This document shows positions 1-57,817 of a DNA stretch of 57,817 nt, piece after piece. The position numbers and the translations under genes were made by a program. The notes beneath the pieces are model-generated. The model saw nothing but the letters and a program-made list of their open reading frames with translations. It searched no databases and was not told the DNA's origin. The DNA is from Thiohalocapsa sp. (GTDB lineage: Bacteria; Pseudomonadota; Gammaproteobacteria; Chromatiales; Chromatiaceae): the NCBI GenBank assembly GCA_021736785.1, contig JAIPFF010000033.1:1-57817 (forward strand), in the 5' to 3' direction. How positions within the stretch are numbered: the stretch's first letter is position 1; every line of letters begins with the position of its first letter.

Positions 1-57
1 GTCCCCAACGAAAAACAGCGCGCGGCGCTGCGGGCGATCGACGCACTGCGACTGTAG
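1..57 (+). CDS. C-terminal end of an unidentified gene
   Basis: The first 57 bases read in frame 1 as 18 residues (VPNEKQRAALRAIDALRL) followed by TAG. The short amphipathic helix-like end, the in-frame stop and the absence of a competing feature suggest the tail of a plus-strand gene entering from the left, convergent with bchP. Too little is present to name a family. Confidence 0.4.
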   Translation, partial: VPNEKQRAALRAIDALRL

Positions 58-78
58 CCAGGCGCGTAAACCCCGAAC

Positions 79-254
79 TTCCGAATCACTTCGGAAAATC
101 AGCAGGATAGTGCGAGACGATGCGGGGAACTTCGGTTTAGTGCTGGGCGTCTGCGGAATGTCGCTGCGGGACACGACCCGGCGCGACGGACGCCGGGCTG
201 CGGCGAACGGCGAGTGGTGGTGAGAATCATCGCCCGGCGGTCGGGCGCCGGGCG
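79..254. terminator. Hairpins in the convergent spacer before bchP
   Basis: The spacer between the stop codon at 57 and the bchP stop at 322 holds two clear inverted repeats. At 79-96, TTCCGAA and TTCGGAA flank a TCAC loop just after the plus-strand stop. At 231-254, CGCCCGGC and GCCGGGCG flank an 8-nt loop. Neither has a T-run, so these are at best weak transcription end signals for the two converging genes. No gene is seen here. Confidence 0.35.
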
Positions 255-321
255 AAGGGCGGCGGATCGATGCCCGGCCAAGGGGCCGGCGGCACCCGCC
301 CCGGGGGTGGGGCGCTTCGGG

Positions 322-1548
322 TTACTCCGCGCTGCGACCGGCTTTCTGCCAAGGCGAGACGACGCCGAGCAGATGTGCCATATCTTTGAATAAGATGCGC
401 ATATGGGCGGCTGGCTTGGCCTTCACCAATCGCTTGTGCATATAGGCTTCCCAGGTCAGGTGCTGCACGTCCGGGTCGTCGCACATGCTGACGAAGCGCT
501 CGCGGCGCTTGTCGTTCTTGTACCAAAACTTCTGCATGATGCCGAGGATCCAGAACACCCGCCCATGTGCTTTCATAAAGCGCTTGCGGGCCTGTGCCAG
601 CGCCTTGGCGTCGCCTGTGACAAGAAACTCTGCGACGGCGTCGGCAGCCATTCTGCCGCCCACCAGCGCGTAGTAGATGCCTTCACCCGATGCCGGCGCG
701 ACGACGCCCGCCGCATCCCCCGCGACGACGATATCGCGGTCATTGTCCCATTTGGCCAGCGGGTGCAACGGAATCGGCGCCCCTTCGCGGCGCAGCGTTT
801 CGCACTGGTCGAGGCCGGTGCTCTTGCGTAGATCGTCCACCGCATCGTGCAGCGAGAAGCCTTTGATCTCGGTGCCGACGCCGACGCTGACGGTGTCGCC
901 GTGAGGAAAGATCCAGGCATAGAAGTCCGGGGACAGCTTGCCTTGATAGTAGACGTCGCAACGTGTCGGATCGTAGTCGGGGCTGCCCGAGCTCGGTGCG
1001 CGGACGATTTCGTGGTAAGCCGCGACGTGGGGCAGTTCCTTGGCGCCCGGGATGCACTGCTTGGCCACCGAGGACATCGCCCCGTCGGCGCCGATGACAG
1101 CGCGCGCGCGTACCGATTCGACGACGCTGCGGTCTTCGGATTCGGCGGGCCTGAAATGGACCAGGGCCGTGCCGTCCGTGTCCCGGCCGATGGTGGTAAA
1201 GGTGCCGTTGCGCCGCTCGGCGCCGGCCAGCTGCGCGCGATCGCGCAGCCATTCGTCGAAGGGACCCCGATCCACCATGCCGACGTAGCCGCCGTTGATG
1301 GGCATATCCACGTGGCGCTCGCTCGGTGCCACCATTCGAGCCGATCCGATCCGGGCGACCAGTTGGGAGTCGGGAATCTCGAATTCCTCGATCGCTTTGG
1401 GAGGAATCGCACCGCCGCAGGGCTTGATGCGTCCGGGCCGGTCGAGAAGCAGTACCTTGTGGCCCCGGCGGGCCAGGTCGGTGGCGGCAGTCGCGCCGGC
1501 CGGACCGCCGCCGATCACTACCGTGTCGTAAGTCGCCAGGTTCGCCAT
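322..1548 (-). CDS. bchP: Geranylgeranyl reductase (bacteriochlorophyll)
   Basis: BchP reduces the geranylgeranyl tail of bacteriochlorophyll stepwise to phytyl using NAD(P)H. The N-terminus has the FAD-binding Rossmann motif VVIGGGPAGATAA followed by an acidic strand end (LLLDRPG). PCGGAIPPKAIEEF, typical of the geranylgeranyl reductase family, comes next, and the second FAD motif VVAGDAAGVVAPASGEGI lies near residue 280. Length (about 408 aa) is normal. I chose the ATG at 1548, which places the FAD motif near the N-terminus as in relatives; another ATG lies four codons upstream at 1560. It follows bchG by 60-70 bp on the same strand, so they are probably cotranscribed. The PucC-like bch2 gene that often sits between bchG and bchP is absent. 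Confidence 0.93.
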   Translation of the reverse strand: MANLATYDTVVIGGGPAGATAATDLARRGHKVLLLDRPGRIKPCGGAIPPKAIEEFEIPDSQLVARIGSARMVAPSERHVDMPINGGYVGMVDRGPFDEWLRDRAQLAGAERRNGTFTTIGRDTDGTALVHFRPAESEDRSVVESVRARAVIGADGAMSSVAKQCIPGAKELPHVAAYHEIVRAPSSGSPDYDPTRCDVYYQGKLSPDFYAWIFPHGDTVSVGVGTEIKGFSLHDAVDDLRKSTGLDQCETLRREGAPIPLHPLAKWDNDRDIVVAGDAAGVVAPASGEGIYYALVGGRMAADAVAEFLVTGDAKALAQARKRFMKAHGRVFWILGIMQKFWYKNDKRRERFVSMCDDPDVQHLTWEAYMHKRLVKAKPAAHMRILFKDMAHLLGVVSPWQKAGRSAE

Positions 1549-1619
1549 TGGTTTCACCATTCAGGGATTGGTTTGTCCTAAGGGGCGGCGTAGCGCTTGC
1601 TCGTCGTCCCGATTGACCG

Positions 1620-2531
1620 TCAGCCGGTGATGACGGCTCGCGCCGCGAAGGCGCTGATCATCATGCCGCTCACATAGACCGTCACGCCCAGTGCACTGAG
1701 CCAAGTCGCTCGCTCGATCGGGCTATCGATGAAGCGCACCATCAGTGTCATCTGGACGGCGATCAGGGACGCCACGGCGGCAGCGTGAACGGGCTGCATC
1801 CAGTCGAACAGCAGGCCGACGACAACCAATTGCGGGACGATCATGACGATGCATGCGACCCAGGCGGCGCCTTTGACGCCGAGCTGGACCGGCAGCGATC
1901 GCACGCCCATCTGCTTGTCGCCCTCGATGGCCTTGAAGTCGTTCAAGGTCATGATGCCGTGGGCCCCGAGGCCGTACAGGAACGCCAGCGCCAGGATGCG
2001 CCAGTCCGGCATCTGGCCGCCGATCATGACCGCGGCGCCGGTGATCCAGGCGAGGCTCTCGTACGAGAAGCCGACGGCGGCGTTGCCGAACCAGCCGTTT
2101 TGCTTGAGGCGCAGCGGCGGGGCGCTGTAGATCCAGGCGAAGATCAAGCCGATGATCGTGGCGCCGAACACCCAAGGGCCGAGGACCAGCGCCAGCGCGA
2201 GCGACAACAGCGTCCAGACGATGGCGATATAAAAACCCCAGCGTCCGGGCAGGCGCCCGGACGGGATGGGGCGGTCCGGCTCGTTGATCGCGTCGACATG
2301 CCGGTCGTACCAATCGTTGACCGCCTGGCTTGTCGCGCACACCAGCGGCCCGGCAAGGATGATGCCGGCGATCAATACGACCCAGTTTTCCGCGATCGAG
2401 GCGCCGGAAGACACCACGCCGCACGTGAATGCCCACATGGGCGGAAACCAGGTGATGGGATGCAAAACCTCCAGCATTGCCGAAGGTACGGGCCGCGATG
2501 GCGCCGAATCGCTCGAAACCGTCTCTGTCAT
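1620..2531 (-). CDS. bchG: Bacteriochlorophyll synthase (UbiA-type prenyltransferase)
   Basis: BchG esterifies bacteriochlorophyllide with geranylgeranyl or phytyl diphosphate, the last assembly step before tail reduction by BchP. The 303-residue protein is strongly hydrophobic with about eight to nine membrane segments. It carries the two Asp-rich diphosphate-binding motifs of UbiA enzymes: NDWYDRHVDAINEPDRPIPSGR near residue 72 and NDFKAIEGDKQMGVRSLPV near residue 198. The INEPDRPIPSGR stretch is characteristic of the chlorophyll/bacteriochlorophyll synthase branch rather than UbiA or protoheme farnesyltransferase. The gene lies between ppsR and bchP, all on the minus strand. Confidence 0.95.
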   Translation of the reverse strand: MTETVSSDSAPSRPVPSAMLEVLHPITWFPPMWAFTCGVVSSGASIAENWVVLIAGIILAGPLVCATSQAVNDWYDRHVDAINEPDRPIPSGRLPGRWGFYIAIVWTLLSLALALVLGPWVFGATIIGLIFAWIYSAPPLRLKQNGWFGNAAVGFSYESLAWITGAAVMIGGQMPDWRILALAFLYGLGAHGIMTLNDFKAIEGDKQMGVRSLPVQLGVKGAAWVACIVMIVPQLVVVGLLFDWMQPVHAAAVASLIAVQMTLMVRFIDSPIERATWLSALGVTVYVSGMMISAFAARAVITG

Positions 2532-2816
2532 GGGTTTGCTTTAAAAAGTATCGTTGTGGAAACGGGAGTTGCGTTCTTGTCGGCCACCGCCGCCCCGGCG
2601 CCCCGAGGGCGGCCCGGCGTATCGGGGCGCTAATCGCGCAAGTCTAGCCGCAAGCGTATCCAAGCGGCCACGCTGCGCGCGCTGCGCCTGATCAAAGTCA
2701 AGTGCGGATGCGAGTCCACCGCGCCGGAACGGGAGTGCCGGCCGGCTGGAAGCTGCTGCCGGGGCGGGTTTTCGCGGCGCGAGGCGACGCCGCGCGGATC
2801 GGCTCTTCGCGCTCGC

Positions 2817-4241
2817 TCAGTCCCCGCTCTCGCCGTCTGACTCGGGCTGACTCAGCCCGTAGCGGCGTAGCTTGACGTAGAGGCTTTGCCGACTCAGGCC
2901 GAGCAGCTCCGCGGCCGATGCGCGATTGTCGCCGGTGAGCTCGAGCGCCGCCTCGATGCACAGCCGCTCGATCATGTCGGTCGACTCGCGCACGACCTCC
3001 TTCAGCGGAACGCGTCCGACCAATTCGCTCAGGTGCTCGATCGATCGGGGTAGGGCGCCGTCGCTGCGGGTGTCCGCGGAGACGCGCCGATCGACATTGC
3101 GAACGATGAAGCCGAAGCTCGGCTGGTCGCCGTTGTGGATCGAGACCGCGGAAATCTCCACTTCGCTGCTCGAGCCCAGTTCCGAGCGGATGGTGGTCGC
3201 GAACAGTCTCACTGCGGTGTGCTGGCGCAGATTGGCGATCAGGACGTTGAGATCGACGCCGGGTCGCCCGAGCCAGCGGTCCAGCGACTCGCCCCGGGCC
3301 TGATCCTCGCTGGTGAGCTGCGCAAGCTCCAGGAATGCGGGATTGGCGCTGAGGATGCGTCCGTCCTGGCTGGTAATCACGATCCCGTCCGGGGCCTTCT
3401 CGATCATCTTCACCAGGCGCGATCTCGGCTCGCTCGACACGGTGCCGGCCGCCTCGCCGGGGACGGGCGACAGCCGGATCAGCAACAGCGAAGCGTTCTC
3501 TTGGCGGACCTGCGCCGCGGAAACCTGAAATTCCGAGCCGGTGCGCAGCCGCGCACGCACGTCGTTGGCGCGTCCGGCACTGCGCACGCCGGCGATCAGC
3601 GACTGGATCGCGCGGGTGCCTTCCTCTTCGAAGCCGTCGGGGAAGTGTCTGCCTACCAGCCGGCGGCTGTCGCTGGTTAATAAAAGCGATGCCGCTGGAT
3701 TCGCCTCGACGATCTTGCCGGTGTCCGGGTCGAGGATGACGATGGCGTCCGGCGACGAGCGGAACAGCAGCCGGTAGCGGGTCTCCAATTGACGCAGTCG
3801 CCAATAGTCGCGCTCGAGCGCCTGCTGCGCGTCCACCAAGCGTTGCTGCAGCGCGGCGATGCCCTGCAGGTTGCGGCCGACGGCGACCAAATGCCGGCCG
3901 CCGCCCAGCTGCTTGGCGAAGTAACGCACGGGCATCTCGGTGCCATTGCTTGCGATGTGGTCGACCTGCTGCCAGTGCGGTCCGGTGTCGTCGGCCAGCG
4001 CATCGGCGATCAGCGCATCGACGCGCGGTCGCGTTTCCGGTGTCACCGTGTCGCCCCAACTGCGTCCGATCCAGTCTTCGGCGACCTGAGAGGACACCTC
4101 GTCATTGCCGAAGGCCAGGTCGACAATCACGCCTTGCTTGTCGAGGATCAACGCAATGTCGGATGCCGCGGCGATCAGCGTCGCAACCGCTTCGGTGTGC
4201 AGCGCTCCCAGAGCGGCCTTCGGCGCGTCGAATGACTTCAC
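2817..4241 (-). CDS. ppsR: Photosynthesis gene repressor PpsR/CrtJ
   Basis: PpsR/CrtJ represses bch, crt and puc genes under oxic conditions by binding TGT-N12-ACA palindromes. The 474-residue protein has the family layout: an N-terminal PAS-like region (about 10-125), a helical linker (QQRLVDAQQALERDYWRLRQLE), two further PAS domains (about 150-260 and 275-385), and a Fis-type helix-turn-helix at the C-terminus (about 425-465, DNRASAAELLGLSRQSLYVKLRRYGL). The only cysteine in the whole protein is C428 at the start of the HTH region, matching the Rhodobacter C420/C424 position. The partner cysteine (about 250 in Rhodobacter) is missing, so an intramolecular disulfide cannot form. It is divergent from bchF across a 650-bp control region. 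Confidence 0.93.
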   Translation of the reverse strand: MKSFDAPKAALGALHTEAVATLIAAASDIALILDKQGVIVDLAFGNDEVSSQVAEDWIGRSWGDTVTPETRPRVDALIADALADDTGPHWQQVDHIASNGTEMPVRYFAKQLGGGRHLVAVGRNLQGIAALQQRLVDAQQALERDYWRLRQLETRYRLLFRSSPDAIVILDPDTGKIVEANPAASLLLTSDSRRLVGRHFPDGFEEEGTRAIQSLIAGVRSAGRANDVRARLRTGSEFQVSAAQVRQENASLLLIRLSPVPGEAAGTVSSEPRSRLVKMIEKAPDGIVITSQDGRILSANPAFLELAQLTSEDQARGESLDRWLGRPGVDLNVLIANLRQHTAVRLFATTIRSELGSSSEVEISAVSIHNGDQPSFGFIVRNVDRRVSADTRSDGALPRSIEHLSELVGRVPLKEVVRESTDMIERLCIEAALELTGDNRASAAELLGLSRQSLYVKLRRYGLSQPESDGESGD

Positions 4242-4645
4242 GAGATATTGAACCCGTTGTTGGGGCCGGCCGCGACGCGGGCGGCGATGGCGCGTTGCCC
4301 GGGCGAGCGGCGGTGCTTTGACGCATGCCGTGCGTTCGTGTCGGCGGCGCGCGAGGAGTTTGGCGACGCGTTGCCGCCGTTGCGGCGCGCGGGTTGCGGT
4401 CCTGCAGCGCTCGGAGCGCGGGCGATACCCGGGTGCCGCCAGAAAGGTCGGGTGTCCGGGCTACTAAGTACGAGGGGCACGATCGGCAGCGCCGTGGACG
4501 GCTTCGCGGCGCAGTTGCGCATGCGGGCGTGCGCCACGTTCGAGCTTGCGCCCGCGACTCCGGCCGAAACGGATTTCGTCACTTCGCTGCCTCTGCGCGC
4601 ATACCGCGTTGACCTCGCGCCGGTGCTTGATACCCTCGCCTAAAT

Positions 4646-4662
4646 CCATGATTTAAACATGG
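4646..4662. promoter_or_regulatory. 17-bp near-perfect palindrome in the ppsR-bchF spacer
   Basis: CCATGATTTAAACATGG reads almost identically on both strands, with 5-bp outer arms plus an AT-rich core. It sits in the otherwise GC-rich divergent region about 400 bp from the ppsR start and 230 bp from the bchF start. An operator for a dimeric regulator is possible; it does not match the PpsR or FNR consensus. The rest of 4242-4790 shows no gene I can support. Confidence 0.35.
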
Positions 4663-4792
4663 AAAAGATCCCGCACGCGCAGTGAGGCGTGCGTTGTTGT
4701 CGCGGGACGCGCTGGTCGCCATCCGGACAAAGGCCGGCTCGAGCGGCGCGCACCGCTTGACGCTTTAACTAGGTAGTAGGCCGGGGAAGGAA

Positions 4793-4810
4793 TGTCAAGT
4801 CCTGTTTACG
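4793..4810. promoter_or_regulatory. Imperfect PpsR/CrtJ-type site upstream of bchF
   Basis: TGTCAAGTCCTGTTTACG fits TGT-N12-AC(G), one base away from the TGT-N12-ACA consensus bound by PpsR/CrtJ. It lies just upstream of the bchF -35 box, where repressors of this family commonly bind. Only one near-match was found in the spacer; PpsR sites usually act in pairs, so this is a candidate only. Confidence 0.45.
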
Positions 4811-4820
4811 TTAAGCGGAG

Positions 4821-4849
4821 TTGACATGCGCTTCAGTGCGGACTAGATT
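4821..4849 (+). promoter_or_regulatory. Sigma70-type promoter for bchF
   Basis: A perfect -35 hexamer TTGACA (4821-4826) is followed after exactly 17 bp by TAGATT (4844-4849; 4 of 6 matches to TATAAT). This predicts initiation near 4856 and a short leader of about 37 nt before the bchF ATG at 4893. The adjacent PpsR-like site and this promoter form a plausible repressible unit driving the bchF-puhE superoperon. Confidence 0.6.
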
Positions 4850-4892
4850 CCTTCGTAGTACGCGGCACGCTCAGGACTGTGAGGGGAGACTA

Positions 4893-6712
<1,820 letters not shown>

Positions 6713-6727
6713 AGCCTACGATTACCG

Positions 6728-8267
6728 ATGCAACTGACTGTCTGGACATACGAAGGCCCTCCGCATATCGGTGCCATGCGCATCGCGGCGTCCATGCGCG
6801 GCGTGCACTGCGTGCTGCACGCCCCCCAAGGCGACACTTACGCCGATCTATTGTTCACGATGATCGCGCGCAACGGTAAGCGCCCGCCGGTCACCTATAC
6901 CAGTTTCCAGGCCCGCGATTTGGGCGGCGACACCGCCGGGCTGGTGCAGAAGACATTGGCCGAAACCGTAGAGCGCTTCCGCCCGCAGGCACTGCTGGTG
7001 GGTGAAGCGTGCACCGCGGAGCTGATCCAGGATCAGCCGGGCGCGCTGGCCGAAGGTATGGGATTCGATATTCCGGTGATCGCGCTGGAACTGCCGGCCT
7101 ATACGCGTAAGGAGAACTGGGGCGCCGCCGAGACCTTCTACACCATGGTGCGCGCGCTGCTGCGCGGCCGCCAAGCGCCGCAGCGGCAGACATCGGGGCG
7201 CCGCCCGAGTGCGAATCTGCTCGGCCCGACCTCGCTCGGCTTTCGCTGCCGCGACGACATCGTCGAAGTCACCAAGCTGCTCGACAGTGCCGGTATCGAC
7301 GTCAACGTCGTTGCTCCGGCCGGTGCCTCACCCGAAGATCTGCTGCGTCTTCCCGAGGCAGACTTCAACGTCTGTCTCTATCCCGAGATCGCCCACGGCG
7401 CCTGCGCCTGGCTGGAGCGCATGTTCAAACAGCCGACGGTAAAGACCGTCCCGATCGGGGTCGGCGCAACGCGCGACTTCCTGATCGAGGTCGGCGAGGT
7501 CGCCGGCATCGACACGGGACCGGCAATCGCCGCGGCACAGACGCGCCTGCCGTGGTACTCGCGCTCGGTGGATTCGACCTACCTCACCGCGAAGCGCGTG
7601 TTCATTTTCGGCGACGCCACCCACGCCGTCGCCGCCGCGCGCATCGCCACCGAAGAATTGGGGTTCGACGTGGTCGGTATCGGTACTTACAGCCGCGAGT
7701 TCGCCCGCGAGGTGCGCGATGCTGCTGCGCGCTACGGTGTCGACGCACTGATCACCGACGACTATCTGGAGGTCGAGGCCAAGGTGCTCGAGCTCGCGCC
7801 GGAGTTGGTCCTCGGCACGCAGATGGAGCGCCACATCGCCAAGCGCGTCGGGATTCCGTGCGCGGTGATTTCCGCGCCGATCCATGTGCAGGATTTCCCG
7901 GCACGCTACGCGCCGCAGATGGGATTCGAAGGCGCCAACGTGATCTTCGATACCTGGGTCCATCCGCTGATGATGGGCCTCGAAGAGCACCTGGTGACGA
8001 TGTTCCGCGAAGACATAGAGTTTCACGACGAGGCTGCACCGTCGCATTTGGGGCCTGCCGCGAAGCGGCAGGGCGGTGAGCAAGCGTCAACCACGACGGT
8101 CGCCGGCGCCGAGGGCGCGAGTGCGAACGATGCCGTCGTGTGGGATCCAGAGGCCGAGAAGGAACTCCGCAAGATTCCGTTTTTCGTCCGCGGTAAGGCC
8201 CGCCGCAACACCGAGCGCTTCGCCCAGGATCGGGGCGTGGCGACGATCACGGTCGAGACACTTTACG

Positions 8268-8293
<26 letters not shown>
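6728..8293 (+). CDS. bchB: Light-independent protochlorophyllide reductase subunit B
   Basis: This is the second subunit of the DPOR catalytic component. It begins [18 protein letters not shown] and carries D36 (APQGD), the unusual aspartate fourth ligand of the NB cluster, at exactly the position known in Rhodobacter. D282 in [10 protein letters not shown] probably corresponds to the catalytic aspartate (D274 in Rhodobacter). The C-terminal domain (about 465-521, [25 protein letters not shown]) is the typical PCP_red-like end. Length 521 aa is normal. Its last 26 bp overlap the start of bchH in another frame. Confidence 0.97.
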
Positions 8294-12961
<4,668 letters not shown>

Positions 12962-12988
12962 TGGCACGCCGGAACTGAGATCGCAACG

Positions 12989-13687
12989 ATGCCGAGTGGT
13001 TCTTACCAACAACGCCGGGGCCAGATTCAGGCCTATTTCGACCGCACCGCGGCCGATGCCTGGAAGCGGCTGACGTCCGATGCCCCGGTCAGCGGCGTGC
13101 GCGCCACCGTGCGAGCCGGGCGCGAAGAGATGCGCCTCATGCTGCTCGGGTGGCTACCGGAAGATCTATCCGGGCGGCGGCTGCTCGACGCGGGCTGCGG
13201 GACCGGCATGCTGGCGCTCGAGGCGGCACGACGCGGTGCCGACGTTTACGCCGTCGACTTGTCGCCGACGCTGATCGACAACGCGCGCGAGCGCATGCCC
13301 GCCGATCTACCGGGCCGCATCGAGTTCGCGGTCGGCGATATGCTGGCCCCCGATCAAGGCGACTTCGATCACGTCGTGGCGATGGATTCCATCATCCACT
13401 ACGACCCGGAGGATGCGCTGAATGTCGTTGCCGGCTTTGCCGAGCGCGCGCGCGAGTCGATCCTGTTCACGTTTGCGCCGCGTACACCCGCCTTGGCTTT
13501 GATGCACGCGGTCGGCCAGTTCTTTCCGCGGGGCGATCGCTCGCCGGCGATCGTGCCGGTGGCGGTGGCGGAGCTGTCCAACCGGATCGCCGTGCATCCC
13601 GGTCTCGCACCCTGGACGATCGGGCGCACCCAGCGCGTGTCGCGCGGATTCTATACGTCGCAGGCCATGGAGCTGTTGTCCTTATGA
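12989..13687 (+). CDS. bchM: Mg-protoporphyrin IX O-methyltransferase
   Basis: BchM methylates the C13 propionate of Mg-protoporphyrin IX using SAM, producing the substrate of the AcsF and BchE cyclases. The class I methyltransferase motif I is LLDAGCGTGMLALEAARRG (about 64-82), followed by VYAVDLSPTLIDNAR (motif II) and HVVAMDSIIHYDPED. The C-terminal helix pair ends with RVSRGFYTSQAMELLSL, typical of BchM. At 232 aa it is full length. Its TGA overlaps the lhaA ATG (ATGA). Confidence 0.95.
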   Translation: MPSGSYQQRRGQIQAYFDRTAADAWKRLTSDAPVSGVRATVRAGREEMRLMLLGWLPEDLSGRRLLDAGCGTGMLALEAARRGADVYAVDLSPTLIDNARERMPADLPGRIEFAVGDMLAPDQGDFDHVVAMDSIIHYDPEDALNVVAGFAERARESILFTFAPRTPALALMHAVGQFFPRGDRSPAIVPVAVAELSNRIAVHPGLAPWTIGRTQRVSRGFYTSQAMELLSL

Positions 13688-15138
13688 GCGCGAGCCTGCA
13701 AGAGCTCAAACAAATCTGGATGCGGGAGGTTCTCCCGAAGTTTCTGCCGTTCGCCGATGCCGGGACCAAAGAGCTGCCGCTTTTGCGCTTGCTGCGGCTG
13801 TCGCTGTTCCAGGCCTCTGTCGGAATGATGATGGTGCTGCTGTACGGCACGTTGAACCGCGTCATGGTGGTCGAGAAGGGCGTCCCGGCCTGGCTCGTCG
13901 CGACCATGGTTGCGCTGCCTGTGCTGTTCGCGCCGTTCCGCGCGCTGATCGGCTTCCGCTCGGATATTCACCACTCCGCGTTCGGCTGGCGGCGGGTGCC
14001 GTTTATCTGGTTCGGGACGCTGATGCAGTTCGGCGGCCTCGCGATCATGCCGTTTGCGCTGCTGCTGATGGCCGAAGGCGGCAGCGTGCCGACGTTCGTC
14101 ACCTGGATCGCCGCCGGCCTTGCGTTCCTGGTCGCCGGCGCCGGTTTGCATACGACGCAGACCGCCGGCTTGGCGCTCGCTACCGACTTGGCTACCGACG
14201 ACTCGCGTCCGCGGGTGGTCGCGCTGCTGTTCGTGATGCTGCAGCTCAGCATGCTCGTCAGCGCGCTCCTTTTCGGCTGGCTGCTGACCGACTTCAGCAA
14301 CATGCGCCTGATACAGGTGATTCAGGGTGCCGCGGTCGTCACCGTTGGACTGAACCTGTTGGCACTGTGGAAACAGGAGTCCATGAATCGGGAGCGCGCT
14401 CTGCAACTCGCCGCGGAGAGGGCGGCCAATGTGGCGCGCCCGCGTTTCTCGGAAACCTGGAACGAGTTCGTCCGCGCCGGCAGTGCGGCGCGGCTGCTGG
14501 TGGTGCTCGGTCTCGGCACCGCGGGCTTCCAGATGCAGGAAATCCTGCTCGAGCCCTACGGCGCTCAGGTACTTGGACTCACGGTGGCGCAGACCACGCG
14601 CCTGACCGCGATTTGGGCATTCGGCACGCTGGCGGCGTTTGCGCTGGCGGCGAGGTTGCTGACACGCGGCAGCGACCCTTACAGACTTGCCGCTTACGGA
14701 GCCTTGGTCGGCATCGGCGCCTTCGCCGCAGTCATTGCGGCCGATCCGCTCGGCTCGCCGCTGCTGTTCCGCTTTGGTGCGATGCTGATCGGTTTCGGCG
14801 GCGGCCTGTTCGCCGTCGGCACCCTGACCGCGGCGATGAATATGGCAAAGGGCGGGCAGAGCGGCCTGGCCCTGGGCGCTTGGGGCGCCGTTCAGGCGAC
14901 CTGCTACGGCCTGGCCATCGGCGCCGGCGGCATGATTCGGGACATCGTTACGGTGTTCTCGTCCCGCGGCACATTCGGCCCCGACCTAATGGGGCCGGCC
15001 GTCGGCTATGCGGCGGTTTACCACTTGGAGATTATCTTTTTGCTCGCAACCCTGATCGCGGTCGCTCCGCTCGCCTTGCGCGGCGGAGGCAAAGACGCGC
15101 GGTCGCCAACGAAGTTCGGAATCACCGAGCTTCCCTAG
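13684..15138 (+). CDS. lhaA: PucC-family light-harvesting 1 assembly transporter
   Basis: LhaA belongs to the PucC/BCD branch of the major facilitator fold and promotes LH1 assembly and bacteriochlorophyll delivery. The 484-residue product has about 12 hydrophobic helices. It carries the family motifs FAPFRALIGFRSDIHHSAFGWRR between helices 2 and 3, HTTQTAGLALATDLA near residue 160, and AMNMAKGGQSGLALGAWGAVQATCYG near residue 390. I chose ATG 13684, overlapping the bchM stop; the open frame runs further upstream but only through bchM. Position immediately before puhA is the hallmark of lhaA as opposed to pucC. Confidence 0.93.
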   Translation: MSASLQELKQIWMREVLPKFLPFADAGTKELPLLRLLRLSLFQASVGMMMVLLYGTLNRVMVVEKGVPAWLVATMVALPVLFAPFRALIGFRSDIHHSAFGWRRVPFIWFGTLMQFGGLAIMPFALLLMAEGGSVPTFVTWIAAGLAFLVAGAGLHTTQTAGLALATDLATDDSRPRVVALLFVMLQLSMLVSALLFGWLLTDFSNMRLIQVIQGAAVVTVGLNLLALWKQESMNRERALQLAAERAANVARPRFSETWNEFVRAGSAARLLVVLGLGTAGFQMQEILLEPYGAQVLGLTVAQTTRLTAIWAFGTLAAFALAARLLTRGSDPYRLAAYGALVGIGAFAAVIAADPLGSPLLFRFGAMLIGFGGGLFAVGTLTAAMNMAKGGQSGLALGAWGAVQATCYGLAIGAGGMIRDIVTVFSSRGTFGPDLMGPAVGYAAVYHLEIIFLLATLIAVAPLALRGGGKDARSPTKFGITELP

Positions 15139-15163
15139 TCACTCAGCCAACGGAGGTTTTCCG

Positions 15164-15940
15164 ATGCCTATTGGCGCAATTACCAACTACATCGACGTGG
15201 CCCAGCTGACGTTATACGTTTTCTGGTTCTTCTTCTTCGGCCTTGTCTTCTGGATTCGCCAAGAGGACAAGCGCGAAGGCTATCCCGCCGAGTCGCAGCG
15301 CGTGCGCGGCGTGAAGATGATGGAAGGCTTCCCGCCGATGCCCAAGCCGAAGACCTTCACGATGCCGCATACGGGCAGAAAGGTCGTCAAGCCCGGCCCG
15401 GAGGCTCCGCAGTACAAGCTGAACGCCGAGCCGATTGCGCCTTGGCCCGGCGCCCCGTTGGCGCCTACCGGCAATCCGATGCTGGCCGCAGTCGGTCCCG
15501 GCTCTTATTCAGCGCGCGTCGCAGAGCCCGATCTGACCCACGGCGGAGAGCCGCGCATCGTGCCTATGCGTGTCGCCAAGCACTTCAGCGTCGTCGATAA
15601 GGATCCGGACCCGCGCGGGATGCCGGTGATCGGCTGTGACGGCGAGCAGGGCGGGACGATCAAGGAGATCTGGGTCGACCGCGCAGAGCCGCAGATCCGC
15701 TACCTCGAGCTCGAGACGGCGAAGGGCGGCAAGCGCGTGCTGGTGCCGATTACTCTGTCGAAAGTCCGAGGCAAGAAGGGTGTGGTCGAGGTCGAGAGCA
15801 TCACCGGAGCACAATTCGCCGATGCGCCGACGCTGTCGAACTACGATCAGATCACCATGGCAGAAGAGGACAAGGTCGTCGCCTACTACGGCGGTGGTAA
15901 GCTGTACGCCACACCGGAGCGCGCGGAGCCGTTTCTGTGA
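15164..15940 (+). CDS. puhA: Photosynthetic reaction centre H subunit
   Basis: PuhA is the cytoplasmic-side H subunit that caps the L-M reaction centre and shapes proton transfer to QB. One N-terminal membrane helix (about 13-32, LTLYVFWFFFFGLVFWIRQED) is followed by RREGYP-like residues (KREGYPAE) and a soluble PRC-barrel domain (about 120-250), including VVDKDPDPRGMPVIGCDGEQGG. Length 258 aa is standard. A strong ribosome site (CGGAGG, 15150-15155) precedes the ATG. It overlaps puhB by its stop codon. Confidence 0.97.
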   Translation: MPIGAITNYIDVAQLTLYVFWFFFFGLVFWIRQEDKREGYPAESQRVRGVKMMEGFPPMPKPKTFTMPHTGRKVVKPGPEAPQYKLNAEPIAPWPGAPLAPTGNPMLAAVGPGSYSARVAEPDLTHGGEPRIVPMRVAKHFSVVDKDPDPRGMPVIGCDGEQGGTIKEIWVDRAEPQIRYLELETAKGGKRVLVPITLSKVRGKKGVVEVESITGAQFADAPTLSNYDQITMAEEDKVVAYYGGGKLYATPERAEPFL

Positions 15941-16632
15941 GTGAGTTCGACTTCGAGCCGGTTCCCGGCTTGCCGGAGCATCTCCCCGAGGGGGAGATGC
16001 TCCGTTGGCAGGGCGCACCCCATTGGGGTGCCCTCGCCGTGCGCGCATTCCACGTGCGCAAGATCGCGTTCTATTTCGGCCTCTTGATCTTGCTGCGGTT
16101 GGGGCTGCTGATTACCGGCGGCGTCACGCTGGCCGAGGCGCTGTTGTCGGCGCTTTGGCTGGGCACGCTGGCCGCGCTCGCGATTGCGATTCTCGCGTTG
16201 CTGGCTTGGCTCTACAGCAGGTCGACCGTCTACAGCATTACCGACCGCCGTCTCGTTATACGGTTCGGTATCGCCTTGCCGATGGCGGTCAATATCCCGT
16301 TCAAGGTGGTCGAGAGCGCCGGCTTGCGCCGCTATCCGGACGGCGTCGGCGACATTCCGCTGGTGCTGACCTCCGGGCAGCGGGTGAACTACCTGATCAT
16401 GTGGCCGAATGTGCGGCCTTGGCGCTTTTTGGACGCGCAGCCGATGCTGCGTTGCATCCCCGATGTCGACGCGGTCGCCGGAATTCTGTCCGAAGCCCTG
16501 CGGACTGCGGCGACGTCCGAAGATGCGTCCGAGGAGCAATCAGATGCATTGGGTAGTAAGAACCAGCGTGGCGCGACTCGCGACGGCGGGTCGGTAGGCA
16601 ACGCCGAAGCCGCGCCGATGGCAAGCCGCTGA
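15937..16632 (+). CDS. puhB: Reaction-centre assembly protein PuhB
   Basis: PuhB is a membrane protein needed for efficient reaction-centre assembly. The product (231 aa, GTG start overlapping the puhA stop) begins EFDFEPVPGLPEHLPEGEMLRWQG, characteristic of PuhB. Two to three membrane helices (about 47-88) are followed by a bacterial PH-like domain (VYSITDRRLVIRFGIALPMAVNIPFKVVESAGL). The C-terminal 40 residues are polar and look disordered. It sits in the usual puhA-puhB-puhC order. Confidence 0.92.
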   Translation: MSEFDFEPVPGLPEHLPEGEMLRWQGAPHWGALAVRAFHVRKIAFYFGLLILLRLGLLITGGVTLAEALLSALWLGTLAALAIAILALLAWLYSRSTVYSITDRRLVIRFGIALPMAVNIPFKVVESAGLRRYPDGVGDIPLVLTSGQRVNYLIMWPNVRPWRFLDAQPMLRCIPDVDAVAGILSEALRTAATSEDASEEQSDALGSKNQRGATRDGGSVGNAEAAPMASR

Positions 16633-16724
16633 ATGCGCGCGCGCACCCGGCCCGCGCGGTGCTCGCATGCCTCGGCACGAGCATCATCCGGGCCGCTTGA
16701 GCCGTTGAGTCGGAGATCCTGTCC

Positions 16725-17189
16725 ATGAGCGACCCATTCGAGGGCCGCCCGTTTCCGCGTGGCGTACTGATCGGCGCGGCGATGCTGATCGCATTCGTTA
16801 TCATCGCCGCCGCTACCGTACGCATCACGGGTGTCGGGGGGACGGCGTTGCCGATCGCCCCTGTGGTCGAGAGCCGTCAGCTTGTCTTCCTCGATCAAGG
16901 AGGGGGCTTCACCAAGGTCCGCGTCCCCGGCGAGGAGGGCACGGTCGCCGTCTTGGAGTCCGGCGTCGACGGCTTCGTGCTCGGCGTCATGCGCGGCATG
17001 GTGCGCGAGCGCAAGCGCCGCGGCATTCCTCTCGACGACCCCTACATGCTGTCTCTACGCGAAGACGGGCGCCTGTTGTTCGAAGATCCTTCCACCGCAC
17101 AGGTCATCGACCTGCGTGCGTTCGGTTCCACCAACCTCGGATCCTTCGCCGAGCTGCTGCGCGCGGAGATCCGGTCCGACCCGCAATAA
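16725..17189 (+). CDS. puhC: Reaction-centre assembly protein PuhC
   Basis: PuhC supports assembly of the RC-LH1 core. The 154-residue protein has one N-terminal membrane anchor (about 13-33, VLIGAAMLIAFVIIAAATVRI) and a periplasmic domain containing FLDQGGGFTKVRVPGEEGTVAVLESGVDGFVLGVMRGMVRERKRRGI, the conserved core of the family. A spacer of 92 bp from puhB has no recognisable signal. It is followed by 120 bp before acsF. Confidence 0.92.
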   Translation: MSDPFEGRPFPRGVLIGAAMLIAFVIIAAATVRITGVGGTALPIAPVVESRQLVFLDQGGGFTKVRVPGEEGTVAVLESGVDGFVLGVMRGMVRERKRRGIPLDDPYMLSLREDGRLLFEDPSTAQVIDLRAFGSTNLGSFAELLRAEIRSDPQ

Positions 17190-17311
17190 AAACATCACCT
17201 TCGCAGGTCCGCCGAGATCGGCCGTGCGCCGACTCGGCGCCGTCGCGAGTCCGGTGCGATCCATCGTCGGACAGTCGCCGGCACGCAACAATAAAATATC
17301 GAGGAGTGACC

Positions 17312-18385
17312 ATGCAGACTGCGACTTCCGAGGCAGGCGAGCCGAGGCCGAACGATCCTCGCCATTTGGCCGGACATGAGACTATTCTCTCTCCCCGCTT
17401 CTACCGTACCGACTACGCGGCGATGGAGCGGCTCGACGTCGAGCCCGTGCGTCAGGAGTGGGACGCGCTGATGAGAGAATTCGAGCGCGACGAGAACCGC
17501 GCGCATTTTCGCCCCGACGATCGGTTCTCCGCCGAGGTAAAATCGCTTTCGCCCGATCTCGAGAAGGATTTTCACGACTTTCTGATCAGCTCCGTTACCG
17601 CCGAGTTCTCGGGCTGTGTGCTCTATACCGAGATGAAGCAGCAGGTGCGAAACACCGACGTGAAGCGCGTGATGGGCTACATGGCGCGAGACGAGGCGCG
17701 GCATGCCGGATTTATCAATCGTTCTCTGAAGGATCTTGGTCTAGGGGTGGACTTGGGCTTCCTGAAGAAGGCGAAGCAATACACCCATTTTCGGCCGAAA
17801 TTCATCTTTTACGCGACCTATCTCTCGGAGAAGATCGGCTACGCCCGCTATATCACCATCTACCGGCATCTCGAGCGCCATCCCGAGTATCGATTCCACC
17901 CGATCTTCCGCTGGTTCCGGGAATGGTGTAATGACGAGTTCCGTCACGGCGAGGTGTTCGCGCTGCTGATGCGCGCGAATCCGGTACTGCTGGAGGGAAT
18001 CAATAAATATTGGATTCGCTTCTTCGTGCTGTCTGTATTTGCGACGATGTACGTTCGCGACCATTCCCGGACCGCGCTCTACGCCGGGCTGGGTATCGAC
18101 GCCGACGAATTCGACAGGCGCGTGTTCGAAATTACCTCCGACATCACTCGTCAGGTGTTCCCGCTGACCCTCGATCTGGCGCACCCGGCATTCCTCGTCG
18201 GCATGCGCCGCCTCAGTGCGATCGCCGCTGCCTCGGAAGCCGCGCAAGCGCGACGTGGCCCGATCGGAGGCCTCAAGCGTGTCGGCCTGGCCGCCGCCGG
18301 TGCCGTCGTTTTCGCCCGCATGTACCTGATCCCGACAAAACGCAATGATCTCCCCGGAAGCGTCCGGCTCGCCCCGACCTGGTAG
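17312..18385 (+). CDS. acsF: Aerobic Mg-protoporphyrin IX monomethyl ester cyclase
   Basis: AcsF is the diiron enzyme that uses O2 to form the fifth (E) ring of protochlorophyllide. The ferritin-like fold carries the paired iron motifs DEARH (127-131) and DEFRH (208-212), each with upstream glutamates (for example in VTAEFSGCVLYTEMKQ). The C-terminus ends with membrane-proximal sequence KRNDLPGSVRLAPTW. I chose ATG 17312 with GAGGAG at 17301-17306; a GTG two codons upstream falls inside that ribosome site. At 357 aa it is full length. A second, unrelated cyclase (bchE) lies at 43380-45113. Confidence 0.96.
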   Translation: MQTATSEAGEPRPNDPRHLAGHETILSPRFYRTDYAAMERLDVEPVRQEWDALMREFERDENRAHFRPDDRFSAEVKSLSPDLEKDFHDFLISSVTAEFSGCVLYTEMKQQVRNTDVKRVMGYMARDEARHAGFINRSLKDLGLGVDLGFLKKAKQYTHFRPKFIFYATYLSEKIGYARYITIYRHLERHPEYRFHPIFRWFREWCNDEFRHGEVFALLMRANPVLLEGINKYWIRFFVLSVFATMYVRDHSRTALYAGLGIDADEFDRRVFEITSDITRQVFPLTLDLAHPAFLVGMRRLSAIAAASEAAQARRGPIGGLKRVGLAAAGAVVFARMYLIPTKRNDLPGSVRLAPTW

Positions 18386-18397
18386 GCGAATGCGCCG

Positions 18398-19303
18398 ATG
18401 CTGAGCCACGCTTTCGCCGTCGGCTATGCCCTCTTTCTGTGGTGGTTCAGCACCGGCCTGATTCTATACCTCGACAAGCGCCCGGCTTGGACTTACCGCT
18501 GGAGCATGCTCGGCGCAACGGTAGTGCTTGCGGCGGCTCTTTTCGGGCTCTACGCCGTGCGCGATCAAGGCACCGTCGTCGGTGCCTATGCCGGCTTCAC
18601 ATGCGGACTGCTGGTCTGGGGATGGATGGAGATGAGCTATTACATGGGCTTCGTCACCGGCCCGAGGAAAGCCGTCTGTCCGCCCGGCTGCGGGAATCTG
18701 CGCCGCTTCGGCCTCGCGATCCAGACCAGCCTGTACCACGAGCTCGCCATCATCGCCGCCGGTCTGACGATGATGTGGCTAACCCGGGACGCCGTGAACC
18801 AAGTCGGAACCTGGACCTTCGCGATACTCTGGTGGATGCGTTGGAGTGCAAAGCTCAATCTGTTTTTCGGCGTGCCGAATCTGAACGAAGAATGGCTGCC
18901 TGAGCACATTCGTTTTCTGACCAGTTATCTGGCGAAGCGGCCCATGAATTTGTTCTTTCCGGTCTCCGTGAGCGTGGCAACGGTCGTTATGTGCCTGTTG
19001 GTCGAGGCGGCGCTCGACCTGAAGCCCGGCGGGTTTGCCGCGGTCGGCTTGATGCTGACAGCAACCTTGCTGGCGCTCGCCATCCTCGAGCATTGGTTTC
19101 TCGTACTGCCGCTATCGGACGGCGCGCTCTGGAACTGGGCCGTGGGAACCGGCTCGGGGGAGACGCCATCCGCCGATGCCGACGCGGGCCCCGAGACCGG
19201 GACCGCTCGGTCGGCGGACGCTGGGCGCCGAGGAAGTGGCAGCCCCGCCGAGCCGATGTTCTCCGACGAGCGGGTGTCTCGTAAGCCGGCGGGTCGACTA
19301 TAA
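18398..19303 (+). CDS. puhE: Photosynthetic complex assembly protein PuhE
   Basis: PuhE (DUF3623) is a polytopic membrane protein linked to reaction-centre and bacteriochlorophyll levels. The product has about seven to eight hydrophobic segments within the first 250 residues and family motifs WWFSTGLILYLDKRPAWTYRWSM, YYMGFVTGPRKAVCPPGC and FFGVPNLNEEWLPEHIRFLTSYL. The final 50 residues are polar, low-complexity (AETPSADADAGPETG-like) and probably dispensable. It directly follows acsF (12 bp) and ends the long plus-strand operon. Confidence 0.93.
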   Translation: MLSHAFAVGYALFLWWFSTGLILYLDKRPAWTYRWSMLGATVVLAAALFGLYAVRDQGTVVGAYAGFTCGLLVWGWMEMSYYMGFVTGPRKAVCPPGCGNLRRFGLAIQTSLYHELAIIAAGLTMMWLTRDAVNQVGTWTFAILWWMRWSAKLNLFFGVPNLNEEWLPEHIRFLTSYLAKRPMNLFFPVSVSVATVVMCLLVEAALDLKPGGFAAVGLMLTATLLALAILEHWFLVLPLSDGALWNWAVGTGSGETPSADADAGPETGTARSADAGRRGSGSPAEPMFSDERVSRKPAGRL

Positions 19304-19440
19304 TGGAAAACCCCTAGTTTGGGTGAGGAATCGGAGGGTGATTCATTGGGAAACCACGTAATCGGTAGCTGATTGTAACTATTTGTTTTTGGCACCGATT
19401 CTCGTGGTCTGTGGCGGGCCGCGACCGATACCGGCTAGGG

Positions 19441-19454
19441 TTGACATGAGTCAA
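19441..19454. promoter_or_regulatory. FNR-type palindrome upstream of hemN
   Basis: TTGACATGAGTCAA is a perfect dyad (TTGAC-N4-GTCAA, extended to GTTGAC/GTCAAC at 19440-19455). It closely matches the FNR/FnrL consensus TTGAT-N4-ATCAA, differing only in the symmetric innermost base. hemN is a classical FNR-family target. The site lies about 310 bp upstream of the hemN start, so the promoter would have to be well upstream. The rest of the 458-bp spacer (19304-19761) shows no gene. Confidence 0.55.
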
Positions 19455-19761
19455 CGACGCTTTACACCTGATTCGCTACCTTTCAACGACGAGCGGCATT
19501 CAAAGACAATAAGCGGCAGCTTCCGACAATCAGCGGCGAGCCGCGGCGAGCGTGCATCCTGATGATCCCGCGTCTTTTCCATTTTGGAGAATCAGCCACC
19601 GCTGTTTGGCTTTCGGGCGGCGGCTCATTGGCGATGTGACTGTTCAAGCGGGCTGTTCGACCTTCCGGCCTGCAGTATGGCTCGGTAACCCGGGGCGAAC
19701 GCCCCGTTTTGCGCGCAGCTACCGATTGACCGTCGTCGAAACAAACTGAGGTCGTCACATT

Positions 19762-21126
19762 ATGTCCAGCGCAGCACCTGCGGAGATATCGCGCGATCTG
19801 CTCGAGCGCTTTGCCGATTCCGCGCCGCGTTACGATCGTCCCGGCCCCCTGCCGCTGTGGGACGATGACTTCGGCAGCAGCGAGTACGACGCTGCGCTGC
19901 GTGCGGTGGCGCGGCGCCCCGACGAAGCGGTGTCTCTCTATGTGCACGTGCCGTTTTGCCCCGGGCGCTGCCTTTACTGCGGTTGCAATACGACCATCAC
20001 GCACGACAGTGCGCGGATGGACAACTATCTCGACGTCCTCGAGCGGGAGTTCGCGCTGGTCTCCGAGCGTGTCGACGGCGCTAGGGACGTGCTGCAGCTG
20101 CACCTCGCCGGCGGAACGCCGAACTATTTGAACGACGCCCAACTGACTCGCCTCAGCGAGATCATCGAGCGGCGTTTCCGGATATTGCCGGACACCGATC
20201 AGTCCATCGAGTGTGATCCGCGGCGCACCTCGGCGGGCCAGTTGGAGCTTCTTCACGCGCTCGGCTACCGGCGCGTCAGCTTCGGCGTGCAGGATCTGGA
20301 TCCGCAAGTGCAGCGAGCCATCGGCCGAATCCAATCCGCCGACCTGGTGCGCGACGTCTACTGGATGGCCCGCGAGGTCGGCTTCGAAACCATCGGCTTC
20401 GATCTGATCTACGGCCTTCCGCACCAGACCCCGGAGACGTTTCGCACGACACTCGACGCCGTGGTCGAGATGGCCCCCGACAGGATCGCCTGCTTCGGCT
20501 ACTCCCGCGGCACCGACCGCGGGCCGCATCAGCATGCGATCGACGTCCATCAGCTGCCCTCGGCGACCGCACGCCAGGAACTGTTCCACGACGCGGTCAA
20601 CGCCTTCACGTCGTCGGGTTACCGCTGGATCGGCCTCGACACTTTCGCTCTCGAGACCGACGACTTGGCCATAGCGCAGGATGAGCGCCGCCTCGCGCGC
20701 AACTGCATCGGCTACACCACGTCGCCGAGCAGTCATTTGCTGGGGTTCGGAACCGGCGCCGTCGGTGAAGTCGATGGCCAGTGCATCCAGAACGAATCGA
20801 CCATCGAGGCCTGGGAGGCAGGCATCACCCATGGTGAGCTACCGGTTGCCCGCGGCCATCGGCTGAGTCCCCTGGATCGCCGCCGTCGCGATGCCATCGC
20901 CCATATGATTTGCAATCTGGAACTGCCGGCGGCACTGGCCGAGGGCTGTCTGGACGACGAATATGCAAGGCTCGCCGGCTATGTCGCCGATGGCCTGGTG
21001 ACCGTGGAGCCCGACCGGCTGCGGATCACGCCGACCGGCCGCTTTTTCCTTCGCGGCCTGTGCACCGAGCACGAAGCCTATTTCAACTGGGATCGGGCGC
21101 GCTGGCATTTTTCGCGAACCAATTAG
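19762..21126 (+). CDS. hemN: Oxygen-independent coproporphyrinogen III oxidase
   Basis: HemN is a radical-SAM enzyme that decarboxylates coproporphyrinogen III to protoporphyrinogen IX without O2. The cluster-binding motif is C66PGRC70LYC73 followed by C75, the CxxxCxxCxC arrangement specific to true HemN. LAGGTPNYL and RVSFGVQDLDPQVQRAIGRIQ follow as expected, and the C-terminal HemN domain (about 370-440) is present. Length 454 aa is normal for bona fide HemN and too long for HemW. It heads a plus-strand unit with bchJ and a ferredoxin and is preceded by an FNR-like site. Confidence 0.95.
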   Translation: MSSAAPAEISRDLLERFADSAPRYDRPGPLPLWDDDFGSSEYDAALRAVARRPDEAVSLYVHVPFCPGRCLYCGCNTTITHDSARMDNYLDVLEREFALVSERVDGARDVLQLHLAGGTPNYLNDAQLTRLSEIIERRFRILPDTDQSIECDPRRTSAGQLELLHALGYRRVSFGVQDLDPQVQRAIGRIQSADLVRDVYWMAREVGFETIGFDLIYGLPHQTPETFRTTLDAVVEMAPDRIACFGYSRGTDRGPHQHAIDVHQLPSATARQELFHDAVNAFTSSGYRWIGLDTFALETDDLAIAQDERRLARNCIGYTTSPSSHLLGFGTGAVGEVDGQCIQNESTIEAWEAGITHGELPVARGHRLSPLDRRRRDAIAHMICNLELPAALAEGCLDDEYARLAGYVADGLVTVEPDRLRITPTGRFFLRGLCTEHEAYFNWDRARWHFSRTN

Positions 21127-21156
21127 CCCGACCCGGCGTCATCGGAAGCAGTCTCC

Positions 21157-21759
21157 TTGGACGGACATCACAGCAGCGACAACGGCCCCGCGCGAATCGG
21201 GCCGAATGCGATTATCCGCGTTGCCGAGGCCCTCGGCGCCCGCAACGGCCCGGCCGCAAGCGTGTTCGAAGCGGCCGGGCTGTCGCATTATTTGACCGCA
21301 CCGCCGGAGGAAATGGTCGACGAGCGCGAGGTGATCGCGCTGCAGCAATCACTGCGCTCGACCCTCGGCCTGGATCAGGCGAAGGCCGTTTCCTTCGATG
21401 CAGGTCTGCGGACCGGCGACTATCTGCTCGCCCATCGGATTCCGAAAGGCGCTCAGCGCATACTCAAACTGCTGCCGCCCGGGCCCGCTAGCGGCATACT
21501 GCTAAAGGCGGTCGCAAAGCATGCCTGGACTTTCTCGGGCAGCGGGCAGTTCGGCTTCGAGACCGGGCGCCCGGTGCGGGTGACCATCACCGGCTGTCCT
21601 ATCTGCCGGGGCGCGGTCGCCGATACCGCAGTTTGCGACTTCTACACGGGCTGCTTTCAGCGTCTGTTCCGGGTCTTGGTTACCGCGCGCACCGAGGTCG
21701 CCGAGGTTCAGTGCCAGGCTCATGGCGCGCACGCGTGTGTGTTCGAAATGCGTTGGTAA
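21157..21759 (+). CDS. bchJ: BchJ, V4R-domain bacteriochlorophyll biosynthesis protein
   Basis: BchJ was first proposed as a 4-vinyl (divinyl) protochlorophyllide reductase and is now more often viewed as a substrate-handling helper. The 200-residue product has the V4R domain at its C-terminal half, with the conserved cysteines ITGCPICRG, CDFYTGCFQRLF and EVQCQAHGAHACVFE. The N-terminal half (IGPNAIIRVAEAL...FEAAGL) matches BchJ. The start appears to be TTG at 21157; no suitable ATG lies between hemN and the conserved IGPNAI segment. It follows hemN by 30 bp. Confidence 0.88.
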   Translation: MDGHHSSDNGPARIGPNAIIRVAEALGARNGPAASVFEAAGLSHYLTAPPEEMVDEREVIALQQSLRSTLGLDQAKAVSFDAGLRTGDYLLAHRIPKGAQRILKLLPPGPASGILLKAVAKHAWTFSGSGQFGFETGRPVRVTITGCPICRGAVADTAVCDFYTGCFQRLFRVLVTARTEVAEVQCQAHGAHACVFEMRW

Positions 21760-21780
21760 TCGGCCAGAAGGCGGCCGCGG

Positions 21781-22083
21781 ATGGAGCGTTTGGCGACAGG
21801 GGACATGGGCACGCTGCTCGCGGACTGTCTGTCGGCGCCGCAGGCCGGGCGAGACGCTACAGGTTCCCGAGTCTTCATTCGAATCGACGCCGACAACTGC
21901 ATTGCCTGCGGGGGCTGCACCTCCGCGGCGCCACAGACCTTCAGGCTCAACGAAGCCCTGATCGCAGAATTGACCGGCGAGCACGACGGCATCCCGGCTC
22001 TGAAGGCGGCGGTCGATTCCTGTCCGTTGTTCGCGATCACGCTGCACTGCGCCGACGGGACGGTGATCTATCCGCGAGACTAG
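21781..22083 (+). CDS. Single-cluster [4Fe-4S] ferredoxin
   Basis: This 100-residue protein has C40-x2-C43-x2-C46 (DNCIACGGC) and a distant C81-P (DSCPLFAI), the ligand pattern of monocluster [4Fe-4S] ferredoxins. There is an N-terminal stretch of about 28 residues before the ferredoxin fold; whether translation really starts at ATG 21781 is not certain, though AAGG lies just upstream. It follows bchJ by 21 bp, so it is probably cotranscribed with hemN and bchJ. An electron-donor role for HemN, BchE or another anaerobic tetrapyrrole enzyme is a reasonable inference from context, not shown by sequence. Confidence 0.85.
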   Translation: MERLATGDMGTLLADCLSAPQAGRDATGSRVFIRIDADNCIACGGCTSAAPQTFRLNEALIAELTGEHDGIPALKAAVDSCPLFAITLHCADGTVIYPRD

Positions 22084-22271
22084 CCGATTGGCGGGCGGGC
22101 CCCGAGCCCGGCGCAGGGCCCAAAAGGCGCGGAAAATGCCGGCTTTACCTACTGTTGAGGCCAGCAACGCCAATCAGTGGGTGGGCGTCTAAGGAGACGC
22201 TGATCGATAGGCTATCCTGGCCAAGAATCAGGCAGAGCCCGAAAAACGCGGTCGCTGGGTTCCTTCGCTTT

Positions 22272-22296
22272 AAGGCGCTGAATGTTTCAGCGCTTT
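22272..22296. terminator. Bidirectional hairpin between ferredoxin and NTF2-like gene
   Basis: AAGGCGCTGAA and TTCAGCGCTTT form an 11-bp stem (one G-T wobble) around a TGT loop. It lies immediately after the stop of the minus-strand NTF2-like gene and about 190 bp past the ferredoxin stop. This is the expected place for a terminator shared by converging transcripts. A smaller hairpin (GCGTCT/AGACGC) lies at about 22187-22202. Confidence 0.55.
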
Positions 22297-22297
22297 C

Positions 22298-22726
22298 CTA
22301 GTGCAGGCTCGGAGAAGCGGGACGCTCCGGTCGCCGCCGCTGCTCGCCCCCGACCAGTGGCAGCGAAGCGTGGTGCATGAATAGACGCCATCCACCGGGC
22401 GTGCGCAGATAGCCGTTGGTGGCAAGTACCCTGGTGAGTTTGGCGGCGTCCCCGGACGGTCCGATTCGCTCCTCCACCAGATGAATGGCGATGTCTTCGT
22501 TCCTGAGCCGATCCAGCAACCGCACCCGGATCACGGGGGGCTGTGCGCCGCCGAGGATGGCGCGCCAACTCTCCATGACCGCGCCATAGCCCTCGAGCAG
22601 ATCGCCGCCGGGGTGGATGCAGCGGGTCCGTTTCTCGTCGTGCCAGATCTCGCCCATGGAGGCCAGATCGAGCGCTTCGAACGCGCTATAAAAGGCGGTT
22701 TCCGCCTCGTCAGGGGTGTCGAGCAT
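22298..22726 (-). CDS. NTF2-like (SnoaL/DUF4440-type) protein
   Basis: The 142-residue product has the cone-shaped NTF2-like fold signature. An N-terminal helix pair (TPDEAETAFYSAFEALDLASMGEIWHDEKRTRCIHPGGDLLEGYGAVMESWRAIL) is followed by alternating strands ending GGWRLFMHHASLPL. Such proteins are ligand-binding or enzymatic with highly varied functions, so no specific role is assigned. The C-terminal tail (GGEQRRRPERPASPSLH) is polar. It lies downstream of a small membrane protein gene on the same strand. Confidence 0.8.
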   Translation of the reverse strand: MLDTPDEAETAFYSAFEALDLASMGEIWHDEKRTRCIHPGGDLLEGYGAVMESWRAILGGAQPPVIRVRLLDRLRNEDIAIHLVEERIGPSGDAAKLTRVLATNGYLRTPGGWRLFMHHASLPLVGGEQRRRPERPASPSLH

Positions 22727-22841
22727 GACTGGTTGTATCTTTGTGTGCGGCGACTCATGACCAAGGAGCCGGCGGCGGGCGGCCCCGACCGTGCGCCGTA
22801 GGCCTGAGCTGCCGAAGGCCGGTGCAACGGGAAATGGTGGA

Positions 22842-23255
22842 CTACATGTAGTCCGTCAAGTGAGCGCCCTCGATCAGATCGACGCCGAGCCAGGTCTTGA
22901 GTCCATACCCGATCAACAGCGTCAGAATCGAGACGGGCACGACAACCACGGCGAACAGCACGAGCGCACCTAGGACCGAGTGCGCTCCTTGCCTGCGGCT
23001 ATTCTCCCGATCCGAGGTATTCTTGCGGCGGTCGCGGCCGGCCAAGAGCACGAAGTAGAAACGCACGAAAAACAGCGGGATGACGCCGCGCAAGTCGATC
23101 GTGTGCTTGCTGATGGGCTTCGCCTTCTCGACGGCGGACCTGATGCACTCGAACTGATGCTCCGTCAGTGATGCGAGTACGTCGGGGTCGATGTGGCTCA
23201 GCACGAACTTGGTGTAGGCGTCGAGGCTTGGATCGTCGAGTGCGCGCTGTTTCAT
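22842..23255 (-). CDS. Small membrane protein of unknown function
   Basis: I do not recognise a named family with certainty. The 137-residue product has a polar N-terminal region (DAYTKFVLSHIDPDVLASLTEHQFECIRSAVEKAKP) and a moderately hydrophobic segment (about 46-60, VIPLFFVRFYFVLLAG). A basic linker follows, then one clear membrane helix near 95-117 (VLGALVLFAVVVVPVSILTLLIG). I chose ATG 23255, which has GGAG nine bases upstream; an ATG at 23270 is also in frame. It lies between tRNA-Leu and the NTF2-like gene, all on the minus strand. Confidence 0.7.
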   Translation of the reverse strand: MKQRALDDPSLDAYTKFVLSHIDPDVLASLTEHQFECIRSAVEKAKPISKHTIDLRGVIPLFFVRFYFVLLAGRDRRKNTSDRENSRRQGAHSVLGALVLFAVVVVPVSILTLLIGYGLKTWLGVDLIEGAHLTDYM

Positions 23256-23484
23256 CGGTGGATGCTCCATGCGGGCGTCCGCTGCTCGGCGGAGAGTCGG
23301 GCGAGCGAGACCGTGAAATCCAAAGGGAGTTGGATGGCCGAGGCACGGTCGCGTGCGCCCGGATGCGGGGCCTGAAGGGTCACCAGGGGGGTTACCCGCG
23401 GCGATGGGTCGGGCGAGCGGCGCCGCATCAAACCGCACGGCAGGCCGAGGCGAGCTACCGCGCGGTATGCGGAAACCGAGAAGA

Positions 23485-23571
23485 TGGTACCGGGGACGAG
23501 ACTCGAACTCGTAAGGTGTTGCCACCGGTGGATTTTGAGTCCACTGCGTCTACCAATTCCGCCACCCCGGC
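23485..23571 (-). tRNA. tRNA-Leu(CAA)
   Basis: The minus strand reads GCCGGGGTGGCGGAATTGG at its 5' end. Acceptor strands GCCGGGG and CCCCGGT pair fully with one G-U. The anticodon loop CTCAAAA gives CAA, the variable arm is long (class II) and the T-arm carries GTTCGAGTC. Discriminator A and an encoded CCA complete the 87-nt gene. The anticodon reads UUG codons. Confidence 0.97.
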
Positions 23572-23815
23572 AGCGAGTCCGGTAGTATAACTGCAACGCC
23601 GGCTGGGCAAAAGTCTGCTTGGCCATCGACAATCACTGTCCCATTGAATCCGTACCCCTGAATAATAGTCTCAGATTGTCCTCCGGTCTCCGACGTCGCG
23701 CACGTCTGCGGACATTCGCTGCGCGTGCGTCGATCCGATCTCCGGGCTCTTTACTTGTGCCGCGGTCCCCGACCGCAGCTCATTCGACCGCACCTGACAC
23801 TGCCACCGAACGTTC

Positions 23816-24844
23816 ATGCGCCGATCCGATTTCCACTACGACCTTCCGCCTTCGCTGATTGCCCAACACCCGCTGCCCGAGCGCCGTGCGAGCCGTCTGT
23901 TGACGTTGGATGGCATGTCGGGTGCCATCGCCGACCTGAAATTCGAAGACTTGCCGTCGCTGCTGCGTCCCGGCGACTTGCTGGTATTCAACGATACCCG
24001 TGTCATTCCGGCGCGCCTGTATGCCCGCAAGGAAACCGGCGGACGCGTGGAGATTTTGGTCGAGCGGCTGCTCGCCGACGGCGGGGTCGCGGCGCATGTG
24101 CGTGCCGGCAAAGCATTGCGCGCCGGCGGCTTGCTGGTACTGCCGGGCGATGAGCGGATCGAGGTGCTCGGGCGCGACGGCGATCTTTTTCTGCTGCGCG
24201 GCGTCGGTGTGGATTTCGCCGACCTGATGCGCCGCCATGGCCACATGCCGCTGCCGCCCTACATTCGACGTGCCGACGAGGCGAGTGACCGAGAGCGCTA
24301 TCAGACCGTTTATGCCCGCCGCGACGGTGCGGTCGCGGCCCCGACCGCCGGACTGCATTTCGACGCGGCGATGCTGGAGCAACTGCGTGCGCAGGATATC
24401 GATTTCGCGCACGTGACACTGCACGTGGGCGCGGGCACCTTCCAGCCCGTGCGTGTCGACGACCTCGAGCAGCACCGGATGCATGCGGAGTGGATCGACG
24501 TCGGTGCCGGGGTCTGCGAGCAAGTGGCTCGGGCGCGCGCCCGTGGCGGGCGCGTGGTTGCGGTCGGTACCACCTCCGTTCGCAGTCTCGAGAGCGCGGC
24601 GAGCGACGGCGAACTGCGGCCGTTTCGCGGCGACAGCCGTTTATTCATCCGTCCCGGTTACCGTTTCCGGGCGGTCGATGCGATGATCACCAACTTCCAT
24701 TTGCCGGAGTCGACGCTGCTGATGTTGGTGTCGGCCTTTGCCGGTCATACACAAATCATGACCGCTTATGGCCACGCCGTTTCCGAGCGCTACCGTTTCT
24801 TCTCTTACGGAGACGCGATGTTCCTGACCCGGCGCGACGGCTGA
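23816..24844 (+). CDS. queA: S-adenosylmethionine:tRNA ribosyltransferase-isomerase
   Basis: QueA transfers and isomerises the ribosyl group of SAM onto preQ1 in tRNA, making epoxyqueuosine. The 342-residue product begins [28 protein letters not shown] and contains [35 protein letters not shown] and [19 protein letters not shown], all diagnostic. The ATG is at 23816. It precedes tgt, the next gene of the queuosine pathway on the same strand, with the minus-strand msrA and the plus-strand HAD gene in between. Confidence 0.97.
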
Positions 24845-24946
24845 AGCCGCAATGCGCCCGTGCCCGGCCTTCGCTGCATCGACAAGGCCCGCGCGCGAAG
24901 CTTTGAGCATGTCGGCGCTTCGCCGAAAGAGACTGGCTCAGCAGGC

Positions 24947-24974
24947 AAAAAAAAAGCGCGGCTGGCGCCGCGCT
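24947..24974 (-). terminator. Rho-independent terminator of sRNA/msrA transcript
   Basis: The perfect 8-bp GC-rich stem AGCGCGGC/GCCGCGCT with a tetraloop is followed on the minus strand by an uninterrupted run of nine T residues. It is the clearest intrinsic terminator in the window. It ends transcription coming from msrA and/or the candidate sRNA, about 100 bp past the convergent queA stop. Confidence 0.85.
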
Positions 24975-25034
24975 CTAAGATTACCACCAAAGGAGGATGG
25001 AGGAGTGCACTGAAGAACTGCGAATCTTCAGTAC
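24947..25034 (-). ncRNA. Candidate trans-acting sRNA with anti-SD motifs
   Basis: Read on the minus strand, this region has the three-part layout of a regulatory sRNA. First is a 10-bp hairpin (GTACTGAAGA/TCTTCAGTGC, 25034-25007, 8-nt loop). Then comes a single-stranded pyrimidine-rich stretch CTCCTCCATCCTCCTTT (about 25005-24989) complementary to Shine-Dalgarno sequences. Last is an intrinsic terminator: an 8-bp stem AGCGCGGC/GCCGCGCT with a 4-nt loop (24974-24955) and nine Ts (24955-24947). A TTGACA lies at 25069-25064, but no good -10 box is spaced correctly. There is no open reading frame of note. It could alternatively be released from the msrA 3' UTR, since msrA ends at 25182 on the same strand. 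Confidence 0.6.
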
Positions 25035-25181
25035 ATCAACAGTTTCTTAAATACCCATGTATCTGTCAAGTCCCGCATCCACATTTTTGCCTACGCAATG
25101 TCGCTTTTTGCACAATTTCAGCGGACATTTTTGCGGGATTGTGCGCTGGTTCCGTTTCGCGCCCATCCTCCCTTGCCGACG

Positions 25182-25841
<660 letters not shown>

Positions 25842-25945
25842 ATCGGGTTGCCTCCGTCGGCTCGGGTGGTCGGCGGCTTTCGCCGCGCGCGATCTCCGTG
25901 CAGAATTGGGTGCCTCGCAAACATTGCCAACCCGGGCGCCCGCAA

Positions 25946-27764
<1,819 letters not shown>

Positions 27765-27820
27765 TGCGCGGCTGGACTCCGAAGCCAATGCGCGCGAAAA
27801 GACCACTCCGAGGATTCGTT

Positions 27821-28147
27821 ATGAGCTTCTTCATTTCCGACGCCATGGCCCAGGGCGACGCCGCCGCCGGCGATCCGCTCTTGGGTCTGCTGTTTCCTAT
27901 CGGCCTGATCGTCATTCTCTACTTCCTGATGATCCGGCCTCAGATCAAACGCCAGAAGCAGCACAAGGCGCTGGTCGAGGGTTTATCGAAAGGTGACGAG
28001 GTGGTGACCATGGGCGGAGTCGCCGGGCGTATCGTCGATCTCGGCGACAATTTTGCCCAGCTGGAAGTCAGCGACAATGTCGTCATCAAGATCCGCCGAA
28101 TCGCCGTCGAGGCGGTGCTGCCCAAGGGATCGCTGAAGGATCTCTGA
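27821..28147 (+). CDS. yajC: Sec translocon accessory subunit YajC
   Basis: YajC associates with SecDF in the inner membrane. The 108-residue product starts MSFFISDAMAQGDAAAGDP, has one membrane helix (about 23-41, LLGLLFPIGLIVILYFLMIRP), then the conserved QIKRQKQHKALVEGLSKGDEVVTMGGVAGRI. GAGGA precedes ATG 27821. It is followed by secD after a 291-bp spacer, unusually long for this operon. Confidence 0.95.
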   Translation: MSFFISDAMAQGDAAAGDPLLGLLFPIGLIVILYFLMIRPQIKRQKQHKALVEGLSKGDEVVTMGGVAGRIVDLGDNFAQLEVSDNVVIKIRRIAVEAVLPKGSLKDL

Positions 28148-28380
28148 TCGTCGTCGGCCAGCGACGGCGCCGCGCCTGACGTCCCGGGGACCGATCGTCC
28201 GACGGACCGATTCGCGCCGCCGCTCGCCCGGACGCCGCCGATCACCGCCCGCGCCCGCCGATTCGGTCCGCGTTCCGGCCTGAATCGCGCGTCTGCCCTC
28301 CGCCGGGCGCCCGAGCGTGACATCATCAACGGGCTACGGGCGATGCGCCCATCGCCCACCGGCCGGCCGAATCGGTCCTC

Positions 28381-28425
28381 CCGGACCTCAACTGGCCGGA
28401 CCCGAACTGCCCGGACCCGAACTGC
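28381..28425. repeat. Three 15-bp tandem repeats just upstream of secD
   Basis: The unit CCGGACCCGAACTGC occurs twice exactly (28396-28410 and 28411-28425), preceded by a degenerate copy at 28381-28395. The array ends 13 bp before the secD ATG and so overlaps the expected ribosome-binding region. The rest of 28148-28380 is GC-rich, with no gene or clear terminator. Confidence 0.8.
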
Positions 28426-28438
28426 AAGTGCACCCGCG

Positions 28439-30295
28439 ATGAACCAATACCCGCTGTGGAAGAATCTGCTGATCCTGAGCGTAATCCTGGTCGGACTTCT
28501 GTTCGCCTTGCCCAACCTCTTCTCTCAGGATCCATCCATCGAAGTCACCGGCACGCGCAACGTCGAGATCACCGAGGCCAGCATTGCCGAGGTGCGGGCC
28601 GCGACGGAAAACGCCGGCGTTCCGGTCAAGGACGTCGAACTGCGCGAGGGCGGCAAGCTGCTCGTGCGCTTCCGCACTTCCAGCGATCAACTGCGGGGGC
28701 AGGAGGCGTTGGAGCAGACGCTGTCGGACCGCTACAACAGCGCGCTGACATTGTCGCCGGACTTGCCGGCCTGGCTCGAAGCCATCGGCGCACAGCCGAT
28801 GTTCCTTGGTCTCGACCTGCGCGGCGGCATCCACGTGCTGATCGATGTCGACATGGAGGCGGCGCTCGATCAGGCCTTGGAGCGCTACACCGGCGATATC
28901 CGTACCGAGCTGCGCAATAAGAAGATCCGCTATCTGACGGTCACGCGCGACGCGGGACGTATCGCCGTGCGCTTCAACGACCAAGACGCGCGCGACGAGG
29001 CCGAAGACGCCATCCGGCGCGAGTTCAGCGACCTCACCGTCGAAAAGGGCAGCGAAGGCGGCGACTACTATCTATACGGCAGTCTGCCCCCGGCCCGCCA
29101 GCAGGAGATCAAGACCTTCGCCCTGCAACAGAACATCACCACCCTGCGCAACCGCGTCAACGCGCTCGGCGTCGCCGAGCCGGTGGTGCAGCGACAGGGC
29201 GAGCGGCGCATCGTCGTGCAACTTCCCGGCGCCCAGGATCCGGCCCGTCTGAAGGAACTGCTCGGGGCGACGGCCACGCTGGAGTATCGCCTCGTCGACA
29301 CCGAGAACGACGTCCAGGACGCGCTGGACGGCCGTGTGCCCGTGGGCTCGGCCCTGTATCGCGAGCGCGACGGCCGGCCGATCCTCCTCAAACGCCGCGT
29401 CATCGTCACCGGCGATCAAATCACCGATGCTTCTGCAGGTTTCGACCAGCAGTCGGGCTCGCCGGCGGTGTTCGTCAATCTGGACGGGCAGGGCGCCCGG
29501 CGTATGCGCACCATGACCACCGAGAACGTCGGCAAGCCCATGGCCGTCGTGTTCATCGAGAACCGCAGCGTCACCCGCATGGTCGACGGCGAGCCGGTCA
29601 AGGAGCGCGTGCGCACGGAAGAGGTCATCAGCGTCGCGAATATCCTCGAGCCCTTCGGGCGGCGTTTCCAGACCACCGGTCTCGACAGCTCCGACGAGGC
29701 GCACAATTTGGCGTTGCTGCTGCGGGCCGGCGCGCTGGCCGCGCCCATCGAGATCGTCGAGGAGCGCACCATCGGCCCGAGCCTCGGTCAGGACAACATC
29801 GATCAGGGCTTCCGCTCGGTGCTGATCGGCCTGGCGCTGGTGGTGCTGTTCATGGCGCTTTACTACCGCGTGTTCGGACTCGTCGCCGACTTGGTGCTGG
29901 TGGTCAACCTGGTGCTGATGATCGCGGTGCTGTCGCTGTTGCAGGCGACGCTGACCATGCCCGGTATCGCCGGCATCGTGCTGACCGTCGGCATGGCGGT
30001 GGATGCCAACGTGCTGATCTTCGAGCGCATCCGCGAGGAGATCCGCAACGGCAGCTCGCCGCAGGCCAGCATCCATGCGGGTTACGACAAGGCGCTGTCG
30101 ACCATCGTCGACGCCAACGTGACGACACTGATCGCCGCCATCGTGCTGTTCAGCTTCGGCACCGGGCCGGTCAAGGGCTTTGCGGTGACGCTGTTTATCG
30201 GCATCCTCACCTCGATGTTCACCGCAATCCTCGGCTCGCGCGCCCTGATCAACCTGATCTACGGCGGTCGCCGAGTCAAGAAACTGGCCATCTGA
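28439..30295 (+). CDS. secD: Protein translocase subunit SecD
   Basis: SecD with SecF uses the proton gradient to complete export of secretory proteins. The 618-residue product starts MNQYPLWKNLLILSVILVG. It has the first membrane helix, then the large periplasmic P1 region including LGLDLRGGIHVLIDVDM and NRVNALGVAEPVVQRQGERRIVVQLPGAQ, and the five-helix C-terminal block with GIVLTVGMAVDANVLIFERIREE. I chose ATG 28439; the reading frame continues upstream into tandem repeats. No strong Shine-Dalgarno is visible because the 15-bp repeats occupy that position. Confidence 0.97.
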   Translation: MNQYPLWKNLLILSVILVGLLFALPNLFSQDPSIEVTGTRNVEITEASIAEVRAATENAGVPVKDVELREGGKLLVRFRTSSDQLRGQEALEQTLSDRYNSALTLSPDLPAWLEAIGAQPMFLGLDLRGGIHVLIDVDMEAALDQALERYTGDIRTELRNKKIRYLTVTRDAGRIAVRFNDQDARDEAEDAIRREFSDLTVEKGSEGGDYYLYGSLPPARQQEIKTFALQQNITTLRNRVNALGVAEPVVQRQGERRIVVQLPGAQDPARLKELLGATATLEYRLVDTENDVQDALDGRVPVGSALYRERDGRPILLKRRVIVTGDQITDASAGFDQQSGSPAVFVNLDGQGARRMRTMTTENVGKPMAVVFIENRSVTRMVDGEPVKERVRTEEVISVANILEPFGRRFQTTGLDSSDEAHNLALLLRAGALAAPIEIVEERTIGPSLGQDNIDQGFRSVLIGLALVVLFMALYYRVFGLVADLVLVVNLVLMIAVLSLLQATLTMPGIAGIVLTVGMAVDANVLIFERIREEIRNGSSPQASIHAGYDKALSTIVDANVTTLIAAIVLFSFGTGPVKGFAVTLFIGILTSMFTAILGSRALINLIYGGRRVKKLAI

Positions 30296-30308
30296 CGGAG
30301 TCGCTCGT

Positions 30309-31256
30309 ATGTCTCATATGCAGATCCTGAAGGAGCAGAGCATCGACTTCATGTCGATGCGCAACGTCGCGACCATCGTCTCCGGCGTCATCTTATTGCT
30401 TTGTCTGTTGTCGATTCTGTTCCGCGGGCTCAATCTCGGGCTCGACTTCACCGGCGGCACCGTCATCGAAGTCGGCTACGAGAACCCCACCGAGATCGCC
30501 GATGTCACCGCCGCCCTGACCAACAACGGCTTCGAAGGCGCGACCGTTCAGCACTTCGGCTCTCGCACCGATGTGCTGATCAGGCTGGCGCCCCAGGAGG
30601 GCGAGGAGGCCAGCGCAAAGCTCAGCGACCAAGTGTTCATGGCGCTCAGCGAAGCGGCCGACGGCGGGGTCGAACTGCGCCGCGTCGAGTTCGTCGGTCC
30701 GCAGGTGGGCGAGGAGCTTCGCGAGCAGGGCGGACTGGCGGTCCTGTTCTCCCTGATCGGTATCCTGATCTATGTGGCGCTGCGCTTCGAATGGCGTTTC
30801 GCCGTCGGAGCCGTCGCGGCGCTGATCCACGATGTCCTGTTCACCGTCGGCATGTTTTCGGTTTTCGCCATCCCGTTCGATCTGACCGTGCTCGCCGCCG
30901 TGCTGGCGGTGATCGGCTACTCGCTGAACGACACCATCGTCATCTTCGATCGCATTCGCGAGAACTTCCGCAAGATGCGCAAGGGGACGGTGCTGGAGAT
31001 CTGCAATACCTCCATCAACCAGACCCTGTCCCGCACCATCATCACCTCGGGTACGACGCTGCTCGTGCTGTTCGCGCTCTACTTCCTCGGCGGCGAGGCC
31101 ATCAGCGGCTTCTCGCTGGCGCTGATCATCGGCGTGCTGATCGGTACCTATTCGACGATCTATATCGCCACCGCAATCGCGGTATGGCTCGGGGTCAGCA
31201 AGACGGATTTGCTGCCGACGCCGAAAGAGGGCGAAGTCTTGGACGATCGGCCTTGA
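30309..31256 (+). CDS. secF: Protein translocase subunit SecF
   Basis: The partner of SecD starts 13 bp after it. The 315-residue protein has the first membrane helix (about 20-38), the LGLDFTGGTVIEV motif, a short periplasmic domain, and five more helices including AVLAVIGYSLNDTIVIFDRIREN and LSRTIITSGTTLLVLFALYFLGG. Length and order are standard. Confidence 0.97.
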   Translation: MSHMQILKEQSIDFMSMRNVATIVSGVILLLCLLSILFRGLNLGLDFTGGTVIEVGYENPTEIADVTAALTNNGFEGATVQHFGSRTDVLIRLAPQEGEEASAKLSDQVFMALSEAADGGVELRRVEFVGPQVGEELREQGGLAVLFSLIGILIYVALRFEWRFAVGAVAALIHDVLFTVGMFSVFAIPFDLTVLAAVLAVIGYSLNDTIVIFDRIRENFRKMRKGTVLEICNTSINQTLSRTIITSGTTLLVLFALYFLGGEAISGFSLALIIGVLIGTYSTIYIATAIAVWLGVSKTDLLPTPKEGEVLDDRP

Positions 31257-31369
31257 GCTCTCGGCCAGGCGCATCGGTGATGCGCGCCGCCATCCGTCCG
31301 GGCGCGCGATGGGGCTCCGTGGGGCCCGCCGACGATCTCGTTTCGGCGACGTCTTAGCCCCGCTGCCCC

Positions 31370-32131
31370 ATGTGTAGCATTGTTCTGCTGCGCCGCCCGG
31401 GACACGACTGGCCGCTGTTGCTGGCGGCCAATCGCGACGAGCTGGTCGCCCGCGCGTCGCAACCTCCCGGGCGCCACTGGCCCGAGTGGCCCGAGGTCAT
31501 CGGCGGTCTGGATGTCGCCGGGGGCGGCAGCTGGCTCGGCCTCAATGACCACGGCATGGTCGCGGCGGTTCTGAACCGCGAAGGGACACTGGGCACGCAG
31601 GCCGGGAAACGCAGCCGCGGCGAACTGGTGCTCGAGGCGCTGGATCACGCCGAGGCCGGGGAGGCGGCCGGTGCGCTGGCCGATCTCCACCCCGACGCCT
31701 ACCGGCCGTTCAATCTCATCATTGCCGACCCCCGCGATGCCTATTGGCTGCGCCATGGCGGCGACGGCGAGATCCGCGTGCACCCGATCGGTCCCGGCTT
31801 TCACATGCTCACCTCCGCCGAGCTCGACGATCGACGCCAGCCGCGCATCCGCCGTTATCTGCCGAGGTTCGAGGCTGCGGCGGTGCCGGATCCGAAAACA
31901 GGTGATTGGGCCGCGTGGATTTCGCTGCTGCGCTGCCGGGACGCGGAGGCCGGCGCCGGCGCAACGTCGGCGATGACCATTGCGCCGCTGCCGGTCGACG
32001 GAGGCCAATTCGCGACTGTCGCGTCCAGTCTGATCGCCGTGCCGGCCTATCCCGGTTTCCATTGCGAGCCGGTTTTTCTGCACGCGCACGGCCCCCCTGA
32101 CCGCGCGGAATTCGTGCCGGTGACGCTTTAG
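31370..32131 (+). CDS. NRDE/TANGO2-family protein
   Basis: The protein begins MCSIVLLRRPGHDWPLLLAANRDELVARA. The N-terminal cysteine followed by NRDE is the defining motif of the TANGO2/NRDE family, which adopts an Ntn-hydrolase-like fold; members have been linked to heme or lipid handling. GGLDVAGGGSWLGLNDHGMVAAVLNR and FNLIIADPRDAYWL are also conserved. The product is 253 aa. No partner in the neighbourhood defines its job; in a tetrapyrrole-rich cell a heme-trafficking role would be attractive but is speculation. Confidence 0.88.
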   Translation: MCSIVLLRRPGHDWPLLLAANRDELVARASQPPGRHWPEWPEVIGGLDVAGGGSWLGLNDHGMVAAVLNREGTLGTQAGKRSRGELVLEALDHAEAGEAAGALADLHPDAYRPFNLIIADPRDAYWLRHGGDGEIRVHPIGPGFHMLTSAELDDRRQPRIRRYLPRFEAAAVPDPKTGDWAAWISLLRCRDAEAGAGATSAMTIAPLPVDGGQFATVASSLIAVPAYPGFHCEPVFLHAHGPPDRAEFVPVTL

Positions 32132-32556
32132 CTCGGCGTTCTCCGCCGCGGTGCCGGGCGCCTGTCTCCGCTCGTCCACCCGCCGATGAAGCCAAGCGCG
32201 GTTGGCGGCGCGACCCTGCGCAGCGTCAAGGAAACAGCGTGCGGACGTTGACGAATTCACGGCAAGCCCCGTATCTTCGCGCGCTTTTCTATCGCTGGGT
32301 ACACGAGCGCCGACAGTGCCGCGCAGCGAGTCGACGCGAAACCTGTTCGAGTTTGCCCGGCGCCCGCCTCAACGGCCTTTTTTCAACGGGGTAAGGGCCC
32401 TCCAATCGGCGAGTGTTGACGGGGCCGGCGTGTGCAACCAAGCCGCGGCCTCGACCTGTTGGGGACATCCGCCGGCCCGTGCCCTTCGCGCCGGTGCCGA
32501 GACGCCGTTCGGGGCTGATTGCCCGTCGGCCATACGTTTGTATTGAGGAGAATGAC
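32132..32556 (+). other. Long leader/spacer before btuB without a recognisable riboswitch
   Basis: This 425-bp region upstream of btuB is where a cobalamin riboswitch would be expected. I searched by eye for the conserved GCCACTG core and the B12-box (AGCCAGGAGACC-like) on this strand and saw neither. GAGGAG at 32545-32550 is the btuB ribosome site. No gene is supported here. Confidence 0.5.
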
Positions 32557-34398
32557 ATGAAGTATGCGCCGTTGCCGGCGATGCTGGCTGTGGCCGTGTG
32601 GGGCCAGTCCTTTGCCGACGCGACGACGGATTTGGATCCCGTCGTGGTCACCGCCACCCGCACCCCGGAGCCGGAGGAGAACACCCTGGCTTCCGTCAGC
32701 GTGGTCGATCGCGAAGAGATCGAGCGGCGCCAATTGCGCTCGGTTCCCGATGCGCTGCGCGGGCTGCCGGGCGTTACGTTCTCCAATGCCGGCGGCGCCG
32801 GCAAGGACACGTTGGTGTCGCTGCGCGGCGCAAATCCGGACCATACGCTGGTGCTCATCGACGGCATCAAGGTCGGGTCCGCCACCCGCGGCATCGTGCC
32901 TTTTCAGGATTTGCCGATCCAGCAGATCGAGCGCATCGAAGTGGTGCGCGGCCCGCGCTCGAGTCTGTACGGGTCCGAGGCCATAGGCGGCGTGATACAG
33001 ATCTTCACGAAGCGCGGCGGCGGGCCGCTGACGCCCCGGTTCAGTGCGTCGGCGGGCAGCTTCGAGACCGCCACGCTCTCGGGTGGTGTTTCCGGCGGCG
33101 GCGAAGACGGTTGGTTCAATGTCTCCGGCAGCTTCGAGCAGACCGACGGCTTCAACGCCTGCGATGCGGCGCCGCCGCGGCGCGGCTGCGGCGTCGATCA
33201 GCCGGATAAGGACGGCTACAGCAACGTCGGTGTCAGCGCCCGTGCTGGCTACAGCTTCGCGGACATCGCCGAGGTGGACGCCCATTTCCTGCGCTCCGAC
33301 GCCGAGAACGAGCAGGATGGCTCGATTTTCTTCGGTACCGATTCCCGCACCGCCGTGCAAGTGCTGGGCGGCTCCGTCAAGGTGACGCCGACCGACCGAT
33401 GGCGGATCAGCCTCTCCGGAGGGCGGAGCTGGGACAAGCTGCGATCGTTCTACACGCAGGGAGACATCGTCGATCTCCCCGTCGGCGAGTTCAACACGAC
33501 GCGCGACACGGCGACGCTGCAGAGCGATCTGGCCGTTGCCGCGGATCAGTTGCTGACCCTCGGCGTCGATTATCAGAACGACCAAGTCTCCGGCAGCACC
33601 GACTATGCCGTGGATTCGCGCGATAAGCTCGGCCTGTTCGGCGAATACCAAGCGGGCTTCGGGCCCGTGCGCCTGAACCTGAGCGGGCGGCAGGAGGATG
33701 ACGAGCAATTCGGATCGCACGCCACGGGCTCCCTGGCGCTCGGTTATTTCTTCGAGAACGGCATCCAGACCCGTGTTTCCTACGGTACCGCATTCCAGGC
33801 GCCGACCTTCAACGACCTGTACTTTCCGAACTACGGCACGCCGGACCTCGATCCGGTGCAGTCGCGCAGCGTCGAGCTCGGCGTCGGCGGCGGGTTTCAA
33901 AACGGCAGCTGGGATCTGAGTCTTTATCAGACCCACATCGATGACTTGATCCAGCCCAACGACGAATTCCGTGCGGCGAACGTCGCCGAGGCGCGCATTC
34001 GCGGCCTGGAGGCCAGCGCGGCAGCGCGTGTGCTCGATTTCGACATCAGCGGTGCACTGACGCTGCTCGACCCGCGCAACCGCTCCGACGGTCCGAATAA
34101 GGACAACCTGCTCAGCCGCCGTCCCGAGCAGACCTTCCAAATGGACGTGGATCGGGACTTCGGCCGCTGGTCCGCCGGCGGCTCGTTGTTCGTCTCCGGG
34201 CGGCGCTTCGATGACTCGGCCAATACCATCCGCCTCGATGGCTTCGCGCTGGTCGGACTGCGCGCGGAGTACCGCCTGAGCGATACGTTCCGCATCCAGG
34301 GCCGATTGGAGAACCTGCTCGACGAGGACTACGAGACCGCGGCCTTCTTCAATCAGCCGGGCCGTGCTTTCTACGTGACGGTGCGTTACGAGCCCTGA
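32557..34398 (+). CDS. btuB: TonB-dependent cobalamin receptor BtuB
   Basis: BtuB imports cobalamin across the outer membrane with TonB energy. The 613-residue product has a signal peptide ending near FADA and a TonB box in DLDPVVVTATRTPE. The plug domain follows (SVVDREEIERRQLRSVPDALRGLPGV, LVLIDGIKVG, IERIEVVRGPRSSLYGSEAIGGVIQIFTK), then a 22-strand barrel ending RAFYVTVRYEP with the typical terminal aromatic pattern. The plug sequence closely follows the BtuB pattern rather than siderophore receptors. Nearby cobU, cobQ, metH and btuFCD support cobalamin as ligand. Confidence 0.92.
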   Translation: MKYAPLPAMLAVAVWGQSFADATTDLDPVVVTATRTPEPEENTLASVSVVDREEIERRQLRSVPDALRGLPGVTFSNAGGAGKDTLVSLRGANPDHTLVLIDGIKVGSATRGIVPFQDLPIQQIERIEVVRGPRSSLYGSEAIGGVIQIFTKRGGGPLTPRFSASAGSFETATLSGGVSGGGEDGWFNVSGSFEQTDGFNACDAAPPRRGCGVDQPDKDGYSNVGVSARAGYSFADIAEVDAHFLRSDAENEQDGSIFFGTDSRTAVQVLGGSVKVTPTDRWRISLSGGRSWDKLRSFYTQGDIVDLPVGEFNTTRDTATLQSDLAVAADQLLTLGVDYQNDQVSGSTDYAVDSRDKLGLFGEYQAGFGPVRLNLSGRQEDDEQFGSHATGSLALGYFFENGIQTRVSYGTAFQAPTFNDLYFPNYGTPDLDPVQSRSVELGVGGGFQNGSWDLSLYQTHIDDLIQPNDEFRAANVAEARIRGLEASAAARVLDFDISGALTLLDPRNRSDGPNKDNLLSRRPEQTFQMDVDRDFGRWSAGGSLFVSGRRFDDSANTIRLDGFALVGLRAEYRLSDTFRIQGRLENLLDEDYETAAFFNQPGRAFYVTVRYEP

Positions 34399-34470
34399 GC
34401 ATCCGGTCCCTGCCGCGGGCGCAGGGGCCGCGAAGCCGCGGCTCGGGGCAATGGGCCGCGGCGGGCAAAG

Positions 34471-34490
34471 CCCCCGGCGGGAACCGGGGG
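34471..34490. terminator. Hairpin between converging btuB and cobU
   Basis: CCCCCGG and CCGGGGG form a 7-bp stem around a 6-nt loop in the 180-bp spacer between the btuB stop and the cobU stop. The surrounding sequence is extremely G-rich and no T-run follows, so termination here would be weak or factor-assisted. Confidence 0.35.
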
Positions 34491-34578
34491 CAGAGGGGCA
34501 GCGCGGCAGAGGGGCACCGGGGCCGAAGGGGTCTGGGACAGCCCGACAAGGGGGGACGCCGGCGTCGAGTCCCGTGCG

Positions 34579-35145
34579 TCAGTCCAACGGCGTGCCCAGG
34601 CGCTTCAGGTCCAGCGCATAGCCGCCGGTGACGAGGTAGGCGGCCCCGCAGATGGGGCCGATACGCCGGATCAGGTCTCCCAGGCGGTCGCGAAAGATGC
34701 GTCCGGCGGGGTAGGCGGGGATCACCCCCCAGGCGGTTTCTTCCGCCACCAGAATCACGCTGCCGGACGCCGCGGCAAGGCACCGCAGCAGCCGACTGAC
34801 CTCGTCCCGCCAGGCGCCGTCGCCCTCCTCGACGAGGTTTGCGGTCCAAGTGCCGAGCGAATCGACCAGCAGGCACTGCCCCGGCGCGTCGTTCGCGTCG
34901 ATTGCCGCCGCAAGGCCGGTCGGCGCGCAAACCGTCAGCCATCGCTCGGGGCGCCTGGCGCGATGCGCACTGATCCGCGCGCTCCACTCAGCGTCGTTCG
35001 GATTCTCGCGCGCGGTGGCGATATACACCACCGCCTGCCCGGACTCGAGCGCGAGGCGCTCGGCCCATTCGCTCTTGCCGCTGCGTGCCGGGCCCGTCAC
35101 CAGGACCGGCGATGCGTGGTTCGGCGTCCCGCGCCCGACGCTCAT
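34579..35145 (-). CDS. cobU: Adenosylcobinamide kinase/guanylyltransferase
   Basis: CobU (CobP) phosphorylates adenosylcobinamide and transfers GMP to it, a late step of B12 nucleotide-loop assembly. The 188-residue product has the P-loop VTGPARSGKSEWAERLA near residue 16, YIATARENPNDAEWSARISAHRARRPERW, LLVDSLGTWTANL and ILVAEETAWGVIPAYPAGRIFRDRLGD, all diagnostic. I chose ATG 35145; a GTG at 35190 is also in frame. It lies about 75 bp downstream of metH on the same strand. Confidence 0.93.
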   Translation of the reverse strand: MSVGRGTPNHASPVLVTGPARSGKSEWAERLALESGQAVVYIATARENPNDAEWSARISAHRARRPERWLTVCAPTGLAAAIDANDAPGQCLLVDSLGTWTANLVEEGDGAWRDEVSRLLRCLAAASGSVILVAEETAWGVIPAYPAGRIFRDRLGDLIRRIGPICGAAYLVTGGYALDLKRLGTPLD

Positions 35146-35220
35146 CGGCAGCGCCGGCGACCGCGGGCCTCGAGGTGCGCGGAGGCGCACGACGTCGCCG
35201 ACATCGGCGGTTTCGGCATG

Positions 35221-38979
<3,759 letters not shown>

Positions 38980-39056
38980 GCGTACTCGCTGGTTTTGGCG
39001 TGGAAGCGCCGGGGCGCGCGGCGCGCTGCGGCCGCCCGACTTCGGCGCGAACGGCG

Positions 39057-39374
39057 TCAGTCCTTGTTGCGGTAGCGCTCGATCTGCTCGTGGCCGTCCC
39101 AGATGACGGGCCGTTCAAGCCACTTTTGGATGAAGGCCCACGACGCTTGATAGCCGTCGTGCGGGAGAGCGCAGGCCGAGCAGTCCTTGCGCGTGACGCC
39201 GTTCTTGTCGGTGAAGACCTGGTAAGGCCCCGGACACTCGTAGGCAATGAGTGGACAATAACAAAAAAGGCAGTTGAATTCTCGTTTCACGCCCTTGTGG
39301 CAGGGCAAAAACGGGCATTGTTCGTTGGTAAAGCCCTTGAATGCCTCGTTATTCGTCGTGTCTTTCGGCTGCAT
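39057..39374 (-). CDS. Cysteine-rich small metal-binding protein near B12 genes
   Basis: The 105-residue protein has a compact cysteine-rich core: [34 protein letters not shown] and [13 protein letters not shown]. This matches the 'cysteine-rich small domain' family (probable metal-binding), often found beside corrinoid genes. The first half, especially, is noticeably AT-richer than its neighbours. It lies between cobQ and metH on the same strand (69 bp after cobQ), so it is probably cotranscribed with them. A cobalt or zinc handling role is an inference; no enzymatic motif is visible. Confidence 0.8.
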
Positions 39375-39443
39375 GGCAATTTTGTGGTATTCCGCGGCAG
39401 TTCAGTCGAGACGATCGGGCGGACAGCCGCCGCGCCGCGCCCC

Positions 39444-41012
39444 TCAGCGGGCGAGTGTCAACAGGGCGTCCAGATCCAGATTGGCCTCGCAGTGATCGGC
39501 CAGTGCATCCAGGGCGGCCTCGGTCCGGGCGTCGAAGTCGATGGCCGCGGCTCGGGCGCCGACCTGTGCGAGCCAGTGGGCGCGAAACTCGTCTCCGGCA
39601 AAGATACCGTGGACGTAGCCGCCCATTACCCTGCCGTCGCTGGAGATTGCACCCTCGGCGCGCGCGCGGCCGCCGTTGTCGGCCAACTGCAGCCAGGGCC
39701 GCTGCAAAGCTGCGCCGCTGCTGCGGCCCATATGCATCTCGTAACCGCTCAAGCGGCAGCCGCTGGCCAGGTCCACGGCGTCGATATCGATGAGCCGTTT
39801 TTCGCCGCCGATCTCCGTATCCATCTCCAGCAGGCCAAGCCCCGGCGACTCGCCCGGCTCGCCCTCCAGCCCCAGCGGATCACGCACCGTCCGCCCCAGC
39901 ATTTGAAAACCGGCGCAGAGCCCGACCACGCGCCCGCCCCGGCGGACGTGGGCCAGGATGTCGATGTCCCAGCCTTCGCGGCGCAGCACGGACAGGTCGG
40001 TGCGGGTCGCCTTCGAGCCCGGCAGGATGACGACGTCGGTCTCCGCCGGGATCGGCTGGCCCGGGTGGATCCAGCGCAGGTTCACGGCGGGCTCCGCGGC
40101 CAGCGGGTCCATGTCGTCGAAGTTGGCGACCCGAGACAGGCGCGGGATCGCGATGTTCAGCGTGCCGCCGGTAGTCTCGGCCGGGCGCTCGAGCGCCAGC
40201 GAGTCTTCCGCCGGCAAGCGGTCCGCGCCTTCGAACCAGCGCACCACGCCGAGGAACGGCCATCCGGTGTGCTGTGTAATGGTGACGCATGCCGGCTCGA
40301 ACAACGAAAAGTCGCCGCGGAATTTGTTCACCATGTAACCGACCACGCGATCGCGGTCGGCCTGATCCAGCAGAAGCCAAGTACCGACCAGGGATGCCAT
40401 GGTGCCGCCCTTGTCCAAATCGCCGAGCACGACCACAGGCACACCGGCGCGCTCGGCGAAGTGCATATTGGTGATGTCGCAGTGGCGCAGATAGATCTCC
40501 GCGCCGCTGCCGGCGCCCTCCACCAGCACCAAATCCGCGTCGGCGCAGAGGCGCTCGAAGCTGTCGAGCACCGCCGGCATCAGGCCTTGGCGCATCTCGT
40601 GATAAATCCGCGCCGGGCAATTGCCGAGCACACGCCCGCGCAGCACCACCTGCGAGCCGATATTGGTTTGCGGCTTCAGCAGGACCGGATTCATGTGGAT
40701 TGACGGCGCGACACCGCAGGCGCGCGCCTGCAGGGCCTGAGCGCGGCCGATCTCGCCGTAAACCGGGGTGCCGTCCGGACCGGGCTCGGCGTCGGTGTCC
40801 GCCGTGACCGCGGCGTTGTTGCTCATGTTCTGCGCCTTGAACGGGCGTACCGTCAGCCCGCGGCGGGCGTACGCGCGGCAGAGACCGGCAACGAGCATGC
40901 TCTTGCCGACATCGGAGGCGGTGCCCTGGATCATCAGCGCACGGGCACGCCGCGGGCCATGGCGCTGCAGTGGCGGGAGGTCGAGCTGGATCGTCGGTAC
41001 GGTCTCGGTCAT
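39444..41012 (-). CDS. cobQ: Cobyric acid synthase
   Basis: CobQ amidates side chains b, d, e and g of adenosylcobyrinic acid diamide. The dethiobiotin-synthetase-like N-terminal domain starts ALMIQGTASDVGKSMLVAGLCR and contains FKAQNMSNNA, VLLKPQ, LVLVEGAGSGAEIYLRHCDITNM and VVVLGDLDKGG. The class I amidotransferase domain has the nucleophile in VVGLCAGFQMLG and the histidine in GGYVHGIFAGDEFR. I chose ATG 41012 (MTETVPTIQLDLPPL); the frame is open upstream to 41318 without conservation. Another ATG at 40937 lies directly before the P-loop. The product is 522 aa. Confidence 0.95.
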   Translation of the reverse strand: MTETVPTIQLDLPPLQRHGPRRARALMIQGTASDVGKSMLVAGLCRAYARRGLTVRPFKAQNMSNNAAVTADTDAEPGPDGTPVYGEIGRAQALQARACGVAPSIHMNPVLLKPQTNIGSQVVLRGRVLGNCPARIYHEMRQGLMPAVLDSFERLCADADLVLVEGAGSGAEIYLRHCDITNMHFAERAGVPVVVLGDLDKGGTMASLVGTWLLLDQADRDRVVGYMVNKFRGDFSLFEPACVTITQHTGWPFLGVVRWFEGADRLPAEDSLALERPAETTGGTLNIAIPRLSRVANFDDMDPLAAEPAVNLRWIHPGQPIPAETDVVILPGSKATRTDLSVLRREGWDIDILAHVRRGGRVVGLCAGFQMLGRTVRDPLGLEGEPGESPGLGLLEMDTEIGGEKRLIDIDAVDLASGCRLSGYEMHMGRSSGAALQRPWLQLADNGGRARAEGAISSDGRVMGGYVHGIFAGDEFRAHWLAQVGARAAAIDFDARTEAALDALADHCEANLDLDALLTLAR

Positions 41013-41409
41013 TGTCGGTGTTGCCGTCGGGGAGGTTTGAAGTCGGATGGTGCCGGGTGGTTCCGGGCGGAGCCTTGTCCGTGGCTTTTCATTATTCAGC
41101 ATTCGTCGATGCAGAACGAGGACGATCGCGGACCGCAACCGCGTCGGCAGTCGCCCGACACGCGGCAGGCCATGTCGCAAGGCCGACCTTGGAACCCGGC
41201 ACAGTTGCGTTGTAACATCTCGCGGCCGCCCGACTGCGCGGCCTCGGCACACGCGGGCAACCGCGGCCCGTGGCCGGTTCCGTCGACGCCGGGGCAAGAC
41301 TCTTCCGCTCGCCGTCATTCGCTATCCAAGCCAGGCTCTTGTCGCTCGTCGTGGCTGCAGGCCGACGCCGGCGCAGCGACGTTGTTCATTTCCTGTTAAG
41401 GCTGATCAA

Positions 41410-43098
41410 GTGGTTGTGGATTTCCGAGAAACGCCCCGCCCGGAGCGCACGGACCGTCGCCGCGCGGGTGCACCGGCTTGCGCCCTCGGCGCAGAGGGCG
41501 AGTCCGGAGCGAAGACGGCAAGTGCCCCTACCGGCCGCGCCGCGTTGCACGCGCAGCCGCTGACGTCCGCCGAGCGCTGGCTGATCGTCGGCCTGTTCCT
41601 CTATTTTTTGCTGCAGGCGCTGATGCGCGCCACCGGTGCGGCGGCGCTGGAGCTCGACGAGAGCGAGCTTGCCGTCGTCGGCCAGTGGTGGCTGGCGGGC
41701 TATACCAATCAGCCGCCGCTCTACGTCTGGCTGCAGGCGGCGACATTCCGCGTGCTGGGCCTGGACCTCGCCGCGCTCAGCGTGCTCAAGAACACGCTGC
41801 TCTTCACCACGTATCTCCTGACGTTCTTGGCCGCCCGTCGGCTGCTGCATGAACCGATACGCGCGATCCTGGCGACGCTGTCGCTGCTGCTGATCGCGCA
41901 GTTGGCCTGGGAGGCGCAGCGCGATCTCAGCCATTCGGTGATGGTGACGACCGTGGCCGCCGCCAGCTTCTATGCGCTGCTGCGCTGGTACGAGCGCCCG
42001 AGCACGGCCGGCTACCTGCTGCTCGGCGTGCTTCTGGGGCTGGGGCTTCTGTCGAAGTACAACTATGTGCTGTTCGCCGGCGCCGTGCTGCTGACGCTGC
42101 TCACGGTGCCGCGCGGGCGCGCGCTGCTGTTCGATCCGCGGCTGCTGCTGACACTGCTGGTCGCGTCGGCGCTGGTGGCGCCGCATCTGGTTTGGCTCCT
42201 GGGCGACCCGGGACTGGTTGCCGATCTTCCGCATAAGCTCGACTTCGGCCAGCGCACCTGGCTGGTGTCGGGGCTCGGCAGCACCTTGGTGGCCATGGTG
42301 GACTTTCTCGCCCCGTGGTGGGTGATCATGCTGCTGGTGTTCCGGCGCGACTTCCTGCGCGCCGTTGCCGCGCCGCAGCACGCGGATTTGGAATTTCCCC
42401 TGCGCCGCTATCTCGGTGCGCTGCTGCTGCTGCTGGCGGTGTTGCTGCTGCTCGGAGCCTCCCACTTCAAGGCACGCTGGATGCTGCCCCTGGTGCTGGT
42501 GGCACCGATCTACGTCTTCGGCACCATGGCCGCCTCCGCGCTGACGCGCGCGCGGGTGCGTGCCTATATCGCCACGGCGCTCACCGCCGCCGCGCTGGTG
42601 CTTGCGGTGATGGGATGGCGGCTACACGACTGGCCGCTGCCTGCCGGGCGTCAAGCCCTCGCCGAGCATTTCGACGCGGTGGCGGAGCAGGCCCGCGAGA
42701 TCGGCTTCGAGAACGGTCTGATCATCTCCGAGCGGTTGTTGGACGCCGGCAATTTGCGCCTGCGATTTCCCGGCAGTACCGGCTGGGCGCCTCGCGTCAA
42801 CGGCGCTGCGCTCACCTGCGCGGGCGGCGACCTGCTGGTCGTCTGGGATACCGAGGGGCGTGATGCACTGCCGCCGGAGCTGAGGGATTTACTGGTGGAT
42901 GCGTTGGGCGTCCCGCCGGGCGAGATCGACGCCGCTCTGCCGCGCGCATTTGAGCGGGCCGCCGCGCGCACCGATACGAGCGCCGAGCCCTGGCCGGCGC
43001 TGCTGGCCTTGCCTGCGCGACTGGGGCCCGATTGCCATTGGACCGATGGCGTGTCCGGGTCGGGCGTGTCTGGGTCGGGCGCAGCCAAGGACCGCTGA
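41410..43098 (+). CDS. Membrane glycosyltransferase (ArnT/PMT-like, GT-C fold)
   Basis: The roughly 562-residue protein has about 10-12 membrane helices. The first periplasmic loop contains the acidic pair expected of GT-C enzymes (ALELDESELAVVGQWW), followed by NQPPLYVWLQAATFRVLGLDL, the PMT_2/ArnT-like substrate loop, and LSKYNYVLF. The C-terminal 180 residues are soluble. Donor would be a polyprenyl-phosphate sugar; the acceptor cannot be told. The start is uncertain: GTG 41410 is preceded by AAGG and gives a basic cytoplasmic leader. It is divergent from cobQ and convergent with bchE, and does not obviously belong to the B12 block. Confidence 0.78.
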   Translation: MVVDFRETPRPERTDRRRAGAPACALGAEGESGAKTASAPTGRAALHAQPLTSAERWLIVGLFLYFLLQALMRATGAAALELDESELAVVGQWWLAGYTNQPPLYVWLQAATFRVLGLDLAALSVLKNTLLFTTYLLTFLAARRLLHEPIRAILATLSLLLIAQLAWEAQRDLSHSVMVTTVAAASFYALLRWYERPSTAGYLLLGVLLGLGLLSKYNYVLFAGAVLLTLLTVPRGRALLFDPRLLLTLLVASALVAPHLVWLLGDPGLVADLPHKLDFGQRTWLVSGLGSTLVAMVDFLAPWWVIMLLVFRRDFLRAVAAPQHADLEFPLRRYLGALLLLLAVLLLLGASHFKARWMLPLVLVAPIYVFGTMAASALTRARVRAYIATALTAAALVLAVMGWRLHDWPLPAGRQALAEHFDAVAEQAREIGFENGLIISERLLDAGNLRLRFPGSTGWAPRVNGAALTCAGGDLLVVWDTEGRDALPPELRDLLVDALGVPPGEIDAALPRAFERAAARTDTSAEPWPALLALPARLGPDCHWTDGVSGSGVSGSGAAKDR

Positions 43099-43242
43099 GC
43101 CGGCGGACGGCGAGGGCCGATCGCCCCCGACCACCGACAAACCAAGCGCTGGATTCGCAGCCGCCGGATTCCACCGCAGTCGCAGCCGCCGGATTGGCAG
43201 CCGCCGACGACCGTCGACGCGTGCTGATGCGCCTCCAACGAA

Positions 43243-43265
43243 AACGCCGCGCTGAGCGCGGCGTT
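43243..43265 (-). terminator. Terminator downstream of bchE
   Basis: AACGCCGCGC and GCGCGGCGTT form a perfect 10-bp stem with a 3-nt loop. On the minus strand it is followed by TTCGTT, giving a T-rich tail after the stem. It lies about 115 bp past the bchE stop and can also serve the converging glycosyltransferase gene. Confidence 0.65.
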
Positions 43266-43296
43266 GGGCTGACTGGCTTCCGATTGGTCCGCCCCC

Positions 43297-43328
43297 CGAG
43301 CCAACGCCGGGATTCCGGCGCTGGCTCG
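43297..43328. terminator. Second long hairpin between glycosyltransferase gene and bchE
   Basis: CGAGCCAACGCCGG and CCGGCGCTGGCTCG make a 14-bp stem with one mismatch and a GATT loop. Downstream, imperfect copies of GGCTGGCTCGG continue to about 43370. With the neighbouring hairpin at 43243 it forms a double barrier between converging genes. Confidence 0.5.
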
Positions 43329-43379
43329 GAGGCTGGCTCGGGAGCTGGTTCGGGGGCTGGCGGGCTAAGCTAGGGCCGG

Positions 43380-45113
43380 TCAGGCCTCCTCGACCGCCTG
43401 ATTCGGCTGCTTGCTACCCTGGGTGGCGGGAAACTGCACTTGAGTCGGCTGTTTCAGGCTGCCGCCGCAGCCGCCCGGCTGGCACTTGGGCGTCGCCTCG
43501 GCGCCGATCTCGATGTCTTCCATCTGCATGTCGCCGCCACCGCAGGCCTTGATCGACGCGGACATCCCGCTCGGCTGCGCCGCGGGACGCTTCGCCGGCG
43601 GTGCCTTCTTCCAGGCGTTGTGATCCGGCTCGACGATCTTCGACTTGCTCTTGTCGTAGTCGAACTTGATCAGCTTCTTGAACGCCGGGCCCCAATAGTT
43701 CTGCTTGCCCAGCTGATAGAAGCGGCGCTCCATGGCGCTCTTGAGGAAGGCCTTGATGCAGCCGATCAGGTAACGGCGGCGGAAGGGGTCCTTCACCCAG
43801 GGGTACTGGAAGAACATCCGCTTCATATAGAAGCGCCGATAGTTGGCCATGACCCCGTCGAGCAGTTCGGCGCGGTCGATGTTGTCGGGCTTCATGATCG
43901 GCGAGACGAAGTTGTACTTCGAATAGTCGAACACCTCCACCTTGTCGCCCATCTCGGCAAACATGTCGGAGAAGGGCCAGGGGGTGTACATCGACCAGTT
44001 GGCCATGTCCGCGCCCCAGTCCATGACCATCTGATAGGTCTCTTCGAGCGTCTCGCGGGTCTCGTTCTCGAGGCCGACGATGAACTGCGCCTCGGTGACG
44101 ATGCCGTTCTGCTGCAGCAGTTGGATGGCGCGCCGGTTCTGCTCGATCGTGGTCTCTTTGACGAAGCGGTCGAGGTTGAGCTGGGCGGCCGCCTCGGTAC
44201 CGAGCGAGATGTGCACCAGACCGGCCTTGCGGTAGAAGGGCAGCAGATCCTCGTCGCGCATGACGTCCGTCACGCGGGTGTTGATGCCCCAATGGATGCC
44301 GAGGTCGCGGTCGATCAGCTCCTGACAGAACTCGACGAACTTGGCCCGGTTGATCTGCGGCTCTTCGTCGGCAAGGATGAAGAAGCCGACGCCGTGCACC
44401 TTCACCAGCTCCTCGATCTCGTCGACCATGCGCTTGGGATCGCGCACGCGGTAGTCGCGCCAGAACTTCCACTGCGAGCAGAAGCTACAGGTGAAGGGGC
44501 AGCCGCGCGCCATATTGGGGGTCGCGACCGGCACGCCGAGCGGGATGTAGATGTACTTCTTCCACTCCAGGATGCCCCAGTCGGGCCAGATCGAGTCGAC
44601 ATCCTTGATCGATGGCTCGACGGGCGTGGCGACGACTTGGCTGTCGTCGTCCAGGAAGGCAATGCCTTTGATCTTCTCGCGCTCGGCGGGCCAGCGGCCC
44701 TCGTCGACGGCGCGCACCAGGTTCAGGGTGACCGCCTCGCCCTCGCCGCGCACGATGACGTCGATCCACGGCGCCTCGCCCAGCACCTGCTGGAACATGA
44801 AGGTGCCGTGGATACCGCCGAGGACGGTCATGGCATCCGGGCACTCTTCCTTGGCGATCTGCAGCACACGCTGCGCCGTGTAGATCATCGGCGTCATCGC
44901 CGTGGTGGCGACGATGTCGGCCTTCGAATCACGGATGGCGACGCGCAGCTGATCCTCGTCCAGCTTGTCCACCAGCGCGTCGACGAAATGGTAGTCCTCG
45001 TAGCCGCCGGCCTTTAAATAACCGGCAAGGTAGGCAACCCAGGCCGGCGACCAGTTGCCGGCAATGTCGGCGGCGCCGGCACTGTAGTTCGGATGGACAA
45101 ACAGGATGCGCAT
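43380..45113 (-). CDS. bchE: Anaerobic Mg-protoporphyrin monomethyl ester cyclase (B12-dependent radical SAM)
   Basis: BchE forms ring E of bacteriochlorophyll without O2, taking the oxygen atom from water and needing SAM, a [4Fe-4S] cluster and cobalamin. The N-terminal cobalamin-binding-type domain ([21 protein letters not shown]...LGGIHGTF) precedes the radical-SAM motif C205PFTC209SFC212SQW. The C-terminal part includes [32 protein letters not shown], typical of BchE. The Cys/Gly-rich tail ([23 protein letters not shown]) is also seen in BchE proteins. At 577 aa it is complete. It sits downstream of btuFCD and is separated from them by a 485-bp control region. Confidence 0.96.
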
Positions 45114-45455
45114 GGTTAGCTCCGATAGTGTTGGCCGCCGTTATCCGGTGCGGGGGCGGCTCGTCGAACGGGCACCGCGGAACATCAGCGGATGAGTCGC
45201 GTTTTCCGTGGCCTGCGGCGGCGGCAAGAGCCGCGGTGCACCGGCCGGTTTTCCTCGGTTGATGGTTGTCGCTCGCGGAGATACTTCGGTCCGGTCCGGG
45301 CGTTTTCGTCCCGGTCGCTACGACGCCGGGACGCTGTCGGCTGCACCGCGCGCCGAACAATTGTTGCTCGCCGCTGGTCATGCGCGGCATGTTAGGTCAC
45401 GTCTCGGGATATTACCAACGCGTAAAGTCGCCTTGACGTCACACCTGCGTGTCAG

Positions 45456-45469
45456 TTGTCCTGAATCAA
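45456..45469. promoter_or_regulatory. FNR-like half-conserved palindrome upstream of bchE
   Basis: TTGTCCTGAATCAA matches TTGAT-N4-ATCAA at 8 of 10 positions, with one perfect half (ATCAA). It lies about 345 bp upstream of the bchE start in the spacer after btuD, similar in placement to the hemN site. Nearby, TGACGTCA at 45434-45441 is a perfect 8-bp palindrome. The spacer (45114-45598) contains no supported gene and no recognised cobalamin riboswitch on the bchE strand. Confidence 0.4.
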
Positions 45470-45598
45470 GTGTCTGCCGCCTTCGCGCGGTTCGGCAAGC
45501 CACGTGCCGAGGGAGACCGAAGTCCGCGGTGCCGGGGCCGGCGGCGCCTTGCCGGACGCGTAGTAGAGCCTACTTCGGCGCAGGCGCCGTGCGATGCG

Positions 45599-46387
45599 TT
45601 ACCGGGCGGAGCAAGTCCAGGGGATGATGTAGCGTTGCTGCTCGTGCTCGCCGGTGACGGCGCGGATGCCGTAGACCCGCTCCAGGTTCTCCGCGGTCAG
45701 CACCTCCGACACAGTGCCGGCGGCCACCGCAGCGCCGCTGTCGAGCAGCAGCAGCCGGTCGCAGAAGCGGCTGGCCAGGGTCAGGTCGTGCATGACGACG
45801 ATGACCGCCGCGCCGCCGTTGCAATGGGCGCGCAGCAGTTCCATCACGCGCAGCTGATGCATCGGGTCCAGCGCCGCGACCGGCTCGTCCGCCAGCAGCA
45901 GCGGTGCTTGTACCGCCAGCACCCGCGCCAGCCGCGCTCTGGCGCGCTCGCCGCCGGAGAGCTCGTCGGCGCGGCGATCGCGCAGGCCGGTCACGTCCGT
46001 AGCCCGCAGCGCCTCCTCGATCACGGCCAGGTCCTCGGCGCTCGGCGCACCGCCGCCGCGCCACCAACTGCCCCGGTACGGATGCCGGCCCAGCGCCACC
46101 AGGTCGAACACCGAGATCGGCCACTGCAGCCGGTCGTCCTGGCTCAGGTAGGCCACCAGCCGGGCCCGCTCGCGGGCGCTCATTTGCGACAGCGGGCGTC
46201 CCTGCAGGCGGATCTCGCCGCGGTGTGCCATCAGTTGGACGATGGCCTTGACCACGGTCGTCTTGCCGGCGCCGTTCGGGCCGATGAGCCCGAGCATCTC
46301 GCCTTCGCCGAGCGCGAAGCCGAGATCGCGCACCAGCGTCTTGGCGCCGACGTCCACGGTCAGCCCGACCGCCTCCAGCAGGCTCAC
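45599..46387 (-). CDS. btuD: Cobalamin ABC transporter ATPase
   Basis: The 262-residue ATPase has Walker A GPNGAGKTT near residue 36, Q-loop LSQDDRLQWPISVFDLVALGRHPYRG, signature LSGGERARARLARVLA and Walker B LLLADEPVAALD, in the style of FecE/BtuD importers. It starts with GTG at 46387, overlapping the btuC stop (GTGA). Order btuF-btuC-btuD on the minus strand is a complete class II importer. Substrate is inferred from adjacent bchE and from the cobalamin genes nearby; an Fe-siderophore or heme system cannot be excluded from the ATPase alone. Confidence 0.88.
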   Translation of the reverse strand: MSLLEAVGLTVDVGAKTLVRDLGFALGEGEMLGLIGPNGAGKTTVVKAIVQLMAHRGEIRLQGRPLSQMSARERARLVAYLSQDDRLQWPISVFDLVALGRHPYRGSWWRGGGAPSAEDLAVIEEALRATDVTGLRDRRADELSGGERARARLARVLAVQAPLLLADEPVAALDPMHQLRVMELLRAHCNGGAAVIVVMHDLTLASRFCDRLLLLDSGAAVAAGTVSEVLTAENLERVYGIRAVTGEHEQQRYIIPWTCSAR

Positions 46388-47382
46388 AGCATGTCCCTCC
46401 GCGCGCGCAGCACCAGCGCCAGGAAGAACGGCGCGCCTACCAGCGCCGTGACGACGCCGAGCATCAGCTCCTTCGGCGTGCCGATCAGGCGCAGCGTGAT
46501 GTCGGCCGCCAGCACCAGCACCGCGCCGCCGAGGGCGCTCGGCAGCAGCAGCGCGCCCGGCCGATAGGCGACGAAGCGCCGCAGCATATGCGGCACCACC
46601 AGGCCGACGAAGCCGATCGCGCCGGTCACCGACACGCAGGCGCCGACACTGAGCGCGGTGCCGGTGATGATCAGGCCGCGCAGCCGCGGCAGGTTGACGC
46701 CCAGGCTCGATGCTTCGGCCTCGCCCAACGCCAGCACGTCCAGGGCCCGCCCGCCGGCCAGCAGCAGCGCGAGGCCGATCAGCACGAACGGCAGGCAGAG
46801 CTGCACGTCGGCAAAGCTGCGGTCGCTGATGGAGCCGAGCAGCCAGAGCACGATGTCCTGCACGTCCGCGGGGTTCGGTGCCAGGTTCAGCGCCAGCGAG
46901 GTCAGCGCACCGGCCAGGGAGGACAGCGCAACGCCGGCCAGGATCAGCGTCAGGTTCGATGAGCCGGCGCGCGTCAGCGCATACAGCGCCAGCGTCGCCA
47001 CCAGCGCGAAGGCCATCGCCGATGCCGGCAGCGCCCAGAGGCTGACGGCCGTGACGCCGAAGTAGAGCGTCAGCACCGCGCCGAGCCCGGCGCTGGCCGA
47101 GATACCGAGCAGGCCCGGCTCCGCCAGCGGGTTGCGCAGCAGCCCCTGCAGAGCCGCGCCGGAGGCGCCGAGGGCCATACCCAGCAGCCAGGCAAGCACC
47201 ACCCGCGGGAGGCGAATCTGCTGCACGATGAGCTGATGCTCCTCCGGGCCGGTGCCGAGCAGCCCGCCGATCACCTCGCCGAGCGTCAGCGGTGCATAGC
47301 CGAACATCAGCGACGCGATGCTGAGCGTCACGAGCATGGCAAGCAGAATCAGAGACACGGGGAGGGCGGGGCGCTGTTCCAT
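46384..47382 (-). CDS. btuC: Cobalamin ABC transporter permease (FecCD family)
   Basis: The 332-residue permease has about ten membrane helices and the family motifs QIRLPRVVLAWLLGMALGASGAALQGLLRNPLAEPGLLGISASAGLGA, LAGVALSSLAGALTSL, WLLGSISDRSF and TGAIGFVGLVVPHMLR. Its ATG lies 4 bp after the btuF stop and its stop overlaps the btuD start, so the three genes are translationally coupled. BtuC and FecCD permeases are not separable with certainty by eye; context favours cobalamin. Confidence 0.88.
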   Translation of the reverse strand: MEQRPALPVSLILLAMLVTLSIASLMFGYAPLTLGEVIGGLLGTGPEEHQLIVQQIRLPRVVLAWLLGMALGASGAALQGLLRNPLAEPGLLGISASAGLGAVLTLYFGVTAVSLWALPASAMAFALVATLALYALTRAGSSNLTLILAGVALSSLAGALTSLALNLAPNPADVQDIVLWLLGSISDRSFADVQLCLPFVLIGLALLLAGGRALDVLALGEAEASSLGVNLPRLRGLIITGTALSVGACVSVTGAIGFVGLVVPHMLRRFVAYRPGALLLPSALGGAVLVLAADITLRLIGTPKELMLGVVTALVGAPFFLALVLRARRDML

Positions 47383-47385
47383 CGC

Positions 47386-48447
47386 TTACGGCACCGCCCT
47401 TGCCCGAGCGCTGTCCGCCGGCGCCGGCAGCGCGTCGATCTGTGCGGCGATGCGCTCGGCCGCTTCCACCAACTCGATGCCACCGCAGCCCCAGTAGGCG
47501 GTGGGCACCGAAATCGAAGGCGTCTCTTCGAGCATGCGGCGCAGCAGCGCGTGGCGCGCATAGCTGGACTTGCTGAGCGGCTGGGCCTCGTCGAAGTAGC
47601 CGAGCAGGAACAGGTCCGGCGGCGCCGCGACCAGATGTTCCAGCGGAAACCGGCCCCAGCCCGAGAAGCCCTCTTCCTTGGCGACATTGCGCAGACCGAG
47701 CAGGGTCAGCACGTCGTCCACATAGGTATCGGCGCCGGCGGTGCCGCCGTTGGGGCGGAGATACAGCACGCGGAAAGGCCGCGGCGTCTCGGCCAAGGCC
47801 TGCATGCGCCGGCGCGCCTGCTCGGCCAGCGCTTGGCCCCGCTCGGCGCGGCCGATGCCGGCGGCGATGTCGCGGGTCGTCTGCAACGCGTCCGCCCAGC
47901 CGCGAGGGTAGGGCACCGGCAGCAATTCGGTGCCGCGCCCCGCCAGCAGCTGGCTGTGCCGGCGTCCGCCCCAGCCGAGGTATACCAGTGCGATATCCGG
48001 CTGCAGGTAAAGCAGGTCCTCGACGCTGCTGCGGTTGGCCGGATAGGCCCGCGCGCGGTCCGCCATCGGGGACGACTTGGGATCCTGGCTGGCGCTCGAC
48101 ACCGAGACGATCTGCTCCGGTGCCCCCACCTGCAGCAGCAGTAGGTCCGAGCATAGATCCATGCTCGCGACACGCGGCAGCGGCGCTTCGGCGGCCGTTG
48201 CCGCGCTTGGCTGCACGAGCGCGGTCAAGCCAAATAGGCCGCCGGCGAAGACTGCCGCGAGCCGCTTGGCCGACCGGTGGGACGGGCGTGGCGATCCGGG
48301 CTGTACAAGCGTGCGGCGCGCCGCACAGGCCGGCGTCGGCTCGCAGGCGCCGAGTGCGGGCAGGCGGATCGCGCGGTGTTTCGCCGCGGCGCTCGGCCGG
48401 TCCGGCCAAAGGCGCGCCGGCAGCCATGTCGCCGTCCGCGCCATCTG
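47386..48447 (-). CDS. btuF: Cobalamin-type ABC transporter substrate-binding protein
   Basis: The mature part shows the TroA/BtuF-like periplasmic-binding fold: RVASMDLCSDLLLLQVGAPEQIVSVSSASQDP, then YPANRSSVEDLLYLQPDIALVYLGWGGRRH, GSVADTYVDDVLTLLGLRNVA-like residues and YWGCGGIELVEAAERIAAQID. A signal peptide (KRLAAVFAGGLFGLTALVQPSAATAAEA) precedes it, but no ATG, GTG or TTG lies closely upstream in frame. The nearest ATG (48447) would add about 60 unusual residues, so the true start is uncertain. It heads the btuFCD unit. Confidence 0.8.
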   Translation of the reverse strand, partial: QMARTATWLPARLWPDRPSAAAKHRAIRLPALGACEPTPACAARRTLVQPGSPRPSHRSAKRLAAVFAGGLFGLTALVQPSAATAAEAPLPRVASMDLCSDLLLLQVGAPEQIVSVSSASQDPKSSPMADRARAYPANRSSVEDLLYLQPDIALVYLGWGGRRHSQLLAGRGTELLPVPYPRGWADALQTTRDIAAGIGRAERGQALAEQARRRMQALAETPRPFRVLYLRPNGGTAGADTYVDDVLTLLGLRNVAKEEGFSGWGRFPLEHLVAAPPDLFLLGYFDEAQPLSKSSYARHALLRRMLEETPSISVPTAYWGCGGIELVEAAERIAAQIDALPAPADSARARAVP

Positions 48448-48726
48448 CCGAGAGGGCGGCTGCGGTGACTTGCATCGGCCGGTCGAGTGCGCGGGGGCGG
48501 TAATCGGGGTGTACAGGGGGCTCAAGTCGTTCAAACCGGGCGGTTGCCGGGTGGTCGGGCCGGCGCGGATCATTGCGCGCGAGCTTATCCCGGAGCGCGC
48601 GAAGCCGGGCATGGTAACGCAATCAGCCCGACGCGCGCCGAGGGATTTGCCGAGGGCGGCCGGTAGTGCCCGCCACGCGTCGGGCCGGCGAGCCGTGCGG
48701 CGGACGGCGACCACGTCGGCGGGCCG

Positions 48727-48756
48727 AAAAACGCCGGGCGGTGTGCGGCCGGCGTT
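48727..48756 (-). terminator. Intrinsic-terminator-like hairpin upstream of btuF
   Basis: On the minus strand AACGCCGG and CCGGCGTT form an 8-bp stem with an 11-nt loop followed by a run of four to five Ts. It lies about 280 bp upstream of the assigned btuF start, with no annotated minus-strand gene ahead of it, so it could act as a leader attenuator or end a short transcript. The spacer 48448-48960 has no other supported gene or recognised riboswitch. Confidence 0.4.
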
Positions 48757-48960
48757 GACATGTTCCGATGCTGCCCGTGCGGTACACATGCTATCTTTCC
48801 GGCCCTTGTGCCGGCCGGCACAGCCGTGCATCGCACCGCGCCAGGCGGAATGCGAGCGCCGGTTTGTCCGCCGCCCCGGCCGGATCGTGCTCCACAACAG
48901 GCCTGTGCAGTGCAACGCCTCCGATCACAGGCCGTCCCGCTCCAAGCCCTTTGCCGAACG

Positions 48961-49422
48961 ATGCCCATGATTGTGACAAACAACCCGACCGCCTTCACCC
49001 TGATCCTGCTCGTGCTGGCGCCCGCCGCAGGCTTCGCGCAAGCCCCCAAGAAGCCCGCCGAGCTGCTGGACCGCATCGATCTGGTTTGTATCGAGCAGCC
49101 CGCCAACCGCGTCGTTTTCGGCGACGACGGCAGCGTCGACTACCGAGAAATACCGCCCGCCGAGACCGAGCCGGTGACCCTGTCGGTGACCCGCGCCGAC
49201 CCCGGCGGCGACTACCCGATCGACGCCGCGCGCATCGACAGCACTGTCCCTTACCTGGCCGTCGAGAACGCCACTTGGACCGCCGGCCACCAGGTCGACG
49301 CCCGCCAAGGGCAGCTGCGGATCAACCTCGAGACCGACGTCCTGACGCTGACCGAAACCGATCACGCCGGCCAAGCCGCGTTCCGCCGCTTCGAATGCGA
49401 ACGGCAGCCGGCCGAGGACTGA
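48961..49422 (+). CDS. Small secreted protein of unknown function
   Basis: I do not recognise the family. The 153-residue product has a clear signal peptide (MPMIVTNNPTAFTLILLVLAPAAGFAQA) and a mature domain of alternating strands with two cysteines (DLVCIEQPAN and RRFECERQ) that could pair. ATG 48961 or 48967 are both possible. Its TGA (49420-49422) directly abuts the stop of the converging ABC permease, giving a shared TGATCA palindrome with no spacer. Confidence 0.65.
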   Translation: MPMIVTNNPTAFTLILLVLAPAAGFAQAPKKPAELLDRIDLVCIEQPANRVVFGDDGSVDYREIPPAETEPVTLSVTRADPGGDYPIDAARIDSTVPYLAVENATWTAGHQVDARQGQLRINLETDVLTLTETDHAGQAAFRRFECERQPAED

Positions 49423-50205
49423 TCAAACCAACAGCCGGCGCCGGATCAGCACCACCGCCGCGTAGAAACCGAGACCCGCATAGGCGCCGAGCACCGCCAG
49501 GTGCAGCAGCGGCGTCTCCAGCGGCAGGCCGGCCACCAGCGGGCGGGTGAGCGCCACGGCGTGGGTCAGCGGCAGCAGGTGCACCACCGACTGCATCACC
49601 TCCGGCAGCGTCTCGACCGGGTAGAACACGCCGCTGAGAATCAGCATCGGCGTTACTGCCAGCACGAAGTAATAGTTGAAGAAGTCGTAGTTGGTCGCCA
49701 CCGCGCTCATGATCAGCGCCGGCCCGGCGAAGGCGAGGCCTGCCAGAAATGCCACCGGCAGGGCGAACAGCGCCTGCGGGCCGGCCACCGCGCCGATCAG
49801 CAGCGCGACGATCAGGATCGCGGCGGCGCTGAACAGGGCCTTGGTCCCGCACCAGAGCACCTCGCCGGCCAGAATGTCGTCCAGCGTCAGCGGTGTGGCC
49901 AGCATGGCGTCGTAGGTGCGCTGCACGCCCATGCGCGTAAAGACGGAATAGGTCGCCTCGAAGCTCGCCGTCATCATGGCGCTGGAGGCGATGATGCCGG
50001 AGGCCAGAAACGTCTGATACGACAGGTCGGACATGGTGCCGATAAAGGCGCCGAGTCCGAAGCCGAGGCCGAGCAGGTAGAGCGTCGGCTCGCCGAAATT
50101 CATCACCGCCGCCGGCGCCAGCAGCTTGCGCCAGACGCGCAGGTTGCGCTGCCAGACCGCCAGCGCGCCGCGGCCGGGGCGCGGAATTGTCCAGTCTCCT
50201 CGCAT
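49423..50205 (-). CDS. ABC-2 type permease (NodJ-like)
   Basis: The 260-residue protein has six hydrophobic helices and the ABC-2 pattern: a cytoplasmic amphipathic N-terminus (RGALAVWQRNLRVWRKL), MNFGEPTLYLLGLGFGLG, SSAMMTASFEATYSVFTRM, RTYDAMLATPLTLDDILAGEVLWCGTKALFSA and TPMLILSGVFYPVETLPEVMQ. It resembles NodJ-type lipo-oligosaccharide exporters, a label used widely for proteobacterial two-component ABC exporters. I chose ATG 50205, with AAAGGA upstream. It lies 14 bp after its ATPase gene. Confidence 0.88.
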   Translation of the reverse strand: MRGDWTIPRPGRGALAVWQRNLRVWRKLLAPAAVMNFGEPTLYLLGLGFGLGAFIGTMSDLSYQTFLASGIIASSAMMTASFEATYSVFTRMGVQRTYDAMLATPLTLDDILAGEVLWCGTKALFSAAAILIVALLIGAVAGPQALFALPVAFLAGLAFAGPALIMSAVATNYDFFNYYFVLAVTPMLILSGVFYPVETLPEVMQSVVHLLPLTHAVALTRPLVAGLPLETPLLHLAVLGAYAGLGFYAAVVLIRRRLLV

Positions 50206-50219
50206 CGAATCGGATCCTT

Positions 50220-51131
<912 letters not shown>

Positions 51132-51240
51132 CTCGCTGCTCCGTCGAAGTCGGGATCCGGCCTGCTAGTGTTGCGGCGCTCGGGCGGCGTTCAATGTTGT
51201 CGGTGTCGTCGCTCGATCGCGCGATGCCGTGCGCCCCGGG

Positions 51241-51294
51241 ATCGAAATCGAAATCGGGATCGGGATCGGGATCGAAATCGAAATCGGGATCGCG
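51241..51294. repeat. Hexanucleotide tandem repeat (ATCGAA/ATCGGG)
   Basis: Nine 6-bp units of ATCGRR type run in the order AA, AA, GG, GG, GG, AA, AA, GG, then CG. It lies in the 332-bp stretch between the NodI-like gene and the NTAQ1-like gene. The spacer otherwise contains no gene. Open frames through it are repeat artefacts (for example FRFRSRSRSR). Confidence 0.9.
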
Positions 51295-51463
51295 ACAGCA
51301 ACGGCGCATCGCATCGCGGACCCCGATACGGCGCGACCGGCACGGATTGGGTGCCCGTGGGCCGGCCGCGTTTCGCGTGCCGATACGCCCCGCGACCGGT
51401 TGCCCCTTGCGGCTGCGGCAGCACCTGCCTTGCGCGTGCGCCGGCGCGCCCTCAACGCGCCCT

Positions 51464-52096
51464 TTAAGCGACCGGCTCGTCGGAGGGTGGATCGTCGGAG
51501 GGTGGATCGTCGGAGGACGGATCGGCGCGGCCCCTCGCGGTGTCCGCATCCGCCCCGGTGCGCATGCGCATCGCCGCCAGGTCGAGTACCTCGCCGTCGT
51601 CGGCGTCGGCGTCGGCGTCGGCCATATCGATATAGCGCGGCAGGGTCATGCCCTCGCCGATGGCGGGCCATGGCGGCGGCGGACTCGTCCAGCGGCCGTC
51701 GGCGTCGCGCATGTGGCTGCGGTCGCTGGCGAACTCGGCGCGATAGGTCTCCGCGGGCACCACCCGGAAGCGCGGCTTGACATGCGCCGGCAGCCGGTCG
51801 GCGAACGGAAAACTGCGGACCAGCCAGTCACCGGCCGAGACCGGCACCGGCAGGCGCGTGTCCAGGTCCCAAATCCGCCGGGCGCCGTCGAGCACCACGA
51901 CGTGATAGTCCCAGAACAGGATGCGGCCCGGCGGCGCCGCCCGTTGCTCGGCGAAGGGGCACTGCGCGACGCCGTTGGCCACGAAGACCACAAACCGCTC
52001 GCCGGCGCCCAGGTCGGGCTCGGCGCACAGCCACCAGGCGTTTTCCTCGCAGTAGAACGGGTGGTAGTGGAAGCCGTATGTGGCGGCCGGTGTCAT
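51464..52096 (-). CDS. N-terminal glutamine amidohydrolase-like protein (WDYHV/NTAQ1 family)
   Basis: NTAQ1 enzymes convert N-terminal Gln of proteins to Glu, a first step in the eukaryotic Arg/N-degron pathway. Key motifs are intact. The nucleophile is in FYCEENAWWLC (Cys16 from this start), the histidine in LFWDYHVVVLD, and the aspartate in IWDLDTRLPVPV, matching human C28, H81 and D97. ADRLPAHVKPRFRVVPAETYRAEFASDRSHMRD and GEGMTLPRYIDM also fit the family end. The C-terminal 55 residues are an acidic tail with DADADADD and SDDPP repeats encoded by tandem DNA repeats. ATG 52096 is chosen; TTG 52138 is possible. The family is mainly eukaryotic. Confidence 0.85.
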   Translation of the reverse strand: MTPAATYGFHYHPFYCEENAWWLCAEPDLGAGERFVVFVANGVAQCPFAEQRAAPPGRILFWDYHVVVLDGARRIWDLDTRLPVPVSAGDWLVRSFPFADRLPAHVKPRFRVVPAETYRAEFASDRSHMRDADGRWTSPPPPWPAIGEGMTLPRYIDMADADADADDGEVLDLAAMRMRTGADADTARGRADPSSDDPPSDDPPSDEPVA

Positions 52097-52326
52097 GTCG
52101 ATGATCGCCAGCGGGCTACTGCCCGTCTGGTGGCTCAAGGCCGTACCGCCGCGTCTGCGGCGATGGCGGGCAATGGGCGTGCAAGCATGGCGGCTGTCCG
52201 TTGCAGGGTTGAACGACGGCCGGCACTCGGGCCGGCGAGCGCATCAGGATACGAGTGTCTGCACACTTTGGTACACCCCGTAAATATCCCGATCCGCCGT
52301 CGCCGGCGGTGCCCGCCGGCGCCGAC

Positions 52327-52392
52327 GCCGTCGCCTGCCGGCAGCGCCGCCGTCGCCTGCCGGCAGCGCCGCCGTTGCCTGTCGGCAGCGCC
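52327..52392. repeat. Three tandem 22-bp GC-rich repeats upstream of the aminotransferase gene
   Basis: The unit GCCGTCGCCTGCCGGCAGCG plus CC occurs three times head to tail (52327-52348, 52349-52370, 52371-52392; the third has two changes). Each unit contains the palindrome CTGCCGGCAG. The 406-bp spacer (52139-52544) has no supported gene; the aminotransferase ribosome site (GAGG) is at about 52535. Confidence 0.85.
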
Positions 52393-52544
52393 CGGGGCGA
52401 TGGCCGGGCCGGACGCTCGGCAAGCCACGGCGGATGCTGTCCGCGCCATGGACGGGAAGCGCGGCGATAAAGCGCATTTGAATCCGACCTGGCTAACGTT
52501 ACACTCTTGGCCCTTTAACCTGTCAATAACGTCAGAGGTCCAGC

Positions 52545-53765
52545 GTGGTCGCCCCGGAACCGAATTTTCGCCGCATCGAGCGGCTCCCGCCCTATGTCTT
52601 CAACATCGTCAACGAGTTGAAGGCCGCGGCGCGAGCCCGCGGCGAAGACATCATCGATTTCGGCATGGGCAACCCGGATCAGCCGACGCCCCAGCATATC
52701 GTCGACAAGCTGGTGGAAGCCTCGCAGCGCCGCGACACGCATCGCTACTCCGTCTCCCGCGGCATCCCGCGCCTGCGCCGGGCCATCACTCGCTGGTACC
52801 GCGAGCGCTACGACATCCATCTAGACCCCGACACCGAGGCCATCGTCACCATCGGCTCCAAGGAAGGCTTGGCGCACTTGGCGCTGGCCACTATGAGCGC
52901 CGGCGATACGGTGCTGGTGCCGAATCCCGCGTACCCGATCCATCCCTACGGCTTCATTATCGCCGGCGCCGACGTGCGCCATGTGCGCCTGACGCCCGAC
53001 GTGGACTTCTTCGAGGAACTGCGGCGCGCCATCCTCGACTCCTGGCCGCGGCCGAAGATGCTGGTGCTCAACTTCCCGGGTAATCCGACTACCCAGTGCG
53101 TGGAGCTCGACTTCTTCGAGAAGGTCGTCGAAATCGCACAAGAGCACGGGATCTGGGTGGTGCACGACATCGCCTACGCCGACATCGTCTTCGACGGCTA
53201 TAAGGCCCCGTCCATCCTGCAGGTGCCGGGCGCCAAAGAAGTCGCGGTCGAGTTCTTCTCCATGTCCAAGAGCTACAACATGCCGGGCTGGCGCATCGGC
53301 TTCATGTGCGGCAATCCGTCGCTCGTGGCGGCGCTGGCGCGCATCAAATCCTATTTGGACTACGGCACCTTCACGCCCCTTCAGGTCGCCGCGATCCATG
53401 CGCTGGAGTCGTCCCAGCAATGCGTCGCCGACATCCGCGACATGTACCAGCGCCGCCGCGACTGCCTCTGCGACGGCCTCAACGACGCCGGCTGGCCGGT
53501 GGAGAAGCCCAGGGCAACCATGTTCGTCTGGGCGCGCATCCCCGAGCCGTATCGGGACATGGGCTCGCTGGAATTCTCGAAAAAGCTACTGCGCGACGCC
53601 AAGGTGGCGGCCTCGCCCGGCATCGGCTTCGGCGACTACGGCGACGATCACGTGCGCTTCAGCCTGATCGAGAACGAGCACCGCACCCGCCAGGCAGTGC
53701 GCGGCATCAAGCACATGCTGCGGGACGACGCCCGCGCCGGCGCCGCGGCCGTGCAACCCGCATAA
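52545..53765 (+). CDS. alaC: AlaC-type PLP-dependent aminotransferase
   Basis: This class I/II aminotransferase (406 aa, GTG start with GAGG upstream) begins [19 protein letters not shown], a stretch conserved in AlaC (glutamate-pyruvate aminotransferase). [46 protein letters not shown], the aspartate in [14 protein letters not shown] and the PLP lysine in [15 protein letters not shown] follow. It sits 28 bp upstream of hom, an arrangement common in gammaproteobacteria. Alanine and/or other amino-acid synthesis is the likely role. Confidence 0.9.
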
Positions 53766-53793
53766 CGAATAAATACCGTACCAGGAGACGCGA

Positions 53794-55110
53794 ATGGAAC
53801 CGGTCAAGATTGGCCTGCTCGGCCTCGGCACCGTCGGCGGCGGCACGGTCACCGTGCTGACCCGCAATGCCGGCGAGATCGCGCGCCGCGCCGGGCGGGA
53901 CATCCATATCGCCCATGCCGCCGCCCGCGCCTACGACCCCGAGCGCATCAACGGCCTGGGCGACATCGGCCGCATCACCGAGGATGCCTTCGCCGTTGTC
54001 GACGACCCCGAGATCGACATCGTCATCGAGCTGATCGGCGGCTATTCCCCGGCCAAGGAACTGGTGCTGCAGGCCATCGCCAACGGCAAGCACGTGGTCA
54101 CCGCCAACAAGGCCCTGATCGCGATGCACGGCAATGAGATCTTCGCCGCCGCCCAGGAGAAGGGCGTCACCGTCGCCTTCGAGGCTGCGGTGGCCGGTGG
54201 CATTCCCATCATCAAGGCCCTGCGCGAGGGCCTGGCCGCCAACCACATCGAGTGGATCGCCGGCATCATCAACGGCACCGGCAACTTCATCCTCACGGAG
54301 ATGCGCGACAAGGGCCGCGACTTCGCCGACGTGCTCGCCGAGGCCCAGCAGCTGGGCTACGCCGAAGCCGATCCGACCTTCGACGTCGAGGGCATCGACG
54401 CCGCCCATAAGCTGACCATCCTCGGCTCCCTGGCGTTCGGCATCCCGCTGCAGTTCGACAAGACTTTCACCGAGGGCATCTCGAAGATCGAGGCCCAGGA
54501 CGTCGCCTTCGCCGCCGAGCTGGGCTACCGCATCAAGCACCTGGGCATCACCCGGCGCACCGACGCCGGCATCGAGATGCGCGTGCACCCGACGCTGATC
54601 CCGCACCGGCGCCTCATCGCCAACGTCGACGGCGTCATGAACGCCGTGCTGGTCAAGGGCGACGCGGTCGGCCCGACCCTGTACTACGGCGCCGGCGCCG
54701 GCGCGCTGCCCACGGCCTCCGCCGTCGTCGCCGACGTCGTCGACGTAGTCCGCGCCCTGACCAGCGATCCGAACAACCGCGTACCGCACCTGGCCTTCCA
54801 GCCCGGCGAGCTCGCCGACACCCCGGTGCTGCCCATCGACGAGGTCGAAACCGCCTACTACCTGCGCCTCACCGCCCTCGACCGCCCCGGCGTCATGGCC
54901 GCTATCGCCGGCATCCTGGGCGAGGAGGGCATCAGCATCGAGGCCATCAAGCAAAAAGAGCCCGCCGAAGGCGAGACCCACGTGCCGCTGATCATGCTCA
55001 CCCACCGGGTCAAAGAGGCCCGCATGAACAGCGCCCTGGCCCGCATCGAAGCCCTCGATTCGGTGCACGGCGACATCGTGAAGATCCGGATGGAAGGGTT
55101 GGAGGGCTGA
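53794..55110 (+). CDS. hom: Homoserine dehydrogenase
   Basis: Hom reduces aspartate semialdehyde to homoserine for threonine and methionine synthesis. The 438-residue product has the NAD(P)-binding motif IGLLGLGTVGGGTVTVL, VVTANKALIA, FEAAVAGGIPIIKALREGL, IIGTGNFIL-like INGTGNFILTEM and GYAEADPTFDVEGIDAAHKL. A C-terminal ACT domain (YYLRLTALDRPGVMAAIAGILGEEGISIEAI) provides feedback regulation. AGGAG precedes ATG 53794. Confidence 0.97.
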   Translation: MEPVKIGLLGLGTVGGGTVTVLTRNAGEIARRAGRDIHIAHAAARAYDPERINGLGDIGRITEDAFAVVDDPEIDIVIELIGGYSPAKELVLQAIANGKHVVTANKALIAMHGNEIFAAAQEKGVTVAFEAAVAGGIPIIKALREGLAANHIEWIAGIINGTGNFILTEMRDKGRDFADVLAEAQQLGYAEADPTFDVEGIDAAHKLTILGSLAFGIPLQFDKTFTEGISKIEAQDVAFAAELGYRIKHLGITRRTDAGIEMRVHPTLIPHRRLIANVDGVMNAVLVKGDAVGPTLYYGAGAGALPTASAVVADVVDVVRALTSDPNNRVPHLAFQPGELADTPVLPIDEVETAYYLRLTALDRPGVMAAIAGILGEEGISIEAIKQKEPAEGETHVPLIMLTHRVKEARMNSALARIEALDSVHGDIVKIRMEGLEG

Positions 55111-55142
55111 GGCTCGGCGCGGCTTCCTTGCCTGCGCAAGCA

Positions 55143-55904
55143 ATGAAACTCCTCGTCGACATCGGCAACACCAGCATCAAGTGGGCCACTTGGGACAGCA
55201 CCCGTCCAGATGGCGACGCTGCCGGCCCCTTGGGCGACATGGGCAGCGCCAAACACTTCGGCGCCCTGCCCATCGACCTGCTCGCCGCCTGGGATAGCCT
55301 CGACAACATCAACGGCATCGTCGCCGCCCGCGTCGGCCCCGCCGCCGTCCTCAATGCCGTCGCCAAGGTTGCCGACGCCAGCTGGCAGTGCGGCGTCACC
55401 GAGGTCCAAACCGCCGCCGAGGCCCAAGGCATCCGCATCGCCTACGCCGAGCCCGCGCGCCTCGGCGTCGACCGCTTCCTGGCCCTGATCGGCGCGCACA
55501 CAAACGCCGCGCTCCCGAACGGCCCCAAGCTCATCATCGACGCCGGCACCGCCGTCACCTACGACCTGCTCGGCGCGGACGGCCGCCACCTCGGCGGCCT
55601 GATCCTGCCCGGCGTCCAACTGATGCGCGACAGCCTCCTCACCGGCACCCAGATCCCGCGCTACGAGCCCGTCGACGCCAACCAAGCCTGGACCGCCGAC
55701 ACCGGCGAAGCCATCGCCGCCGCCAGCATCCAAGCCCCCGCCGCACTCGCCGAGCGCCTGCGCCAGCGCCTGCAAACCGAAACCGGCGACCCCCCGACCA
55801 CCGTCATCACCGGCGGCGACGCCGAGCGACTCATCCCGGCCCTCGATCAGCCCGCCATCCACGACCCGGCGCTTGTGCTGCGAGGGCTAGGCCGGTACGG
55901 CTGA
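55143..55904 (+). CDS. coaX: Type III pantothenate kinase
   Basis: CoaX phosphorylates pantothenate in the first step of CoA synthesis. The 253-residue product has the ASKHA signature: LLVDIGNTSIKWATW at the N-terminus, RLGVDRFLALIGAH, LIIDAGTAVTYDLLG, LGGLILPGVQLMRDSL and VITGGDAERLIPAL. I chose ATG 55143 just before the phosphate-binding motif; a TTG at 55128 is also in frame. It follows hom by 32 bp. Its codon use is extremely C-rich in third positions, more so than most of the window. Confidence 0.95.
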   Translation: MKLLVDIGNTSIKWATWDSTRPDGDAAGPLGDMGSAKHFGALPIDLLAAWDSLDNINGIVAARVGPAAVLNAVAKVADASWQCGVTEVQTAAEAQGIRIAYAEPARLGVDRFLALIGAHTNAALPNGPKLIIDAGTAVTYDLLGADGRHLGGLILPGVQLMRDSLLTGTQIPRYEPVDANQAWTADTGEAIAAASIQAPAALAERLRQRLQTETGDPPTTVITGGDAERLIPALDQPAIHDPALVLRGLGRYG

Positions 55905-55923
55905 CGGGTGATGCGGATCGCCT

Positions 55924-56044
55924 CACGCCTGACGCCTGACGCCTGACGCCTGACGCCTGACGCCTGACGCCTGACGCCTGACGCCTGACGCCTGACGCCT
56001 GACGCTTGACGCTTGACGCCTGACGCCTGACGCCTGCCGCCTGC
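55924..56044. repeat. Heptanucleotide tandem repeat (GACGCCT, about 17 copies)
   Basis: About seventeen head-to-tail copies of GACGCCT start 20 bp after the coaX stop; late copies change to GACGCTT or GCCGCCT. As 7 is not a multiple of 3, the array is open in several frames and creates an artificial RRQASGV-like peptide on the minus strand. It is not a CRISPR array (no spacers). From 56045 to 56265 only degenerate fragments of the unit are seen. Confidence 0.95.
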
Positions 56045-56265
56045 CGCGGGCGTCTAGCGTCTGACGCGGCTTGCCCGCCGACTGACGTGGGCGTCGGAGG
56101 GCTGCCGCGGATCGCCTGACGCGAGACACCGATTGCCGAGACGCCCAAACCTAAGCCTCGCCACGACATCCGCCGCGTTGAGACCACGGGCGACGTGGCA
56201 TACAATGAACGATCTGCCGAGGCCGGACGCCGGAATCCGCCACGACATCGGCAGCCCCTCCCATC

Positions 56266-56341
56266 GCTGGCGTAGCTCAGTTGGTAGAGCAGCTGATTTG
56301 TAATCAGCCGGTCGTAGGTTCGAATCCTATCGCCAGCTCCA
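56266..56341 (+). tRNA. tRNA-Thr(TGT)
   Basis: GCTGGCG and CGCCAGC acceptor strands pair fully. The D-arm is TAGCTCAGTTGGTAGAGCA and the anticodon loop TTTGTAA gives TGT. The T-arm is TAGGTTCGAATCCTA, with discriminator T and encoded CCA ending at 56341. It appears to be the attachment locus of the degraded element to its right. Confidence 0.97.
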
Positions 56342-56522
56342 TAAAAGCAATGTCTTAGCTGTATTGCCCTCCGTCGATTCTCGTCTTTTCTGGATTTGGT
56401 AGCCGTTTGGTAGCCGTTTGTGCTGGCTAAGAGGCGGGAAAGACAACGGACGATCCCGGGCCTCGGGAGACGTATCCACCACTCGTCGTCGGATTGATCG
56501 CGGGGTGATGCCGGTGGCGCCG
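56342..56522. other. Possible attachment-site flank of a lost integrative element
   Basis: Directly after tRNA-Thr, base composition drops and TGGTAGCCGTTT is repeated twice in tandem (about 56397-56420). Sequence of this type at tRNA 3' ends commonly marks tyrosine-recombinase integration. No integrase gene remains. Without the other junction, an att site cannot be defined. Confidence 0.35.
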
Positions 56523-56808
56523 TTATCGATGCTGCTGGTTCATCTGGCTCAGGATCAACTTCGGGTGCACGCGGAACCGCGGTTTCTGCCGGGCTGGCGA
56601 CGACTCGGCCCTTAGCCAGCCCGAATCCTCCAGCAGTTCCAGCACGGCGCGCGCAGCCCGCATGGCAATGGAACAACTGCCGATCGCCGTCGACGCGAAC
56701 GCTGAGCGACGGGCTGCGATCATCATGCGCCGGACAGCGCGCCGACCAGCGACCATCGCCGGTGCGAATCACCCCGTCCAGGCAGCCGAGCAGGCGCTCC
56801 GCGTCCAT
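56523..56808 (-). pseudogene. Degenerate element replication protein (CHC2 zinc finger joined to a helicase C-terminus)
   Basis: From ATG 56808 the minus strand encodes MDAERLLGCLDGVIRTGDG, then SARCPAHDDRSPSLSV and QLFHCHAGC, a CHC2-type primase zinc finger (Cys-x2-His...Cys-x-His-x2-Cys form). Right after HCHAGC the coding shifts frame. The new frame gives RAARAVLELLEDSGWLR and ends PRFRVHPKLILSQMNQQHR, resembling the winged-helix end of DUF3987/YfjI-type helicases of integrative elements. An internal deletion thus fused the two ends out of frame. No functional product is expected. Confidence 0.65.
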
Positions 56809-56910
56809 CGGCAGACCTCGGATGCATCGAAATGGCAGGCACGACCGACCGGCGATGCGCGCCATCGACGCGCATCGGCGGACCAGGCCGCGAAGATCAG
56901 GCGAGCCGCG

Positions 56911-57219
56911 CTAAGCGGCGGAGGCTTGCCGCGGTGTCGCAGTGCCCGGGGCCGCGGAAGCGCCGTCGCCGCCGTCGAGCCCGAAGCTCGAGCGCCGGGC
57001 GTGAATCTCGGAGACCAGCCGCGCCAGCTCGGTGTCCGTCACCTCGCGGACATGCGCGGCAATCACCGCATCCACCTCATGCTCCGGCCAAGCTGCAACC
57101 CGCGGCCCGAGCGAAATCGGACGCGGGAACGGCCCGTCGCTGATCCGAGCGTACAGCCGGGAACGACTGTAGCCGGTGCGCTCGAGGACGGTGGGCAGGC
57201 GAAGGACGCGGTTGGGCAT
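56911..57219 (-). CDS. AlpA-family excisionase/regulator
   Basis: The 102-residue product begins MPNRVLRLPTVLERTGYSRSRLYARISDGPFPRPISLGPRVAAWPEHEVDAVIAAHV. This is the MerR-like winged helix of AlpA regulators, which act as excisionase or integrase activators in integrated phages and ICEs. ATG 57219 has GGAG upstream. A 45-residue C-terminal tail follows. It lies 100 bp upstream of the broken primase remnant, as in intact elements. Confidence 0.85.
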   Translation of the reverse strand: MPNRVLRLPTVLERTGYSRSRLYARISDGPFPRPISLGPRVAAWPEHEVDAVIAAHVREVTDTELARLVSEIHARRSSFGLDGGDGASAAPGTATPRQASAA

Positions 57220-57543
57220 GACAGTCTCCGTCAATTGTGGATCGGCAAGCACGCGAGGCCCACAGGGGCTAGTTCGTCTCGCGAGAACGACGGGGATAGT
57301 CTGGGATCGGACGCCGGTATGCCGCGATCGAGAAAGCTCCGGTAGAAAGCGAAGCATTCCCGCCGTCAGGGCGGTTGAGTGGCGAAACGTACGAGTCACT
57401 GGACAGAAGCCGGGGGTTTTGACCAACGTCGACGAGACCCTGGAGCTGACCGGCGGCGGGCATAGCCCCCGCGCCAAGAGCGCCGCCCTGTCGCAGTTCC
57501 GGGGCGGTTCATTCCGGGCAGGAGACTGGTCAATTCGGCGAGT

Positions 57544-57660
57544 GTAGATGACATCGGCAAGGCGCGGCTGCTTGAGCGCGTGCGCGGCAAGCTCAATGCG
57601 CGCCAGGAAAAGGCCGTGCTGCGGATGTTCGCCGCCGGCCCCGAGGGCTTCACCAAGGAG
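57544..57660 (+). pseudogene. Fic-family (DUF4172-like) C-terminal fragment
   Basis: In frame with the adjoining transposase start, this stretch encodes KARLLERVRGKLNARQEKAV and then LRMFAAGPEGFTKE. The LNxRQ...MF..GPEGF pattern is that of the winged-helix linker near the C-terminus of Fic/DUF4172 AMP-transferase proteins. The upstream Fic domain is absent and the expected continuation is replaced by transposase sequence, so this is a truncated relic. Identification is by motif only. Confidence 0.45.
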
Positions 57661-57817
57661 TACGGGCGCGACCCCGGGCGCCCGCCGATCGCCTTGGAGC
57701 GCATCCTGCGCATGCTCTGCCTGCAGCAGTGGTTCACGCTCTCCGACGAGGGGCTCGAGGACGCGGTCTACGACAGCCAGGCGTTCCGCGCCTTCCTCGG
57801 GCTGGACTTGGCGCGCG
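57661..57817 (+). mobile_element. IS5-family transposase N-terminus, truncated by window edge
   Basis: GRPPIALERILRMLCLQQWF followed by TLSDEGLEDAVYDSQAFRAFLGLDLAR is the conserved N-terminal region of IS5-type DDE transposases. The usual first 40-50 residues are missing; the frame runs directly from the Fic-like fragment, so the 5' end of the IS is probably lost or this is a fusion. The gene continues beyond the window. Confidence 0.75.

Follow-up and report, generated by a model that had tools for sequence, protein, structure and literature searches.

A candidate anti-Shine-Dalgarno small RNA gene between queA and msrA in Thiohalocapsa sp. and its relation to RF02278/S17-like RNAs

The locus and the predicted RNA

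The window analyzed here is a stretch of 57,817 nucleotides from Thiohalocapsa sp. (Chromatiaceae), in which queA, a candidate small RNA (sRNA) gene, msrA, a HAD gene and tgt follow one another in this order (Table 1). The locus is very likely a real sRNA gene, its transcription being predicted from sequence.

Table 1. Coordinates of the features at the locus, numbered from the first base of the window
Feature	Position	Strand	Basis or remark
Candidate sRNA gene, about 89 nt	24947..25035	minus	5′ end predicted from promoter; sequence, fold, conservation, covariation
5′ stem-loop, 11 bp	25006..25035	minus	letters vary, pairing kept
Core CACTCCTCCATCCTCCTTTGGTGG, nearly invariant	24984..25007	minus	DNA search, alignments
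Site 1, ACUCCUCCA, anti-SD word	24998..25006	minus	partly open, partly inside weak small hairpin
Small hairpin CC-CCA / UGG-GG, loop UCCUCCUU = Site 2, anti-SD word	24984..25003	minus	predicted fold
Intrinsic terminator: 8-bp stem, GCCA loop, nine Ts	24947..24974	minus	sequence and covariation
-35 element TTGACA	25064..25069	minus	exact in 90 of 134 complete members, by comparison
-10 region TATTTAA-GAAACT	25041..25053	minus	consensus TATWTTA-GAAAMT in 74 non-redundant members
queA, convergent neighbor	23816..24844	plus	PF02547; syntenic marker outside the RNA
msrA, upstream neighbor	25182..25841	minus	PF01625; same strand as sRNA, not constant

The 5′ hairpin is formed by the arms TGTACTGAAGA and TCTTCAGTGCA, with positions 25035-25025 opposite 25016-25006 in 11 pairs including one G-U. 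The CU tract ACTCCTCCATCCTCCTTTGGTGG has its 3′ limit at 24984, and two anti-Shine-Dalgarno (anti-SD) words, ACTCCTCCA and TCCTCCTT, lie in the CU-rich tract (all on the minus strand). The terminator reads AGCGCGGC-GCCA-GCCGCGCT (24974-24955), and the nine Ts occupy 24955-24947, so that the first T lies within the stem. All of the elements listed in a preliminary description of the locus (a 10-bp hairpin, two anti-SD motifs, an 8-bp terminator and nine Ts) are thus present, with the correction that the hairpin has 11 pairs. A 90-base RNA from the locus folds at -39.3 kcal/mol as against -20.55 kcal/mol (sd 2.87) for dinucleotide shuffles (z = -6.5), and none of 200 such shuffles folds as well. 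The pyrimidine tract had been described as unpaired. This holds for Site 2, UCCUCCUU, which lies in the loop of the small hairpin with a computed unpaired probability of 0.70-1.0, but the tract is not wholly single-stranded, since a weak small hairpin is predicted at 25003-24984 and Site 1 is partly paired. In Site 1, ACUCCUCCA, the C, the U and the middle U are open (computed unpaired probability 0.95-0.99), two Cs stand at about 0.33 and the first A at 0.27, while pairing takes up the final CCA (0.01-0.02).

In agreement with the claimed absence of a coding frame, no minus-strand frame of 80 or more amino acids was found to overlap the sRNA; a plus-strand frame of 150 amino acids does overlap it, and the ATG at the predicted RNA start reads ATG TAC TGA. 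Comparison of the whole window with Rfam at the gathering score returned only two tRNA genes, at 23488-23571 (minus strand) and 56266-56338 (plus strand), and no match at the sRNA locus. A phage collection searched in distant mode gave zero matches.

Promoter

A generic promoter scan of the locus returned nothing, and the promoter is apparent only through comparison of relatives. Such comparison reveals a conserved sigma-70-type promoter, TTGACA-N17-GAAACT, at 25069-25041. TTGACA stands at 17-base spacing from the -10 in 78 of the 134 complete members, and both this count and that of exact -35 elements (Table 1) are affected by the promoter caller, which itself favors TTGACA. The 74 members behind the -10 consensus were preselected for TTGAC, for the 17-base spacing and for a promoter score that includes the -10, and therefore only the other promoter positions are independent evidence; unscored yet conserved are the TATWTTA ahead of GAAAMT and the AT-start of the hairpin. 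Within the 40 bases upstream of the -35, bias is limited to the last two, so that no shared activator site is visible there. Similarity to the relatives of the genus begins at about TTGACA (query positions 28-32) and extends to the T-run.

Conservation and covariation

A 156-base DNA query matched 34 of the 56 relative genomes searched, the own genome among them. All 10 genomes of the genus were matched, once each, and all 10 carry an 18-mer of the core exactly. With a covariance model (R1), the RNA was detected at E <= 0.01 in 38 of the 43 genomes of the family, a few of these matches being weak, and at E <= 0.001 in 152 of the 369 genomes of the class, some near the limit; these E-values are rough, and the 14 control genomes belong to the RF02278 scan described below and not to R1. 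The class as used here takes in the former Betaproteobacteria. The own genome holds one strong R1 copy, with the runner-up at E 0.04. An exact 19-mer of the core occurs in at least 117 stretches. Among the 19-mer matches listed, all come from Gammaproteobacteria, their groups or symbionts, except one from Gallionellaceae (L075) and two unspecific ones (L131, L147). Many of those listed are sulfur oxidizers, including Thiocapsa, Allochromatium, Halochromatium, Thioalkalivibrio, Thiothrix, Sedimenticola, Beggiatoa and Thiomargarita, which may be a matter of lineage and not of metabolism. Thiocapsa roseopersicina is one of the named relatives in which the gene is present.

Two alignments were used. 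Alignment A1 comprises 27 of 81 full-length members, and alignment A2, together with R1, was built on 60 of the 134 complete members (core plus terminator); six cores near contig ends and duplicates were left out, and later three more of 137. Most members of A2 and R1 were found by the exact 19-mer search, and the invariance of the core in A2 is therefore partly due to selection. The set of 56 genomes searched by BLAST is less biased than the 19-mer set, yet leans on the core too.

Double changes are seen in 7 of the 25 pairs of A1, with 24 double-changed cells as against a shuffled mean of 6.1. None of 500 shuffles reached this signal on any of five measures and sliding of the partners destroyed it, with the caveat that an excess over shuffles can also arise among related sequences, although the pair and type counts are less affected. 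The 5′ hairpin has both sides changed in 5 of its 11 pairs while 98.6% of cells remain paired; 2 of the 9 terminator pairs covary, and the nearly invariant mid hairpin shows covariation in none of 5. In the 60 members of A2, double changes occur in all 9 terminator pairs and again in none of the 5 pairs of the mid hairpin. In the distant members L181, L182, L188, L194 and L196 the loop-2 hairpin varies while the stem is kept by eye (for example ACCATC-CTCCTTT-GATGGT), which supports this hairpin outside the main alignment. The discrete sRNA gene with anti-SD motifs that the preliminary description proposed is thus supported, at the level of sequence, by an own promoter, a covarying hairpin and a conserved core, and conservation does continue beyond the terminator, with promoter, hairpin and pyrimidine tract all conserved in relatives.

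The wider group also holds members of other construction. In four stretches from Sedimenticola/Chromatiales (L025:1430-1560, L054, L088 and L108), the same core and terminator follow another kind of 5′ part, in which a GGCCAAAGGCNGTATCGNAGTAG-like stretch is shared, and none of the four matched an Rfam family at the gathering score. In a Thiotrichaceae MAG (L095:5785-6024), three core-terminator units stand in tandem about 103-118 bases apart. L091, L143 and L145 have few bases between the best promoter-like match and the core and no visible 5′ hairpin; these are possibly versions derived from 3′ untranslated regions (3′ UTRs).

Relationship to known small RNAs

The best-supported kin of the window RNA, as judged from sequence, is the RF02278/S17 type. 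RF02278 (Betaproteobacteria toxic sRNA) includes the Burkholderia double-hairpin RNAs ncS03, ncS05, ncS27 and ncS62, and bdhR1. Its members have the CUCCUCCA word, then a hairpin with a CU-rich anti-SD loop, and then a terminator with a U-tail, all of which are found in the window RNA; the latter differs by a shorter loop-2 stem, an extra covarying 5′ hairpin and the presence of a single strong copy. Burkholderia is reported to carry three to five RF02278 copies, of which ncS03, ncS05 and ncS27 are increased in biofilm and in glucose medium, and RNAs of this family are reported to inhibit growth on introduction to E. coli (available parts of PMC5688073 and PMC4603805). The available part of a preprint on Bordetella pertussis (PMC11722255) describes S17S as a 67-nt, Hfq-dependent RNA with two CU-rich sites, which impaired the growth of E. 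coli only modestly and on entry into stationary phase. According to the same source, S17S is cut by RNase E out of a 190-nt precursor and adjoins coq7, and 70 genes raised upon its deletion match its sites at or near their ribosome-binding sites (RBSs). It represses BP2158 directly, and the direct target shown in that part of the study is one sigma-54 activator. The window RNA is likened to S17S by layout and not letter by letter: in both, as far as the available account of S17S goes, a CU-rich Site 1 and a loop Site 2 lie in a stretch identical over many species and are followed by a 3′ terminator, and S17S anneals to RBSs in an Hfq-dependent manner. The window RNA lies between queA and msrA close behind a promoter of its own, whereas S17S is processed and sits beside coq7.

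The covariance scores bear on how far this kinship can be taken. The window copy scores 24.6 bits with RF02278, below the gathering cut-off of 50, although cmscan aligns the whole model. L147, with the same 22-base core as the window RNA, reaches 50.5 bits and was the only one to pass among 15 loci scanned. A scan of the same 369 class genomes with RF02278 (E <= 0.001) matched 102, two of them above the cut-off, and none of 14 control genomes; the own genome gave no match at this limit. R1 matches were found in 97 of the 102 RF02278-matched genomes, many at the same place by eye, and R1 recovers the strongest RF02278 member (G257). R1 fails on the other five, including G141, which is the second-best and one of the two above the cut-off. 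Our reading of these sequence matches is that R1 and RF02278 members would form one group, and that RF02278 samples it only narrowly. The window RNA would work like the RF02278 family and is not filed in it, because of its 24.6 bits against 50, though a locus with the same core passes. Within the RF02278/S17-like anti-SD sRNAs it appears to form a gammaproteobacterial branch, with one lineage in which the ortholog is kept at queA-tgt. The core is short and constrained, so that convergence may also account for the resemblance.

Other families resemble the window RNA less closely. NmsRA/NmsRB (RcoF) of Neisseria have, according to the available part of their description, three stem-loops with anti-SD words between SL1 and SL2 and in the SL2 loop, which is the same layout (PMC5362039). 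The window copy scores 16.4 bits with NmsRb (RF02877) as against a cut-off of 52, which gives no evidence of common descent, and Neisseria has two siblings. The Neisseria RNA AniS (RF02274), in which a hairpin, a CU tract and a terminator come in the same order, gave the highest raw Rfam score for the locus, 26.6 bits, which is below its cut-off of 50. AniS is FNR-controlled, whereas at the window locus the 40 bases ahead of the -35 show no conserved site for a regulator. The preliminary description had linked the locus to the alphaproteobacterial CUCCUCCC-loop sRNAs (CcsR type). Of the 10 Rfam families that matched below threshold, with E up to 10, none bears the CcsR name, and suhB/mmgR, the one alphaproteobacterial family in that list, scores 21.3 bits as against a cut-off of 41. 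The link is thus unsupported, and RF02278/S17 are the better-supported kin. At the level of sequence, nothing was found for the proposed role in oxidative stress.

Putative targets

Extended targets were sought in the 10 genus genomes with an 18-mer at up to 3 mismatches. This gave 18 hits, 10 of them the RNA itself and 8 isolated ones with 3 mismatches, as against 13 hits for the reversed pattern, so that across the genus no site of extended complementarity is found repeatedly. The loop complement together with a start codon returned 10 self matches and 4 isolated sites in the same genomes. The Site 1 complement ahead of a start codon gave 90 hits versus 39 for the reversed pattern, an excess that could be explained by ordinary SD function. 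Among 886 genes of related loci, RBS complementarity of at least 8 bases was found in 28 and of at least 9 bases in 11, with up to 12 starts allowed per gene. Shuffled cores gave a mean of 16.3 and a maximum of 39 genes at 8 or more bases, and a mean of 4.0 and a maximum of 17 at 9 or more. The 28 of 886 falls inside this range, and thus there is no general excess of RBS complementarity.

A cold-shock gene (PF00313), which we take from sequence features to be CspD-like, appeared among 30 loci read, in the own genome and in G009; its RBS reads TGGAGGAGT. At least 8 contiguous complementary bases within the 25-30 bases preceding the start were found in 21 of the 33 readable family orthologs (37 examined), in batches of 18 of 27 and 3 of 6 (one of the three at -24; 4 unreadable); this gene was picked after it recurred, and its orthologs are not independent. 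The paralogs had a match of 8 or more bases in 1 of 28 readable cases (32 examined, 4 unreadable). Across the class, with 84 of 88 genomes readable, a csp RBS match was found in 3 of 46 genomes with the RNA and in 0 of 38 genomes lacking it, which is no significant association (Fisher p = 0.25; rank test p = 0.23). At best, cspD is a lineage-limited target candidate. Three genus genomes (L244, L253 and L258) among the same 30 loci have TGGAGGAGT ahead of the start of a SoxA/TsdA-type cytochrome c gene (PF21342); this gene was dropped as a candidate because its own-genome ortholog on contig C35 is absent among the exact hits of the Site 1 complement.

Proposed function

The reading that we consider probable is that of an independent sRNA gene with a sigma-70-type promoter and three stem-loops, whose anti-SD words block the RBSs of several mRNAs. 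The promoter would start an RNA of about 89 nt, ending at the terminator at 24947. Once folded into its three stem-loops, this RNA would offer UCCUCCUU in loop 2 and ACUCCUCCA just before it to the purine-rich RBSs of several mRNAs, and binding of the 30S subunit would be blocked, by analogy with S17 and RF02278. For pairing at Site 1, the weak small hairpin would need to open. The genome encodes Hfq (105.8 bits), which would probably bind the U-tail and aid pairing. The 5′ hairpin probably guards the 5′ end rather than choosing targets, because its letters vary while the pairing is kept. By this analogy, the sRNA is most likely an Hfq-assisted trans-acting repressor. Against this reading stand the low RF02278 score of the window copy, the failure of RF02278 to match the own genome and of R1 to find G141, the partial pairing of Site 1, and target searches that gave neither a recurring extended site nor a significant class-wide csp association.

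An unlikely alternative, yet the best placed of those weighed, is a decoy RNA whose invariant core imitates the 16S anti-SD tail and acts by broad SD competition or as a sponge for a protein such as Hfq, and not on particular mRNAs. The core does, as we judge it, resemble that tail. Also in favor of a decoy, the core hardly changes even between distant genomes (in part because of how the members were selected), extended targets of a specific kind do not recur, and complementarity shows no clear excess over the genome as a whole. Bulk titration is less likely, however, as each genome of the genus (10 in all) has just one DNA match, and in the available account of S17 that RNA acts on a limited gene set, with BP2158 repressed directly (PMC11722255).

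Gene neighborhood and origin

The repressor reading takes the RNA as the product of its own gene, whereas the preliminary description had suggested processing from the msrA 3′ UTR, that is, cleavage downstream of msrA. The neighborhood of 178 distinct cores bears on this point. Within 1.5 kb, queA is found near 41 of them, always on the 3′ side and convergent, and tgt near 28, always on the 5′ side; from these counts the sRNA position is an old queA-tgt one. The remaining 135 cores, other than the 43 with queA or tgt nearby, are located elsewhere or have too little flank, so that the wider group is not one syntenic set. Consistent with processing, 16 of the 20 cores close to msrA have this gene 5′ of them and in the same orientation, some members of the wider group have no visible promoter (e.g. 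L091, L143, L145), and S17S itself is, in the part of its description available, made through RNase E processing (PMC11722255). The locus in the window has a conserved promoter at the right distance, msrA is missing within 1.5 kb of 29 of the 43 cores that neighbor queA or tgt, 25 of the 178 sit between queA and tgt and have no msrA, and msrA is inverted in 4 of the 20 (L013, L036, L039, L128). For these reasons an msrA 3′-UTR origin is unsupported, and we regard it as very improbable. Least probable is that the locus is no more than a strong terminator serving convergent transcripts, next to which a pyrimidine tract has arisen by chance. A terminator does stand between the converging queA and msrA, but conservation continues upstream of it through the core, the hairpin and the promoter.

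Wider meaning

The available part of a Herbaspirillum paper describes RNAs of this kind as currently exclusive to Betaproteobacteria (PMC7011215). An RF02278-type hit in an Aeromonas salmonicida strain is already on record in a source available in part, and their presence outside the betaproteobacteria has therefore been noticed before. Searches of open-licence literature for purple sulfur bacterial sRNAs, or for this group in gammaproteobacteria, gave no description of it as judged by titles and abstract openings. Beyond the single locus, we tentatively suggest, at somewhat less than even confidence, one ancient anti-SD sRNA group across much of the gamma/beta class, with a near-unchanged core of 22-24 bases that copies the mRNA-binding tail of the ribosome. 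Its place at queA-tgt may have become fixed in the lineage of the purple sulfur bacteria and close relatives, and elsewhere it may have been reused behind other 5′ parts and as the ends of 3′ UTRs. RF02278 and S17 would then represent no more than the beta branch, and in Chromatiaceae the targets might include a growth-phase gene, for instance cspD. The public RF02278 model passes its cut-off in two of the 369 class genomes, as against R1 matches in 152. Should these RNAs belong to one group, a translational repressor missed by public models would be shared by many bacteria, phototrophic and other sulfur oxidizers among them. The constant core behind changing 5′ parts also leads to a testable question, namely how targets are chosen by an RNA able to match many strong ribosome sites.
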